The translations under genes and the position numbers were made by a program. A stretch of DNA of 64,000 nt, from assembly GCA_027620495.1 (NCBI GenBank), contig JAQCEA010000012.1, positions 1 to 64,000 on the forward strand, read 5' to 3'. How positions within the stretch are numbered: the first letter of the stretch is position 1; every line of letters begins with the position of its first letter. Of this stretch, positions 1-64,000 are shown in pieces. The notes beneath the pieces were generated by a model, which did no database searches, was not told where the DNA came from, and was given only the letters and a program-made list of their open reading frames with translations. The stretch comes from Pseudomonadota bacterium. GTDB lineage: Bacteria; Pseudomonadota; Alphaproteobacteria; Puniceispirillales; Puniceispirillaceae.

Positions 1-91
1 TGTTGAAAATGCTTGTTTCAAAGCAATAGCTGGATCAGGAGTAGGGCTTCAATCCCTTCACCCGCTCCAATTTTTTCCAAGAACAAAGACC

Positions 92-117
92 AAAAACCCA
101 AGACAAAAGCCCTTGGG
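92..117 (-). terminator. Possible rho-independent terminator of the VOC/PhyH operon
   Basis: Reading the minus strand past the stop of the VOC gene, a CCCAAG/CTTGGG inverted repeat (97-102 and 112-117) with a 9-nt loop is followed by a run of five Ts. The stem is only 6 bp, so this is a modest candidate. Its position directly downstream of the minus-strand gene pair supports it. Confidence 0.45.
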
Positions 118-127
118 CCGAAAATCA

Positions 128-535
128 TCAGGCTGTCACCTGATGGACTTCGATAATGTTGCCATCTGGATCATAGAAAAAAATCTGTTGCCAACCTGCG
201 ACTGCTGTTTCACCCCAGTCTGAAAAGGCAATACCGCTTTCCTCGAGGTGCGCCTTAAATGCATCTAGATCGTCAGTTCGATAGGCGATGTGTCCGCGTT
301 CAAGTGGGTTGATGGTATGACCCGTTCGAAAGCTGATATTTAAATCCTTTTGCGCCAAATGAGTCTGGATATGACCATCCGACACAAAGGCGACATTGCC
401 ATCATACCCCTTGTTTTTTTCTAGAACCGGCAATCCATCCGTTTCAGCCTTTAGACCAAGCACATTACGGTAAAAATGATCCATGCCGGAAACGTTGTTG
501 GTCGAAAGATTGATATGATGCAATTTTAATTTCAT
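128..535 (-). CDS. VOC-family (glyoxalase/dioxygenase fold) protein
   Basis: A protein of about 135 aa with the vicinal-oxygen-chelate fold pattern: an N-terminal HHINLS strand, a middle GHIAYRTDDL segment and a C-terminal FFYDPDGNIIEVHQ strand. The histidine near the N-terminus and the Glu of IIEVHQ are in the places used for metal binding in this superfamily. The substrate cannot be read from sequence; glyoxalases, ring-cleaving dioxygenases and fosfomycin-resistance proteins share the fold. I chose the ATG at 535 (MKLKLHHIN) because it starts 1 nt after the stop of the upstream PhyH gene. A longer in-frame start at 604 would overlap that gene by 68 nt. The arrangement suggests translational coupling with the PhyH reading frame. 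Confidence 0.8.
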   Translation of the reverse strand: MKLKLHHINLSTNNVSGMDHFYRNVLGLKAETDGLPVLEKNKGYDGNVAFVSDGHIQTHLAQKDLNISFRTGHTINPLERGHIAYRTDDLDAFKAHLEESGIAFSDWGETAVAGWQQIFFYDPDGNIIEVHQVTA

Positions 536-536
536 C

Positions 537-1136
537 TCACCCAGCACCCTCTTGCTGTGCAAAAAATGAGGTGCCGGTTGGCATAGCTGGTAATGGCATT
601 TCATATGGGCTGCAACGCACCTTTCCAGTTGTAACGCCTCTTACCAATTCGTGCGTAAACCGACTTGGCAGGTGATTGGGGCTAAGCTCAATCGCATCTT
701 CGGCATAATAAGTGGTGATATAAAGAGTCCGCGCATGGTTCGATAAATTTGGCGCAGAGCCATGTAGCAAGCTTGCATGCATTAAACATACCGACCCGGC
801 TTTTCCGGTACATGACACAATTTTGCTCTTTTGTTCGGCAATGATGTTTGAATCAACAGCACCAGTAAATACCCCATCATGCCAATGGGAATAGAGCGGG
901 CCTTTGTGACTGCCCGGGATCACCTCTAACGGGCCATTTTCCAATGTCACATCATCAAGAAACAATAAACAGGTTATGATGTCATCATTTGTCATTGGCT
1001 GGAATGGAAAATCTTGATGCCATTTCACTTCAGTGGCAGACCCCGGCAATTTTGAATTCACTTTGCCATGATGGAATTTCAGATTGGGGCCTAGCAAATC
1101 TGCGCAATAATCCACGGTGCGCGCCTTTCGCATCAC
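537..1136 (-). CDS. PhyH-family dioxygenase, C-terminal part of a frameshifted gene
   Basis: The 199-aa frame holds the catalytic half of a phytanoyl-CoA dioxygenase-like Fe(II)/2-oxoglutarate oxygenase. It has the HxD metal motif (WHQDFPF, His40/Asp42), a distal His in SLLHGSAPN (about His125) and a following Arg (about Arg136) for 2-oxoglutarate. Family members have about 300 aa in one chain, and the missing N-terminal third is encoded just upstream in another frame (to 1390). The two frames meet in an overlapping GTG/TGA at 1133-1136. Restoring one base there gives a continuous family-like sequence. This frame may be translated from the GTG through coupling, or the gene may be broken or mis-sequenced. 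The substrate is unknown; family members hydroxylate acyl-CoAs, ectoine and others. Confidence 0.75.
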   Translation of the reverse strand: MMRKARTVDYCADLLGPNLKFHHGKVNSKLPGSATEVKWHQDFPFQPMTNDDIITCLLFLDDVTLENGPLEVIPGSHKGPLYSHWHDGVFTGAVDSNIIAEQKSKIVSCTGKAGSVCLMHASLLHGSAPNLSNHARTLYITTYYAEDAIELSPNHLPSRFTHELVRGVTTGKVRCSPYEMPLPAMPTGTSFFAQQEGAG

Positions 1137-1390
1137 ATTTGCATAACTTCTTCTGGCGATTGCACCCGCCGCAGAGCTGGTTTGTCAGAACTATGGCCCG
1201 GCTGCAGGTCAAACCGCGCTCTTCCGTCCAATGTTTCACCATAATCTTTGCTGTAAGATCGACTCTCTTCTAGCCAGCCTTCAAACACCTGTTTCAAATC
1301 AGCGAGTTCTTTGGCTGAAACAGCATCCTCAACCACCAACACGCCATCCGCCCAAAACTTATCTATTTGTTGTTGTGTTAATGCGCCCAT
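1133..1390 (-). CDS. PhyH-family dioxygenase, N-terminal part of a frameshifted gene
   Basis: This frame encodes the N-terminal region typical of PhyH proteins: a short helix with FWADGVLVVEDAVS, then the linker ending in RRVQSPEEVMQM before a TGA. No metal ligands lie in this part; they are in the following frame (537-1136). I chose the ATG at 1390 because a GGAG Shine-Dalgarno (about 1397-1400) sits 6 nt before it; in-frame ATGs further upstream lack one. Read alone, this product of about 85 aa would have no catalytic residues. The simplest explanation is a one-base deletion in the AAAT/TG stretch near 1138. Confidence 0.65.
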   Translation of the reverse strand: MGALTQQQIDKFWADGVLVVEDAVSAKELADLKQVFEGWLEESRSYSKDYGETLDGRARFDLQPGHSSDKPALRRVQSPEEVMQM

Positions 1391-1768
1391 CGTCATCTCC
1401 TGCATTGTGACATATGAATTCTGATCGCGAAGAAAATACTGATGCAAAAATTTTTAAAATCCAAGAAAATTTCACACATCAAAATTGAATGGGCGTTGAT
1501 GATAGATACGGATTAGAAACGAGCCTCGATGCCGCTTTTCCCTCGCAGCTTGGCTGTTATCCAACCTGTTATAAAAAATAAGACGCATTACCTTAAGGCA
1601 AAGGCAGGTCAGACCATTGCTTGGGTCATCTTTTTGCGTAACGCACAAAAGTTTGAACTGAACACTGTTTTCATAACTATTTACTGATATGTTTGTGCGA
1701 CAGTTACGCATGCGTGACACAGCAACCGCTTGGACAGGTATCAGCCATAACGCAATTAGGGGAGTCCC
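1391..1768. other. Divergent intergenic region, presumed promoters
   Basis: About 380 bases separate the start of the PhyH gene (minus) from the CoA-transferase (plus). I see no convincing gene in it; a short minus-strand frame within it resembles no family. The right edge holds TAGGGGAG (about 1758-1765), a good Shine-Dalgarno for the ATG at 1769. Promoters for both directions are expected here, but I could not assign -35/-10 boxes with confidence. Confidence 0.4.
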
Positions 1769-2998
1769 ATGAGCCTATTTCACGACAGCGAAAGTCATTT
1801 TGATCGGTGTGGTGAACGAGGCCCCCAGCCAAGCAGCGCGCTTGGGGAATATTTGGTTCTTGACCTTACCAGAGTACGATCTGGGCCAACTTGTGTACGC
1901 CAACTGGCAGATTGGGGCGCAGATGTCATTAAGATAGAAGCGCCCGCTGACACCTCAGAGATGGGCGGGCCGCGGGCTGGGCCAGATTTTCAGAATCTGC
2001 ATCGCAACAAGCGCAGCCTGACGCTGAACCTCAAATCTGATGCGGGAAAAGACATATTTATGAAACTGGCCGCAAAAGCCGACGTGATCGTCGAAAATTT
2101 CCGGCCAGACGTCAAACACCGGCTTGGCATCGATTATGACAGCCTCGCCGCCAAGAATGAAGGGCTTGTCTATGCGTCGATTTCTGGTTTTGGACAGGAT
2201 GGACCGCTGGCCGACCGACCCGGCTTTGACCAAATCGCCCAAGGCATGGGTGGGCTGATGTCGATCACCGGCGAACCCGGGTGCGGCCCAATGCGTGTTG
2301 GCATTCCAATTGCCGACCTATGTGCCGGTCTGTTTGCCGCACAAGCCATTTTCATTGCACTACTTGAACGTGCAAAATCCGGAAAAGGCCAGTGGGTACA
2401 AACATCATTATTGCAGGCACAGGTATTTATGTTGGATTTTCAAGCCAGCCGATTTTTGATGGATGGGGAGATACCAAAACAAGCTGGCAACAATCACCCA
2501 CAATCGATTCCCACCGGGGTGTTTGCAACATATGACGGCAATATCAATATTGCTGTTGCCGGGGAACAAATTTGGCAACGTTTTGCCGATGCCCTTGGCA
2601 AGCCGGAATGGAAAGATGATGACAGATTTTCGATCAATGCGGCACGGTCGGACAATCGGGAAATCCTGAACGCTGAAATTGAGGCGATCACAACCACTAA
2701 CAGCACATCGTATTGGGTTTCAACGCTGAATAAAGCAGGCGTCCCGGCTGGCGAGATTAACAGCATCGATCAAGTTTTTGATAACGCACAAGTCCGGCAT
2801 CTGGGGCTTGCACAAGATGTAACCAGCCATGAACGCGGCGCTACAAAGCTGGTTGGCCAGCCAATTATTATGAGCCGCACCCCCAGCAAAATTGCCGCCC
2901 CATCACCCCTTGCTGGTGCCAATTCAGACGAAATTCTGACGGCGTTACACTACACAAAAGAACAAATTGATATGTTGCGTAAAGACGGTGTTATTTAA
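1769..2998 (+). CDS. CaiB/BaiF-type (class III) CoA-transferase
   Basis: A 409-aa protein, the usual length for class III CoA-transferases, which move CoA between carboxylic acids through an aspartyl anhydride intermediate. The opening LDLTRVRSGPTCVRQLADWGA and the IKIEAP segment match the nucleotide-fold start of the family. The PGFDQIAQGMGG segment carries the expected catalytic aspartate at about residue 154. About 20 extra residues precede the normal family start, but the ATG at 1769 has a strong Shine-Dalgarno. Donor and acceptor cannot be told from sequence; relatives use formyl-, succinyl- or carnitine-CoA. The next gene is a crotonase, so the two probably handle one CoA-linked substrate, as caiB and caiD do in carnitine metabolism. 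Confidence 0.88.
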   Translation: MSLFHDSESHFDRCGERGPQPSSALGEYLVLDLTRVRSGPTCVRQLADWGADVIKIEAPADTSEMGGPRAGPDFQNLHRNKRSLTLNLKSDAGKDIFMKLAAKADVIVENFRPDVKHRLGIDYDSLAAKNEGLVYASISGFGQDGPLADRPGFDQIAQGMGGLMSITGEPGCGPMRVGIPIADLCAGLFAAQAIFIALLERAKSGKGQWVQTSLLQAQVFMLDFQASRFLMDGEIPKQAGNNHPQSIPTGVFATYDGNINIAVAGEQIWQRFADALGKPEWKDDDRFSINAARSDNREILNAEIEAITTTNSTSYWVSTLNKAGVPAGEINSIDQVFDNAQVRHLGLAQDVTSHERGATKLVGQPIIMSRTPSKIAAPSPLAGANSDEILTALHYTKEQIDMLRKDGVI

Positions 2999-3092
2999 GC
3001 GGGGCAAGATATGGTGCATGATATTTTTTTGGCATTCACGCCATTGCCACCCAGCAACACAGACGATCTATGCAATGCGAGCATGAAATGAC

Positions 3093-3098
3093 GAGGAG
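3093..3098 (+). promoter_or_regulatory. Shine-Dalgarno that fixes a TTG start
   Basis: GAGGAG lies 9 nt before the TTG at 3108, with no in-frame ATG near, so it decides the start of the crotonase gene. Confidence 0.6.
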
Positions 3099-3107
3099 AC
3101 GGCAATT

Positions 3108-3923
3108 TTGGCTGAGGTTAGAGACATAATATTACCCACCGATAAGATTCAGGCACATGTCACAAACCGGGTTGGCCATGTTATTTTCAACAACCCGCAA
3201 CGGCATAACGCGGTATCGCTTGATATGTGGGATGCTGTCGAGGCAGCATTTTCGGCGCTTTCGGCTGATCAAACCGTGCGTGTAGTGGTTTTGTCGGGGG
3301 CTGGCGGCAAATCATTTGTTTCTGGTGCGGATATATCAAAATTTGATAGCGAGCGTGGGTCAAAAAAGGCAGTTGACCATTACAATGCCCGTGTGAAAAT
3401 AATCTATGACATCATAGAAAATTTTGCCAAGCCAACCATCGCCATGATCAATGGCTATTGCATGGGCGGCGGATTAAATTTGGCGGCATGCACCGATTTC
3501 AGGATTATATCGACAAAATCACAATTCGCGATGCCAGCGGCAAAGCTGGGGTTGGGCTATCCGTTTGAGGCGGTAAACCGGCTCATTCACGCGGTTGGTT
3601 TGGCCGAAGCAAAGATGCTGATGTTTACCGCCAAGACGATTGATGCAAACACCGCTCTTCGATTAGGATTTGTTCAAGAAGTGGTGCCAGAAGATGAACT
3701 GGCACAAAGGGTTATGGATATTGCCACAATGATTGCAGATAACGCACCGCTGACCGTGGCCGCAATGAAATATAATGCGCTACAAGCGGTCAAACCAAAT
3801 GTGGACCGAATTGATTTAACCCGCTGTGACGAGATGGTTGCCGCCTGTTTTGCATCTGATGATTACAAAGAGGGTCGACGAGCCTTTATGGAAAAACGAA
3901 AACCAAATTTTGCCGGAAAATAA
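3108..3923 (+). CDS. Enoyl-CoA hydratase/isomerase (crotonase) family protein with atypical active site
   Basis: A 271-aa crotonase-fold protein. The oxyanion-hole segments are present: SFVSGADISKF in the first half and NGYCMGGGLNLAACTDFRI in the centre. In authentic hydratases the catalytic glutamates sit in GGGCE and PEI; here those places read GGGLN and MPAAKLGLGY, so both glutamates are replaced (Asn and Ala). Classical water addition is therefore unlikely, and a different crotonase reaction (isomerase, hydrolase, lyase or decarboxylase) is more plausible. Translation starts at a TTG supported by GAGGAG. The gene follows the CoA-transferase with a gap of about 110 bp and may be cotranscribed with it. 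Fold assignment is firm; reaction unknown. Confidence 0.85.
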   Translation: MAEVRDIILPTDKIQAHVTNRVGHVIFNNPQRHNAVSLDMWDAVEAAFSALSADQTVRVVVLSGAGGKSFVSGADISKFDSERGSKKAVDHYNARVKIIYDIIENFAKPTIAMINGYCMGGGLNLAACTDFRIISTKSQFAMPAAKLGLGYPFEAVNRLIHAVGLAEAKMLMFTAKTIDANTALRLGFVQEVVPEDELAQRVMDIATMIADNAPLTVAAMKYNALQAVKPNVDRIDLTRCDEMVAACFASDDYKEGRRAFMEKRKPNFAGK

Positions 3924-3961
3924 TGGATAAAGCCGCCGCCAATGTAATGTGAGGATATCAG

Positions 3962-4585
3962 ATGCGTTCGTTTACAGTCAAAAAAACAGACCCGCTTTTT
4001 TCAACGCCACTATGCCTTTTTGAAATCGATAATAGCGCTGAGTTAAACAAAAAACTGATTTCTGAGTCCCGTGCCTGGCGCAAGCAAGAGAAAGGCGCGA
4101 ACATATCTAATCAAGGTGATAGCTGGCATTCACCAGATGGGCTGATGATGCGCACCGATCCCGGCTTTTCCGAAATTTCCAGAATTATCCCACAAATCGC
4201 GGCACAATATGCATTGCAAATCAATCCCGACCTAGACATCAAAAATTTCCGGTTTGAGGCTAATGCTTGGGTCAATATCAATCGGAAAGGCGGCTTTAAT
4301 ACGGTGCACCACCATGGCACATTTCATGTGTCCGGTGTGTATTATGTCAAACAACCGGCAAAAGCCACCGGCCAAAGTGGGATGATCGAACTGATCAATG
4401 GTCGCTTTGATCATCATATTTTTAGCCAAATTGGTGGTCAAGCCTTTGCCCCAAGCGTAAAAATGCGGCCAGCTGTTGGATCAATGCTGGTATTTCCATC
4501 AACTTTACTTCATTTCGTTTTTCCCAACGAAACCGATGAAGAACGCATTTCACTTGCTTGGAATTTAAGGTTTGTCCGCAAGTAA
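3962..4585 (+). CDS. TIGR02466-type putative 2OG-Fe(II) oxygenase
   Basis: The 207-aa product matches what I recall of the TIGR02466 family of uncharacterised double-stranded beta-helix proteins, thought to be 2-oxoglutarate/Fe(II) oxygenases. Visible features are an early SWHSPDGLMMR segment, a central HHHGTFHVSGVYYV stretch with several candidate metal-binding histidines, and a late LVFPSTLLHFVFPN segment with the distal His followed by an Arg. No signal peptide is seen, so it is probably cytoplasmic. Its last codons overlap or abut the start of the STT3 gene, suggesting cotranscription. Substrate unknown. Confidence 0.72.
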   Translation: MRSFTVKKTDPLFSTPLCLFEIDNSAELNKKLISESRAWRKQEKGANISNQGDSWHSPDGLMMRTDPGFSEISRIIPQIAAQYALQINPDLDIKNFRFEANAWVNINRKGGFNTVHHHGTFHVSGVYYVKQPAKATGQSGMIELINGRFDHHIFSQIGGQAFAPSVKMRPAVGSMLVFPSTLLHFVFPNETDEERISLAWNLRFVRK

Positions 4586-4628
4586 AAATCTTATCACAAC
4601 AAATAAACCAAACAAATGCAGAGGTACA

Positions 4629-5291
4629 TTGGCAGCTTTTCCAAGCAGATTGACCCGGCAGATCGACCGATTGCAGTCACAGCATCATGCACTGACAGAC
4701 CGGTCTTGGCTGGCATTGCCATCAGGGCGCGTCTATCTGCTATTGATTATCATGCTGTCGCTGGCGGCGGCTTTTGCCAATTTTCATGTACGCAGTCAGC
4801 AATTCACCCATTGGAAATCACATCCAGAAAAATTTTATGTCGGAAACACACCGCTTTTTTCAACCATGGATGCTGGCTATTTTCTGGGCATCGCGCAAAG
4901 CTTGTCACGCCAAGACACACCCAATGATTTTTCTGCACGGCGCAATTTTCCTGATGGGAAAACATATGCGCAAAATGATGCTGACATCACCCCCGGCAAG
5001 GCACCTCAGCTATTCACGGTAATCTATTGGCTTGCCGACAATGATAGCCCGCAGGCGTTGCTGGAAACTGGCAATATGGTTATTCCGGTCACGGCCGCGA
5101 TCACGGCGCTGGCGATCATTTTATGTTTTGGCGCAACTGGCTATTGGCTAGAGGGCACTGTGGCCGCTGTCGGCGGCGGGCTATCGATGGCGTATTTGCA
5201 GAGATCTTCAATTGGACGGATTGATACTGACCAGCTTAATCTTGGGTTTTTTATCTGTTATTTGGCTTGGCGATCTGGGCTGGCCGCGTGA
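4629..5291 (+). CDS. STT3/PglB-like oligosaccharyltransferase, N-terminal part of a frameshifted gene
   Basis: This frame holds the first transmembrane helix (YLLLIIMLSLAAAF) and two acidic catalytic motifs of STT3-type oligosaccharyltransferases. STMDAGYFLG corresponds to the Asp56 region of PglB, and GRIDTDQLN to the Asp154 region. These enzymes move a lipid-linked glycan to asparagine on the periplasmic side. Translation probably starts at TTG 4629, which has AGAGG just before it; a TTG at 4572 would lengthen the N-terminus and overlap the previous gene. The frame stops at 5291 in the middle of the membrane domain, and the rest continues in another frame from 5267. The two parts total about 720-730 aa, the length of PglB, so this is one gene with a one-base loss near 5264-5270. 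Confidence 0.75.
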   Translation: MAAFPSRLTRQIDRLQSQHHALTDRSWLALPSGRVYLLLIIMLSLAAAFANFHVRSQQFTHWKSHPEKFYVGNTPLFSTMDAGYFLGIAQSLSRQDTPNDFSARRNFPDGKTYAQNDADITPGKAPQLFTVIYWLADNDSPQALLETGNMVIPVTAAITALAIILCFGATGYWLEGTVAAVGGGLSMAYLQRSSIGRIDTDQLNLGFFICYLAWRSGLAA

Positions 5292-6754
5292 AAAATTGGC
5301 AGGCCAGCCTTGGTGTGACCATTTTGGCAGGGCTGACAGCACGGCTGTTTATGGCATGGTATGGCAAGTCCGAACTTATTTGGATGAGCCTGTTTGCCCT
5401 ATTTTGGATGCTATTGGTTTGCAGTCGTGACTGGCGACGGGCTGGCGGGTTTAGCATCCTATTTATACTGCTTTCTGGTGTAGAGATTGTCGATATTGGC
5501 GGGTCTGCCTACATCAAAGAAAGTTTTGCAACCGGCGCACTGCAATTTCCAAATGTGCTTACCACAGTTTCTGAAGTGACCGAGATTGATCTGTGCAACA
5601 TGTCACGGCAGGTGACCGGGTCAATTGGGCTTGGCATCATCGGGCTAGCTGGCATGCTGTTATGGGCTGTTCGTCATCCGGTTTATGCCATTGCCCTTGG
5701 GCCGCTGGCTGTGTTTGCTATGCTTAATTTTATCATTGGCAACTGGGCTATTTTTTATTCTGCGCCAGCCATTTGGTTTGGTCTGGCATTCATCATCATC
5801 ACTATTTGTCGTGCCTGTTATCAAATGCTGTGGACCCGTGTTAGCGGCATACAAAACCTGCCACAATCTGGCAATCTTGCTGTTACCGGCGTCATCGCCA
5901 GCTGTCTTTTAATTGGCAGCTATCTTGTCAGCCCTTATAAATTTGTGCCGCAAGAGGCGGTGCCGCCAAAAATCATCTCTGCTCTAGAAAGCCTGAACCA
6001 TGTCGCCGCTGACGAGGATGCGGTCATGGCATCTTGGTGGGATTATGGATATAGCTCGTTACTTTTTAACAAACTGCCGGTAATGGCAGATGGCGGCAGC
6101 CAAATTGGCGCGCCCACATTCATGATGGCAAAAGCCTTGCTGGCGCCAACGCAACAAGAAACAGCGGCCATTTTGACATTTCTGGCACGCGAAGGGGGCG
6201 GCGGCATATCATCCCATGCCAGCAGTCAAAACAGCTTATTTCGCCATATAAATGATTCTGCCACCCAGCCAGCACCAACCATCTATTTTATGCTGACAAA
6301 CCAGATGACTGACTGGGTTTATTCGATATCGCAGATCGGCAACTGGGACCTTGATACCGGCAAACCCATTCCGGTAAATGGGAACGCCAATGGCCCGGCG
6401 TTATCTTATGATAGGTTACAATGCAAACCGATGGCCGCGCCCTCTCAACTAAACTGTAATGGCCATATTTTTGATCTTCGTTCAGGCAAGGTCGATGGCC
6501 GATTGGTTCTTGATGGGGCGGTGCGCACGCGGCAAGGGCGGCAAATTGGCGGGGTTGCTTTTCCGGGCAAGCAATTAAATGTGTTGCAGATGGCTGAAAT
6601 CGAACAGACACAGACATTTTATTTGCTACACCGCGATTTATTTCAATCAAGCTTTAACCAGCTATTTCATTTAGGGCGCGCTGACAGCACCTTATTTGAG
6701 ATGGTGTATGATGACTATCCATATAGGCGGATTTTTCGGCTGCAAACACAATAA
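5267..6754 (+). CDS. STT3/PglB-like oligosaccharyltransferase, C-terminal part of a frameshifted gene
   Basis: This 495-aa frame continues the membrane domain (several hydrophobic helices in residues 10-235) and carries the catalytic TVSEV glutamate (about Glu103), equivalent to PglB Glu319 in the external loop. The periplasmic domain follows with the family signature WWDYG at about residues 257-261, which reads the +2 position of the acceptor sequon. The tail MVYDDYPYRRIFRLQ is also STT3-like. It opens with a TTG inside the end of the preceding frame. Inserting one base near 5264-5270 gives an uninterrupted membrane helix across the junction. No glycosyltransferase cluster is nearby, so the glycan donor must be made elsewhere. 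Family call firm; functionality uncertain because of the frameshift. Confidence 0.82.
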   Translation: MAIWAGRVKNWQASLGVTILAGLTARLFMAWYGKSELIWMSLFALFWMLLVCSRDWRRAGGFSILFILLSGVEIVDIGGSAYIKESFATGALQFPNVLTTVSEVTEIDLCNMSRQVTGSIGLGIIGLAGMLLWAVRHPVYAIALGPLAVFAMLNFIIGNWAIFYSAPAIWFGLAFIIITICRACYQMLWTRVSGIQNLPQSGNLAVTGVIASCLLIGSYLVSPYKFVPQEAVPPKIISALESLNHVAADEDAVMASWWDYGYSSLLFNKLPVMADGGSQIGAPTFMMAKALLAPTQQETAAILTFLAREGGGGISSHASSQNSLFRHINDSATQPAPTIYFMLTNQMTDWVYSISQIGNWDLDTGKPIPVNGNANGPALSYDRLQCKPMAAPSQLNCNGHIFDLRSGKVDGRLVLDGAVRTRQGRQIGGVAFPGKQLNVLQMAEIEQTQTFYLLHRDLFQSSFNQLFHLGRADSTLFEMVYDDYPYRRIFRLQTQ

Positions 6755-6782
6755 TGCGCGGCCAAATTTGCTGGCAATCTGA

Positions 6783-8411
6783 TTATGCCGCCGATAGGGG
6801 CGGTTTACCAAGCACCAAGTCAGCGCCTTTTTCAGCAATCATCAACACCCCGGCATTTAAGTTTGCTGATAGCATCGTTGGCATAATTGATGCGTCAATC
6901 ACCCGTAAATTCTGCATCCCATGTACCCGAAGATTGTCATCAACAACCGCATGCGGATCAGTTTTCGGTGCCATCCGGCATGTACCCATCAGGTGATAAA
7001 TTGTGGTGCTGCGCTGGCGTGCGATATCAAGAAGCTCATCATCGCTCTGCACAGCATCACCGGGATAGGCTTCATAGTCAAAATAAGGTGCCAACGCATC
7101 TGTCCGCATCAGCCGCCGTGATAATTTTATACCGGCCAGCAATACCGCTTTATCTTCTTCTGCAGATAAATAATTTGGTTGAATAATCGGCTTGTCAAAT
7201 GGGTTGGCACTGCGGGCCTTCACCCAGCCTAAACTTTCTGGGCGTTGTTGCCATGTGGCGAGGGTAAAGCCAGGTTCGTCATCAAGCCAAGCCTGCATGC
7301 CTTCTTTATAGCTTGCTGGCGTAAAACTGATCTGAATGTCATTATTTTTGATCGCTTCATTTGAATGCCAAAAGCAATAAACCAGCGTTGGCCCCAATTC
7401 GAGAATCGATTGTTTGCCGATAAAATATTTGGCAATTTCACCAAGCAGGCGTGGGCCACGTGCCAACTCGTTAATCGTTTGTACATTTTTGGCGCGGGCA
7501 GTCAGCCGGGTGCCATAATGATCACGCAAATTTTCCCCAACACCCGGCAGTACGTGTTTCACCTCTATACCAAGGCTGTGTAAAAGATCTGGATTGCCAA
7601 TGCCGGAAAGTTGCAACAAATGCGGCGAATTAATGGTGCCACCAGAAATAATCACCTCGCGTGCCGCGTGAATTTTATGGATTTTACCATTAGCCCCGCC
7701 GCGGCGATAGGCAATGCCCGTTGCACGTTTGCCATCAAGGAGGATTTCGGTGGCATGGGCGTTGGTGATGACTGTTAGATTATCCCGTTTTTTCGCTGGC
7801 TTTAAAAAGGCACGGGCCGCACTCATGCGAATTTTTCCGGTCGAGGTCCGCTGGACATAGGATGTGCCAAGCTGGGTTTCGCCATTATAATCCGGGTTGC
7901 GCGGAATACCGAGGCTGGCAGCCCCTTCGATAAAGGCTTCGCATAATGGATCGCGCCAACCAAGATTGGTGATGATCATTTCACCTGATTTGCCGCGAAA
8001 TTTGTCATCGCTTTGATCCTGATGCGATTCATATCGCTGAAAATATGGTAATATATCGTCATATCCCCAGCCTTTATTGCCGCGTTGCGCCCAGACGTCA
8101 AAATCCATTCTTTGGCCGCGGTTAAAGATCAACCCATTGATCGAACTTGACCCGCCAATAACTTTACCGCGCGGGGTCGGGATGGTACGCCCATTGGTGC
8201 CCTCGCTTGGTTCTGATTGATACATCCAGTTCACATTCGGATTTACCAAGGTTTTCATAAAACCAGCGGGAATATGAATAAAAGGATGCCAATCATTAGG
8301 CCCGGCTTCCAAAACGCAAACCCGATAGCGCCCACAGGCGGTTAACCTGTTCGCCAAAACACAGCCAGCTGAACCAGCACCGACAATAATATAATCAAAT
8401 TGGTCAGCCAT
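6783..8411 (-). CDS. GMC-family FAD-dependent alcohol/choline dehydrogenase
   Basis: A 542-aa flavoprotein of the glucose-methanol-choline family, with the N-terminal Rossmann FAD motif (DYIIVGAGSAGCVLANRL), GMC signature 1 (GKVIGGSSSINGLIFNRG) and signature 2 (GTINSPHLLQLSGIG). The C-terminus has YHLMGTCRM, with the catalytic histidine, and NLNAGVLMIAEKGAD, a variant of the usual NTNAP motif. Members oxidise alcohols, choline or polyethylene glycols to aldehydes. It resembles the BetA/AlkJ group, but no betaine-aldehyde dehydrogenase or BetI lies beside it, so choline as substrate is not supported by context. It is transcribed convergently to the STT3 gene and divergently from the next gene. 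Confidence 0.9.
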   Translation of the reverse strand: MADQFDYIIVGAGSAGCVLANRLTACGRYRVCVLEAGPNDWHPFIHIPAGFMKTLVNPNVNWMYQSEPSEGTNGRTIPTPRGKVIGGSSSINGLIFNRGQRMDFDVWAQRGNKGWGYDDILPYFQRYESHQDQSDDKFRGKSGEMIITNLGWRDPLCEAFIEGAASLGIPRNPDYNGETQLGTSYVQRTSTGKIRMSAARAFLKPAKKRDNLTVITNAHATEILLDGKRATGIAYRRGGANGKIHKIHAAREVIISGGTINSPHLLQLSGIGNPDLLHSLGIEVKHVLPGVGENLRDHYGTRLTARAKNVQTINELARGPRLLGEIAKYFIGKQSILELGPTLVYCFWHSNEAIKNNDIQISFTPASYKEGMQAWLDDEPGFTLATWQQRPESLGWVKARSANPFDKPIIQPNYLSAEEDKAVLLAGIKLSRRLMRTDALAPYFDYEAYPGDAVQSDDELLDIARQRSTTIYHLMGTCRMAPKTDPHAVVDDNLRVHGMQNLRVIDASIMPTMLSANLNAGVLMIAEKGADLVLGKPPLSAA

Positions 8412-8664
8412 GATCGTCTACATCCTGATCGGTTTTTTGTAACACCAGCTTTTGGGGTTTCTTAAGCATATTGGCCAAACCAACGGCTGTTGCCAAGCCC
8501 CCAGATTGATGTTTGCAACACCATATCGGATATCTGCCGCAATTACCGAATTCGGCGGGGCAAAAACCAGATGACTTGCAAATAACGTCACTTCCTTGGC
8601 ATGATAATTTTTTTGAATTTGGCTGTGTTTCGATGTGGGGCCAGCCTGTTGAAACGGACACGCA
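8412..8664. other. Divergent intergenic region
   Basis: About 250 bases lie between the GMC oxidoreductase (minus) and the indolepyruvate oxidoreductase (plus). Several short frames cover it, but none resembles a protein family or has a good ribosome binding site. It presumably holds promoters for both genes; none could be assigned with confidence. Confidence 0.3.
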
Positions 8665-11600
8665 ATGCCGGATATCAATTTACATGATTGTTATGCACAA
8701 GATACCGGGCGGGCCTTTGCCACCGGCACGCAAGCATTGGTCCGGTTGCTTCTTGAACAGGCACGGCGTGACCGTCAAGCCGGGCTAAACACACGCGGTC
8801 TGGTATCTGGCTATCCCGGATCACCACTTGGCGGACTCGATCATGAACTTCACCGCGCCAAATCATTTCTGGATGCCGATGGCATTGTATTTCAGCCAGC
8901 AGTCAATGAAGAATTAGCCGCAACTGCATTATGGGGCAGTCAGCATATTCATTTATATGACCAGCCTGATATCGATGGTGTATTCGGCCTGTGGTATGGC
9001 AAAGGACCCGGGCTGGACCGGTCGCTTGATGCCTTGCGCCATGCCAATATGGGCGGCGTCTCTCCACATGGGGGGTTGGTGTTTGCCGTTGGTGATGATG
9101 CCACTGGAAAATCATCCACTGTTGCCTATCAATCAGAACAAACATTGATCGCGGCCGGTGCGCCATTTTTTTATCCGCGGTCAGTGCATGACATCATTCC
9201 GATGGGATTACAGGCCTTTGCCTTGTCGCGGCATGCTGGCTGTTGTGTTGGATTAAAAATCGTTGTCGATACAGCCGACACCAGCGCGATTATTGATCTG
9301 GACAATGGCCCCACCCTGACAAACGGGGATGATATGGCCCACCCGGTGCATATTGGCAAACATGATGCGGCGCTATTGCGCGAATCACGATTATATAATC
9401 TACGCCTGCCTGCGGTCACAGATTTTCAAATGCGGCATGCGATAAATTATTGTATCAGCCCAGATCAAAAAAGCGCAGCACCAGCTAGTGGCAAGCTTGG
9501 CATCATCGCGGTTGGCAAAGCTGTTCCCGAGGTTATCGAAGCGCTGACAAGCCTGGGTGCAGCGCAATATAGCGACCATGGTATCGGGCTTTTATCTGTT
9601 GGCATGCCATGGCCCATTGCCCGGCAAATCCTGATTGATTTTGCATCGCGGTATGATGAAGTTCTGGTGGTCGAAGAAAAACGACCCATTGTCGAAGACC
9701 AGCTGGCACGCGTTGTGGTGAATCTGAAAAAGCGCGGCGTTATTTCTGGCAAACATTGTCCGCAAGGCACGCCGCTAATTCCCCAAACTGGAGAGTTAAG
9801 CCATAGGCTGTTATGCGATGTCATCCAAGCACGTGCCGCCAGTCACGGCATGATGCTGAATGCCCTATCCGCATTTCAACAACCCGCAAGCCTGCCCGCC
9901 ATCGCCACGCGCACACCATGGTATTGTGCTGGCTGTCCGCATAATTCAAGCACCAAACTGCCAGATGGTGAAATCACCGGTATGGGTATCGGATGCCATT
10001 CGATCAGCGGGTTTTTGACACCTGATGCGATCACCAACTATACGCAGATGGGCGGCGAAGGCGCGTTCTGGATTGGCCGGGCACCATTTTCTAGCCATCA
10101 ACATAGTTTTCAAAATATGGGGGATGGCACCTATGCGCATTCCGGCTATCTAGGGGTGCGCGCCGCCGTTGCCGCCGGGGTCAATATGACTTTTAAACTG
10201 CTCTATAATGGGGCTGTTGCGATGACTGGCGGTCAGGCGGTTAGCGGTGGCCAGACACCATGGATGATATCTGCCCAACTTGCCGCCGAAGGTGTGCGTG
10301 ATATTGCCATTGTGACCGATCAGCCAGATGGGTTTCCAGCTGACGCGCGCTGGGCGAAAAACGCCAAAATCTATCATCGGCGTGAACTGATCGATGTGCA
10401 AAATCGGCTCAAAACAATCAAAGGTGTCACCGCTCTTATCTATGTACAAAGTTGCGCCACCGAATTGCGGCGGGGTCGCAAACGCGGCAGCGTGGCAGAT
10501 CGTCCTGAAACCGTTGTGATCAATGATGCCGTATGCGAGGGCTGTGGAGATTGCGCCGAAAAATCAAATTGTGTGGCGGTAAAGCCGATCTGGCGCCCGG
10601 AAGGTGAAAAAAAACAGATTGACCATTCGCTATGCAATAAGGATTTTTCTTGCATTACCGGATTTTGCCCCAGCTTTGTAACGCTGATCGGGGCCAGCCA
10701 GCCACGGCCACAACATATCGCGTTTCCAGATCACATCAGCTTGCCTGACCCCAAATTGCCATCCGGCATCGCAAATATTTTTATTGCCGGTATTGGCGGC
10801 ACCGGGGTGTCGACCTTGTCTGCTATTTTGGTTATGGCGGCGCATATTGATGGCATCGCCGGGCAGGCGGTAAACCAGACCGGGCTGTCGCAAAAAAATG
10901 GCGGTGTTACCAGTCAGGTGCGGCTGTCGCGCGACCACAACTTGACACAGCGTATGGTGCGATTGCCAACCCGCGGTGCCTCGCTATTGATTGGGTGCGA
11001 TGGTGTTGTTGCGGCCAATGATCTGGCACTGGACAGCCTTAACAAAACCAGCACAACAGCCATTGTAAATACCACACTTGACCCGGTTGGTGTGGCCGGG
11101 GTCGGCATTGGCAGTATGGTCAGTGAAGACCTTGTCCTTGGTCGACTTGAAGCGGTGATGGATCGGCAAAAAATTCATCAAATTGACGCATCGGATCTCG
11201 CCAACCGGCTGTTTGGATCAACAACATCAAGTGCCATGATCCTGCTTGGCTGGGCGGTGCAAAATGGCCATATACCCCTGCATATTAACGCCATTGAAGC
11301 AGCGTTGCGATTAAATGCGGTTGATATCGAACAAAATATTGCAGCGGTGCAATGGGGACGGTTGCTGGCTGTTGATGAAAAACTGGTTCTATCATTAACC
11401 CAGCCTGATACCAACCCTGACATTCCGCAATCTGCCACAGCCTTAATCCATTATTTTTCGGCACAGCTTACCGCCTATCAAAACGCATCATATGCGGCTG
11501 AATTTTCATCTGTCATCACCGCTTTTATTGACTGGCTAGATCAGTCCGGTTTGGATCGTGATCATTTTGGACGCAAGGCGGCACGCGCCTTATATCGGGC

Positions 11601-12126
11601 CATGGCCATCAAAGATGAATATGAAGTGGCCAGATTGTTAACCGCGCCTGAATTTCAACAAACCCTCGCAAAAACAGCCGGGGCTACGGCCAAAATCACC
11701 TATCATCTGGCCCCACCACTTCTTGGCTGGATTAAAGACAAAGATGGACAGCCACGCAAATTGCGATTTGGGCGATGGATGACCCCGGTGTTGCGTTGTC
11801 TTGGCACCATGCGGTGGTTGCGCGGGCGATGGTACGACCCGTTTGGCTATGGGCGGCACAAACAACAAGAACTACAACACCGGGATGATGTTACAGGCTG
11901 GCTACAACAGCTCGCCCATCTGCCGCACCCGGCGGCGGCAGATCAGCTTGATGACCTATTAGATTTGATGCTTTCGATACGCGGCTATGGGCATGTAAAG
12001 GACAAATATTACAACGCGGCACGTCCGCAAATTATCGCGCGCATGACCGCTCTGGCCATGGCCGGCCGGCCCGAACCCAACGCCCCCGAACCTAGCACCC
12101 CGGCACCTAGCGCCCCGGGGACCTAG
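8665..12126 (+). CDS. Indolepyruvate ferredoxin oxidoreductase, fused IorA-IorB type
   Basis: This 1153-aa single chain joins the alpha and beta/gamma parts of a 2-oxoacid:ferredoxin oxidoreductase, which decarboxylates aryl- or branched 2-oxoacids to acyl-CoA using thiamine diphosphate and ferredoxin. The N-terminal pyrimidine-binding domain starts with GLVSGYPGSPLGGLD. The centre has WYCAGCPHNSSTKLP and GMGIGCHSISGF of the thiamine-binding domain. A ferredoxin-like block near residues 623-670 has CEGCGDCAEKSNC and later cysteines for Fe-S clusters. The gamma domain begins with IFIAGIGGTGVST. The tail is an unusual Pro/Ala/Ser-rich stretch of about 18 residues. Fused versions are common in alpha- and betaproteobacteria. 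It likely serves aromatic amino-acid breakdown; the substrate is inferred from the family. Confidence 0.93.
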   Translation: MPDINLHDCYAQDTGRAFATGTQALVRLLLEQARRDRQAGLNTRGLVSGYPGSPLGGLDHELHRAKSFLDADGIVFQPAVNEELAATALWGSQHIHLYDQPDIDGVFGLWYGKGPGLDRSLDALRHANMGGVSPHGGLVFAVGDDATGKSSTVAYQSEQTLIAAGAPFFYPRSVHDIIPMGLQAFALSRHAGCCVGLKIVVDTADTSAIIDLDNGPTLTNGDDMAHPVHIGKHDAALLRESRLYNLRLPAVTDFQMRHAINYCISPDQKSAAPASGKLGIIAVGKAVPEVIEALTSLGAAQYSDHGIGLLSVGMPWPIARQILIDFASRYDEVLVVEEKRPIVEDQLARVVVNLKKRGVISGKHCPQGTPLIPQTGELSHRLLCDVIQARAASHGMMLNALSAFQQPASLPAIATRTPWYCAGCPHNSSTKLPDGEITGMGIGCHSISGFLTPDAITNYTQMGGEGAFWIGRAPFSSHQHSFQNMGDGTYAHSGYLGVRAAVAAGVNMTFKLLYNGAVAMTGGQAVSGGQTPWMISAQLAAEGVRDIAIVTDQPDGFPADARWAKNAKIYHRRELIDVQNRLKTIKGVTALIYVQSCATELRRGRKRGSVADRPETVVINDAVCEGCGDCAEKSNCVAVKPIWRPEGEKKQIDHSLCNKDFSCITGFCPSFVTLIGASQPRPQHIAFPDHISLPDPKLPSGIANIFIAGIGGTGVSTLSAILVMAAHIDGIAGQAVNQTGLSQKNGGVTSQVRLSRDHNLTQRMVRLPTRGASLLIGCDGVVAANDLALDSLNKTSTTAIVNTTLDPVGVAGVGIGSMVSEDLVLGRLEAVMDRQKIHQIDASDLANRLFGSTTSSAMILLGWAVQNGHIPLHINAIEAALRLNAVDIEQNIAAVQWGRLLAVDEKLVLSLTQPDTNPDIPQSATALIHYFSAQLTAYQNASYAAEFSSVITAFIDWLDQSGLDRDHFGRKAARALYRAMAIKDEYEVARLLTAPEFQQTLAKTAGATAKITYHLAPPLLGWIKDKDGQPRKLRFGRWMTPVLRCLGTMRWLRGRWYDPFGYGRHKQQELQHRDDVTGWLQQLAHLPHPAAADQLDDLLDLMLSIRGYGHVKDKYYNAARPQIIARMTALAMAGRPEPNAPEPSTPAPSAPGT

Positions 12127-12142
12127 CGCTACTGAATAGCCA

Positions 12143-12547
12143 TTAGATATAATTTGAAATTTCGATCAGATTGCCATCGGGGTCACGGATATAAAGTGAC
12201 ATAAGCGGCCCGTTTGCGCCGGTTTTTCGCACTGGCCCTTCTTCAACAGACACCCCATGACTAGCCAGATGCCTCTGCCAATCATCAAGCGGCTGGGTGC
12301 TGATAAAACATAAATCAACACTGCCAGCTTGCGGGGCTTTGGCATGTGGTACATAGGGTGCGGCGGCGTCATGAAGGTTGATTTTCTGTTTGCCAAAATG
12401 CAGCGATTTTCGCACCGGGCCACCAGTTGGTGGCGCAAATTCAACCATTGTTGTTCCCAAAACCGAACAATAAAAATCAATAGTTTTTGACATATCGGCG
12501 ACAGTCATCACGATATGGTCAATAGAAGAAATTTCGCATTTCGACAT
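12143..12547 (-). CDS. VOC-family protein
   Basis: A compact protein of about 134 aa built from one pair of VOC modules. IDHIVMTVADMSKTIDFYCSVLG opens it with the metal-type histidine, and SLYIRDPDGNLIEISNYI closes it with the matching glutamate. Length and pattern match virulence-protein-like (STM3117 type) or glyoxalase-like VOC proteins; the substrate is unknown. I prefer the ATG at 12547 to a GTG one codon upstream. It converges on the indolepyruvate oxidoreductase gene (16 bp gap) and lies 12 bp after ugd on the same strand, so it may be read as the tail of the ugd transcript. Confidence 0.82.
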   Translation of the reverse strand: MSKCEISSIDHIVMTVADMSKTIDFYCSVLGTTMVEFAPPTGGPVRKSLHFGKQKINLHDAAAPYVPHAKAPQAGSVDLCFISTQPLDDWQRHLASHGVSVEEGPVRKTGANGPLMSLYIRDPDGNLIEISNYI

Positions 12548-12559
12548 CACTGCCCCACC

Positions 12560-13864
12560 TTATCGGCCAATCGAAAAATAATTGATGCCAGCCGCCATCA
12601 TCTGATCGGGCTGGTATAAATTGCGCAGATCAATCATTGTGGTACCGTGCATGCTGTCAACAAATTGCGCCGCAGTTAATGCCCGGAACTCGTTCCATTC
12701 GGTAATGATGACAACCGCATCTGCATCCGCGATACAGCCCAATGCACTTTGTTCATATTGTACTGTTTTGGGTAAGTGCGCTTTTGCCTCGCCCATTGAT
12801 TTTGGATCATAGGCAACCACCTCTGCCCCAGCAGCAAGCAATGGCGGAATAATATTTAGTGACGGGCTGTCACGCATATCATCGGTTTCCGGCTTAAATG
12901 CCAAACCCAAAATAGCAATGCGCTTGCCGCCAATCTCGCCCCCCATGGCGGCAATCACTCGCTGGGCCATCGCTATTTTACGGGCATCATTATACGCCAC
13001 GACCGATTCAACAATCGACATTGTTTGGTGATGATCTTCAGCCGTTTTGACAAGCGCCAGCGTATCTTTTGGAAAACAGGAACCACCATAGCCGGGCCCC
13101 GGGTGCAAAAACTTAGCGCCAATTCGTTTATCCAGACCCATGCCTTTGGCAACATCATGCACATTCGCGCCAACAGCCTCGCATAAATCGGCCATTTGGT
13201 TGATATATGAAATTTTCACCGCCAAAAACGCATTGCTCGCATATTTGATCAATTCTGACGTTTCCAGCGAGGTAAATAAAATGGGTGTCTCGATCAAATA
13301 GAGCGGGCGGTAAAGCGCACGCAACACATCACGGGCTGCCTCGGTTTCGGCCCCAACAACCACCCGATCAGGTCGCATAAAATCGGCAATGGCCGCGCCT
13401 TCACGTAAAAATTCTGGGTTTGATGCCACATCAAATGCCGCATTCGGGTTTGTAGATGCAATAATTTTTGCCACTTCCCGGCCGGTACCAACTGGCACCG
13501 TAGATTTGGTGATGACAACCGTATAGCCATTCAGGCAAGGCGCCACTTCACGTGCCACTGCATAGACAAACGATAAATCAGCATGCCCATCACCACGGCG
13601 CGTTGGGGTGCCAACCGCGATAAATACGGCATCAGCCGCCGCCACAGCGGTCGTTAAATCGGTAGTAAAATGTAACCGCCCAGCCGCCGCGTTCCGCCCG
13701 ACAAGATCAGCAAGGCCCGGTTCATAAATTGGCATATCGCCAGCGATAATTCTTGCAATTTTATCCGGGTCGTTATCGACACAAGTCACATCAAATCCGA
13801 ATTCAGAAAAACAGGCACCCGATACCAGCCCGACATAGCCTGTTCCAATTACCGCGATTTTCAT
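12560..13864 (-). CDS. ugd: UDP-glucose 6-dehydrogenase
   Basis: A protein of about 434 aa that oxidises UDP-glucose to UDP-glucuronate with two NAD+. The N-terminal NAD motif MKIAVIGTGYVGLVSG, the central ESSxxELIKYASNAFLA-type segment (SLETSELIKYASNAFLAVK) and the active-site GPGYGGSCFPKD with the catalytic Cys (about Cys263) are all present. I start at the ATG 13864 (MKIAVIG); a GTG three codons upstream is possible but less typical. A Shine-Dalgarno-like AAGGTG precedes it. The gene is divergent from galU, which makes its substrate, so the two form a nucleotide-sugar module across a shared regulatory gap. Confidence 0.96.
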   Translation of the reverse strand: MKIAVIGTGYVGLVSGACFSEFGFDVTCVDNDPDKIARIIAGDMPIYEPGLADLVGRNAAAGRLHFTTDLTTAVAAADAVFIAVGTPTRRGDGHADLSFVYAVAREVAPCLNGYTVVITKSTVPVGTGREVAKIIASTNPNAAFDVASNPEFLREGAAIADFMRPDRVVVGAETEAARDVLRALYRPLYLIETPILFTSLETSELIKYASNAFLAVKISYINQMADLCEAVGANVHDVAKGMGLDKRIGAKFLHPGPGYGGSCFPKDTLALVKTAEDHHQTMSIVESVVAYNDARKIAMAQRVIAAMGGEIGGKRIAILGLAFKPETDDMRDSPSLNIIPPLLAAGAEVVAYDPKSMGEAKAHLPKTVQYEQSALGCIADADAVVIITEWNEFRALTAAQFVDSMHGTTMIDLRNLYQPDQMMAAGINYFSIGR

Positions 13865-14078
13865 TGCACGCACCTTTTTGGTTATCTAGTGATGTGATAG
13901 CTGGCTTTATACAGAGTTTCAATATATCTGCATGATTTGCCGCATAATGGGACCGGGTTAAGGTGTTTGGCTGGTCGTGATCTTCAGCACGGGCTATATC
14001 CTTGACCCGCATGACATCTGTCTCTAAGTCTTAGGGATAGCTAGAGGGCGGGTCCGCGCGACCACATCGTTTCAGGAT
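13865..14078. promoter_or_regulatory. Shared upstream region of ugd and galU
   Basis: About 214 bases between two divergent genes of the same pathway. It contains a short palindrome CTAAG-T-CTTAG near 14024-14034. Promoters in both directions are expected from the geometry, but I could not identify clear -35/-10 pairs. Confidence 0.3.
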
Positions 14079-14945
14079 ATGAAGATGCAAAAAGTGAGAA
14101 AAGCGATTTTCCCTGTTGGTGGTCTTGGCACGAGATTTCTGCCGGCCACAAAGGCCCTGCCAAAGGAAATGTTGCCAATTGTTGACAAACCCTTGATCCA
14201 ATATGCCGTCGAAGAAGCCGCCGATGCTGGCATTGAGGAATTTATTTTCGTCACTGGCCGCAACAAATCAGCCATCGAAGATCATTTTGACCATTCGTTT
14301 GAATTGGAATCCACCCTCACCGCCAAAAACAAAAAGCAAGCCCTCGACACGGTGCGACAAATGATGCGCAACCCGGGATCGGTCATCTATGTACGCCAGC
14401 AAGAACCAGCCGGACTAGGACATGCGGTATGGTGTGCGCGCCATCTAGCGCAATCAGAACCTGTTGCGGTACTGCTTGCTGATGATCTGATTTTAGGCAA
14501 AAGCTGTCTTGGCGAAATGCTGTCGGCCTATACCGGCGGGAATATGGTTGCGGTGATGGATGTGCCGCAAAATGAAACCCAGTCTTATGGTATTGTGACG
14601 CCGGGAAAAGATGATGGGCGGCTTGTTGAGGTCACCGGATTGGTTGAAAAGCCAGCCCCAGAACACGCACCGTCAAATATCGCTGTTGTTGGCCGCTATA
14701 TCATTGAACCGGGGGTGTTTGCCCAGCTTGACCGGCAAGACCGCGGAGCCGGCGGTGAAGTTCAGCTTACCGACTCTTTGGCCAGACAAATTGGCGTGGC
14801 ACCATTCCATGGATTCAGATTTTCCGGAGAGCGGTTTGATTGTGGTTCGAAGATTGGGTTTTTACAGGCCAATATCGCCTTTGCCCTGCAACGCAATGAT
14901 TTAAACCAGCGCTTGCGCGGCTGGCTGGCAGAGCGCACCAGATGA
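14079..14945 (+). CDS. galU: UTP--glucose-1-phosphate uridylyltransferase
   Basis: A 288-aa enzyme that makes UDP-glucose from glucose 1-phosphate and UTP. The nucleotide-binding start KAIFPVGGLGTRFLPATKALPKEM, the DKPLIQYAVEEA segment and the late GGEVQLTDSLA and RFDCGSKIGFL segments are typical of GalU. Length is normal. Its stop overlaps the ATG of the following phosphohexomutase (ATGA), so the two are translationally coupled. With the mutase upstream in the pathway and Ugd downstream, the cluster leads from hexose 6-phosphate to UDP-glucuronate, a precursor for surface polysaccharides. Confidence 0.96.
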   Translation: MKMQKVRKAIFPVGGLGTRFLPATKALPKEMLPIVDKPLIQYAVEEAADAGIEEFIFVTGRNKSAIEDHFDHSFELESTLTAKNKKQALDTVRQMMRNPGSVIYVRQQEPAGLGHAVWCARHLAQSEPVAVLLADDLILGKSCLGEMLSAYTGGNMVAVMDVPQNETQSYGIVTPGKDDGRLVEVTGLVEKPAPEHAPSNIAVVGRYIIEPGVFAQLDRQDRGAGGEVQLTDSLARQIGVAPFHGFRFSGERFDCGSKIGFLQANIAFALQRNDLNQRLRGWLAERTR

Positions 14946-16336
14946 ATAGACATCATTTTGCCCCGACAATTTTACGTGCCTATGATATCCGCGGTATCTA
15001 TCAAGAAACCCTGAGCGAAGCTGATGCCCATGCAATTGGTATGGCGTTTATTGCCTGTCTGCGCGACCGTGGGCATGGGGTCACGGTTGCTGTTGGCCGT
15101 GATGGGCGGTTGTCATCGCCAGCGCTGGTCGCGGCGCTGATCGATGGGCTGGTAACAGCTGGCGGCAAGGTCTTGGATATTGGCTGCGGGCCGACACCAA
15201 TGCTGTATTTTGCGGGCGTCACTTTAAAATGTGATGGGGCCATTCAAGTTACCGGGTCACATAATCCACCCACCCATAATGGCTTTAAAATGGTTATGAA
15301 TGGGCGGTCATTTTTTGGTGAGGATATCCAGAAGCTTGGTACCATTAGTGCGGCTGGTGTGATGCCGGTGGACGGCGGCAGCGTGACCCAGACCACAGTG
15401 TTTGACTCTTATGTGGCGCGCCTGTTGCAACAGGCCGATGCCAGTGATTTATCGGTGGTCTGGGATTGCGGCAATGGTGCGGCAGGTCCGGCAACCGCGG
15501 CGATTGCCGAAAAGCTATCTGGCAAGCATCAGGTTTTATTTGCGGAAATTGACGGCCATTTTCCCAATCACCACCCAAACCCGGTCGATCCGGCAACCTT
15601 GGATATTTTGCGGCGAGCTGTTGCCGAAGCTGGCGCGGCAATTGGTATCGGGTTTGACGGTGATGGTGACCGCATTGGTGTCATTGACGCCAAAGGCAGA
15701 CAAGTCCCCGGCGATTTTTTAACCGCCTATCTGGCGCAAGATATTATGAAACGGCGGCCAGATGCGCCGGTTCTTTTGGATGTGAAATCATCTGATATGG
15801 CGCTTGATTTGATTAAAAAGGCCGGGGGAGATCCACAGATCTGGAAAACTGGTCATAGCCATATGAAAAAACGCATGGCAGAAATAAATGCACCAATTGC
15901 CGGTGAAATGTCGGGGCATATCTTTATTGCCGATGATTTTTATGGGTTTGACGATGCGCTTTATGTCGCAACCCGGGTGATCAGCCAAATGGTGCGCACT
16001 GGCCAGTCAATCACCGATTTTGTAGACAGATTGCCTGAACAACATGCCACCCCGGAATTGCATATTGCCTGTTCAGATACGGAAAAATTCCCGCTTATGG
16101 AGCGGCTATCAACCTTTGTAAAATCCCATTATGACCTCAGTCACCTTACCTTGATTGACGGTGTGCGCGTGCGCACGATAGATGGTTGGTGGTTGGTGCG
16201 TGCGTCAAATACCGAAGCGGCATTGGTGGTACGTGCCGAAGGCAACACTATTGATGCGCTTGACCGGCTTGTTAAAAATATCGAGACAGCGCTGTCTGCT
16301 GCTGGCCTGAATTGGCAGGCCGAATGCAAGACTTGA
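14942..16336 (+). CDS. Phosphomannomutase/phosphoglucomutase (AlgC/PgmG type)
   Basis: A 464-aa alpha-D-phosphohexomutase. It has the phosphoserine loop TGSHNPPTHNGFKM (Ser at about residue 106), the magnesium loop DGDGDRIGV, the sugar-binding GEMSGHIF motif and the phosphate-binding RASNTEAALVVRAEG near the C-terminus. The GEMSGH form is shared by bifunctional PMM/PGM enzymes that accept both mannose and glucose phosphates. Position right behind galU suggests it supplies glucose 1-phosphate; it may also supply mannose 1-phosphate. It starts inside the last codon of galU (ATGA). Confidence 0.93.
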   Translation: MNRHHFAPTILRAYDIRGIYQETLSEADAHAIGMAFIACLRDRGHGVTVAVGRDGRLSSPALVAALIDGLVTAGGKVLDIGCGPTPMLYFAGVTLKCDGAIQVTGSHNPPTHNGFKMVMNGRSFFGEDIQKLGTISAAGVMPVDGGSVTQTTVFDSYVARLLQQADASDLSVVWDCGNGAAGPATAAIAEKLSGKHQVLFAEIDGHFPNHHPNPVDPATLDILRRAVAEAGAAIGIGFDGDGDRIGVIDAKGRQVPGDFLTAYLAQDIMKRRPDAPVLLDVKSSDMALDLIKKAGGDPQIWKTGHSHMKKRMAEINAPIAGEMSGHIFIADDFYGFDDALYVATRVISQMVRTGQSITDFVDRLPEQHATPELHIACSDTEKFPLMERLSTFVKSHYDLSHLTLIDGVRVRTIDGWWLVRASNTEAALVVRAEGNTIDALDRLVKNIETALSAAGLNWQAECKT

Positions 16337-16436
16337 AAGCCCGGGTTGCATAGGCTAGAAAGGCGCTGCAAGCCTCGCTTGCTGGCAAAGCCACCCCGAC
16401 ATTTCTGACCTCAACAGTGCCAAGCTGGAGCATATT

Positions 16437-18605
16437 ATGAGCAATACAACATCTCATGGCGGTCTGACGATTGCGACGGAACTTTACAATTTTGTAAATG
16501 ACGATCTTTTGCGCGGCGCGCCAATCACCGCCCAGGCATTTTGGGACGGGTTTGATGCCGCGGTGCATCGGTTGGCACCAAAGAACGCCGATTTGCTGGC
16601 ACAGCGCGGCCAATTGCAAAGACAAATTGACAGCTGGCTGAAAGACAATGCCAGCGGCGGTATTGATCAAAAAGACTATGAAGCCTTTTTGACAAAGATT
16701 GGCTATCTATGCCCAGAAGGGCCAGATTTTGCCATCGATACAGCCAATGTTGATGATGAAATTGCAACCATCGCCGGGCCCCAGCTTGTCGTGCCTGTCA
16801 CCAATGCGCGCTATGCATTAAATGCGGCGAATGCAAGATGGGGCAGTTTATATGACGCGCTCTATGGTACAGATGCCATTTCACAAGATGGCGGCGCAGA
16901 CCGCAGTGGGGGGTATAACCCGGTCCGCGGTGCCAAGGTCATTGCCTATGTTCGGGGCGTTTTAAATGATGCGGTGCCGCTGGCATCGGCAAATTGGGAT
17001 GATGTGACCGGCTTTTCGGTTGCAGATGGGATGTTACAAATCGCCACCAGTAACGGCACTGTTGGACTGGCAGATGCCAGCCAATTTGTAGGCTATACCG
17101 GTGCGCCCACAACCCCGAATTCGGTTATTCTGATCAATAACGGCCTGCATTTTGAAATTATTGTCGATGACAGCGGTGCGATAGGCAGTGCAGATAACGC
17201 CCATATTAATGACGTGCTGGCCGAATCTGCATTGACCAGCATCATTGATCTGGAAGATTCGATTGCCGCGGTTGATGCAGAAGACAAAATTTTGGCCTAT
17301 CGCAACTGGCTGGAATTGATGCGTGGCACCTTGACCGAAACATTTGAAAAAGGCGGAAAATCACTCACTCGCAAGCTTAATGGTGACAAGCCCTATACAG
17401 CCGTAGACGGCCAGCAAAAGCAATTGCGGGGGCGGGCCTTGATGCTGGTGCGCAATGTTGGGCATCTGATGTCAAACCCAGCCATCACCCTGTCAAATGG
17501 CGCCGAAATCCCCGAAGGTATCATGGATGCCTTTATGACTGTTGCTGGTGCGCTCCCCGATTTTGCCGATAAGCGCAATTCGCTGACCGGATCAATTTAT
17601 ATCGTCAAACCAAAACTGCATGGGCCAGAAGAAGTCGCCTTTGCTGTCGAGATTTTTGAAGTGGTCGAAGACCTGTTTAAACTGGCCAAGAACACCATCA
17701 AAATTGGCATTATGGATGAAGAACGTCGCACCACGGTCAATTTGAAAGAATGTATCCGCGCCGCAAAATCGCGGGTTGCCTTTATCAATACTGGCTTCCT
17801 TGATCGCACCGGCGATGAAATCCATACATCTATGGATGCTGGGGCGATGATCCGAAAAGGTGATATGAAAGCGTCCACATGGATTGGGGCGTATGAAGAC
17901 TGGAATGTCGATATCGGGTTGGCTTGCGGCTTTGGCGGCCGCGCCCAAATTGGTAAAGGCATGTGGGCCATGCCAGATATGATGGCCGCCATGATTGAAC
18001 AGAAAATTGGCCATCCAAAAGCGGGTGCCAATACCGCTTGGGTGCCATCACCAACCGCGGCAACATTGCATGCGTTGCATTATCACAAGGTTGATGTTTT
18101 TGCCCGCCAAGCCGAATTGGCCAGCCGCACCCGCGCCAATCGCAGTGATGTGTTGACTGTGCCAGTCGCCAGCCGTCCAAACTGGAATGATGAAGATATC
18201 CGCGCCGAATTGCGCAACAATGCACAAGGCATTCTTGGCTATGTGGTACGCTGGATTGATCAGGGTGTTGGCTGTTCAAAAGTGCCAGATATCCACGATA
18301 TTGGACTGATGGAAGACCGGGCCACATTGCGTATTTCATCACAACATATCGCCAACTGGTTGTACCATGGCGTATGTGATGAAGCCCTCGTTATGGATGT
18401 GATGAAGGAAATGGCCGCGGTTGTTGATCTGCAAAATAGCGGTGATCCCGCCTATCAGCAAATGGCAGGCCGGTTTGACGAATCGATTGCGTTTAAGGCG
18501 GCATGTGATCTTGTCTTTAAGGGCCGCGAACAGCCATCAGGCTATACCGAACCGATTCTGCATGCCCGGCGTCTGGAAAAAAAGGCCGAAGATCAAGCCG
18601 CCTAA
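16437..18605 (+). CDS. glcB: Malate synthase G
   Basis: A 722-aa monomeric malate synthase, the normal length for the G isoform, condensing glyoxylate with acetyl-CoA in the glyoxylate shunt. Recognisable segments are [17 protein letters not shown], the metal-site region [15 protein letters not shown], the catalytic-loop text [17 protein letters not shown], and [19 protein letters not shown] followed by [18 protein letters not shown]. No isocitrate lyase is in the window. In marine alphaproteobacteria this enzyme can also serve glycolate and glycine use. The 100-bp leader has no recognisable riboswitch core (see rejected items). Confidence 0.97.
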
Positions 18606-18627
18606 TTCCCGCCTAACAAGGCCGATT

Positions 18628-20074
<1,447 letters not shown>

Positions 20075-20731
20075 CTAGTGATGATCAGCGTTGGGGCTAG
20101 CGGTTTCCGCCAGCCGTTTTATTGGTGCAAAACTTCGGCGGTGATGCGGGGATATGCCATATTTTGCCAGTGCTTGTTGATGCTGGCGGGTGCCATAGCC
20201 GTTATTTTGGCGCCACCCATAGGCTGGCCAATCTATATCGAGGGCCTGCATAATCAGATCACGGCTGTGTTTGGCGATGATTGACGCCCCGGCAATTGAT
20301 AATGACCGGCTGTCACCACGAATGACCGCTGTGCTGGCACAAGGCATCTTTTCTGGCAACAACGGGCCATCGATAAGGGCATGGGCTGGCCCATTAATGC
20401 CAGCCACGGCCATTTGTTCGATCACCCCGGCGGCGGCCTCGGCCATTGCCATCAATGTTGTCTTTACAACGCCATACTGGTCAATATCGTCGACATCTTT
20501 AGAAATCGTACAGCTTAGATGCGGCGACATCTGCAAAATATCGGCAAGGCTGGCCCGCCGAAGTGGTTTGATCTTTTTTGAATCATTAATATCATTTGGC
20601 AACTGATCATAGGCATCGGGATTGAACCATAATGCGGTAATTGTTACCGGCCCCGCCCAAGGGCCGCGGCCAGCCTCATCAATGCCAATAACATGGCCGT
20701 CACAGCTTGTTTCAAGCGATAAATCGGGCAT
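20075..20731 (-). CDS. rnhB: Ribonuclease HII
   Basis: A 218-aa type 2 RNase H, removing RNA from RNA/DNA hybrids and single misincorporated ribonucleotides. Motifs: IGIDEAGRGPWAGPV with the first Asp-Glu pair, NDSKKI for the second conserved block, and SIAGASIIAKHSRD for the third. Length is typical. The ATG overlaps the TAA of moaB by one base (TAATG), indicating coupling, and ccrM follows downstream on the same strand. Confidence 0.95.
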   Translation of the reverse strand: MPDLSLETSCDGHVIGIDEAGRGPWAGPVTITALWFNPDAYDQLPNDINDSKKIKPLRRASLADILQMSPHLSCTISKDVDDIDQYGVVKTTLMAMAEAAAGVIEQMAVAGINGPAHALIDGPLLPEKMPCASTAVIRGDSRSLSIAGASIIAKHSRDLIMQALDIDWPAYGWRQNNGYGTRQHQQALAKYGISPHHRRSFAPIKRLAETASPNADHH

Positions 20732-21291
20732 TATCCGCCGCGGCGCACGGTTGCAGATTCGCTTAGACGCGGCATAATTTCAACAAAATTACAGGGACGG
20801 TGACGGATATCGAACTGATAGCGCAAGATTTCATCCCACGCATCACGGCAGGCAGATGGTGACCCCGGCAGGGCAAATAAATAGGTGCCGCCAGCAACCC
20901 CCGCAACCGCCCGTGACTGAATCGTCGAGGTGCCAATTTTTTGAAATGAAATATAGCGGAACAATTCACCAAACCCCTCTATTTCCTTTTCAAAAATAGA
21001 TCGGAACGCCTCTGGCGTGCCATCGCGTCCGGTCAGGCCAGTGCCGCCTGTTGCAATCACCACATCGATTGCCTCTGTCTGTACCCATGCGGTGACAACT
21101 GATGTAATAGCATCAAAATCATCTGTTACAATGCGGCGATCGGCCAGATGATGGCCATCTTCGGCCACACGTCCGGCCAACAAATCGCCAGATTTATCAT
21201 CTTCTATACGGCGCGAGTCGGACACAGTTAAAATCGCAATATTCACCGCTACAAAGGGCACTGATTTATCAATACGTTTTTCATGATCCAT
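20731..21291 (-). CDS. moaB: Molybdenum cofactor biosynthesis protein B
   Basis: A protein of about 186 aa of the MoaB/MogA fold, which adenylylates molybdopterin or supports that step. The core has NIAILTVSDSRRIEDDKSGD, the MPT-binding VIATGGTGLTGRDGTPEAF and the C-terminal YLFALPGSPSACRDAWDEIL. I start at ATG 21291 (MDHEKRI), with AAAAGG about 10 nt before it; an upstream in-frame start at 21360 would overlap the lytic transglycosylase gene by 44 nt. Transcription runs slt, moaB, rnhB, ccrM on the minus strand. Confidence 0.93.
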   Translation of the reverse strand: MDHEKRIDKSVPFVAVNIAILTVSDSRRIEDDKSGDLLAGRVAEDGHHLADRRIVTDDFDAITSVVTAWVQTEAIDVVIATGGTGLTGRDGTPEAFRSIFEKEIEGFGELFRYISFQKIGTSTIQSRAVAGVAGGTYLFALPGSPSACRDAWDEILRYQFDIRHRPCNFVEIMPRLSESATVRRGG

Positions 21292-21316
21292 CGATCTATT
21301 GCCTTTTAAGCTATCG

Positions 21317-23065
21317 CTATTCTGTTGGTTTTGCTGTCGCCGCGCCGGGGACAAATACACCGCCTGAACCAGCCGCTAGGCTGGTCAAAGCAGGCGCTGT
21401 TTCATTAAACCTTAACCGATAAATGCCAAGATTCGATATGACATTTTTCACATAATACCGGGTCTCGCGGGCCGGCATTGATTCAACAAGCAAAAACGGG
21501 TCATCTTGATGGTCAACAGTGCGCAACCATTTCCGCAAATTGCCCGGCCCCCCATTATACGCCGCCAGCAACCGTACCAGAGATTTTTCGACCAACGGTT
21601 CATCCAGCAAATGATGCATATAGGTTTGCCCTAAATTTAGATTGACCTCTGGATCAAAAAGCTCATGCCGTTTGCGGCCCCGATAGCCCCGGTCTTTGGC
21701 AATGAAAGAGGCCGTTGCCGGCATTAATTGCATCAAGCCTGCCGCCTTGGCCCGGCTTTTGGCACGAGGGTTAAATCCAGACTCCTGACGCGACACCGCC
21801 CAGACAAGCGCTTCATCAATGCTAAAATCGGTTTTGAATAGCGGATGCGGATAGAGCGCACCATACCAACTTTTGCCGGTCTCTTTGCGAATGATTTCAG
21901 CAATACGAAATGACAGACCCGCCATGCCCTGTTCAGCCGCCAGACGCATCGCGCTATGGTGAAATTCTGTGGGCATTTCCATCCACAAATAGCGTAATTC
22001 ACGTTCGGCTAAATGCGTTTTGCCTATTTGCAACAACGCAAACATACGCTGACCACCGGGGCGGGCGGCAAGCCATGGCAAAAATTTATCGTCAAATGGT
22101 GGCAAATCAAAAGACAGCGTTACCTTTTGGCCAAGGGCTTCGCGTGCCACAACGCCATAAAAGCTGTCAACTTCCTGCGCCGCGATGGTCAAATACTCAA
22201 CCGATTTAGACGCTGACCCAACACGCAATTCCGCACGGTGCGCCCAAAATGCCGCCGCACTGCGCCGCCCGGGGGATATATTTGGCAAATCAACAAGACT
22301 ACGGAAAAACTGCCCGGCCAATTCATGTTGCCCACTGCGCCATGCCGCCAAGCCGCCTGCCCAATAGCCAAGCCACGCATCTGTTTTGCCGACACCAATT
22401 GCATGACGGGCCTCGCGAATGGCTTTCGCATCAACGCCAAAAATAAAATAGGCATGGGCAATTTCCGCGCGAAGCTGGCCTTCTTCAGCCTTTGTCAAAT
22501 ACCGCTTGTTATCTGGATTTTTCAGCACATCAAGCGCGCCTGACGGCCAGCCCCGGCGGATGGCCCGGCGCACCAGCCGGGCTACATTGGCGGTGCGTGA
22601 TGGCGCGGCGCGGCCGGCCCTGTCTAACGGAATTTGCGGCAGATATCCATAGAGGCCAGCATGCCCATAACCATTTAAATAGCCGGGTTTCGGGCTTTTT
22701 GGATCTTTCGTATTTTTTGGTTTGCGGCGCTTGGCCAGCCAATAAATACGGCTGGCATCAGGATGATCATAATAAAGCTTCAGCCAGGCAGACAATTCAG
22801 CATAGCTTGAACGCCACGCTGTGGGGTGCAAATAGCGCTGGGACAAAAGATGCCCCATTAACAGCGGGGTTTCCAGACGCCCCATTTCGCGCGTGGCTTG
22901 TTTCATATTGCCTTGCTGTTGCAAATCAAAAAGCCGTAAATATTGCGCCGCGTCAAATTCGGATAAGGGGGCCGGCAACATAGCATTGGCCGATAGCGGC
23001 ATGACCAGCATAATCTGGGCCAGCGCCAAAATCAAAAACCGCCGCACGATGCGCTCTAGGCCCAT
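21317..23065 (-). CDS. slt: Soluble lytic murein transglycosylase
   Basis: A protein of about 582 aa made of a signal peptide, a long alpha-helical superhelical domain (Slt70 U-domain type, repeats around residues 60-400) and a C-terminal SLT catalytic domain. The catalytic Glu is in ALVWAVSRQESGFNP, followed by AAGLMQLMPATA and LAAYNGGPGN, which define the goose-lysozyme-like fold. It cleaves peptidoglycan glycan strands in the periplasm to 1,6-anhydro products. I prefer the ATG at 23065, which places the hydrophobic signal (FLILALAQIMLVMPLSANA) close to the N-terminus; an ATG at 23119 is possible. With mltA missing from its usual site, this is the only lytic transglycosylase in the window. 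Confidence 0.92.
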   Translation of the reverse strand: MGLERIVRRFLILALAQIMLVMPLSANAMLPAPLSEFDAAQYLRLFDLQQQGNMKQATREMGRLETPLLMGHLLSQRYLHPTAWRSSYAELSAWLKLYYDHPDASRIYWLAKRRKPKNTKDPKSPKPGYLNGYGHAGLYGYLPQIPLDRAGRAAPSRTANVARLVRRAIRRGWPSGALDVLKNPDNKRYLTKAEEGQLRAEIAHAYFIFGVDAKAIREARHAIGVGKTDAWLGYWAGGLAAWRSGQHELAGQFFRSLVDLPNISPGRRSAAAFWAHRAELRVGSASKSVEYLTIAAQEVDSFYGVVAREALGQKVTLSFDLPPFDDKFLPWLAARPGGQRMFALLQIGKTHLAERELRYLWMEMPTEFHHSAMRLAAEQGMAGLSFRIAEIIRKETGKSWYGALYPHPLFKTDFSIDEALVWAVSRQESGFNPRAKSRAKAAGLMQLMPATASFIAKDRGYRGRKRHELFDPEVNLNLGQTYMHHLLDEPLVEKSLVRLLAAYNGGPGNLRKWLRTVDHQDDPFLLVESMPARETRYYVKNVISNLGIYRLRFNETAPALTSLAAGSGGVFVPGAATAKPTE

Positions 23066-23228
23066 GGGGGATTTAGACGAGACAACGGCTGAGGGCCGAG
23101 GTGAAATGCTGAATGTCATACTGCTTTATCCGCTATCACTATTTCGCTGCCTGCGCGTCGGCTTTCCGTTCAATTTGGTACCCGGCCAAGCGGTGATATG
23201 CAATCATTTTGGACATCTTATACCAGTC

Positions 23229-24161
23229 CTATCCACTCGCTGGTGGCGTCTTATTGCCAAGCTGATTGCCAAGCCGGTGATACAGCCCGCACCAATCATC
23301 AAAGGCGAGGCGTTTTTGTGCGGGCGAGCGCATCAGATAAGCAGGATGCAAGCTTGCCATGGTTGGCCGCATCACACCATCGCCAAAATCTATATCTTGC
23401 CAGCGCCCCCGCAGCTTTAAAATATTATCGCCACTTTTTAATATGGTTTTGGCCGGTGTACCGCCAAGAATAACCACCAATTCAGGATTTGCTAACTGGA
23501 TATGACGATATAAAAATGGCAACAGCATGTCGGTTTCTTCGGCTGTTGCTGTGCGGTTGCCGGGGGGTCGCCATGGTAAAAAATTGGTCAAATACACGCC
23601 ACTGCGATCAAGGCCAATGCTGGCCAACATACGATCCAGAAACTGACCAACCGCCCCAACAAAAGGTACCCCCAGCCGGTCTTCATCGCGGCCGGGCGCC
23701 TCGCCAATAATCATTAGCCGCGCCCCGGCATTGCCATCAGCAAAACAGATGTTGCTGGCTGTATGTTTCAGCGGGCAGCTATCAAGCTGACCGAGCGCGG
23801 CGGCTAAATCGGCTAAATTATCTATGTGATCAAGATGAGCCAGCTTTGGCGATTGCAGTTGAACCGGGGCCGGGGCGGGGCTGTCCAATGGGGCAGAGGA
23901 TTTTGTTACAGAATGCGTCGGCATGCTGTGAGATGGTGCACTCGCAGATGGCATGCTGGCAGATGGTGTGCTGACAGATGGTGTGCTGACAGATGGTGTG
24001 CTGACAGATGGTGGCGGGCTTGACCCAGAAATATCATGCAATAATAACGGGTCTTGGAGATCACGTGATGGCTTGTCCAGCACCGCCTCATCGGCCCCCA
24101 TTTCAACTTGCCAAGCCAGCATGGCGATCAGCTGATCTTGTGTTAACTGTTGCGGTATCAT
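23229..24161 (-). CDS. Uracil-DNA glycosylase, family 4-like, without the Fe-S cysteines
   Basis: A 310-aa protein. The C-terminal 200 residues are a UDG-superfamily domain with motif 1 GEAPGRDEDRLGVPFVG, the segment LPWRPPGNRTATAEE, and motif 2 MASLHPAYLMRSP. Family 4 enzymes bind a 4Fe-4S cluster through four cysteines. Here only one cysteine is in a similar place (DSCPLKHTASN) and the later pair is missing, so no cluster is expected; alphaproteobacterial members often look like this. The N-terminal 100 residues are a helix followed by a Ser/Pro/Thr linker of seven pentapeptides (TPSVS-like), encoded by a 15-bp DNA repeat. The protein acts on uracil in DNA or a related lesion. Confidence 0.86.
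   Translation of the reverse strand: MIPQQLTQDQLIAMLAWQVEMGADEAVLDKPSRDLQDPLLLHDISGSSPPPSVSTPSVSTPSVSTPSASMPSASAPSHSMPTHSVTKSSAPLDSPAPAPVQLQSPKLAHLDHIDNLADLAAALGQLDSCPLKHTASNICFADGNAGARLMIIGEAPGRDEDRLGVPFVGAVGQFLDRMLASIGLDRSGVYLTNFLPWRPPGNRTATAEETDMLLPFLYRHIQLANPELVVILGGTPAKTILKSGDNILKLRGRWQDIDFGDGVMRPTMASLHPAYLMRSPAQKRLAFDDWCGLYHRLGNQLGNKTPPASG
23911..24015 (-). repeat. 15-bp in-frame tandem repeat in the udg linker
   Basis: Seven imperfect copies of a 15-bp unit (plus strand CTGACAGATGGTGTG). Copies at 23971-23985 and 23986-24000 are identical, the flanking ones differ at 1-4 positions, and the outermost one is more degenerate. On the coding strand they give the pentapeptides TPSVS, TPSVS, TPSVS, TPSAS, MPSAS, APSHS, MPTHS. 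Copy-number change would keep the frame. Confidence 0.85.
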
Positions 24162-24310
24162 ACAAAAATCCGTCGAATTTTGGGGGGTCTTGGACTATTT
24201 CACTGATCAAACTAATGGTCGCATGACAGGGAAAATTTAGCAATTATCTTGAAGCTTAAATCAAGGCTGAATATGGTGCGTTAGAGGAAAAATATTTTCC
24301 AGACAGAACC

Positions 24311-24378
24311 AGCCGGATCAGCACATAAGCCGGATCAGCACATAAGCCGGACCAGCACATAAGCCGGACCAACACATA
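24311..24378 (+). repeat. Four 17-bp tandem repeats just upstream of ETF-QO
   Basis: Four directly adjoining copies of AGCCGGATCAGCACATA. The first two (24311-24327, 24328-24344) are identical, the third differs at one base and the fourth at two. The array ends 2 nt before the Shine-Dalgarno AAGGTG (24381-24386) of the ETF-QO gene, so it lies in the leader or core promoter. A 17-bp period is not frame-keeping, consistent with non-coding DNA. Confidence 0.9.
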
Positions 24379-24394
24379 AGAAGGTGAAAGAACA

Positions 24395-26029
24395 ATGGAA
24401 CGCGAAGTAATGGAATTTGATGTTGTTGTGGTTGGTGGCGGGCCGTCCGGGTTATCTGCCGCCATCCGCTTAAAACAACTTGCCGCCGAGGCTGGCCGCG
24501 ACATTGAAGTCTGTCTGATAGAAAAAGGCAGTGAGGTGGGCGCGCATATTTTGTCTGGCGCTGTTCTGGAACCGCGAAGCCTGAATGAACTGATCCCTGA
24601 TTGGCAAGACCGCAACGCGCCGCTTGATACGCCGGTGACCGCTGATAAATTTATGTTCCTGACAGAATCATCAGCCATCCGCATGCCAACACCGCCAAGC
24701 ATGAATAACCACGGCAATTACATCATATCGCTTGGTAATTTTTGTCGTTGGCTTGGTGAACAGGCCGAGGCGCTTGGCGTTGAGATCTATCCGGGCTTTC
24801 CAGCGGCCGAAGTGCTGTATGATGAAAATGGTGCGGTCAAAGGGATCGCCACCGGCGATATGGGCATTGGCAAGGATGGCCAGCCCACCGACAATTATAT
24901 GCGCGGCATGGAACTTCATGCCAAACAAACCATTTTTGCCGAAGGCTGTCGCGGCCATCTGACCAAAAGATTATTTGAAAAATTCGATCTTCGCGAAGGC
25001 AAAGACCCGCAAACATTTGCTATTGGAATCAAAGAATTATGGGATATTGATCCAGAAAAATCAAAACCGGGTCTGGCATGGCATTCGGTTGGCTGGCCAT
25101 TGGCAAGTGACACCTATGGCGGGTCATTTTTATATCATCTCAATGGCAATCAGGTGGCAGTTGGCTATGTGGTGGGGCTGGATTACAGCAACCCGCACCT
25201 TTCTCCTTTTGAAGAATTTCAGCGGTTTAAAACCCACCCGGCTGTACGTGATGTGTTTGAAGGTGGGCGGCGCGTGTCATATGGCGCGCGGGCGCTGAAT
25301 GAGGGCGGGTTTCAATCGGTGCCGAAATTGACATTTGCGGGCGGCTGTCTGGTGGGATGTACCGCCGGGTTTTTGAATGTGCCAAAAATCAAAGGCACAC
25401 ATACCGCGATGAAATCTGGCATGACCGCCGCCGAAGCCATTTTTGAATCGCTTGAGTCAATGCAAGCTGGGCATGAACCGGCAAGCTATGCCGATAAATT
25501 GCAAAATAGCTGGCTGTGGTCAGAATTATATAAAGTGCGCAATATCCGGCCTGGATTTGCCAAAGGATTATGGCTGGGATTGGCCCATGCGGCAGTTGAC
25601 ACCTATTTGTTTTTTGGCCGCGCCCCATGGACATTGCACCATCATGCCGACCATCTGGCACTCAAAAAAGCCAGTGAGGCGCCAAAAATTGCGTATCCAA
25701 AGCCAGATGGCGTGGTGAGTTTTGACCGCAATTCATCGGTGTTTCTGTCGGGTACCAATCATGAAGAAAACCAGCCAGCACATCTCACATTAAAAGACGC
25801 ATCGGTGCCAATCGCCCATAATTTGGCGCTATATGACGCGCCGGAACAGCGCTATTGCCCAGCTGGCGTTTATGAAATTGTACGCAATGACGATGGCAGT
25901 GACCCCCGATTGCAAATTAATGCGCAAAATTGTGTTCATTGCAAAACTTGTGATATCAAAGATCCAACGCAAAATATTGTGTGGGTCAGCCCAGAAGGTG
26001 GGGGCGGGCCAAACTATCCAAATATGTGA
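24395..26029 (+). CDS. Electron-transfer flavoprotein:ubiquinone oxidoreductase
   Basis: A 544-aa membrane-associated enzyme that passes electrons from electron-transfer flavoprotein to ubiquinone, linking acyl-CoA and amine dehydrogenases to respiration. The N-terminal FAD motif is [18 protein letters not shown]. The middle has the quinone-binding region and [24 protein letters not shown]. The C-terminal 4Fe-4S site has Cys513, Cys516 and Cys519 ([13 protein letters not shown]), with a fourth cysteine in RYCPAG. The tail [10 protein letters not shown] is family-typical. Translation begins at ATG 24395, 8 nt after AAGGTG. The preceding 17-bp repeats are unusual for such a housekeeping gene. 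Confidence 0.97.
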
Positions 26030-26036
26030 GGCCGTT

Positions 26037-27755
26037 TTGCAACAAAATAAGACAGACCACATCAGCCCGACTGGGCCTAGCGTATCGTGGTCTGTTTTGA
26101 TATGGCTGGCAATGTTTCTGGTACCAAGTGCCTGCCAAACACAGCAAGTCACATCAGATCATGTGGTCACATCCAACATAGCCGCCCCGGCCAGCATGCA
26201 TGCTGGCCATTTTTTGGCGGCACGACAGGCCACTTATTTCAATGACGTCACAGCCTCTGCCGATTTTTATCTGGCAGCGCTGCAACCTGATGAACGCAAC
26301 CCTGAATTATTACAACAAGGGTTTGTGACACAATATCGCAATGGCAATATTGATATGGCGGCGGCATTAGCGCGGCAGCTTGAAACCATAAACATCAAAG
26401 CGCCATTCACTGTTGAACCAGCCATTGCACAAGCCATTACCAATGCTGACTGGGACGCAGTGATTGTGTTGTCAGACCAGCTGGCCGAGGACATTACCGC
26501 AACGCCGCTGGCTGGTGTGATCAAATCATGGGCCCTTGTTGCGTCCGGTCAGGGCGATGCTGGTCTGGCACATCTTGCCGGGTCTGGCAAAATTCTGGCA
26601 CAGAACAACAATGATCTGCCATCATTTATACAGGTGCAATTGGCATTGATGGTCGAATATCTTGGCTATCAGGATGAAGCCATTGATATTGCTGGGCGTC
26701 TTGCCCGATCACCGACATTGCCAGCAAAATCAGCCCTGCAAACCGCCGGTATATTGGCCCGAGGAAAGCAAAAACAAATAGCCAATGCGCTATTGGACAA
26801 ACTGCCCTATAGTTTTGATCATGGGCAGATTGGCCCAGATCAACTTGCCCCACCCCGCACTGTGGCCAAATTTATTGCCAACGCGATTATCGATGCGGCA
26901 TTGGCCTATCGTGACCCGCAATTTATCAGCATGGTACCAGCGCGTTTGCAACTGGCGCTCTATCTTGACCCGACACATGATGCGGCGCGGTTTTTTCTGG
27001 CACAATCATGGTTTGAACTGGGCCAATTTGAACGCGCCAGATCGGTCCTAGCAAAAATTAACGAGGCCAGCATATGGGCGCTGCCTCGGCGATTGCTTCT
27101 CAATGACATTGATATTCGCACCGACAATATGAATACGGCCATAGCGCAGTTTAATGCCTATGTGATTGGGCGTCCAGACAATGGATATCTTCTCAAAGAA
27201 CTTGGCGATTTATATCGGCGCAACGAACAATATGCAAAGGCACGTGATAGCTATCTGCGGGCCATTGAAACAGGGTTCGATTCGGCGAATTTATATCGCA
27301 ATCTAGCCATATCGCACGAAAGGCTGGATGAAGATGAACAAGCAGAAATACATTTCAAAGCAGCCTTGGCACGTGACCCTGATGACCCTTTTACCCTTAA
27401 TTATCTTGGCTATTGGTGGGCAGAATCCGGGCGTCACCTCATCCAAGCCATCGAACTGATTGAACAAGCGGTGCGATTGCGGCCAGATAGCGGGTTTTTT
27501 GTCGACTCGCTTGGCTGGGTGCATTTTCAGCTTGGCAATTACCAGCTGGCTGTTGAATTTCTGGAAAAAGCCACGATGCTTGAACCTGAAGATGCGGTGA
27601 TCATTGCACATCTTGGCGATGCGTATTGGCAAACAAACCGCTATAACGAGGCAAAATATAAATGGCGCTATGCGGCACAAATAACCAAGGACAGCGCGCT
27701 ACAAGCTGAGCTGGAAAATAAGCTGGCATCTGGATTGCCAATGGCGGGGCAATGA
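26037..27755 (+). CDS. TPR-repeat lipoprotein
   Basis: A protein of about 572 aa with a hydrophobic N-terminal stretch (WSVLIWLAMFLVPSAC) whose cysteine could be lipidated, although Pro at -3 is unusual. It then carries many degenerate tetratricopeptide repeats, clearest in the C-terminal half: LLKELGDLYRRNEQYAKARDSYLRAIE, then YRNLAISHERLDEDEQAEIHFKAAL, then FTLNYLGYWWAESG. Such proteins scaffold envelope complexes; the exact role is unknown. I start at TTG 26037 with GAGG a few bases before it, 8 bp after the ETF-QO stop; an open frame extends further upstream but overlaps ETF-QO deeply. It ends 4 bp before ispE, so the three genes probably form one operon. Confidence 0.82.
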   Translation: MQQNKTDHISPTGPSVSWSVLIWLAMFLVPSACQTQQVTSDHVVTSNIAAPASMHAGHFLAARQATYFNDVTASADFYLAALQPDERNPELLQQGFVTQYRNGNIDMAAALARQLETINIKAPFTVEPAIAQAITNADWDAVIVLSDQLAEDITATPLAGVIKSWALVASGQGDAGLAHLAGSGKILAQNNNDLPSFIQVQLALMVEYLGYQDEAIDIAGRLARSPTLPAKSALQTAGILARGKQKQIANALLDKLPYSFDHGQIGPDQLAPPRTVAKFIANAIIDAALAYRDPQFISMVPARLQLALYLDPTHDAARFFLAQSWFELGQFERARSVLAKINEASIWALPRRLLLNDIDIRTDNMNTAIAQFNAYVIGRPDNGYLLKELGDLYRRNEQYAKARDSYLRAIETGFDSANLYRNLAISHERLDEDEQAEIHFKAALARDPDDPFTLNYLGYWWAESGRHLIQAIELIEQAVRLRPDSGFFVDSLGWVHFQLGNYQLAVEFLEKATMLEPEDAVIIAHLGDAYWQTNRYNEAKYKWRYAAQITKDSALQAELENKLASGLPMAGQ

Positions 27756-27759
27756 GCCG

Positions 27760-28641
27760 ATGATCACATTATTGGCCCCAGCCAAAGTGAATTTATGTTT
27801 GCGCGTTTATGGCAAAACAAACAACGGATTACATCATATTGATTCTATTGTTGTGTTTTGTGAATTTGGCGACACAGTCTCTATCAGCCCAGCAGACCAA
27901 GACAGTTTTCGCGTGCGCGGCCCATTTGCGCCATTATTAACCCGTTCAGACGACGACAAAAATTTGGTCATTGCCGCACGTGACGCCTTTCGTGCCAATG
28001 GTGGTGCCTGTGGGCAGGTCGCCATTATTCTTGATAAAGAAATTCCGGTGGGCGCTGGCCTTGGCGGCGGATCGGCCGATGCCGCGGCAACATTACGCGC
28101 CTTGAATAAAATCGCCAAAACGCCGCTTAGCGATGACCAGCTTTTTGCCATTGCCGCCACACTTGGGTCAGATGTGCCGGTCTGTCTGGCGGCAACACCG
28201 CACCGCATCAAAGGCACCGGCGATGTGATCTATCCGCTAGATGGAATCCGCGCTGGTGCTTTGCTCTTGGTCAACCCGCTTGTTCCTTTGTCGACAGCCG
28301 CGGTATTTCAACAGCTCGCCCCGCCCTATAATCAACCGCTGCCGGAAATCACCGATGATGATGCGGTGCGTTTATGTGATTTTGGCAATGATCTGGAAGC
28401 GGCCGCCACCGCATTTGTCCCAAAAATAAGCGATCTTTTGACCCACTTGCGCCAAACGCCCACATGCCGCGCCGCGCAAATGTCAGGCAGCGGTGCCAGC
28501 TGTTTTGGCATATTTGACAATATCGCGGCGGCAAGCGGGGCAGCAGCGGCATTCAATCGCGCCGGTATTTGGGCAAAAACAACAAAGCTACATCCTTTAG
28601 ATGCAGCGGAAACTGCGCCGACAAATGGCGTTTTATCATGA
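27760..28641 (+). CDS. ispE: 4-diphosphocytidyl-2-C-methyl-D-erythritol kinase
   Basis: A 293-aa GHMP kinase of the MEP isoprenoid pathway, phosphorylating the 2-hydroxyl of CDP-methylerythritol. The start APAKVNLCLRVYGK, with the catalytic lysine, the ATP loop PVGAGLGGGSADAAATLRAL, and the C-terminal MSGSGASCFGIF are all as in IspE. The ATG at 27760 lies 4 bp after the TPR gene, in a common alphaproteobacterial arrangement (TPR protein, then ispE). Confidence 0.96.
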   Translation: MITLLAPAKVNLCLRVYGKTNNGLHHIDSIVVFCEFGDTVSISPADQDSFRVRGPFAPLLTRSDDDKNLVIAARDAFRANGGACGQVAIILDKEIPVGAGLGGGSADAAATLRALNKIAKTPLSDDQLFAIAATLGSDVPVCLAATPHRIKGTGDVIYPLDGIRAGALLLVNPLVPLSTAAVFQQLAPPYNQPLPEITDDDAVRLCDFGNDLEAAATAFVPKISDLLTHLRQTPTCRAAQMSGSGASCFGIFDNIAAASGAAAAFNRAGIWAKTTKLHPLDAAETAPTNGVLS

Positions 28642-28746
28642 TCTTTCGCAACATTTGGAAAATAAGCCACATTTTGCTGGGTTCAAGCGCAAGAACAGGG
28701 TTGATTGCCAGAGACTTGATCGCTAAATTGCAGCGACCAAACGGAT

Positions 28747-28821
28747 TGGGGCGTGGCCAAGTGGTAAGGCATCGGTTTTTGGTATCGTGTATCGTAGGTT
28801 CGAATCCTACCGCCCCAGCCA
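28747..28821 (+). tRNA. tRNA-Gln (anticodon TTG)
   Basis: A 75-nt cloverleaf with encoded CCA. Acceptor arms TGGGGCG (28747-28753) and CGCCCCA (28811-28817) pair fully, followed by G and CCA. The D-arm has GCC/GGC. The anticodon loop TTTTGGT places TTG at 28779-28781. The T-arm GTAGG/CCTAC encloses TTCGAAT. The outermost anticodon-stem pair (28772/28788) is T-T, a small irregularity. It stands alone between ispE and the dehydrogenase gene on the same strand. Confidence 0.95.
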
Positions 28822-28870
28822 TTTTTGTATATTTGCAATCCCCCGCCAATAAAATGAAACGCAAATCGCT

Positions 28871-29977
28871 ATGACCGCGCATATTGCCCTGATCAAAGGT
28901 GACGGTATTGGCGGCGATATTTGCGATGCCACATTATATCTGGTTAATATGGCCCTGCGACAAGTGGGCGAAGCGCCGCTTGCCGTCACCGAGATTGATG
29001 CGGGCGCGGCCTATTTTCAAGAAACCGGAAAAGATATAGAGCCAAATGGCGAAGAAACCGCCGGGGCTTGTGATGCTATTTTTCTAGGTGCAATCGGCTT
29101 GCCGTCTATCCGCCACCCAGACGGCACCGAAATTTCGCCGCATCTGCGGCTTCGTGAACGGTTTCAGCTTTATGCCGGGGTGCGGCCGGTAAAGGCCTAT
29201 CCACATATACCGCAAAAATTGGCTGATCCACGTGCCGCTGAAATTGATTTTATTGTGATCCGCGAATCAACCGAGGGGCTGTTTCATACCGCCGCGGTGC
29301 ATAATCGCAGCCGTATAGAGGCCGATATTGCGGTTGAAGAAACCATGCGGATCACCCGAAAAACGACCGAAAAACTGCATCGGTTTGCGTTTAATCTTGC
29401 TCGCAAAAGACAGGCGGCTGGCAAAGCTGGACACGTCACTTGCGTTGACAAGGCCAATGTCTTTACCGCCATGGCATTTTTTCGCAAAATTTTTGATGAG
29501 ATCAGCGCCCATTATCCAGATGTGCAAACTTCCTATAATTATGTCGATGCACAAGCCCTTGATCTTATCCGCCAGCCATGGAATGCCGACATATTGGTTA
29601 TGGAAAATATGTTTGGTGATATTTTATCTGATTTGGCAGGCGGACTTGTTGGCGGTATGGGTATGGCGGCCTGTGCGGAAATTGGTGATGAAACCGGATT
29701 GTTCCAACCTGCCCATGGTAGCGCCCCAGATATTATGGGCATGGACCGTGCCAACCCGATGGCAGCCATTTTAAGCGGTGTCATGATGCTTGATTATCTA
29801 GCTGACAAATTGGACCTGCCAGCTTATGCCGCCGCCAGTCATTTGCTGGATCAAGCGATCACCACCGCTTTTGCGCAAAATAGCGTGCGGCCAATGGAAT
29901 TTGGCGGTGATATGGGCACAAAATCTGTCACAAATGCGATTGCCGAGACCTGTCAGAATCTATCACCAGATTTATAA
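28871..29977 (+). CDS. Isocitrate/isopropylmalate dehydrogenase family protein
   Basis: A 368-aa metal-dependent beta-decarboxylating dehydrogenase. It starts IALIKGDGIGGDI and has the substrate-binding LRLRERFQLYAGVRPVKAYP, the family signature NMFGDILSDLAGGLVGGMGMA, and PAHGSAPDIMGMDRANPMAAILSG near the end. The segment ESTEGLFHTAAVHN resembles the substrate loop of the tartrate/isopropylmalate branch more than classical NADP-isocitrate dehydrogenase, so it may act on a 3-isopropylmalate-like or tartrate-like compound. No leucine genes are nearby. Its end overlaps the convergent response-regulator gene by 6 bp. Confidence 0.88.
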   Translation: MTAHIALIKGDGIGGDICDATLYLVNMALRQVGEAPLAVTEIDAGAAYFQETGKDIEPNGEETAGACDAIFLGAIGLPSIRHPDGTEISPHLRLRERFQLYAGVRPVKAYPHIPQKLADPRAAEIDFIVIRESTEGLFHTAAVHNRSRIEADIAVEETMRITRKTTEKLHRFAFNLARKRQAAGKAGHVTCVDKANVFTAMAFFRKIFDEISAHYPDVQTSYNYVDAQALDLIRQPWNADILVMENMFGDILSDLAGGLVGGMGMAACAEIGDETGLFQPAHGSAPDIMGMDRANPMAAILSGVMMLDYLADKLDLPAYAAASHLLDQAITTAFAQNSVRPMEFGGDMGTKSVTNAIAETCQNLSPDL

Positions 29978-30691
29978 TTCCAGCCGATACCCATTTTCCG
30001 TGGTGATCACAATTGGCGTCTTTGTCAGCCGCCCTATTTTTTGCCGCAACCGATAAATATGCGTTTCCAGCGTATGTGTGGTCAGGCCATTTTGCATGCC
30101 CCAAACCTCGGTCAATAATTCATCTTTTGTCGCCGATTCCGGAAATGCCAAATATAAAAACTTTAAAATTGTGGTTTCTTTTTCGGTCAATGCCTGCATC
30201 CGCCCACATCCTATTTTATGCAGCATTTTATTGGCCGGGACAAAATTCAGATCAGCCAATTCAAACCGGGCATCATCCAATGCTTTAAATTGCCGCAGCT
30301 GGGTATGAATACGTGCCAATAATTCACCCATGCGTAAGGGTTTTGTGACATAGTCATTTGCACCAGCCTCTAGGCCTTCGATAATATCAGATTCGGCGTT
30401 TTTGGCTGTCAGCATCACAATTGGCTTGGTAAAACCATCACTGCGCAAACGTTTGCATATGTCCACCCCATTGCCATCCGGCATTTGAATATCCAACAAA
30501 ATCAGATCCGGGTTGGCATCTTTTAGCGCGGCGTTTAATCCGGTCACCGACCCCACATCAAAAATATTGTGAAACCCCTCGGCCACAAATTGCTGACGCA
30601 AACTTGTGCGCAAATAAGCATCATCATCAACAATCAATAGGCGTGACGAATTACCAGCTTCTTGGGAGGTGCGTTTGGACAAACCTTGCAT
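29972..30691 (-). CDS. OmpR/PhoB-family response regulator, orphan
   Basis: The 239-aa protein has an N-terminal receiver domain (LLIVDDDAYLR acidic pocket, LILLDIQMPDGNG with the phospho-accepting Asp, VMLTAKNA, and the lysine of YVTKPLR). The C-terminal winged-helix DNA-binding domain ends in THTLETHIYRLRQKIG and ITTENGYRLEL. The layout is standard OmpR type. No histidine kinase gene lies next to it, so its partner is encoded elsewhere. The 120-bp gap to ribA is AT-rich and divergent. Confidence 0.93.
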   Translation of the reverse strand: MQGLSKRTSQEAGNSSRLLIVDDDAYLRTSLRQQFVAEGFHNIFDVGSVTGLNAALKDANPDLILLDIQMPDGNGVDICKRLRSDGFTKPIVMLTAKNAESDIIEGLEAGANDYVTKPLRMGELLARIHTQLRQFKALDDARFELADLNFVPANKMLHKIGCGRMQALTEKETTILKFLYLAFPESATKDELLTEVWGMQNGLTTHTLETHIYRLRQKIGRLTKTPIVITTENGYRLEL

Positions 30692-30811
30692 TTTACTTTA
30701 CGACCCAATACATGAATAGCCATCAAATAAAGTGGCAGAATAACCGGATAAACACATTTACCGAAACATATTATACATTAGCATGATTCGGATGAAAGGC
30801 AGACCATCCAG

Positions 30812-31936
30812 ATGCATGATCAACAGATCAAAAATGCTGTGATGCGCGCCGCCCGTGGCGGCACCGAGTTGCGACGCGGTGGCACCGTCATGTTGCGGCT
30901 GGCAAATGGCGCTTGTGGGTTGTGTCGGGCCGCCGAATTAAGTGATGGTGATGATATAACAAGGCTCAGCCGCCTTGCCGGTTCAGCGCCTTTGCTGGTT
31001 TTAACCGCACCGCGCTTGTCAAGTCTTGGACGGGTTTTGCGCGATGGGTATCCGGTGGCAAGTGTGGCTTTGCCGAACAACCGCCATGACGCCTTTTTCG
31101 ATCTTGCCTTTGGACAGAATGACCAGCTAACCGGCGATGATTTTACCATTATTGCCGAAAGCGCCGGATCGCTGGCTGATATGGCGGCACAATTATTGCG
31201 TAGCGCTAAATTAATCCCGGCATGCCTATTTGTGCGCTTGCCATTGCGTGATATTGCCGCACAAGACCGGTTTGCCCGGCAACATAATATGATGATCGTT
31301 GAATCACGCGATATCGATCAATATAGCCATGAAGCGGCATCATTCGTTAAAATCGCGGCGCGGGCGCGGGTGCCATTGGCAGTTAGCGAAGACACTGAAA
31401 TTGTGATGTTTCGTGCGGAAATCGGCGGTGAAGAACATTTTGCTGTGCTGATCGGTACCGGCGCAAATAGCGACACACCGCTGGTACGGTTGCATTCGCA
31501 ATGCATTACCGGCGATATTCTTGGCAGTTTGAAATGTGATTGCGGCGACCAACTGGAAGCAGCCATGCAGCTGATGGCTGATAGTGGCGGCGGTATTTTG
31601 GTGTATCTGGCACAAGAAGGACGCGATATTGGCTTATTAAACAAGATGCGTGCCTATGCGCTTCAGGATAATGGCCTAGATACGGTGGATGCCAATCACG
31701 CCCTTGGCTTTGATACCGATGAGCGGCTGTTTTTGCCAGCCGCGCGTATATTGCAGGCATTGAATGTGTCGAACATTCAGCTGATTACCAATAACCCAGA
31801 TAAAATCAGCCAACTTGAACAGCATGGCATTCATGTAACCGCGCGGGTGCCACTTGCCCTAGATGCCAACCCGCACAACCGCCATTATCTGAAAACCAAA
31901 CAAACCCGCACCGGGCATCTTATTGACAAAATTTAA
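30812..31936 (+). CDS. ribA: GTP cyclohydrolase II
   Basis: A 374-aa protein whose C-terminal half (about residues 170-374) is GTP cyclohydrolase II, the first step of riboflavin synthesis. The zinc-binding GSLKCDCGDQLEAAM with its cysteines, the catalytic LAQEGRDIGLLNKMRAYALQD, and LLTNNPDK-like LITNNPDKI are present. The N-terminal half of about 170 residues is not a functional RibB (no DHBP-synthase acidic motifs), but a long N-terminus of this kind is usual in alphaproteobacterial RibA. The 3' end overlaps the convergent yggS gene by 4 bp. Confidence 0.93.
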   Translation: MHDQQIKNAVMRAARGGTELRRGGTVMLRLANGACGLCRAAELSDGDDITRLSRLAGSAPLLVLTAPRLSSLGRVLRDGYPVASVALPNNRHDAFFDLAFGQNDQLTGDDFTIIAESAGSLADMAAQLLRSAKLIPACLFVRLPLRDIAAQDRFARQHNMMIVESRDIDQYSHEAASFVKIAARARVPLAVSEDTEIVMFRAEIGGEEHFAVLIGTGANSDTPLVRLHSQCITGDILGSLKCDCGDQLEAAMQLMADSGGGILVYLAQEGRDIGLLNKMRAYALQDNGLDTVDANHALGFDTDERLFLPAARILQALNVSNIQLITNNPDKISQLEQHGIHVTARVPLALDANPHNRHYLKTKQTRTGHLIDKI

Positions 31937-32673
31937 TTGTCACGCACACCAAAAATAGCGGACCCCACCCGCACCGAGGTGGCACCAAATCCGATCGCCT
32001 CGACATAATCACCACTCATTCCCATCGATAGTTTTGCTACATTCAGGCGCTGTGCCATTGTGTTTAGCAAGGCGAAATGCATGGCCGCTTCTTCATCAAC
32101 AGGCGGTATGCACATCAGCCCGATGACGGGAAGTGCCAGTTCGTCTTTGCAAAATTGGGTAAACGCATCAAGCTGGTCAGGCAAAATGCCCGATTTTTGT
32201 GGCTCTTCACCAGTATTGACCTGAATGTAACAAGGCAAATACCGGTTTTGGCGGGCCATTTCCTTGGCCAAGGCCCGGGCCAATTTTTCCCGGTCAACAA
32301 CTTCAATCACATCAAAAAGCGCAACAGCCTCGGCGGCTTTATTGGTTTGCAACGGACCGATTAAATGCAAGGTCAAATCGCTATATGCCGTGCGCCGGGT
32401 TGTCCAACGCTGGCTGGCTTCTTGAACCCGGTTTTCGCCGAAAACACGCTGGCCAGCTGCCAAGGCGGCATCAATTTTTACCTCTGGCTGGCGCTTGCTT
32501 ACCGCCACCAATGTCACCAGTTCAGCCCCATAGCGCGGCGGCCGTTTGTCGATGGCCGTCTTGATCTGTGATTGCACCGCGGCGAGCTGATTCGCCACAT
32601 CATGCGATGTGCTGTCTGACTGTTGCCCATTTTCAACAGGGGCGGGGGTCATATCACTTTGATATTTGTTCAT
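31933..32673 (-). CDS. yggS: YggS/PROSC-family PLP-homeostasis protein
   Basis: A protein of about 246 aa with the PLP-binding alanine-racemase-like barrel used to buffer pyridoxal phosphate. The Schiff-base lysine is in LVAVSKRQP. VFGENRVQEA, LHLIGPLQTNK, VNTGEEPQKSG and LSMGMSGDYVEAIGFGATSVRVGSAIFG follow in the family order. The N-terminus is longer than usual: I start at ATG 32673 (MNKYQSD), but a TTG at 32733 is also open. The extra 25-45 residues before the barrel are polar and not conserved. Confidence 0.9.
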   Translation of the reverse strand: MNKYQSDMTPAPVENGQQSDSTSHDVANQLAAVQSQIKTAIDKRPPRYGAELVTLVAVSKRQPEVKIDAALAAGQRVFGENRVQEASQRWTTRRTAYSDLTLHLIGPLQTNKAAEAVALFDVIEVVDREKLARALAKEMARQNRYLPCYIQVNTGEEPQKSGILPDQLDAFTQFCKDELALPVIGLMCIPPVDEEAAMHFALLNTMAQRLNVAKLSMGMSGDYVEAIGFGATSVRVGSAIFGVRDN

Positions 32674-32830
32674 AACAACGCTCTTCATAGCTCTGTTTTT
32701 ATGTGTATTTTTTAGCCTTTGGCGGCCATTCAATCAATACTGTTGCAAAAATATCACACATTAGAAAAAACTTTTAATCCGGCGGTCCATCATAACTTGT
32801 TAAATTAGATAAAATTAATAGTTTAAGCCT

Positions 32831-32848
32831 GTTGCCAATGGTGGCAAC
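32831..32848 (+). promoter_or_regulatory. Perfect hairpin in the porin 5' leader
   Basis: GTTGCCA (32831-32837) and TGGCAAC (32842-32848) form a perfect 7-bp stem with a 4-nt loop, about 10 nt before the AAGGGAG Shine-Dalgarno (32858-32864) of the porin. Such leader hairpins stabilise abundant outer-membrane-protein mRNAs in other bacteria, or it could be a protein or sRNA site. Confidence 0.55.
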
Positions 32849-32871
32849 GGTTTCTCTAAGGGAGATTTAAC

Positions 32872-33903
32872 ATGCGTAAGGTTCTTCTTACAACAACCGC
32901 TCTGGTTGCTCTGGGTGGCGTTTCAGCTGCTTCAGCTCTGGACATCAGCGGGTCCTATGGTTTCACTTACACTGACACGTCAAACTCTGGTGGCTCAGCT
33001 GACGCAGCTGGCGTAAGTGGCGATGCTTTTGGTAACGACACACAAATCGATTTCACCAACTCAATCACAACAGATGCAGGCTTGACTTGGACTGCTCTTT
33101 ACAGAATCAATGGCACTCCTGCTGTTGAAGATATGGGCCTCACAGTATCAGGCGATTTTGGTACATTGATGGCTGGCCAAACAGACGGTATTGTTGACGG
33201 CATGGACAACTTCATGCTTGGAAGCTTTATGGCTGAATCTGGCGGACCAGGAACTGCAGCAAATACAGCATTGGGAACTGCAACAACTCACCTAAATCTA
33301 AGAACAGGTGCAGCCGTGCTTGACAACGCAGGCACAGGCAAAATCGGTTGGCGTTCAAACGAAATGAGCGGCTTCCAGGTTGGCGCGAGCTACGAAGATG
33401 CTGGTTCTACTGCTGCACTCAACGCTGATGTTATGTCATGGATCGTAACATATGATTTTGGTGTTGCTAAAGTTGGTTATGCAAGTGCTGACGTCGACTC
33501 AGCAAACGACGATGGTGCCGACAACAGCATGACCCATTACGGTGTTGGAACAAGCTTCATGGGTGCAACTCTAGCTGCTGGTTTTGGTAACTCAAAAACC
33601 TCTGCCACAGCTGTAGCTGGCGGCGCTGGCGTTTCAGACATTGACACTCGTGACCTCGGTATTTCATACAATGTCGACGACAATCTGTCACTCTACTACG
33701 TCAATGTTCGTTCAGAAGAAAACACTGGTGTAAACGCCAGCGATAAGTTGGAAAGCCATGCTTATGGTGGATATTATACCATTGCTCCAGGCGTAACAGC
33801 TAACTTGGAATGGGCAGAGTCTGATTACACGGATGCCACCGCTGGTAGTGGCAACTCAGACGCACGTACAGTAACTTATGGTTTCTTGAAAGTTGCATTT
33901 TAA
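32872..33903 (+). CDS. Outer-membrane porin
   Basis: A 343-aa beta-barrel protein with a signal peptide of about 22 residues (KVLLTTTALVALGG then SAASA) and alternating strands such as GLTWTALYRING and GFQVGASYEDAG. It ends in YGFLKVAF with a C-terminal Phe, the outer-membrane insertion signature. It resembles the general porins (gram-negative porin family) of marine alphaproteobacteria. Base and codon use differ from the neighbours (many GCT, ACA, AAC, TCA codons), as expected for a very highly expressed gene. It has a strong Shine-Dalgarno, a leader hairpin and its own strong terminator, so it is a one-gene transcript. Substrate range unknown. Confidence 0.92.
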   Translation: MRKVLLTTTALVALGGVSAASALDISGSYGFTYTDTSNSGGSADAAGVSGDAFGNDTQIDFTNSITTDAGLTWTALYRINGTPAVEDMGLTVSGDFGTLMAGQTDGIVDGMDNFMLGSFMAESGGPGTAANTALGTATTHLNLRTGAAVLDNAGTGKIGWRSNEMSGFQVGASYEDAGSTAALNADVMSWIVTYDFGVAKVGYASADVDSANDDGADNSMTHYGVGTSFMGATLAAGFGNSKTSATAVAGGAGVSDIDTRDLGISYNVDDNLSLYYVNVRSEENTGVNASDKLESHAYGGYYTIAPGVTANLEWAESDYTDATAGSGNSDARTVTYGFLKVAF

Positions 33904-33928
33904 TTAACATTGAGTTGTCTAATATGAG

Positions 33929-33958
33929 AAAGGGAGGGGTTCGCCCCTCCCTTTTTTC
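33929..33958 (+). terminator. Strong rho-independent terminator of the porin gene
   Basis: AGGGAGGGG (33931-33939) and CCCCTCCCT (33944-33952) form a perfect 9-bp GC-rich stem capped by a TTCG tetraloop and followed by a T run (33952-33957). It lies 27 bp after the porin stop. Confidence 0.95.
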
Positions 33959-34020
33959 TTTGCAGTATGGATTATAATTTGCGATTGTTGGGCGAAGCCA
34001 ACCGAATTGTGATAGGTGCT

Positions 34021-34536
34021 ATGCTAAACTTTCGTCAATATTCTACCTTTTTACTCATCACACCGCTTATGTTACATCTCGTTGGCTGTAGCGGTCTTGA
34101 TATAAAAACCCCGGAACCCGAAAAGAAGCCAGTTTCCGCTTTTACAGGCAAACCTCAAGGCACGCCAATTGAGGAGCTTTTTGGTAAAAAAAACAAAGCT
34201 GGCAGCCTTCCGGTAAATGCCCTGTTATGGCGGGCGGCATTAGATATTGCCTCATTCGTACCGCTTGATGATGTGGATACATTTGGTGGCAGTATAGTAA
34301 CCGAATGGTATGTCCCAGAAGGCCAACCAAACCGGCGGCTGAAACTGGCTGTATTTGTTGTTGGGCTTGAATTGCGTTCAGACGCTATTCAGGTGCGCGC
34401 CTATGTGCAAACACGCGATGGCAATACATGGACCAATGCCGGGCGAGACGCCGATCTTGGCCGAAAACTAGAAGATTTGATTTTGACCCGCGCCCGCGAA
34501 CTGCGCGCGGCGGCGACCAGCGAAACCAGCAACTAG
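34021..34536 (+). CDS. DUF3576-type lipoprotein
   Basis: A protein of about 171 aa with a lipoprotein signal (LLITPLMLHLVGC, lipobox LVGC) and one domain with LPVNALLWRAALDIASFVPLDDVDTFGG, TEWYVPEGQPNRRLKLAVFV and LEDLILTRARELR. This pattern matches the uncharacterised alphaproteobacterial DUF3576 family. The lipidated cysteine implies an envelope location. I choose ATG 34021, which puts the signal at the N-terminus; an ATG at 33967 adds 18 residues. It precedes leuS, lptE and holA on the same strand, a conserved order, which hints at a link to outer-membrane assembly. Confidence 0.85.
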   Translation: MLNFRQYSTFLLITPLMLHLVGCSGLDIKTPEPEKKPVSAFTGKPQGTPIEELFGKKNKAGSLPVNALLWRAALDIASFVPLDDVDTFGGSIVTEWYVPEGQPNRRLKLAVFVVGLELRSDAIQVRAYVQTRDGNTWTNAGRDADLGRKLEDLILTRARELRAAATSETSN

Positions 34537-34611
34537 AACCCATCTTTTGCCAGCAGGAATGACGCACAGAAATCATCACCATCTGGACGCATCACGATAA
34601 AGGAATAGGGT

Positions 34612-37179
34612 ATGAGCCATTATGATGCGCCAGCCATTGAAAAAAAATGGCAGGCAATCTGGGAGAACACTGGCTGTTTCACCGCCAGTACCGATCACAG
34701 CAAACCAAAATATTATGTGCTGGAAATGTTTCCCTATCCATCTGGCCGGATACATATGGGGCATGTGCGCAATTATACACTTGGTGATGTTGTGGCCCGT
34801 TACCGCCGTGGCAAAGGATTTAATGTCTTGCATCCAATGGGGTGGGATGCGTTTGGGCTGCCTGCTGAAAATGCGGCGATGGAACGCGGTGTACATCCCG
34901 GCAAATGGACAGTTGAAAACATCGCCAGCATGCGCACGCAATTACGCAGCATGGGCTTGTCATATGACTGGCCGCGGGAATTTGCCACCTGTACGCCAGA
35001 TTACTATCAGCATGAACAAAAAATGTTTCTCAAATTTCTTCAGGCGGGACTGGCTTATCGCAAAGAAAGCTGGGTGAATTGGGACCCGGTAGAAAATACC
35101 GTTCTGGCCAATGAACAAGTGGTAGATGGGTGTGGTTGGCGGTCTGGTGCGCCTGTTGAACGCCGTCTTTTGTCACAATGGTTTTTAAAAATTACCGAAT
35201 TTGCCGATGATTTATTGGCGGCGATTGATGGTCTTGACCGCTGGCCTGACCGGGTCCGCTTGATGCAGGCCAATTGGATTGGCAAATCTGAAGGCGCACG
35301 GGTAAGATTCCAGCTGAACCAGCCATTGGGCGGTGAAATAAACAGCATTGAAGTCTTTACCACCAGACCAGATACATTATTTGGTGCCTCATTTATTGCC
35401 GTGGCCGCGAATCATCCGCTTGCCCAGACTATTGGCAAAACCAATCAAGCGGCGGCCGATTTTATTGCCGAATGTGCCAAGCTTGGTACATCTGAAGCGG
35501 CGGTTGAAACCGCTGAAAAGCGCGGCTTTGATACCGGCCTGCGGGCGGTGCATCCGCTAGATAGCACCATCACCCTGCCAGTTCATATTGCCAATTTTGT
35601 CTTGATGGAATATGGCACAGGCGCGATTTTTGGCTGTCCGGCCCATGATCAGCGCGATTTAGATTTTGCGAATGCCTATGACCTGCCCGTAACACCAGTG
35701 GTCTTGCCAGAAGGTGCTGATGCGGCCAGCTTTACCATTACCGATACCGCCTATACCGGGCCCGGCCGGCTGATCAATTCAGGTGACTGGAACGGGCTTG
35801 ATATCGACACAGGCAAAAAAGCCGCCATTACGGCACTAGAATCTGCCAATGCTGGACGGGGCGAAACCACATTTCGGTTGCGCGATTGGGGGGTATCACG
35901 CCAACGCTATTGGGGCTGTCCGATACCGATCATTCATTGCCCATCATGCGGCGCGGTGCCGGTACCAGAGGCTGACTTGCCGATCACATTGCCGGAAGAT
36001 GTTGATTTTTCAACCCCGGGCAATCCACTTGCCAACCATCCAAGCTGGAAACATACCAACTGTCCAAAATGCGGCGGCGCGGCCGAACGCGAACAAGACA
36101 CATTTGACACATTTTTTGAAAGCTCTTGGTATTTTTTGCGGTATGCAGATCCAACACATAAAGATGGGTTTAGCGCCGCCGCCGCGGCTTATTGGATGCC
36201 GGTAGACCAATATATTGGCGGTGTTGAACATGCCGTGCTACATCTTCTTTATTCGCGGTTTTTCACCCGCGCCTTAAGCCGTGTTGGCTATCTTGATCTA
36301 GATGAACCTTTTGCTGGTTTGATGACGCAAGGCATGGTGTGCCATCAAACCTTTAAAAACCAAGATGGAAAATGGTTGTTTCCAACCGAAGTGACCAAGG
36401 AAGGCGACCGCTGGGTTGAGACCAGTACCGGTGCTGTTGCCAAGGCCGGGCGCATTGAAAAAATGAGCAAATCAAAGCGCAATGTCGTTGACCCGGAATT
36501 GATTATTGAAACCTATGGGGCGGATACAGCGCGGTTATTTATGTTGTCAGACTCGCCACCAGAGCGCGACATGGAATGGACCGAATCAGGCGTAGAAGGG
36601 GCGTCACGCTTTCTAAAACGCATATGGCGGCTGGCCCATGATGACAGCCTTGTCGCCCGCGGCACACCGGTTCCAGAAACGCTTGGCGACAGCGCCTTGG
36701 CGGCGGTGCGGATGGCGCATAAATCAATTTTGGCATTATCCGCAGATATTGAAAATTTTCGATTTAACCGTGCGGTGGCCCAGCTCCATATGCTGACCAA
36801 CGCGGTAACTGATATCAAAATGGAAGAACCCGGCGCACCCGCCGCCAAAAGATTTGCGATTGAGACCCTTGCCCAATTGCTCAGCCCGCTAACACCGCAT
36901 CTGGCTGAAGATATGTGGCAAGCATTGGGACACGAAACGCTACTGGCACAATCTTCATGGCCAGTGGCTGATGCCGCATTGGCAAGAGATGATGAAATTG
37001 AAATTGGTGTTCAGGTAAATGGTAAACTTCGTGATACCATCAAGCTGGAACGCGATTGTCCGAATGATGTGGCTGAATCGCTGGCACTGGCATCTGCCTC
37101 TGTGCAACGCTATCTGGATGGCAAATCACCGAAAAAGGTAATTGTTGTCCAAAACAGGATTATCAATGTGGTGGCATAA
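34612..37179 (+). CDS. leuS: Leucyl-tRNA synthetase
   Basis: An 855-aa class I synthetase. The HIGH-like motif is HMGH at about residue 48 ([19 protein letters not shown]), the editing domain follows from about 220 to 400 (with [12 protein letters not shown]), and KMSKS is at about 617 ([15 protein letters not shown]). A zinc-type CPSCG/CPKCG pair is visible near 445-485. The C-terminal domain ends [11 protein letters not shown], as in bacterial LeuS. It overlaps the start of lptE by 14 nt. Confidence 0.98.
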
Positions 37180-37669
37180 ACTAACATTCGCTTGTTGCAT
37201 GGCATTTTTGCTGGCAGTTGCCGGATGTAGCACCGTCACCATCGGCCAGCTTGATGAAACTGTCAGCGCCAAAGTCGGTTCGGTGTCTGTCGTGGAGACG
37301 GGCGGGCGCGCCGGACAGCTCTATAGCCGTGCGTTACGCCAAGCGCTCTATCTCTATGGGCAAGCTGTTCCTGCTTATGATCTAACCTCGTCAATTTCAG
37401 TGTCATCTAGCAGTACCTTATCGGTTAGAGGGGTCAGCTCAACCTTTAAAAAAATGACGATGGTTGCCAATTTTAAGCTGACAAAACAAGGCAGCGGCGA
37501 TGTTTTGCTTCAAGACACAGTCACGGCTGATGCAACCCTTGGCACAGTATCGTCGCTTTTTGGTCAGGATCAATCTGAATTCCATGCGCGCGACCGTATG
37601 GCCGGATTACTTGCACAACGTGTGACCCAGCGTATTCAGCTATATTTTCTCGAAAATGCTGATAACTAG
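37166..37669 (+). CDS. lptE: LPS-assembly lipoprotein LptE
   Basis: A protein of about 167 aa with a lipoprotein signal ([14 protein letters not shown]) and the short sandwich domain of LptE, the plug partner of LptD that delivers lipopolysaccharide to the outer surface. Sequence conservation is low in this family; [35 protein letters not shown] and the [21 protein letters not shown] end are typical of the alphaproteobacterial form. Position between leuS and holA strengthens the call. The ATG at 37166 lies within the end of leuS. Confidence 0.88.
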
Positions 37670-37684
37670 ATACGGGCAGGGCTG

Positions 37685-38701
37685 ATGAAGATTGCGCCAC
37701 GGCAAATCGCCAGCTTTCTTGCCAAACCGCCAGACAAAATTAGCGCCATTCTGTTACATGGCAGCGATTCCGGGTTACGATCCAGCCGCAGCCAACAACT
37801 CGCCGCCATTTATAGCGATGATCTAGATGATGTGTTTTCTGTCACCAGAATCAGCGGGGCGAGCCTTGGCGGTGAACCCGGTAAAATAGCTGATGCGGCG
37901 GCGGAAATTCCGATGTTTGGCACCAGATTAGTGTTGGTCAAGGCAAACGGGACAGAACTGCTTGAAGCCTGCAAGCTGCTTTTGGCCAAACCTGTTCACG
38001 GCGCCATGGTGATCATTGATGCCAGTGATACAACCACAAAACATGCGGTGGTAAAATTATTCGAAACATCGGATATAGCCGCCGCCATAGGGTGCTATCC
38101 AGACAGTGACGGAGATATCCGGCAATTGGCACAAACCATCTTTCAGCAGGATAATGTATCTGTTGATCGTGACGGGCTGGCACTTATTTCTGCGCGGCTT
38201 GGCAGTGACCATAACGCAACCAGAGCCGAGCTAGAAAAACTTGTGCTTCTGGCTGGACCGGGTGGCACCCTCACTGTTGAAACCATATCAGCGGCACTTG
38301 GCGATAGCGCGGTATTGGCGGTTGATGATGTCGCCGATGCCGTGGCCAATGGGCATGTGCCAGCTTTATCAAAAGCGTTGCGCAAAGCGTGGCTAGAAGA
38401 AGCCAATTGCGTGATGATTATACGCGGGTGCCAGACCTATTTTAATCAGTTGGGTATGCTGGGATATGTTGTTCTAGCCGGACAATCGCCACAAACCGCT
38501 GTCCGGGGGTTGCGCCCGCCAGTGCATTTTAAATTGCAAGATGCATTCATCCGGCATCTTAAAAACTGGCAACCACAGCGTTGCATGGATATGGTGAATC
38601 GATTACAAGATATTGAAATCAATCTTAAATCTAAAACCATAGACGATCGGACATTGACATCACAAAGCCTGTTAGGCTTGTGTTTACGCGCCCAGCGTTA
38701 A
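37685..38701 (+). CDS. holA: DNA polymerase III delta subunit
   Basis: A 338-aa clamp-loader subunit that opens the beta sliding clamp. Visible are the weakly conserved N-terminal ILLHGSDSGLRSSRS nucleotide-fold start, DAAAEIPMFGTRLVLVKA and LVKLFETSD in domain I, and the helical C-terminal collar with RGLRPPVHFK and LQDIEINLKSK. It follows lptE by 15 bp; leuS-lptE-holA is a conserved operon across proteobacteria. It converges on parB. Confidence 0.94.
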   Translation: MKIAPRQIASFLAKPPDKISAILLHGSDSGLRSSRSQQLAAIYSDDLDDVFSVTRISGASLGGEPGKIADAAAEIPMFGTRLVLVKANGTELLEACKLLLAKPVHGAMVIIDASDTTTKHAVVKLFETSDIAAAIGCYPDSDGDIRQLAQTIFQQDNVSVDRDGLALISARLGSDHNATRAELEKLVLLAGPGGTLTVETISAALGDSAVLAVDDVADAVANGHVPALSKALRKAWLEEANCVMIIRGCQTYFNQLGMLGYVVLAGQSPQTAVRGLRPPVHFKLQDAFIRHLKNWQPQRCMDMVNRLQDIEINLKSKTIDDRTLTSQSLLGLCLRAQR

Positions 38702-38739
38702 GAGGGTTCAGGCCATAAAAAGATGCACCAGCATCTTTC

Positions 38740-39681
38740 CTAGCGTTGATCAGACAGGCCAAGCTTATCAAGAATCAATGTCATCTGTTCAAGCGACTGG
38801 CAATCGATCTGTACCCGGCCTGTTTCGGCTTGTTCATTCCACTTTATTGACATGGCCAACCCCAATTCAACCGCCGCACGTTGTTCAATTGCTTTTATAT
38901 CGGCTGATTTTTCAGTTGTGGCAGATTGTTTGGCCGCGGATGTTGCCCCACTTACCGCGGTTTTCGTCAGCGCTTCGGCCTGCCGCGCCGATAGACCCTT
39001 TGCAACAATAGTTTTTGCCAAAAATTCAGCCTGCGGATGGCCAATCAATGGCCGCGCTTGACCCATTGTCAATGCACCATCGTGCAACATGGACTGAACC
39101 GATTCTGGCAGCCCAAGAAGCCGCAAAAGATTGGCGATATGACTGCGCGATTTACCAATGATTTTAGATAGTTGGTCTTGTGTATAGCGATTGATTTCCA
39201 GCAGATTGGCATAGCCTTGGGCTTCATCTATCACTGATAAATCTTGCCGCTGAATATTTTCAATCAAGGCAATTTCATAACATTCGGCGTCACTTAAATC
39301 ACGAATCACAGATGGTATTTGATGAAGTTGCGCGATTTGCGCCGCACGCCAGCGCCGTTCCCCGGCAACAAGTTGATACCGGCCGGGCTGACTGGGTGAT
39401 GGCCGCAACAAAATTGGTTGGACAATACCTTTTTGGCGGATCGAACCTGCCAATTCATCAAGCTGTTCGCGGTCAAACTGGCGGCGCGGCTGCCACGGGC
39501 CAACATTAATCCATTCCACCGGTATTTGCTGATATACGCGTTTATCAGACGGTGCCGCTTGATTGGCCGCCGTGGCAATACCGCTATCACCAAGCAATGT
39601 TGATAAGCCACGCCCTAGACCACGCGTTGTTGCGGCTGATTTAGCGGCAGTTGCAGATTTTTGGGGAGGTTTAGACGCCAT
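38740..39681 (-). CDS. parB: Chromosome-partitioning protein ParB
   Basis: A protein of about 313 aa that binds parS, slides on DNA as a CTP-dependent clamp and drives origin segregation with ParA. It begins with a Ser/Ala-rich tail and RGLGRGLSTLLGD. The ParB box is QLVAGERRWRAAQIA with the arginine-rich CTP-binding segment, NIQRQDLSVIDEAQGYANLL follows, and the helix-turn-helix is TQDQLSKIIGKSRSHIANLLRLLGLPE. The ATG at 39681 overlaps the parA stop (TGATG). Two perfect parS sites lie 1.4 and 5 kb away. Confidence 0.97.
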   Translation of the reverse strand: MASKPPQKSATAAKSAATTRGLGRGLSTLLGDSGIATAANQAAPSDKRVYQQIPVEWINVGPWQPRRQFDREQLDELAGSIRQKGIVQPILLRPSPSQPGRYQLVAGERRWRAAQIAQLHQIPSVIRDLSDAECYEIALIENIQRQDLSVIDEAQGYANLLEINRYTQDQLSKIIGKSRSHIANLLRLLGLPESVQSMLHDGALTMGQARPLIGHPQAEFLAKTIVAKGLSARQAEALTKTAVSGATSAAKQSATTEKSADIKAIEQRAAVELGLAMSIKWNEQAETGRVQIDCQSLEQMTLILDKLGLSDQR

Positions 39682-40466
39682 CAGGCCGCTTCCTTTTCCT
39701 GCGATAATAGTTCGGCGGCCAATGCCACATAGGCTTGCGCACCAGCACATTTCAGGTCGTATATCAACACAGGTTGGCCAAAAGATGGCGCTTCCGAAAT
39801 GCGAACATTTCGAGGAATTACAGTGTGATAGACAAGGTTTCCAAAATGTGAACGCACGTCATTGGCAACCATTTCAGATAATTTATTGCGGCTGTCAAAC
39901 ATTGTCAAAACAATGCCCTGAACAACCAAATTACGATTGAGCCCTTGTTGGACCATTTCGATCGTGCGCATAAGTTGCGACAAGCCTTCCAGCGCGTAAA
40001 ATTCACATTGAAGCGGTACAATCACACAATCAGCGGCGCATAGCGCATTGACAGTCAAAAGACCAAGCGATGGCGGGCAATCAATAAAAATATAGTCATA
40101 TTGATGCACCACCATTTGCAAGGCAGTTTGCAAACGAAATTCACGCGCGTCCACATCCGCTAGTTCAATTTCTGCCGCCGATAAATCGACAATAGCTGGC
40201 AGAATATCAAGACCGGATATATCCGTTTTGTGACAGGCCGCACTGGCATCGACTTCGCCCGTTAATAGCCGGTAGCTATTGGTCTCACGCCGCGCATCAA
40301 GGTCAATACCAAACCCCGTGCTGGCATTACCTTGTGGATCAAAATCGACAAGCAGCACACGCCGCCCACAAGCGGCCATGGCCGTGGCCAAATTGACCGA
40401 TGTCGTGGTTTTGCCAACGCCACCTTTTTGGTTTGCAATGACAATAATTCGGGCTGTATCGGTCAT
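39681..40466 (-). CDS. parA: Chromosome-partitioning ATPase ParA
   Basis: A protein of about 261 aa, a deviant Walker ATPase that binds the nucleoid and pulls ParB-parS complexes. The deviant Walker A is NQKGGVGKTTTSVNLA, the switch region is VLLVDFDPQGNASTG, and the Walker B-like strand is YIFIDCPPSLGLLTVNAL. I start at ATG 40466 (MTDTARI); a longer in-frame start at 40511 adds residues not seen in the family. It follows rsmG by 72 bp and is coupled to parB. Confidence 0.97.
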   Translation of the reverse strand: MTDTARIIVIANQKGGVGKTTTSVNLATAMAACGRRVLLVDFDPQGNASTGFGIDLDARRETNSYRLLTGEVDASAACHKTDISGLDILPAIVDLSAAEIELADVDAREFRLQTALQMVVHQYDYIFIDCPPSLGLLTVNALCAADCVIVPLQCEFYALEGLSQLMRTIEMVQQGLNRNLVVQGIVLTMFDSRNKLSEMVANDVRSHFGNLVYHTVIPRNVRISEAPSFGQPVLIYDLKCAGAQAYVALAAELLSQEKEAA

Positions 40467-40538
40467 AAATTTCAGGTCTCGGTCAGTTGATAAAGAATAC
40501 CACCGCGTCATGTTTCGACATTGGCATCCATCAGATCA

Positions 40539-41150
40539 TCATTGCGGCGTGGTCAGCTTGACAATCACACCATATTCATTGGTTACACTTGGATAAAGAT
40601 GTGGGATCATAGTGGAATAAGTTTGAAAATTGGTCAATTCTTCATCGACAGATGCACCTTTTAAAAACAGACAGGTCAAGCCCTTGTGAAGCTGCGGCGC
40701 AATGAGTGACATTAATTTTGGCAAAGCGGCGAGGGCGCGGGCTGTAATGACATCAGGCTGACAAGCAGGCAGGGTTTCAATGCGTTGGTTACTAACGCGG
40801 GCTGAAAGTCCCAATTCGCGAATAACAGTTTGCAAAAATACCGCTTTGCGCTGATCTGATTCGACAAGCTGAACATCTCCGGCCCCTAAAATGGCCAGCA
40901 CCAGCCCGGGAAAACCTGCCCCACTGCCAATATCCAAGATTTGACGGCGCTGGCGCGCCGAAACAACTGGCAGATACGGTACCAATTGTGCTGAATCCAA
41001 AATATGCCGGTGCCAAATATCAGGCAATGTGGCTGGTGACACCAAATTGATGCGGGGCTGCCATTTTTCCAATAGGGCCACATAAGCCGATAACGACGCC
41101 AATGTTTCACGTGAAACATCAAAACGCCTAGCAAATTCTTCCGCGGTCAC
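40539..41150 (-). CDS. rsmG: 16S rRNA (guanine-N7) methyltransferase
   Basis: A 203-aa SAM-dependent enzyme (GidB) that methylates G527 of 16S rRNA. The SAM site is [17 protein letters not shown], followed by [15 protein letters not shown] and [10 protein letters not shown]. It starts with GTG 41150, whose bases overlap the mnmG stop (GTGA). Residues 11-16 (Asp-Val-Ser-Arg-Glu-Thr) are encoded by a perfect parS palindrome, so the 5' end of this gene is also a centromere site. Confidence 0.97.
41103..41118. promoter_or_regulatory. parS site 1 (within rsmG)
   Basis: TGTTTCACGTGAAACA, a perfect 16-bp palindrome identical to the bacterial parS consensus. It encodes Val-Ser-Arg-Glu-Thr in rsmG and lies 1.4 kb from the parB start. 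Confidence 0.97.
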
Positions 41151-43033
41151 GATTTTACCGCGGCTTTTGCCGCCATCTGCTGGCGTTTCACATGCCGCAA
41201 AACCGATACAACTGCAGCCGGGGTCAAGCCCGGCAGTCGATTGGCCTGGCCAATGGTTTCTGGCTGATATTTCTGCAAAATATCGCGCGTTTCGGCTGAC
41301 AAGCCGCCCACCATGGTAAAATCAGTGTGCGACGGGATCAGCACCGCCTCGTCACGGCGCAATGCGTCGATATCAGATTGCTGACGCCCGACATAACCAG
41401 CATAGCGGCAATCAGCTGAAAGTTGGGCGTGCAAATGATCCGGAATGACTGCCAATTCAGGCCATAATGACTGTATATCCGCAAATCCAACCGATTCAAG
41501 CGACAATAAATCAGCGGCGCTGCGCCGCGCCCCATCGCGCGGGGCGGGCAGGCCAGACGCCGCTATGGTTTTGGCCGATTGGGTGAGCGCGGCCAAAAGG
41601 TCTCTGGCCATCGCTAATTTTTCTTTTTTTTCGCCCCAGCTTTGGCGCCGTTCAGCCCCGACACAGCCGATTTTTATGCCGCGATCAGTCAAACGTTGGT
41701 CGGCATTATCCGCCCGCAAAGTTAATCGATATTCGGCCCGTGACGTAAACATACGATAAGGTTCCGGGGCGCCTTTTGTGACCAAATCGTCAATCATCAC
41801 CCCGATATAGGCATCAGCCCGATCCAGAACAAATGGCGCGATATCAGCACCTCCAGCCGCCACCATAGCGGCGTTAATACCAGCAATGAGCCCTTGGGCC
41901 GCGGCTTCTTCATAGCCAGTTGTCCCATTGATTTGCCCAGCCAGATAGAGGCCCAGCAGGGTTTTTACTTCCAATGACCGGCGCAACGCCCGCGGATCGA
42001 CAAAATCATATTCAATCGCATATCCATATTGCAGGATCTTCGCCGTTTCCAACCCCGGAATTGTGGCAATCATCGCGTCTTGTACATGGCGCGGCAACGA
42101 GGTTGAAATGCCATTTGGATAAATCGTCGGGTCATCCAGCCCTTCTGGCTCAAGAAAAATCTGGTGCGATGATTTATCGGCAAAACGATGGACTTTATCT
42201 TCGATAGACGGGCAATAACGCGGACCCGTACCGGAAATCTGTCCGCTATAAACCGCTGACAAATGAATCGATTCGGCAATAATTTCATGCGTCTTTGCCG
42301 TTGTGCGGGTGATGCCGCAGGAAATTTGCGGCACGGTGATCCGATCTGTCAGTGTGGAAAAGGGAATAGGCGGGTCGTCAGCAGGCTGCATATCAAGACC
42401 GGACCAATCAATCGTCCGCCCATCAAGCCGCGCTGGCGTGCCTGTTTTCAAACGACCTAATGGCAAATCATAAGCCGTAAGACGTGCCGCCAACGCATTT
42501 GACGGGGCTTCGCCAATGCGGCCGGCGGCGGTGCGTTCATCACCTAGATGTATGATACCGCCCAAAAATGTCCCAGTTGTCAACACCACGGCTTTTGCCG
42601 AGTAATGATCGCCTGTTTCCGTGATCAGCCCAGTGACCCGGCCTGACTCAATCTGTAAATCGCCAACCGCGGCCTCGATAATGGTCAAATTTTGATAGCC
42701 CGCCAATATATCCTGTATGGCATTGCGGTAAAGCGCGCGGTCGGCCTGTGCCCGCGGCCCGTGAACAGCTGGCCCGCGAGATTTATTTAACATGCGGAAC
42801 TGAATACCCGCCCGGTCAATGGCCCGGGCCATAATGCCGTCCAGCGCGTCAATCTCGCGCACAAGATGGCCTTTCCCAAGCCCGCCAATCGCCGGATTGC
42901 ACGACATCTCGCCAATACGATCACGGCGCATTGTGACCAAGGCAACAGCCACCCCAATACGCGCCGCCGCCGCCGCCGCTTCGCATCCAGCGTGGCCACC
43001 ACCGACAATGATCACGTCATAGCGATTGCTCAT
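41147..43033 (-). CDS. mnmG: tRNA uridine-5-carboxymethylaminomethyl modification enzyme, FAD subunit
   Basis: A 628-aa FAD enzyme (GidA) that with MnmE modifies U34 of certain tRNAs. The FAD motif is [22 protein letters not shown], followed by [35 protein letters not shown] and [24 protein letters not shown] come later, and the C-terminal helical domain interacts with MnmE. Length is normal. It lies 59 bp after mnmE and overlaps rsmG by 4 bp; mnmE-mnmG-rsmG-parA-parB is the classic origin-side order. Confidence 0.98.
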
Positions 43034-43092
43034 TTTGCATTTTGCCTATCAAAATATGTCTGCGAACAGGCACCCTTATGACGCGTTTTCAG

Positions 43093-44424
43093 CTATTTTC
43101 CAATACAAAAGCTTGAAAAAATCTGCCCCAGCAATTCTTCAACATCGACATCACCAGTAATACGGCCAAGCGCCGTGGCGGCTTGCCGAAAATCTTCCGC
43201 CGCCAATTCTGGTGCCTGATGGAAATCATGCGCCAAACCAGCAGATAACGCATCATGCGCGTCACGCAATGATTGGCGATGCCGCAATCTTGTGATGATG
43301 GCGTTATTGTATGCCTGATTATGCGGAATAATCATAGCGCCAAGCCGCCCCATCAATTTTGTGATGTCAGTATCATCTTTTGCCGATATCAACATCGCAT
43401 CAGCTGGGACAGTGGCTGGCACACCATGATCTATTTTATTTAAAACAAGAAGATCAACCCGGCCCATATGGTCAGAAATATCGGTGATATCTTGTTGCCA
43501 ATGGCGAGATGAAGCATCAGCAACCAGAACCACAATATTGGCATGCTGGGCCGCTTCAATGCTACGACGGATCCCTTCTGCCTCGACAGCGCCAGTTTTA
43601 TCGCGCAGGCCAGCTGTATCCAAAATGCTGGTTGGCACGCCATTTATATCAAGACGCACGGATACAATATCGCGGGTTGTGCCAGCCTCGTCAGACACAA
43701 TGGCAGCGGCACGCCCGGCAAGCCCATTTAAAATTGTTGATTTTCCTGCATTCACCGGCCCAACAAGTGCCACAACAACCCCGTCGCGGACCAATTCACC
43801 CGCCCGGTTATCATCCAGAATGGTGGCAATATCTGTGATAAGTGCAAATGTATGTTGCCGCAATCTGGTTTCAACATGATCTGGCAGATCTTCATCGGCA
43901 AAATCAATCAAGGCCTCTAATTGTGCCGCCACCGAGATCAAATCGGCCCGCCATCTAGACACCGGCCCACGCAAGGCCCCATCAATTTGCGACCATGCCT
44001 GAAAAAGCTGGTTCGGCGTCTCAGCGTCTATCACATCAGCCAGCCCCTCAACCGCCAGCAAATCCATTTTGCCATTCAAAAAGGCCCGGCGGGTAAATTC
44101 CCCTGCATCCGCAAGGCGAAACCCGGCGGCGCTGGCCAATATATCCAATATCAGCTGAATAACGGCTGTGCTGCCATGACAATGAATCTCGCACACATCT
44201 TCGCCAGTACTCGATTTCGGCGCCGCCATAAATAAAATCATAGCTTCATCGATGACCTGATCGCCCGCGCGCAACCGGGCCAAGCAAAACTGCCCGGCGG
44301 CCGGACAATTTGCCGCAAATAATTTGGGCGCGATTCCCGCTTGCGGCCCCGATATACGGATCACTGCAATCGCTGATCGTCCGGGCGGGGTCGCCACTGC
44401 AAAAATTGTATCAACAGACGTCAT
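43093..44424 (-). CDS. mnmE: tRNA modification GTPase
   Basis: A 443-aa protein with an N-terminal folate-binding domain (SGPQAGIAPKLF, and the GEFTRRAFLNGKMDL motif), an inserted Ras-like G domain (G1 GPVNAGKS, G2 DEAGTTRD, G3 DTAGLR, G4 NKID) and the C-terminal CIGK whose cysteine is needed for activity. It dimerises and works with MnmG on tRNA U34. The domains are complete. It is divergent from ogt across 141 bp. Confidence 0.98.
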   Translation of the reverse strand: MTSVDTIFAVATPPGRSAIAVIRISGPQAGIAPKLFAANCPAAGQFCLARLRAGDQVIDEAMILFMAAPKSSTGEDVCEIHCHGSTAVIQLILDILASAAGFRLADAGEFTRRAFLNGKMDLLAVEGLADVIDAETPNQLFQAWSQIDGALRGPVSRWRADLISVAAQLEALIDFADEDLPDHVETRLRQHTFALITDIATILDDNRAGELVRDGVVVALVGPVNAGKSTILNGLAGRAAAIVSDEAGTTRDIVSVRLDINGVPTSILDTAGLRDKTGAVEAEGIRRSIEAAQHANIVVLVADASSRHWQQDITDISDHMGRVDLLVLNKIDHGVPATVPADAMLISAKDDTDITKLMGRLGAMIIPHNQAYNNAIITRLRHRQSLRDAHDALSAGLAHDFHQAPELAAEDFRQAATALGRITGDVDVEELLGQIFSSFCIGK

Positions 44425-44565
44425 CGGCGTGTGCTTTGCAAAATGAAAGGTCAGTGCTAGGGTTGTGGTAAAGTGAAACGCCGTTCACAACAAGAGCCTA
44501 TTTTACGACTGTGTTCAGATCTGCCGGCTGTTTCCTGCTCTAATCTAAAAAAATGAACGGTCATT

Positions 44566-45102
44566 ATGCAAAAAAACGACAATCAGTTCTTTTATCAAAG
44601 CTGTCAGACGCCGGTTGGCTGGATTCGTGCCATTTCAGATAGCACCCATCTGATTCAACTAGATTGGAATCAAATCAGCTGGAAAGACGCAGATCGTCCA
44701 GACGATGTTTCACGTGAAACAATTACACAATTAACAGCCTATTTTGCCGGACAGTTAACGGCCTTTACCATCCCGTTACGCCCTGCCGGGGTCAGCCCGG
44801 CACGCCAACATTGGCTTGATGTCATGGCCAGCATCGATTTTGGGACCACCATCAGCTATACCGCATTTGCCGCCGCCGCCGGCGCTCCAAAAGCGGCTCG
44901 GGCCGCTGGGACAGCTTGTGCGACAAATCCGATACCCATTATTTACCCTTGTCACCGGGTAGTACGCAGAAATGGCACGCTTGGGCACTACGGTGGGGGC
45001 AGCCAGTTATCGCCAAGCCACAAAGATAATGTGGCCCGCAAAGCCTTTCTTATTGCCCATGAAAAACGCCAGCTCGATAATGGCCAGCTTATTTTGACCT
45101 AG
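44566..45102 (+). CDS. ogt: Methylated-DNA--protein-cysteine methyltransferase
   Basis: A 178-aa suicide repair protein that removes O6-alkyl groups from guanine. The active-site PCHRV is at about residues 128-132 (acceptor Cys129), followed by [12 protein letters not shown]; the preceding [28 protein letters not shown] is the helix-turn-helix and Asn hinge. Residues 47-52 (Asp-Val-Ser-Arg-Glu-Thr) are in the poorly conserved N-terminal domain and are encoded by a perfect parS. It sits between mnmE and rho as the only plus-strand gene in a long minus-strand block, and overlaps the end of rho by 4 bp. Confidence 0.93.
44706..44721. promoter_or_regulatory. parS site 2 (within ogt)
   Basis: A second perfect TGTTTCACGTGAAACA palindrome, 3.6 kb from the first and about 3.4 kb left of the origin. 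It lies in the same codon phase as the first and encodes the same peptide. Confidence 0.97.
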
Positions 45103-46358
45103 CTGTTCATCTGGTCGAAGAAATCATCATTGCTTTTTGAATTTTTCAGCTTATCGACCAAAAATTCCATCGCATCGACCGGCCCCATTTGCATCAAAAT
45201 ACGGCGCAATACCCACATTTTGGCCAATGTGCCTTTATCAACAAGCAATTCTTCCTTACGCGTACCAGATTTGGTGATATCAATCGCTGGGAATGTCCGT
45301 TTATCAGACAATTTACGATCCAATATGACTTCGCTATTACCCGTGCCTTTAAATTCTTCGAAAATCACTTCATCCATGCGCGATCCGGTCTCAATCAGCG
45401 CGGTGGCAATAATGGTCAATGACCCGCCTTCTTCGATATTGCGGGCGGCACCAAAAAATCGTTTTGGCCGTTGCAAGGCATTTGCATCAACACCGCCAGT
45501 TAATACTTTACCTGATGATGGCACCACGGTGTTATAGGCGCGGGCCAGGCGTGTGATCGAATCAAGCAAAATCACCACATCGCGTTTATGTTCGACCAGT
45601 CTTTTGGCTTTTTCTATAACCATTTCAGTAACTTGAACATGTCTTGATGCTGGTTCATCAAATGTTGATGAAATCACTTCGCCGCGCACTGACCGCTGCA
45701 TATCAGTGACTTCTTCTGGGCGTTCATCAATCAACAGAACAATCAAATATACTTCTGTATGATTTTCTGAAATGGCATGGGCGATGCTTTGCAGCATCAT
45801 TGTTTTACCGGTACGCGGCGGTGCCACAATCAAACCACGTTGGCCTTTGCCCATTGGTGAAATCAGATCAATAACCCGCGGCGTATTATCCTTTTTATCC
45901 GGATTAAACGGCAATTCTAATGTCAGTTTGCTTTCTGGATACAGCGGCGTCAGATTATCAAAATTAATCCGGTGACGAACAGCTTCAGGATTTTCAAAAT
46001 TAATTGTTTCTATTTTCAATAATGCAAAATAGCGTTCGCCATCTTTTGGCGCCCGAATTTCGCCTTCAACCGTATCGCCAGTGCGCAATCCAAACCGCCG
46101 CACCTGGCTCGGCGATACATAGATATCATCTGGCCCGGGCAAATAATTTGACTCAGGTGCCCGTAAAAATCCAAACCCGTCTGACAACACTTCCAAAACA
46201 CCGCTGCCATAAATTGCAACGTCATTATCTGCAAGCTGTTTTAAAATGGCGAACATCATATCTTGCTTACGCAAGGTGCTGGCGTTTTCAATCTCCAAAT
46301 CTTCGGCATAGGCCAATAAATCAGCGGGAGATTTCGCTTTGAGTTCCTGTAGATGCAT
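45099..46358 (-). CDS. rho: Transcription termination factor Rho
   Basis: A 419-aa hexameric RNA helicase. The N-terminal cold-shock-like RNA-binding domain has [18 protein letters not shown] and [16 protein letters not shown]. The ATPase domain has Walker [16 protein letters not shown], Walker [17 protein letters not shown], the Q-loop region [12 protein letters not shown] and the R-loop TGGVDANAL. Length matches alphaproteobacterial Rho. It lies downstream of hemJ with a gap of about 150 bp. Confidence 0.98.
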
Positions 46359-46507
46359 GTTTAGGGCTCTGATGGGGGGAAAAATGCAAACAATACTGTA
46401 AGCCCCGCAGATTTGCGGATGTTTGATTATTGTGCTTATTTATTAAAAAAGTCAATCCGGCTTGATAAGCGAACAGTGGTTTTGCGCTGTTACCGGGTAT
46501 TTTGGCC

Positions 46508-46936
46508 CTAGAACGGTTTTAAAACAGCCATAAATACGATAATTATCATTAACACTGTCGGAACTTCATTCCAAATTCGATAGGTTTTTGATGATAGGGG
46601 CTGGACATCATTTTCAAGTAACCGACGCATTTTGGAAAATTTACCATGACATGCGGCCATGGCCAGCACTGCAACCACTTTAATTTGAAACCATGTTTCA
46701 AACACAAGCCCATGATTTAACGCGATCATCCAGATGCCAAAAATAAAACTGGCGATCATCGCTGGGGTCATGATCGCTTTGAGTAAGCGCCGTTCCATCA
46801 CCTTGAATGTTTCAGCGCGTACCGTGCCAATTTCAGCATCAGCATGATATACAAAAAGACGTGGTAAATAGAGCAGGCCCACCATCCAAGAAATCACTGA
46901 TAAAATATGCAGCGCCTTGATTATATCATAATACAT
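46508..46936 (-). CDS. hemJ: Protoporphyrinogen oxidase HemJ
   Basis: A 142-aa inner-membrane protein with four hydrophobic helices. The first helix carries ALHILSVISWMVGLLYLPRLFVYH, with the conserved histidines and arginine of HemJ (the haem-dependent oxidase replacing HemG/HemY in most alphaproteobacteria). RRLLKAIMTPAMIASFIFG and the C-terminal YRIWNEVPTVLMI are also typical. It lies 12 bp after hemE, so two late haem steps are cotranscribed. Confidence 0.93.
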   Translation of the reverse strand: MYYDIIKALHILSVISWMVGLLYLPRLFVYHADAEIGTVRAETFKVMERRLLKAIMTPAMIASFIFGIWMIALNHGLVFETWFQIKVVAVLAMAACHGKFSKMRRLLENDVQPLSSKTYRIWNEVPTVLMIIIVFMAVLKPF

Positions 46937-46948
46937 AATGTGCCGATC

Positions 46949-47983
46949 CTATCTTTTATGCTGTCGGACATGATCCAACATTAATTGTACATTTTCAATC
47001 GGTGTCGGCGGTGTGATGCCATGTCCAAGATTAAATATATGTGGTCGTGATGTAAACGCTTCAAGAATATGGTCAATATCTTTCACCATTTCTGGCCCCG
47101 CTTGCAGCAGACTTAACGGGTCTAAATTTCCTTGCACCGGGAAATTTTTTGGTAAATTTCGATCAACCCAAACCGGATCAACCCCGTGGTCTAGACCAAC
47201 CGCATTAACAGCTGACTGTTCAACATAAGATATCAACCCTTCGCCAATACCTTTTGGAAATCCAATAACGGGTTGTTTGTGACCATTTTTGCGCAACCCC
47301 TCTACAATTTTTCGGGCCGGGTCGATCACCAACCAGCGACGTTGGGCCGCCGGTACCGCACTTGCCCAGCTATCAAACAGCATCAATACATCAGCACCAG
47401 CTTCAGCCTGTAGGGTTAAAAAACATATGGTTGATTCAATTAAGCTTTCTAAAAGCGCATCAATTTCTTTTCTATATTGCCACGCCCACCCGCGCGTTTT
47501 TGCAAAATCACGTGACGACCCACCTTCGGCCATATAGGTCATAATGGTCCATGGGGCACCAGCAAATCCAATAAGGGCAGTGTCTGGAGATAAATGTGCC
47601 TGTGTCAGTCGGATGGCTTCGGCCACAGGCGCTAATTTTTTTGGCAGATCATCAATTAATTTTTGATCAAGTGACCCAGGAATATCCAATGGGTCAAGTA
47701 GCGGGCCAACATTTGGTTGAAACCGTACATTTCGGTCCAACGCCCATGGCACCATAAGAATGTCTGAAAATATAATGGCCGCATCAAACCCATATCTAGC
47801 AATCGGCTGTAAGGTGACAGCTGATGCCTGTTCAGGATTAAGACAAAATGAAATAAAATCTTTCTGTGTGGCACGAACACCCCGATATTCTGCCAAGTAA
47901 CGTCCAGCTTGGCGCATCATCCATATGGGTGTGCTACTTTGTTTATGACCGTTGATGGTTTTCAAGAATAGGTTATCGGCCAT
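46949..47983 (-). CDS. hemE: Uroporphyrinogen decarboxylase
   Basis: A 344-aa haem enzyme that converts uroporphyrinogen III to coproporphyrinogen III. The N-terminal PIWMMRQAGRYLAEYR signature, FSDILMVPWALDR with the catalytic Asp, GFAGAPWTIMTYMAEGG and the late VQGNLDPLSL and FNLGHGITPPTPIENV are typical. Its 5' end borders the replication origin, exactly as in Caulobacter, and it is transcribed away from it. Confidence 0.98.
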   Translation of the reverse strand: MADNLFLKTINGHKQSSTPIWMMRQAGRYLAEYRGVRATQKDFISFCLNPEQASAVTLQPIARYGFDAAIIFSDILMVPWALDRNVRFQPNVGPLLDPLDIPGSLDQKLIDDLPKKLAPVAEAIRLTQAHLSPDTALIGFAGAPWTIMTYMAEGGSSRDFAKTRGWAWQYRKEIDALLESLIESTICFLTLQAEAGADVLMLFDSWASAVPAAQRRWLVIDPARKIVEGLRKNGHKQPVIGFPKGIGEGLISYVEQSAVNAVGLDHGVDPVWVDRNLPKNFPVQGNLDPLSLLQAGPEMVKDIDHILEAFTSRPHIFNLGHGITPPTPIENVQLMLDHVRQHKR

Positions 47984-48381
47984 TTTTATCTCTAATCTCT
48001 ATATAATTATATATATAAGGTAGTTGTTTTAGTGGGTCTTGTTGAGAAGTGCAAATACCCATTTATGCGTGGATAAAGACTAAAATTATCCACAAATTAA
48101 TTGCGGTTTTTATAAATAAAAACAATAAATAATGAATTTATCCGCATAATTCCTTTATAGGCAATTTTAACTTATCCACTTGTGTTCAAAATAGAATTTT
48201 ATGTGGATAACATATCTGCCGTATCATGGGCGGTAAAAACAATCCCCACTCAATCTGTCTATGTACACAGGCTGTGTTGATATATTTTGGTGCCTATCTA
48301 TGGCAATGTCATTGGTAAATCAGCTTGTTGTTGGCATGAAACAGGTGACAAGGATCATCAATCTGGCTTAAACCAGTTTGT
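47984..48381. other. Chromosomal replication origin (oriC)
   Basis: This 398-bp gene-free gap between divergent hemE and the PPDK-regulator gene matches the place of the Caulobacter origin. It holds two perfect DnaA boxes TTATCCACA: 48086-48094 (plus) and 48202-48210 (minus). One-mismatch boxes are at 48068-48076 (minus), 48138-48146 (plus, TTATCCGCA) and 48172-48180 (plus, TTATCCACT). The left end, about 47992-48019, is a run of alternating A and T and a candidate unwinding element. The local sequence is far more AT-rich than the genes around it. I saw no GANTC and no TTAA-N7-TTAA CtrA site in it. dnaA itself is not in this window. Confidence 0.88.
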
Positions 48382-49209
48382 ATGACGGCAAAGCAAACAT
48401 TGCACATACATCTTGTGTCTGATTCAACAGGCGAGACGGTCCATCAAGTGGCGCGTGCGTGTATTGCCCAATTTCCAAATGTGACAACAACAGAGCATGT
48501 ATGGACATTGGTGCGATCTGAAGCGCATCTTGACTCGCTTTGTGCCGGGCTTGACCGTAACCCGGGTGTGTTGCTGATGAGTATTGTGAATGATGAGATG
48601 CGTGACATGATCGCCAATGCCTGTCAGTCACGCGGCATTCCGGCGGTATCAATTCTTGATCCGGTGGTGAATTTATTGGGCCGCGTTCTTGGCCAGGCCA
48701 CGCAGAATTTACCGGGTGGTCAACGCCGGTTAAATACCGCCTATTTTGACCGCATTGCCGCGGTTGATTTTGCTGTCAGTCACGATGATGGGATGAATAT
48801 GGGAAAATTGGACCGGGCAGATATTTTGCTGGTCGGGGTTTCGCGCACATCGAAAACACCTACATCAATGTATCTGGCGCATCGCGGCTATAAAGTCGCC
48901 AATTACGCATTGGTGCCAAAGGTGCCATTTCCACTGCATTATCTTGATGGGCTGAATTTACTTGTTGTTGGTCTAACCAATGACCCAAAGCGGCTCAGTC
49001 AGGTGCGCCGTACCCGCCAGGTGGCGATGGCTGATACCGATAATCAAACTTATGCAGATCTTGACCAGATCACCGAAGAAATTCGTAACGCCCGCCGGTT
49101 ATTTTCCGAACAGGGATGGCCGGTGATTGACGTAACCCGCCGCTCGGTTGAAGAAACCGCTGCTGCGGTCATACAGCTCTATACAAATTGGCAAGAATCA
49201 CGGTCATGA
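48382..49209 (+). CDS. PPDK/PEP synthase regulatory kinase-phosphorylase (DUF299)
   Basis: A 275-aa bifunctional serine/threonine kinase and pyrophosphorylase that switches pyruvate phosphate dikinase or PEP synthase off and on. The N-terminal HLVSDSTGETVHQVARACIAQF and the P-loop GVSRTSKTPTSMYLAHRGYKVANYALVP are hallmarks. The end RRSVEETAAAVIQLY also fits. It is the first gene on the right of the origin and overlaps maf by 4 bp (ATGA). Which dikinase it controls cannot be told here. Confidence 0.94.
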   Translation: MTAKQTLHIHLVSDSTGETVHQVARACIAQFPNVTTTEHVWTLVRSEAHLDSLCAGLDRNPGVLLMSIVNDEMRDMIANACQSRGIPAVSILDPVVNLLGRVLGQATQNLPGGQRRLNTAYFDRIAAVDFAVSHDDGMNMGKLDRADILLVGVSRTSKTPTSMYLAHRGYKVANYALVPKVPFPLHYLDGLNLLVVGLTNDPKRLSQVRRTRQVAMADTDNQTYADLDQITEEIRNARRLFSEQGWPVIDVTRRSVEETAAAVIQLYTNWQESRS

Positions 49210-49874
49210 CCGCGCCGCATGCTACGCCTTTTCTGGGCTTGCCAAATGCCACCATCATATTGGCATCAGCCAGCCTTGCCCGGCAAAATATTTTGCGCTC
49301 TGCTGGTATTGATTTTGAAATTTTGCCAGTTGCGATTGACGAAGCGCAGGTTCGTGCTGGTGCGCTAGCTGATGATATGATGCCAGACGATATTGCCGTG
49401 CTTCTTGCGTTTTTAAAGGCACAGGCAGCGTCACAACGCCTTGCCGCCGCGCCGCCAACCACATCTTCGGCTTATGTTATTGGGGCTGATCAGATCCTTG
49501 TTTGTGATGGGCAAATTATCAATAAACCAGCTACGATAGCGGCGGCCAAAGACCAGCTCCTTTGGCTGGCTGGCAAGCCGCATAAACTCCTTTCAGCTAT
49601 TGTGTTACTTCGTGATGGGCAACGTATATGGCATCATTTGGCCGTGTCATCATTAACCATGCGCCAGTTTGATGCGGCTTTTGCTGATGCTTATATCCAG
49701 CATATTGGCGATGCCGCTTTATGGTCGCCCGGGGCGTATCAAATTGAATCTGTTGGCACGTCACTTTTCAGCAAAATTGATGGTGATCATTTTGAAATAT
49801 TGGGTTTGCCGCTGTTGCCATTGCTCGGCATATTGCGCGAGCATGGTCTATCGCCGGTGGAGCGTTTTGCATGA
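49206..49874 (+). CDS. maf: Maf-like nucleotide pyrophosphatase
   Basis: A protein of about 222 aa of the Maf/Ham1 fold that hydrolyses non-canonical or canonical nucleoside triphosphates. IILASASLARQNILRSAGIDFEI is the first motif, YVIGADQILVCDGQIINKP the second, and DGDHFEILGLPLLPLLGIL closes it. I start at ATG 49206, which overlaps the stop of the preceding gene (ATGA); an upstream non-ATG start is open. coaE follows with another ATGA overlap. Confidence 0.93.
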   Translation: MTAPHATPFLGLPNATIILASASLARQNILRSAGIDFEILPVAIDEAQVRAGALADDMMPDDIAVLLAFLKAQAASQRLAAAPPTTSSAYVIGADQILVCDGQIINKPATIAAAKDQLLWLAGKPHKLLSAIVLLRDGQRIWHHLAVSSLTMRQFDAAFADAYIQHIGDAALWSPGAYQIESVGTSLFSKIDGDHFEILGLPLLPLLGILREHGLSPVERFA

Positions 49875-50485
49875 TTATTGTTGGTCTGACAGGCAGTGTC
49901 GCATCGGGTAAATCAACGGTGGCTGGCTGGATGCGTGAAAAGGGAATCGCCGTTCACGATGCTGATGCAGCGGTGCATAGCCTGCTGGCGGCAAACGGAC
50001 AGGCGGTAGCGGAAATCATTGCCAGATTTGGCCCAGATATGGCGGCATCAGATGGCGGTATAGACCGCAAAAAACTTGGCGGATATGTGTTTGCCAATCC
50101 AGCTGGTCGCAAAACATTAGAATCAATCTTACACCCGCTAGTCCGGCAACATCGTGATAAATTTTTACAAGATCAACAGCGTCTTGGCCGCCAAATTGTC
50201 GTGCTTGATGTGCCGTTATTATATGAAACTGGCGGTGATAAATTATGCGATTATGTGATTGTGGTATTTGCTGGCGAAGATACCATCCGGCAACGCGCAT
50301 TATCCCGCCCAGGCATGACCGCTGAAAAACTATCTGGCATTTTGGCCACGCAAATGCCAGCCAGTGAAAAATGCCAGCGTGCCGATTTTGTTCTTGATAC
50401 AGAGCTTGACCCCGACATAACCCGCCAGCATCTACTTAGCTGGCTAGATCAGATCACCGACGCACTAGACACATCGAAAAGGTAA
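49871..50485 (+). CDS. coaE: Dephospho-CoA kinase
   Basis: A 204-aa P-loop kinase for the last step of coenzyme A synthesis. The P-loop is VGLTGSVASGKSTVAGWM, then the substrate motif HDADAAVHSLL, VLDVPLLYETGGDKLCDYVIVV for the second Asp, and RQRALSRPGMTAEKLSGILATQMP as the lid. Length is normal. It lies between maf and dnaQ, 6 bp before dnaQ. Confidence 0.96.
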   Translation: MIIVGLTGSVASGKSTVAGWMREKGIAVHDADAAVHSLLAANGQAVAEIIARFGPDMAASDGGIDRKKLGGYVFANPAGRKTLESILHPLVRQHRDKFLQDQQRLGRQIVVLDVPLLYETGGDKLCDYVIVVFAGEDTIRQRALSRPGMTAEKLSGILATQMPASEKCQRADFVLDTELDPDITRQHLLSWLDQITDALDTSKR

Positions 50486-50491
50486 AGATGA

Positions 50492-51208
50492 ATGCGTGAG
50501 ATTGTGCTTGATACGGAAACCACCGGTATTAGTCCGCGTGATGGACACCGCATTATTGAAATTGGTGCGCTGGAACTGATGCATCATCTGCCAACGGGTA
50601 AAACATTACACATCTATATCAATCCAGAGCGTGATATCGATGATGGCGCGGTGGCGGTGCATGGTTTGACAAGCACATTTTTAAGCGACAAGCCACTATT
50701 CGCCGAGATTGTTGATGAATTTTTGTCATTTATTGGCGATGCACCGCTTGTCATCCATAATGCCAGTTTTGATATGGGTTTTATCAATGCTGAACTTGAT
50801 AAAATTCAGCACCCCCCCCTGCCGATGGACCGGGCGATTGATACATTGGCGATGGCCCGCAAAAAATTCCCCGGCGCACAAGCCAATCTTGATGCATTAT
50901 GCCGCCGGTTTGAAATCGACAACAGTCACCGTGATTTACATGGCGCTTTGGTCGATGCTGATTTGCTGGCCAACGTGTATGTCGAACTGCTTGGGGGCCG
51001 TCAGCCCGGCCTGTCGCTGGGGGCGGACTCCAAAAATGCACCCGCCGCGGCCGCGATAAATGCCGAACATGCATCTTCTATGTTGCAAGTTGATAGCGAT
51101 AAAAAGCCAGTGCGGCCAATCCGCCCACATGCGCCATCTGCCGAAGAAACGGCGGCGCATGATGCGTTTTTGGCTAAATTAAAAGACCCGATCTGGCTCA
51201 AAACCTAA
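50492..51208 (+). CDS. dnaQ: DNA polymerase III epsilon subunit (3'-5' exonuclease)
   Basis: A 238-aa proofreading exonuclease. The DEDDh residues are seen in REIVLDTETTGISP (Exo I), VIHNASFDMGFINAEL (Exo II) and HRDLHGALVDADLLANVYVEL (Exo III). The last 50 residues are a flexible tail with a likely alpha-subunit binding end. The gene is next to coaE, as in most alphaproteobacteria, and its end overlaps convergent secB by 4 bp. Confidence 0.96.
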   Translation: MREIVLDTETTGISPRDGHRIIEIGALELMHHLPTGKTLHIYINPERDIDDGAVAVHGLTSTFLSDKPLFAEIVDEFLSFIGDAPLVIHNASFDMGFINAELDKIQHPPLPMDRAIDTLAMARKKFPGAQANLDALCRRFEIDNSHRDLHGALVDADLLANVYVELLGGRQPGLSLGADSKNAPAAAAINAEHASSMLQVDSDKKPVRPIRPHAPSAEETAAHDAFLAKLKDPIWLKT

Positions 51209-51711
51209 TTGGCCGGTTGTTCTGCTGCTGCCGCGGCTTGCCGTTCTAAATTATGCTGATAAACAGCGACAAAATCGACCGGTTGAATATTCAGCGGCAT
51301 AAACCCACCATCACGTGTGGCATCTGATATCAGCGCGCGGGCAAACGGGAATAACAAACGCGGCGCTTCGATCATAATCAATGGGTTGATATCATCGCCT
51401 GTAACGCCTTGTGGAGATACCAGCCCAGCATAGGTCAAATCGACCAGAAACATTGGCGTTTCGCCAGCAACAGCTTTGGCACCAAGATTCAATAAGACTT
51501 CATATTGGTTATCGCCAATCAGTTTTGCCGCAACGCTGACATTGATTTGAACATCAGGCTGGCCAAGATTTTCGATCAGCACTTTGGGTGCGTTTGGATT
51601 TTCAAAGGAAAAATCCTTGATATATTGCGCGTGGACGATCAGCTGACGATCAGCTTTTTTATGCACATCGGCTTGGGCACCATTTTGTGCGTTGTTTTCT
51701 GTTTCGGCCAT
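51205..51711 (-). CDS. secB: Protein-export chaperone SecB
   Basis: A protein of about 168 aa that keeps preproteins unfolded and hands them to SecA. AQYIKDFSFENPNAP, VAAKLIGDNQYEVLLNLGAKA, FLVDLTYAGLVSPQG and LIMIEAPRLLFPFARALISDATRDGGFMPLNIQPVDFVAVY follow in the family order. I start at ATG 51711 (MAETENN); a longer start at 51756 adds residues not usual in SecB. Confidence 0.96.
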   Translation of the reverse strand: MAETENNAQNGAQADVHKKADRQLIVHAQYIKDFSFENPNAPKVLIENLGQPDVQINVSVAAKLIGDNQYEVLLNLGAKAVAGETPMFLVDLTYAGLVSPQGVTGDDINPLIMIEAPRLLFPFARALISDATRDGGFMPLNIQPVDFVAVYQHNLERQAAAAAEQPAN

Positions 51712-51806
51712 GTTCGGTGTTCCTTTGTAAATCAATCTAAAGCTGTATAGAGCCATTGGCTCCTATCATGATTGGTCGGGTGGCGGCAAGATGGCCATAT
51801 TCGTGA

Positions 51807-52325
51807 CTAGCGCTTATTAAAACGGTCGCTTGGTGGCCGATGTTCGGTGACATCACCTTCTATGACATCATCAGCGTCATGAAAAGGCCGGGGGTCATGC
51901 GGCGCAAACCCGCCCTGTCCACCACCTCTGGCCTGTCCACCAACATGGACAAAGCCTTTAAACCGGTTATTTGTGACCAATTGATGCAAAATCCACGCCC
52001 CAGCAATTGTGCGTAGCCCCGGGATAAATAACAAAATACCAATAAAATCGGTCACATAGCCAGGTATAAGCATTAAAATGCCACCAACAGCCAGAGATAT
52101 ACTATCGGCGATGGATCCAACCGGCGCGCGCCCTTGTGCCAGATCAGCACGAATTCTGGTCATCACCGCGCCGCCCTGACTTTTTAACAGCGATAATCCA
52201 ATAATGGCGGTGACAAAGATTCCAAGCAGCGTGAACAGCCCGCCAATTTCACCACCGATATAGATAAAGGCGGACATTTCCGCCCATCCCCATAAAATGA
52301 ATCCGAGAAGGAAAAAAATTCCCAT
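51807..52325 (-). CDS. fxsA: FxsA-family membrane protein
   Basis: A 172-aa inner-membrane protein. IYIGGEIGGLFTLLGIFVTAIIG and the GGILMLIPGYVTDFIGILLFIPGLR segment are the FxsA hallmarks. Three or four membrane helices are followed by a polar C-terminal tail of about 45 residues. In E. coli FxsA reduces phage T7 exclusion by the F plasmid; the general role is unclear. The position between secB and tim44 is usual in alphaproteobacteria. Confidence 0.93.
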   Translation of the reverse strand: MGIFFLLGFILWGWAEMSAFIYIGGEIGGLFTLLGIFVTAIIGLSLLKSQGGAVMTRIRADLAQGRAPVGSIADSISLAVGGILMLIPGYVTDFIGILLFIPGLRTIAGAWILHQLVTNNRFKGFVHVGGQARGGGQGGFAPHDPRPFHDADDVIEGDVTEHRPPSDRFNKR

Positions 52326-52485
52326 AGATGCGTTAACACCTCAATTTCAAAATTTTTGGCATATCATTTTTGGCTAACATCTGGATTTCACCACCTACAT
52401 ATGCCATCTATAGTTAAACATCATTAAACTTGGTTACAATGATGTTCGTCAAATTCTGTTGGAAACCCGGATAGAGGGGGCTAAT

Positions 52486-53130
52486 TTGCCGCTCATTGAT
52501 ATTCTTATCTTTGCTGTCATTGCCGTTCTTTTGGTTTTGCGGTTGCGCTCTGTTTTGGGCCAGCGTACAGGCTATGAAGAGCCGCAAGACAATAAGGCAA
52601 AAGAAAGTTTTGCAGACAAGCCGAATGCGCCGGTCCCATTTCCAAAGGCGGCTGACAAAAACGCAAAAATATCTGGAAGCGGGCTTGATGTGTTGCGCCG
52701 TGCTGACCGCCAATTTAATGAAAATGAATTCATTCAAGGGGCAACAGCGGCGTTTAACATGATTTTGACAGCCTTTGCCGAGGGTGATCAGGCACAGCTT
52801 AAACGCTTGCTCAGCTATGAATTGCTGCAAAGCTTTATGCGAACCATCCATGACCGCACCGCCGCCAAAGAAACACTTGAAATCACCGTCAATGACATTC
52901 GTGAAGTCAGCATTTTGAATGTTGAACTTGCCGATTCAGTGGCGTCGATCACTGTTCATTTTCACACAACGCAAACCCGCATTGCGCGTGATGAACATGG
53001 GGATGTCATGGAAGAAAGCGATACTGAACCCCGCGAATTTATCGATATCTGGACGTTTGAACGCGACCTTACTTTGGCAGATCCAAACTGGAAGCTGGCT
53101 GAAACAGAATCGGCTAACGACGACAGCTAA
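52486..53130 (+). CDS. Tim44-domain protein
   Basis: A protein of about 214 aa starting with one membrane helix (LIDILIFAVIAVLLVLRLRSVLG) and followed by a Tim44-like domain of about 130 residues, with FNMILTAFAEGDQAQLKRLLSYELLQSF, VELADSVASITVHFHT and the end EFIDIWTFERDLTLADPNWKLAET. These proteins are the alphaproteobacterial relatives of the mitochondrial import motor adaptor Tim44; the bacterial role is poorly known. I choose TTG 52486, with an AGAGGGGG Shine-Dalgarno before it. In most alphaproteobacteria mltA follows directly; here the Smr gene does. Confidence 0.9.
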   Translation: MPLIDILIFAVIAVLLVLRLRSVLGQRTGYEEPQDNKAKESFADKPNAPVPFPKAADKNAKISGSGLDVLRRADRQFNENEFIQGATAAFNMILTAFAEGDQAQLKRLLSYELLQSFMRTIHDRTAAKETLEITVNDIREVSILNVELADSVASITVHFHTTQTRIARDEHGDVMEESDTEPREFIDIWTFERDLTLADPNWKLAETESANDDS

Positions 53131-53145
53131 TAGCATAGTGATGTA

Positions 53146-53703
53146 ATGCGACAGAAACCTCCTGCCAATCAAGATTTAGATGAAGATCAAATCTTGTGGC
53201 AGCGTGTGACGCAATTGGTGACGCCGCTAGCGGGCCGTGGCCACACCATATCTGCATCGCCTGTGGCCAAAAAACCGGCACATTCTGGCGAACCAGCATC
53301 AAAAATATCTAAAAAAACGCCATTACCGGCGGCACCTTCACCCGCAATAGCCAAACCAGCATCGCCGGTTGATTTGCGCGAGGGAGACCGGGCCGGATTA
53401 GATGGCCGGACACAACGGCGTTTGTTTCGCGGCGATGTGCCAATTGACCGACGCCTCGATCTTCACGGTCATACGGCCGCTCGCGCAGAAGTAAAATTAC
53501 AAAGATTTATCGAAGACGCTTCTTATGCGGGATGCCGCTGTGTGTTGGTGATTACTGGCAAGGGTGCAGGCGTGCTAAAGGGCCATGTGCCGGGATGGCT
53601 GAAACGGTCACCATTGTCCGGACTGGTGCTTGCATTGGCAGAAGCCCGGCCGACAGATGGCGGCAGCGGGGCTTTTTATGTGTTGTTGCGGCGGCGGCGC
53701 TGA
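53146..53703 (+). CDS. Smr-domain protein
   Basis: A 185-aa protein with a variable, Pro/Ala/Lys-rich N-terminal half and a C-terminal Smr (MutS2-related) domain. The domain shows LDLHGHTAARAEVKLQRFIEDA (the LDLHG motif) and CVLVITGKGAGVLKGHVPGWL (the TGKG motif). It ends GSGAFYVLLRRRR. Smr domains bind branched DNA or cleave RNA. It overlaps the following HTH gene by one base (TGATG), so the two are coupled. Confidence 0.92.
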   Translation: MRQKPPANQDLDEDQILWQRVTQLVTPLAGRGHTISASPVAKKPAHSGEPASKISKKTPLPAAPSPAIAKPASPVDLREGDRAGLDGRTQRRLFRGDVPIDRRLDLHGHTAARAEVKLQRFIEDASYAGCRCVLVITGKGAGVLKGHVPGWLKRSPLSGLVLALAEARPTDGGSGAFYVLLRRRR

Positions 53704-54092
53704 TGACACCATTTGGCGTAAAAATTCGTGACTGGCGGCAACGTAAACACCGCACCTTGCATCAACAGGCCGAAGCACTTGGTGTGTCGGCGGCCTATTT
53801 ATCCACGCTTGAAACCGGCACACGTGGCCGACCATCTGCCGTTCTTGTCGATCAGATTTGCGTGTGGTTGGGGTTGATTTGGGATGATGCAGAAGAGCTA
53901 AAACGGCTCGCCGCTTTGTCACATCCTAAACCGACGATCAATGCGCGTGGTCACAGTGCAGAAGCGATCTATATGGTAAATTTTCTGGCACAAAATATAG
54001 ACCGTTTATCTGCCGCCGATTGCCGCGCCGTCACGGATGTCATTGCCGACTGCTTGCAACAAGGCGGTGATGAAGAGGCACAAATGCCATAA
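53703..54092 (+). CDS. XRE-family helix-turn-helix regulator
   Basis: A 129-aa protein with an N-terminal Cro/CI-like helix-turn-helix: FGVKIRDWRQRKHRTLHQQAEALGVSAAYLSTLETGTRGRP. The C-terminal part is a short helical region with HPKPTINARGHSAEAIYMVNFLAQNI. Target genes are unknown. The pairing of smr with this type of regulator is conserved in alphaproteobacteria. The start at 53703 is set by coupling to the Smr stop. Confidence 0.88.
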   Translation: MTPFGVKIRDWRQRKHRTLHQQAEALGVSAAYLSTLETGTRGRPSAVLVDQICVWLGLIWDDAEELKRLAALSHPKPTINARGHSAEAIYMVNFLAQNIDRLSAADCRAVTDVIADCLQQGGDEEAQMP

Positions 54093-54320
54093 AAAAGCGC
54101 TAGGTCAGTTTATCACTGGTCTTTCGTAGGGTAGATATCGGCTTGTCTTATAAAGGTTGGGGGCAAGGGTACCGCAACACCAGCTAATCGGGCTTTTTTA
54201 ATTCTGTTTCCTGTGGTAAAAACCCGCATGATCTACCCACAGCGTTAAACGCCTGTATTGGCGCTGTAAACAAACAAGCCGACCTTGCCAAATGGTAAAA
54301 ACGTCAGAGGATCTCGACCA
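54093..54320. other. Intergenic region before the GNAT gene
   Basis: About 228 bases without a convincing gene. It holds GAGG near 54307, which fits as the Shine-Dalgarno of the ATG at 54321. No clear terminator hairpin was found for the preceding operon. Confidence 0.3.
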
Positions 54321-54863
54321 ATGACAGCAGAAATGATGCGCGATCATGTAGCCAAATTATCAGTTGAAACCGCTGATCAATTGACCACACGTGATATTCA
54401 TGAATTGTGCGATGCTGCCGAAGAAGCCATCCTTGCTGGCGGTGGATTTGGCTGGCTGTCACCGCCGCCAAAATCGGTGATGGAAGATTATTGGCGCGGC
54501 GTCCAGATGGTTCCAGAACGCCATTTAATTATCGCCAGACTGGATAAGGTGATCGCTGGCAGTTGCCAAATTGTGCGCCCACCAAAAAATAACGAGGCGC
54601 AAAAATTCGCGTGCCAACTCACAACATTCTTTGTTGCCCCATGGGCCCGCGGTCATGGTTTGGCACAAATGATTGTTGCTGAAGCCGAAGCTTTGGCGAA
54701 AAGTCAGGGATTTGCCATGATCAATCTTGATGTGCGCGCCACCCAGGAACGGGCCATCCAATCATTTGAGGCACGCGGTTTCAACAAATATGCAACCAAC
54801 GCGTTTTATGCCAAGGTCGATGACGATTATGTGCCGGGCTTTTATTATCATAAAGAGCTTTAA
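54321..54863 (+). CDS. GNAT-family N-acetyltransferase
   Basis: A protein of about 180 aa with the acetyl-CoA-binding core FFVAPWARGHGLAQMIVAEAEALAKSQG and the following DVRATQERAIQSFEARGF, as in GNAT acetyltransferases. The N-terminal 60 residues are helical with a GGGFGWLSPPP stretch. Acceptor unknown. I prefer ATG 54321 to 54285 because GAGG lies before it. It is followed after 2 bp by a HIT gene, suggesting an operon. Confidence 0.85.
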   Translation: MTAEMMRDHVAKLSVETADQLTTRDIHELCDAAEEAILAGGGFGWLSPPPKSVMEDYWRGVQMVPERHLIIARLDKVIAGSCQIVRPPKNNEAQKFACQLTTFFVAPWARGHGLAQMIVAEAEALAKSQGFAMINLDVRATQERAIQSFEARGFNKYATNAFYAKVDDDYVPGFYYHKEL

Positions 54864-54865
54864 CC

Positions 54866-55228
54866 ATGGCGTATGACGATCAAAACGTATTTGCAAAAAT
54901 TTTGCGTGGTGAGATACCCTGCACCAAAATTGATGAGGATGAACATTGCCTGTGTTTCGCCGATGTAAACCCACAGGCCCCAGTTCATGTGCTGGTCATT
55001 CCAAAAGGGGCCTATGTTGATTGGAACGATTTTGCCGCCACGGCAAGCGCCGAAGAAATCACCGCCTTTACCCGTGCGATCCGCCGCGTTGCCGAAAAAA
55101 CCGGCATTATTGATACTGGGTATCGGGTGATTTCAAATATTGGACAGCATGGGCATCAAGAAGTGCCACATCTGCATATGCATGTATTGGGCGGCGGTCC
55201 GATCGGCCGACTTGTTGCTGGTCAATAG
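54866..55228 (+). CDS. HIT-family (HINT-like) nucleotide-binding protein
   Basis: A 120-aa histidine-triad protein. The N-terminal NVFAKILRGEIPCTKIDEDEH, the ADVNPQAPVHVLVIPKGAY core and the catalytic triad in VPHLHMHVLGGGPIGRL match the HINT branch, which hydrolyses nucleoside phosphoramidates and acyl-adenylates. Length is normal. It lies 2 bp after the GNAT gene. Confidence 0.95.
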   Translation: MAYDDQNVFAKILRGEIPCTKIDEDEHCLCFADVNPQAPVHVLVIPKGAYVDWNDFAATASAEEITAFTRAIRRVAEKTGIIDTGYRVISNIGQHGHQEVPHLHMHVLGGGPIGRLVAGQ

Positions 55229-55232
55229 CCGT

Positions 55233-55276
55233 ATCTATCTGAAATATCTAATATACTTGAAGAGGGGCAGATAGAT
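55233..55276. repeat. Perfect 9-bp inverted repeat between HIT and comM-like genes
   Basis: ATCTATCTG (55233-55241) and CAGATAGAT (55268-55276) are exact reverse complements separated by 26 nt. No T run follows, so it is not a standard terminator; it could be a regulatory hairpin or a protein site. Confidence 0.5.
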
Positions 55277-55320
55277 TGCCAGACTCCTCATCTGATTGGG
55301 CTATCTTTTGTTAGGGTCAG

Positions 55321-56829
55321 ATGCATGCATTGGTTCAAACAATCGCGTTTCGCGGCATTGATACCATTCCGGTAGAGGTTCAGGTACATATTGCGAATGG
55401 ATTGCCAGCCATCGCCATGGTTGGTTTGGCTGATAAAGCCGTCGCAGAATCCCGCGAGAGCGTGCGGGCGGCTTTATCGTCGATTGGGTTGGCCCTGCCA
55501 CCAAAACGCATCGCGGTAAATTTAGCCCCGGCAGATGTGGTGAAAGAAGGCGCGCATTTTGATTTACCAATTGCCCTTGGTTTGTTGTTGGCGATGGGGT
55601 TTGTGCCGCCGGATGCTATTTCAGACCGCGTGGTGTTGGGCGAATTGGCCTTGGACGGGTCAATCCAGCAGGTATCTGGTGTGTTGTCCGCGGCAATTGC
55701 CGCGGCGGCGACTGGCCAGCATCTGATTTGTCCGACCGCTTGCGGTCCAGAAGCGGCATTGGCATCAGGCATTGATATTCTCGCCGCCCCTGATTTGGTC
55801 AGTTTGCTCAATCATCTAAAAGGTGTGCAGATCCTCAGCCCGCCAGAACCAAAATATCTATCTGCTGCGCGTTCTTACCCGGATATGAAAGACCTAAAAG
55901 GACAGGACACCGCGCGGCGGGTCTTGGAAATCGCTGCTGCTGGTGGTCATAATCTGCTTATGATGGGCCCACCTGGTGCTGGCAAATCAATGTTGGCGGC
56001 CCGGCTTGCTGGATTATTGCCGCCCTTATCAGCGGCCGAAGCTTTGGACGTTACGATGCTACATTCGGTGGCTGGGCAATTGGCGGATGGCGGGTTAATT
56101 CACACGCGGCCGTTTCGCGAACCGCATCATTCGGCATCGATGGCGGCGCTTGTTGGCGGCGGGCCACGTGCCAGACCCGGGGAAATATCTTTGGCGCATA
56201 ATGGCGTGTTGTTTTTGGATGAATTGGCAGAATTTTCTAGACCCGTTCTTGATTCATTGCGGCAACCGCTGGAAACTGGAAAGGTTGTTGTGGCCCGTGC
56301 CAATCATAATGTCACGTATCCAGCCCAGTTTCAGTTGGTGGCGGCAATGAATCCATGTCGGTGTGGCTATCTTGGCGACCCGTCACGTGCATGTGGCAGC
56401 GCCCCTGCCTGTGGCCGCCGCTATGCCGCCCGTGTATCAGGCCCGATGATTGATCGTTTTGATCTGATTATCGAGGTACCAGAGGTAACGCCTGATATGT
56501 TATTGACCCCGAAAATAAGTGAAACCAGCCATGTGATTGCAAATCGTGTCGCGGCCGCCCGGGCCTATGCCGCAACGCGGCACAATCAGGGCGCAGATTG
56601 CGCAAATGCGCGATTACAGCCAGACCAATTGGCCGAAATTATCAATTTTGATGATGAGGCCGCATTATTGCTTAAAACAGCGATTGAACATTCACGCTTG
56701 TCTGCTAGGGCCTATCATAAAATCCAGCGGGTGGCGCGCACCATTGCCGATCTTAACGCCGAAGCCACAATTAGCCGAGCGACAATTGCCGAGGCGCTGG
56801 CTTACCGGGCAATGCCGTTGCTGGCGTGA
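55321..56829 (+). CDS. comM: ComM/YifB-family AAA+ Mg-chelatase-like ATPase
   Basis: A 502-aa protein with an N-terminal ChlI-type domain (VEVQVHIANGLPAIAMVGLADKAVAESRERV-like), an AAA+ core (Walker A MMGPPGAGKSMLAARLAGLLPP, Walker B VLFLDELAEFSR, and the AMNPCRCGYLGD insert) and a C-terminal Mg-chelatase helical domain. ComM is a hexameric helicase that promotes branch migration during natural transformation. Length is typical. No other competence genes are in the window. Its 3' end overlaps convergent gshB by 28 bp. Confidence 0.93.
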   Translation: MHALVQTIAFRGIDTIPVEVQVHIANGLPAIAMVGLADKAVAESRESVRAALSSIGLALPPKRIAVNLAPADVVKEGAHFDLPIALGLLLAMGFVPPDAISDRVVLGELALDGSIQQVSGVLSAAIAAAATGQHLICPTACGPEAALASGIDILAAPDLVSLLNHLKGVQILSPPEPKYLSAARSYPDMKDLKGQDTARRVLEIAAAGGHNLLMMGPPGAGKSMLAARLAGLLPPLSAAEALDVTMLHSVAGQLADGGLIHTRPFREPHHSASMAALVGGGPRARPGEISLAHNGVLFLDELAEFSRPVLDSLRQPLETGKVVVARANHNVTYPAQFQLVAAMNPCRCGYLGDPSRACGSAPACGRRYAARVSGPMIDRFDLIIEVPEVTPDMLLTPKISETSHVIANRVAAARAYAATRHNQGADCANARLQPDQLAEIINFDDEAALLLKTAIEHSRLSARAYHKIQRVARTIADLNAEATISRATIAEALAYRAMPLLA

Positions 56830-57779
56830 ATCGGGTGTTGCTGTTCGATGGCATCAATCGTCAGCGCTGCGATATCAATATCAGAAAGCCGTTGAATTTC
56901 CCTAATTCCTGTTGGTGAGGTCACGTTAATTTCGGTCAGATAATCACCAATGATGTCGATGCCAACAAATAATAACCCGCGGCGTTTTAATTCGGGGCCA
57001 ATGGTGGCGCATATGTGTTTGTCGCGCGCCGTCAGTTGGGCGGCGGCGGCGGTGCCACCAACATGGAAATTTGAACGGGCTTCTCCGTCATTTGGAACAC
57101 GGTTGACCGCGCCAACCGGTTCGCCATTCACCAAAATAACCCGCTTGTCACCATCTCGTACGGCAGGAAGATAGGCCTGTACCATAACCGGTTCACGGCT
57201 GTTGCCAAAAAACATCTCAAGCAGGGCATTTAGGTTTTGATCATTTGGCTGTATACGAAACACCCCAGCCCCACCATTGCCAAACAGCGGTTTGACAATA
57301 ATATCTTTATGTTTTGCCCGAAATGCGTGAATGGCATCGCTGTCACGGCTGATCAGCGTGGCTGGCAATAAATCAGGATAATCTGTGACCAGTAATTTTT
57401 CCGGAGCATTTCTGACCTCGGCTGGGTTATTCACCACCATTGTGCTGGCTGGCAACTTTTCAAGAATATGTGTTGCCGTTATATAAGCCATGTCAAATGG
57501 TGGGTCTTGCCGCATCAAAATTACATCAAATTCGTCTAAAGCGCGGGTTTCAATGGGGTCGGTTTTAAAGAACGCATCATGCTGATCAAACAGCTGTAAT
57601 GACTGGCCGTGGGCAGTAATTTTGCCTTCATCAAAAGATAATTTATCGGGCGTGTAATACCATAAATCATGGCCGCGCGATTGTGCTTCTAGCCCCAACG
57701 CAAATGTGGAATCGCCAGCAATGTTGATACTGGCGACAGGATCCATCTGGATGGCAAAAGACAGGGTGCGTGTGGCCAT
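56802..57779 (-). CDS. gshB: Glutathione synthetase
   Basis: A 325-aa ATP-grasp ligase adding glycine to gamma-glutamylcysteine. IQMDPVASINIAGDSTFALGLEAQ, LMRQDPPFDMAYITATHILE, VKPLFGNGGAGVFRI and INVTSPTGIREIQRL are in family order. It is typical in length. It starts one base within the stop of the BON-domain gene upstream (ATG overlapping TAA). Confidence 0.97.
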   Translation of the reverse strand: MATRTLSFAIQMDPVASINIAGDSTFALGLEAQSRGHDLWYYTPDKLSFDEGKITAHGQSLQLFDQHDAFFKTDPIETRALDEFDVILMRQDPPFDMAYITATHILEKLPASTMVVNNPAEVRNAPEKLLVTDYPDLLPATLISRDSDAIHAFRAKHKDIIVKPLFGNGGAGVFRIQPNDQNLNALLEMFFGNSREPVMVQAYLPAVRDGDKRVILVNGEPVGAVNRVPNDGEARSNFHVGGTAAAAQLTARDKHICATIGPELKRRGLLFVGIDIIGDYLTEINVTSPTGIREIQRLSDIDIAALTIDAIEQQHPIHASNGIAR

Positions 57780-58393
57780 TAGTAGCGTTGGTCTTTTGCA
57801 AGAATAATGTAATTCACCACTTCTTGTGCAAACCGCAGATTTTCCGCATGGCTGACGACTTTGTTCATTTCTTCTGGTGTTGAGGCCACACCCGAGAGAT
57901 AGACAATGCCATTGACCACATCAATGCTGAAATTAAGCGAGGAAATATCTTTATCTGCAATCATTTTGCCGCGCAATGTCGCGCTTGCGGCCAGATCTTT
58001 GGCGATATCTTTGATAGACGAGGTATCGGTCACCTGCAATTCATTGACCACTTCGCGCACCCCTTTAATTTCCCATGCCAGTTTGGTGGCTTCAATTTTA
58101 TCTTCTGGTGTTTTGACCTTGCCAGTAAATAAAACCGCCCCGTCATTTACCGTGACGTCGGCTGATGTTAACAGCGATGCATTCACCTGAATAAACCGGT
58201 CTTTTAATTTGGCAAATATGACCCCATCAGATACCGAGGTGGAAAATCCCTTTTCTGTTGTCGATGCCGCAACCGCGGCGGTACCAACGCCAACCACAGC
58301 CCCGGCGCATCCAGATAACGCCAATGCACAAAGCAATAAAACGCCAGCAATTAAGGGTGATGTGTGGTGATAGTTTTCACGCATGGTCCGCAT
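57779..58393 (-). CDS. BON-domain lipoprotein, DolP/YraP-like
   Basis: A 204-aa protein with a lipoprotein signal (LLLCALALSGC) and two BON domains (about residues 45-115 and 120-195): VNDGAVLFTGKVKTPEDKIEATKLAWEIKGVREVVNEL, then VVNGIVYLSGVASTPEEMNKVVSHAEN. This layout matches DolP (YraP), an outer-membrane-integrity lipoprotein in E. coli. It lies beside yraN and rsmI and near an LpoA-like gene, the neighbours of yraP in gammaproteobacteria. Confidence 0.9.
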   Translation of the reverse strand: MRTMRENYHHTSPLIAGVLLLCALALSGCAGAVVGVGTAAVAASTTEKGFSTSVSDGVIFAKLKDRFIQVNASLLTSADVTVNDGAVLFTGKVKTPEDKIEATKLAWEIKGVREVVNELQVTDTSSIKDIAKDLAASATLRGKMIADKDISSLNFSIDVVNGIVYLSGVASTPEEMNKVVSHAENLRFAQEVVNYIILAKDQRY

Positions 58394-58467
58394 CCTAGGG
58401 TCTGTCTAACAATCTGTGTGTTAATGTGGCGTTTTGCGATTCATCGGTCAAGGTCATATAGGCGTTA

Positions 58468-58854
58468 TTACCACGCATTTTTGATATGGGCGATCCGGCC
58501 CACGCCAAAAAATTTACCATGATTAACAATAAACAAATCAAACCGGCATTGATAATCCATGAAATTTGGATATCTGGCGAGAAACAAAGATGCTGTTGTT
58601 CTTATTCTTTGACATTGCCGCGGTGTGGGTATGGCAATCTGTTCGCTGTCAAACCGATATTTAACTTCGACAAACACCAATAGACGTTGCCGCTTTACAA
58701 TCAGATCAATTTCGCCTGTTGCGGCGCGCCACCGCCGCGCAATGATGCGATAGCCAGAAAGCCGAAACCAGCACCCAGCAATATATTCAGCAAAATGACT
58801 GCGGCGTTCGGCGTGGACACGCTTTTCTTTTATTGTTTTAGATCTGCTACCCAT
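58468..58854 (-). CDS. yraN: YraN/UPF0102 family endonuclease-like protein
   Basis: A 128-aa protein of the UPF0102 family, an archaeal-resolvase-like nuclease fold. It has AEYIAGCWFRLSGYRIIARRWRAATGEIDLIVKRQRLLVFVEVKYR, with the catalytic Asp and the Glu-x-Lys pair. Function in the cell is unknown. It is 27 bp after rsmI on the same strand. Confidence 0.93.
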   Translation of the reverse strand: MGSRSKTIKEKRVHAERRSHFAEYIAGCWFRLSGYRIIARRWRAATGEIDLIVKRQRLLVFVEVKYRFDSEQIAIPTPRQCQRIRTTASLFLARYPNFMDYQCRFDLFIVNHGKFFGVGRIAHIKNAW

Positions 58855-58881
58855 GCAAGCACAGCTGTCACAACATCTGGT

Positions 58882-59727
58882 TTAGGCGTCTAATTCAATT
58901 GCCAGTTGATAGATTTTACGGCGCGGTTGCCCACTCAATTCGGTGACGGTTTTCACAGCATCGCGCAGACTGCTGTTTTGCAGTTCTTCAGCCAGCATAT
59001 GTTTTAACATTGTATCATCAAATATAGCTGTTGTCTGGCTGGCACCTTCAACAAGAATAACCACTTCGCCGCGCGGTGGGTCTTGGTGCGCATATAGACC
59101 AGCCAGCTCGTCCAGTGGGCCGCGTTGCAAATCTTCGTGAAGCTTGGTTAATTCGCGTGCCACAACCGCCAGACGCGACCCAAAAACCTCTGCCATAACA
59201 GACAGGCTGGCCGCCAATCGGCGGGGCGATTCAAACCAAATGCTGGTCACCGGTATCGTGGCAAATTCGGTAAAGGCTTTGCGCGCGGCGTTACTGCCAT
59301 GCGGAATAAAGCCAGCAAAAAGAAACCGGTCACTTGGCAAACCAGCACAGGCCAGCCCAGCAAGCACCGCGCTTGGCCCCGGGATAGAGGTCACGCGAAA
59401 CCCCTGTTCATGGGCCGCCGCGACAAGTTTATAGCCAGGGTCCGATACCAATGGCGTGCCTGCATCACTGACAAGTGCAACATTTAACCCATCGGCCATG
59501 GCGGCTAATATTTTCGGGCGCATGCTATGGCCGTTATGGTCGTGATAGGGCAAAAATTTGGCCGCTGTCTGACGCCCGCTCAGTGCCAGCAATTTCCACG
59601 TCATGCGGGTGTCTTCACAGGCCAGAATATCAGCTTTTTCCAAGGCCTCGGCGGCACGCGGAGATAAATCACCCAAATTGCCAATTGGTGTTGATACAAC
59701 GGCCAATTGTCCGGGTTTTACCGTCAT
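58882..59727 (-). CDS. rsmI: 16S rRNA (cytidine-2'-O) methyltransferase
   Basis: A protein of about 281 aa of the tetrapyrrole-methylase fold that methylates C1402 of 16S rRNA. LAVVSTPIGNLGDLSPRAAEALEKADILACEDTR, HDHN, VALVSDAGTPLVSDPGYKLV and FLFAGFIPHG follow the family. I start at ATG 59727, 6 nt after GGAAAGG; an ATG two codons upstream lies directly on the Shine-Dalgarno. It is divergent from the LpoA-like gene across about 220 bp. Confidence 0.96.
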   Translation of the reverse strand: MTVKPGQLAVVSTPIGNLGDLSPRAAEALEKADILACEDTRMTWKLLALSGRQTAAKFLPYHDHNGHSMRPKILAAMADGLNVALVSDAGTPLVSDPGYKLVAAAHEQGFRVTSIPGPSAVLAGLACAGLPSDRFLFAGFIPHGSNAARKAFTEFATIPVTSIWFESPRRLAASLSVMAEVFGSRLAVVARELTKLHEDLQRGPLDELAGLYAHQDPPRGEVVILVEGASQTTAIFDDTMLKHMLAEELQNSSLRDAVKTVTELSGQPRRKIYQLAIELDA

Positions 59728-59946
59728 GATCATCCTTTCCTGATACGGGTCTTAGATGGGCAATCGCCCGCCCGCACCAGCTCGTACCTGATAGAGTATA
59801 AAACTGCCAGTTGGTGGGCCACAAGCATATAATCCGGCCTTTTATGACGCGTTTAATACGCGAAATATCTTAAAAAGCTGGGCTTGTTTATCTATAGGGG
59901 CCTCATGTAGCATAGCGCCAAGGTAGATTTTATCGCGGAACGGGAT

Positions 59947-61593
59947 ATGCGGCGAGGACAGGTCAAAACCAAAATGGGTGCAGGGATTTGTCATAGCCGT
60001 GCGGCCAGCAGGCAATTGGCCAAAAATTTTGTGGTGCGTCAGCTTTTACTTGGCGGTATGTTTGGCGTTGTGGTGTTTGGCACCTCGCTGTTGGCGGGGT
60101 GTGCGCCCACACAAAACCGACCATCATTATCATCTTCTGCTATATCTCCTTCGTCCGATATTGTGATCAGACGGTCGGCGGCGGCGCCCAACGCACAATC
60201 AACAATTGGTGGGTCATCAGCGGCTAACGGCAATAATGGCACGTCTGTCAATAGCGGCATCAATGCCGGGAATGTACCGCAACAAAATTTAGATGCTGAT
60301 GTATCAGATTATAGTCAAAATGATGTTGCCACCAGCGTGATTGATTCAATTATCTGGCAAATTCAAACCGGAACTGCGCCGCCATCACCCATTGATCCTG
60401 TTGTGCCAGAGGGACAAGACCCGTCATTAACCGAAGATGCCCTAGAAGCCGCCTTTGCCTTGCTATCAAGTCAGGTGGCCCCGCCATCGCTTGAACCGGC
60501 ATTTATATTACCGCCAAAACAAGATGCGCAATTGCGGGTTGGCTTGTTGGTACCCTTCACCGGCCCCTATGCGGCACTTGGTGATGAAATCCGGCGTGGT
60601 GCCGAAATGGCGTTGTTTCAAGCGGCAAATAAAAATGTCCAATTGCTGTTTTTAGATACGATGGGCGGCGAAAAGGCGGCTGGAGCGGCGCTGACCGGGG
60701 TGGAAAATAACGTCGATATATTTATTGGCCCGTTATTTACCCCAGCGGTATTGGCGGCCCGGTCTGTTGCCGTACAAAACCAGATCCCGATGTTGCTTTT
60801 ATCCAATAACCGTGCGGTGGTGGCACCTGATAGTTGGCTGTTGGGATATCTTCCCGAACAACAGCTTGATGGGTTGCTTGGTCATGCTGTTGGGTTAGGA
60901 AAAAGCAAATTTGCAATTATCGCGCAGGATGCGGCGTTTGGACAAAGATTGCTGTCCCATGCGACCAGTCGGCTTGATGATTTTGGCCTGCAGCCTGAGG
61001 CGGTACGCATTTTAACTGACGCTGAAGTGAATGATGAAAATAGCTTGAAACAGGCGATTCGTGAATTTAGTCGCTATCAGCCACCAGCCCCAGATGCATT
61101 GCCAGCCGAAAGCCCGTTTGATGCGGTCATTTTTGCTGGCGATCCGGCATTTGCGCTCCGCACGGCGCCATTATTGGCCTATTATGATGTGGGGCCAGAC
61201 CGGGCGTTGTTTCTTGGCAATGCTTTGTGGAATCAAGACCAATTGCTGAATGAACCATCACTTCAAGGCGGTATATTTGCCATCCGCCCCAGCCAGTTTG
61301 ATGCAAAATTTAATGCCAGCTGGCAGGCCATTTGGCGGCAAACGCCAGGGGAATTAAGCCGGTTGGGGTTTGATGCATTGGCATTGGTGGCGGCCTTGTC
61401 GGCAATCGGTGATGATCAAATCATGTCGCCTGCTAGCCAGTGGGCACAAAAGCTTGTGACAAATAAAGGGTTTCAAGGCTATAGCGGCGCTTTCAGGCTG
61501 TTACCAGATGGCAGTAATGTGCGGGCCTATGAATTACGGCAAATTCGAAACGGCCAGTCGAAAATCATCAAAGCCGCCCCAGATAAAATCTGA
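59947..61593 (+). CDS. LpoA-like penicillin-binding-protein activator lipoprotein
   Basis: A 548-aa protein with a long N-terminal lipoprotein signal ending FGTSLLAGC, a low-complexity Ser/Asn/Gly linker (about residues 55-110), and a periplasmic-binding-protein domain (about 180-540): LRVGLLVPFTGPYAALGDEIRRGAEMAL, IFIGPLFTPAVLAARSVA, and FDALALVAAL near the end. It resembles the C-terminal half of LpoA (YraM), which activates PBP1A from the outer membrane. The N-terminal TPR domain of gammaproteobacterial LpoA is missing, as in other alphaproteobacteria. It is opposite rsmI, in keeping with the yra neighbourhood. Confidence 0.85.
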   Translation: MRRGQVKTKMGAGICHSRAASRQLAKNFVVRQLLLGGMFGVVVFGTSLLAGCAPTQNRPSLSSSAISPSSDIVIRRSAAAPNAQSTIGGSSAANGNNGTSVNSGINAGNVPQQNLDADVSDYSQNDVATSVIDSIIWQIQTGTAPPSPIDPVVPEGQDPSLTEDALEAAFALLSSQVAPPSLEPAFILPPKQDAQLRVGLLVPFTGPYAALGDEIRRGAEMALFQAANKNVQLLFLDTMGGEKAAGAALTGVENNVDIFIGPLFTPAVLAARSVAVQNQIPMLLLSNNRAVVAPDSWLLGYLPEQQLDGLLGHAVGLGKSKFAIIAQDAAFGQRLLSHATSRLDDFGLQPEAVRILTDAEVNDENSLKQAIREFSRYQPPAPDALPAESPFDAVIFAGDPAFALRTAPLLAYYDVGPDRALFLGNALWNQDQLLNEPSLQGGIFAIRPSQFDAKFNASWQAIWRQTPGELSRLGFDALALVAALSAIGDDQIMSPASQWAQKLVTNKGFQGYSGAFRLLPDGSNVRAYELRQIRNGQSKIIKAAPDKI

Positions 61594-61609
61594 TATTGGC
61601 ACGTCATTA

Positions 61610-62815
61610 TTAGCGTAAAATCATCGCGATGATATGGTTAAGCCGCAACCGCCCCGCATCTGTGGCGCGCAAATCTGTCACCATGCCGCTGTCATTACTT
61701 TGATTCCGGTCTAGCCAGCCATCTTCAATCGCTTGTGTCACGGCGGCATCATCAAGCCATTCACCCCGCGGCCCACATATGGTTTCAATCTGCTGAATCG
61801 ACACACCCGTGGTTAATCGAAGCCCCATCATGATCATTTCGGCGGCAAATGCATCAGCCCCGTCATGCGTACGATTGTCAATACCATGCCCGGTTTTCTG
61901 GACAGATTGTAACCATCCAGCCGGGCTACGGCGGGTGGCTGTGCCAACACGTTGCAGATTTTTATACTCATCAGCGGCGATGGTGAACCGGCCATGCGCG
62001 CCGGGGCCAATACCAATCCAGTCACCAGCCCGCCAGTAATTCATATTATGCTGGCATTGCGCGGTGGGTTTGCCATGGTTGGAAATTTCATAGGCTGGCA
62101 AGCCAGCCGCCGCTGTGATATGTTGGGTTAACTCAAATAAATCAGCCGCGTGATCATCATCTAGATTCAGCGTTTCACCATTGCGCTGGCGTGTATAAAA
62201 CACCGTACCGGGTTCGATGGTAAGCTGATAAAGCGACAGATGCGGCAGATCAAATGCCAAGGCTTGCGACAGGGTATTTTGCCAGTCGTTTAGAGTCTGG
62301 CCAGCTGTTGCATAAATCAGATCAATCGACAGATTGTCAAAGCTATGCCGGACGGTGTCCAGCGCTGACAACGCTTCGGCCACATCATGTTCGCGCCCTA
62401 AAAATTTTAATATGTCATTATCAAGAGATTGGACACCCATCGAGACACGATTAACCCCAGCATGGTAAAATTCGGTCATGATCTTGGCTTCGACAGATGT
62501 TGGATTGGCCTCGGCGGTGATTTCGATTGTCGGTGCAAAGCCAAATATTTTTTCCGCATGGGCGATGATTTTACCGATAACGGCTGGCGGCATTAATGAT
62601 GGTGTCCCACCGCCAAAAAATATACTTGTCAACGCCCGGCGATCAGCCAGCATTTTAGCCATATATGACATTTCAAGACAGAGCGCGGTGCCAAATTCGG
62701 CGCTGTCATGTGTCGTTCTGACATGTGAATTGAAATCACAATAGGGGCATTTTTGCCGACAAAATGGCCAGTGGATATATAAAGCTAAATCTGGATTTGT
62801 GTCGCTAACTGGCAT
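61610..62815 (-). CDS. hemW: HemW-type radical SAM protein
   Basis: A 401-aa radical-SAM protein related to oxygen-independent coproporphyrinogen oxidase. Cys19, Cys23 and Cys26 (CRQKCPYC) bind the 4Fe-4S cluster. [34 protein letters not shown] and [13 protein letters not shown] follow. The fourth cysteine of true HemN is replaced by Phe (CDF), as in HemW haem chaperones. It overlaps rdgB by 11 bp (its ATG lies within the end of rdgB). Confidence 0.95.
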
Positions 62816-63428
62816 GTTGTGAGGGAAAAACCTGCGCGATTAATTGTGCAAAGGCATCTGCGCGATGACTCATGGCGTGTTTGGCGGCAGGGTCCATTTC
62901 GCCAAAGCTTTGGATATGGCCGGCTGGTTGAAAAATCGCATCATAGCCAAATCCAAATTTTCCGCGTGGTGGCCATATAATTTGGCCTGTTACCCGGCCT
63001 TCAACGCACACTTCATCTCCATCAGGCCAGACAAGGGCCAGCGCACAGACAAAATAGGCCGACATATCATTGGCTTTTGTTTCTGTTAATTCGTCACGGA
63101 CCCGTTGCATGGCCTTGGCAAAATCACCATCTGGGGCTGCCCAACGCGCCGAATAAATGCCGGGCGCGCCGTCAAGTGCGGCAACCACAAGGCCTGAATC
63201 ATCGGCAAGTGCGGGCAAATTTGCGGCACCAGCGGCGGCGCGGGCCTTTAATAACGCATTGCCCCGAAAGCTTGTTTCTGTTTCTTCTGGTTCGGCAAGA
63301 CCAAGACTGCCAGCCGATGTAACGCGAAAGCCAAACCCGTCAAATAGTGCCTGTATTTCGCGTAATTTGCCGTTGTTATGGGTGGCGATAACCAATTGAT
63401 CTTCGGTAAACTGACGGTAGTTGTTCAT
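62805..63428 (-). CDS. rdgB: dITP/XTP pyrophosphatase
   Basis: A 207-aa Ham1-family enzyme that removes deaminated purine triphosphates. [17 protein letters not shown], the catalytic [23 protein letters not shown], and [12 protein letters not shown] and [16 protein letters not shown] are in order. Length is normal. It lies 43 bp after rph; rph-rdgB-hemW is a standard alphaproteobacterial operon. Confidence 0.97.
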
Positions 63429-63471
63429 TTATTTTGGCTTTCTTATGTCAGTCAATTCGGACCGGCTATAT

Positions 63472-64000
63472 TTATTGCGCGGCTCTTACCGCCTGTTGCT
63501 GTAGCTGGAATATTTCGCCGCATCCAGCACTGGCAAGATCTAGCATGGCATCAAGTGTCGCCCGCGAAAACGGATGGGCTTCGCCGGTTGCCTGTACTTC
63601 AACAAGCTGATCATCAGCTGTCATGATAAAATTGGCATCAATTTCAGCGGCGCTATCTTCATCATAATCAAGATCAAGCACTGGGGTGCCTTGAAAAACG
63701 CCGCAGGAAATCGCCGCCACCTGTCCGGTTAATGGTGATTTGGTTATGGCACCAGCAAGAAGCAATTTTTCACAAGCAATGCGCAACGCAACCCACGCAC
63801 CGCTGATGGCCGCGGTCCGCGTGCCGCCATCCGCCTGAATCACATCACAGTCAATTTTAATCTGGCGTTCACCAAGAACTTCTAAATCGGTGACAGCCCT
63901 GAGTGACCGGCCAATCAGCCGCTGAATTTCCAATGTTCTGCCAGATTGCTTGCCACGTGCCGCTTCACGATCCATGCGGCTATGTGTTGATCGCGGCAAC
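63472..64000 (-). CDS. rph: Ribonuclease PH, 3' part (gene continues beyond the window)
   Basis: At least 175 C-terminal residues of RNase PH, a phosphorolytic 3' exonuclease that trims tRNA ends. [35 protein letters not shown] is the phosphate-binding core and [26 protein letters not shown] the catalytic region. The family's first 65 or so residues are absent because the 5' end lies past base 64000. The residues at the window edge are internal, so no start codon should be assigned here. Confidence 0.95.

Follow-up and report, generated by a model that had tools for sequence, protein, structure and literature searches.

A very probably recently inactivated PglB/STT3-type oligosaccharyltransferase gene in a SAR116 alphaproteobacterium

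We describe a gene for a single-subunit N-oligosaccharyltransferase (OST) of the PglB/STT3 type that has, very probably, been inactivated recently, in a lineage where an older copy seems to have been lost and a copy probably gained by transfer is now decaying. Its host is an alphaproteobacterium of SAR116, a group of abundant surface-ocean heterotrophs. The window, by which we mean the whole stretch of DNA analysed, is the first 64 kb of contig C37 from a genome of 2.40 Mb in 48 contigs (G000). Most of what is known of bacterial N-glycosylation comes from Campylobacter with its close relatives and from Desulfovibrio. An intact enzyme of this kind would move a preassembled glycan from a polyprenyl-pyrophosphate carrier to the Asn of periplasmic N-X-S/T sites; a divalent metal would be held by Asp, DxD and Glu residues, and the WWD motif would read the Ser or Thr at +2. 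The gene has the following features.

4629 to 5252, plus strand: N-terminal part of the OST with the EL1 Asp motif (MDAGYF) and the DxD motif (GRIDTDQLN), its frame unbroken as far as the T6 run; it matches the order's OST model (E 8.4e-71)
5247 to 5252, plus strand: T6 run at which the reading frame breaks; the register of relatives calls for one base more
5249 to 6754, plus strand: C-terminal part with TVSEV, WWDYG and the periplasmic domain of the OST, reading through to its stop; it matches PF21436 (E 1.7e-11) and PDB entries 3rce and 5ogl
5744 to 5746, plus strand: TGG codon (Trp) at the position of PglB Arg375, coordinates counted by eye

The gene occupies positions 4629-6754 and is split over two frames, which are open at 4572-5291 and 5267-6754. 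The first plausible start is a TTG at 4629 with AGAGG ahead of it, as judged by eye. When aligned with orthologues, the N- and C-terminal parts meet without a gap at the T6 run (5247-5252), which has one base fewer than the register of the orthologues. The same point is read in one frame at 18 of the 19 relatives' loci, the remaining one having been missed by the search pattern. Neither frame contains a further stop, and from the coordinates an uninterrupted product would have about 708 aa. The original prediction had recognized a bacterial STT3/PglB-like OST in two frames, and this is borne out; it had placed the junction at 5264-5270, downstream of the actual break, and had put the restored protein at about 725 aa, which is too long.

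The family assignment is carried by motifs, by profiles and by the fold of an intact relative. The four motifs that were first noted (MDAGYF, GRIDTDQLN, TVSEV and WWDYG) are all found. The C-terminal part scores 45.2 bits against the PF21436 STT3/PglB core, where the cut-off is 23, and matches solved PglB structures by sequence with E-values down to 9.4e-11. The NCBIfam PglB model is also matched (E 1.6e-19), but at 69.9 bits, far under that model's strict cut-off of 1300. The N-terminal part alone matched no entry in Pfam, NCBIfam or PDB, and matches the order's own OST model as given above. Profile PF02516 returned nothing on the gene's own genome; unlike it, PF21436 and our alignment A1 do detect these SAR116 enzymes. 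A1 was built from the window's C-terminal part and 15 of the 19 other loci (L009, L013, L014 and L020 were omitted for contig-end cuts, while L002, also cut, was retained). Matches to the window OST occur in 24 of 61 searched genomes, G000 included, the best other one at E 7.6e-149.

The residues expected of an active centre are retained throughout. The equivalents of D56, DxD and E319 are all present in G000 and in every relative with letters at these positions (33/33, 34/34, 34/34 and 34/34), as are the W, W and D of WWD (32/32 relatives) and the Tyr that follows WWDYG. Since the window copy is itself broken, the fold was examined in the intact relative L048, whose AF2 model (pLDDT 82, pTM 0.80) displays a GT-C fold with a periplasmic domain over its full length. 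The best PDB matches of this model are PglB 5ogl, 6gxc and 3rce (E 3e-23 to 3e-22, TM about 0.7), and OSTs from human, yeast and archaea come next; with 5ogl the match reaches E 3.3e-23 and TM 0.72, at an identity of 19-20% in the structural match. Together, the modelled fold and the motifs support a PglB mechanism for the intact SAR116 members. They resemble the PglB of C. lari and C. jejuni in fold (as seen in L048), in the EL1 Asp, the DxD, the catalytic Glu, and WWDYG with its next Tyr. They differ from it in that the SAR116 OST has no adjacent pgl operon, in a variable R331 column and in the column of PglB G482, where 21 SAR116 relatives have Gly and 10 have Pro; the window copy differs further in its frameshift and in a Trp at R375. 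This is a known kind of enzyme, in an order for which we found no published description of it.

How widely is the enzyme distributed? In a sample of the class, just four of 385 genomes match A1, among them G000, and three of the four come from Puniceispirillales (SAR116); PF21436 retrieves three of the same 385 genomes. The fourth match, G075, has a separate, divergent STT3 (PF02516, E 2.3e-10). This protein, at L200 73-2577, is of STT3 type with a WWDVG motif and belongs to another alphaproteobacterial family. Across the SAR116 order, the OST model is matched by 36 of 136 genomes, G000 included, all in families f1, f2 and f3. The expectation that such enzymes are uncommon in alphaproteobacteria thus holds for the class but not within this order. 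Among these carriers, 27 have a single open frame whose match spans positions 20-683 or more of the model's 697 (in one of them, G018, the final codons run off its contig), eight have sizeable fragments truncated at contig ends, and G000 has the split copy. Decay in all relatives, which would have counted against the original prediction, is therefore not what is seen. Within the genus, only two of 16 genomes match: G000 and G001, whose OST shares 73% identity across 298 residues and extends past its contig end, with the 5′ half missing. We found no description of an order-wide OST distribution in SAR116 in the literature searched, and the words ‘oligosaccharyl’ and ‘glycosylation’ are absent from the main text of two SAR116 genome papers (PMC8547437, PMC12262181). 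If the reading of the intact SAR116 branch is true, it would mean protein N-glycosylation in common ocean bacterioplankton, which is testable in a cultured strain.

As to a glycan donor, G000 has one PF02397 transferase, on contig C25 rather than on the OST contig, with a Polysacc_synt_2 dehydratase, a Wzy_C protein and an epimerase as its neighbours, and with these genes a carrier-linked glycan pathway is probable. In the window the OST does not lie in a pgl cluster, and its profiled neighbours are mostly metabolic. Six other genomes (G022, G030, G037, G495, G496 and G514) have a long PF02397 protein at 11-15 kb from their OST (distances by hand), which is missing at the corresponding place in the window. 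At L185, L186, L187, L188 and L189 this transferase, of about 430-450 aa, has malate synthase and a relative of DNA methylases as neighbours, and GalU/PGM relatives are nearby. A cluster of OST and initiating transferase was considered as a candidate and rejected: long PF02397 proteins also turn up in two genomes in which we found no OST, G035 and G052, the one in G046 lies on a different contig from the OST, and PF02397 and OST do not track each other across the order.

A further question is which sites the intact enzymes would use. In Campylobacter, R331 of PglB reads the acidic residue at -2. The corresponding column has Gln in G000 and Arg in 12 of the 32 relatives with a letter there. PglB homologues from Desulfovibrio have been tested, and according to passages of PMC4894442 they show relaxed site choice, with an Arg at R331 not being decisive alone; for this reason relaxed sites in the SAR116 OSTs are a prediction only, made by analogy. 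The two sets are alike in being PglB-type enzymes outside Campylobacter with a varied residue at R331, and, for Desulfovibrio, a relaxed -2 rule (the same passages of PMC4894442). They are unlike in that Desulfovibrio belongs to another bacterial class and that the SAR116 OSTs fall on one side of a branch, in a tree with three outgroup rows.

These observations bear on the alternative that the SAR116 enzymes combine the PglB fold with another acceptor rule or donor, for instance sites that lack the -2 acid, so that a Campylobacter-type picture would be wrong even for intact members. The minority of Arg in the R331 column would fit, as would the lack of a pgl-type cluster beside the OST in the contexts examined and the fact that PF02397 does not track the OST (it is present in 16 of the 36 carriers versus 36 of the 100 other genomes, many of them incomplete). 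We nevertheless regard this alternative as unlikely, given that the WWD residues and those that bind metal and Asn are conserved, and that the fold resembles PglB along its length; moreover, the relaxed -2 specificity reported for Desulfovibrio PglBs in those parts of PMC4894442 would still be N-glycosylation. A different marine system offers a partial parallel. In passages of PMC8931226, carrier-linked protein glycosylation is proposed for marine bacterioplankton from PglL genes near phosphonate genes in Prochlorococcus and SAR11, and SAR116 is named there once, for phosphonate traits. PglL is an O-linking enzyme of a WaaL-like family (PMC8931226 and PMC3643930), and we dropped the phosphonate connection because PglL belongs to this other family.

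We now turn to the break itself. The split is most likely true and recent decay, and not an assembly slip, which makes the window OST most likely a fresh pseudogene. The case rests on four observations: a Trp at the R375 position, a fossil of the OST in a sister genome, a 10-bp deletion in a neighbouring gene and the absence of breaks in 20 other genes.

Firstly, the window copy has Trp at the position of PglB Arg375, where all 31 relatives with a letter in that column and all five outgroup enzymes have Arg; alignment of the sequence to the PglB chain likewise puts the Trp at R375. This is the pyrophosphate-binding Arg (R404 in yeast), and passages of PMC6215017 report that alanine at R375 or Y196 abolished PglB glycosylation activity. 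The original list of motifs omits this residue. By the Arg, the window copy is not a working member of a family of origin that is itself clear; nor is it read in one continuous frame. Secondly, the sister genome G011, which joins G000 first in the marker tree (SH-aLRT 95), with G001 next, has the same flanking genes only 111 bp apart. The gap aligns to the 3′ end of the OST with a score of 33, against a maximum of 15 in 300 shuffles, so that G011 keeps only a 3′-end fossil of the gene at the same site. Thirdly, a PhyH-family dioxygenase about 4 kb from the OST (537-1447, minus strand) is split by a 10-bp deletion that G011 lacks; in the sister it is one frame of 307 aa. Finally, 20 other genes compared with G011 show no frame break over 25,278 bp that include 34 runs of six or more bases. 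This comparison started from 25 ORFs, from which we dropped the two PhyH pieces and three whose alignment covered under 90% (two truncated where the fetched stretches end, one with a longer start).

The decay would be recent, since both parts lack any other stop and the last 298 codons compared with G001 give a dN/dS of 0.19/1.07 (about 0.18). This ratio is above that of nine neighbour genes (about 0.035 to 0.11) and far below 1, a pattern that fits selection until recently. General erosion of the protein was looked for without being found: G000 deviates at three of 66 conserved columns, an ordinary rate that 17 of the 36 other rows exceed, and several of those rows also carry private changes at otherwise invariant columns. 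The earlier suggestion that the gene, if broken, is a recent loss agrees with these data. The companion suggestion, that an intact gene implies N-glycosylation in this host, is unsupported for the window copy, because it has two lesions and the gene is deleted in the sister genome.

Some of the same data can be read the other way, with an undamaged, working gene in the living strain and the break a product of assembly or sequencing error. Single-base changes in T runs are common among assembly errors, contig C37 ends about 5 kb from the site, the halves are otherwise open, and both the ordinary deviation at conserved columns and the dN/dS well below 1 go against decay. We consider such an error decidedly unlikely: the runs in the 20 other genes are unbroken, the change from Arg375 to Trp would persist after correction and is predicted to be inactivating, the OST is deleted in the sister, and the neighbouring PhyH lesion is a 10-bp deletion rather than a run error. 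Programmed or transcriptional slippage at the T6 run, which would restore the protein and make the split regulatory, is hardly credible, for although the run lies exactly at the frame change and a -1 step there gives the relatives' register, it is short, the window holds 85 runs of six or more bases, the 27 carriers with full-length or nearly full-length matches show no split, and the Trp at R375 is left unexplained.

The location of the gene gives some indication of its history. The relevant features of the window are listed here.

3962 to 4585, plus strand: 2OG-Fe(II) oxygenase (PF13759), which lies upstream of the OST, bounds the site on the left and is conserved in the sister G011
6783 to 8411, minus strand: GMC-type oxidoreductase (labelled by reading only), which bounds the site on the right and is conserved in both G011 and G001
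27760 to 28641, plus strand: GHMP kinase, which we take to be IspE-like, immediate neighbour of the OST in 11 of the 22 relatives examined
28871 to 29977, plus strand: Iso_dh-family dehydrogenase in what is presumed to be the ancestral OST slot, with the GHMP kinase on one side and the response regulator on the other
29972 to 30691, minus strand: response regulator flanking the presumed ancestral OST slot

The 11 relatives in which the OST adjoins the kinase come from families f2 and f3 and from genera g6 and g8 of f1. In one further relative, G037, the OST is part of the same block in rearranged form, and in the other 10 the OST lies elsewhere. The window carries the kinase block at 20-38 kb with the Iso_dh gene filling the slot, and its OST sits 23 kb away between the 2OG oxygenase and GMC genes. 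Eight genus mates were compared: the Iso_dh gene fills the slot in five (G003, G009, G010, G011 and G015), in G001 it comes after the kinase and reaches the end of the contig, other genes are there in G013, and the stretch from G005 stops short of the slot.

The trees disagree on where this copy belongs. The genus of G000 joins g7 in the OST tree (SH-aLRT 98), whereas it joins g2, g6 and g8 in a marker tree built on an 855-aa protein (34612-37179). Holding g1, g2, g6 and g8 together in the OST tree was rejected (p-AU 8.9e-5), in an AU test on a quick tree with the group chosen from the marker tree after both trees had been seen. G054 and one of two G019 pieces were short and left out of the OST tree; the marker was searched over 30 genomes, of which the tree used 28 (G018 and G514 were dropped for weak, paralogue-like matches). 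The conflict between the trees, taken with the different location, suggests that the OST of this genus was transferred within the order and then lost, and an old duplication with differential loss could also lie behind the conflict. Under transfer, the order's older copy would have stood beside the IspE-like kinase gene and been lost in the genus of G000; the ancestor shared by G000, G001 and G011 would then have acquired a copy from another SAR116 lineage, placed between its 2OG oxygenase and GMC genes, and this copy would now be decaying, by deletion in G011 and by the frameshift and the Arg to Trp change in G000.

The trait seems to have been gained and lost repeatedly in SAR116. A wider picture can be proposed, possible though somewhat short of probable, in which SAR116 has an order-wide N-glycosylation enzyme on a branch of its own, with an old link to the ispE-like gene and relaxed sites, that is repeatedly deleted and regained between genera, as for a surface trait under pressure from phages or grazers; the window would then capture a loss in progress. 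An old slot refilled, a copy elsewhere, a sister deletion with its fossil and a fresh frameshift make up a series of natural cases in which to ask why some lineages retain such a surface trait and others lose it.

Two minor observations concern neighbouring DNA and a second genome. G016 has an intact OST and, elsewhere, a second, decayed N-terminus of an OST (L190 12875-13198) with in-frame stops, which again suggests OST turnover; this fossil adjoins a PF02397 transferase and a gene related to that of the Polysacc_synt_2 dehydratase on C25. In the window, positions 1486-3961 hold CaiB-like and enoyl-CoA hydratase-like genes (labels by reading) that have no match in the G011 stretch compared, where just about 180 bp separate PhyH from the 2OG oxygenase.
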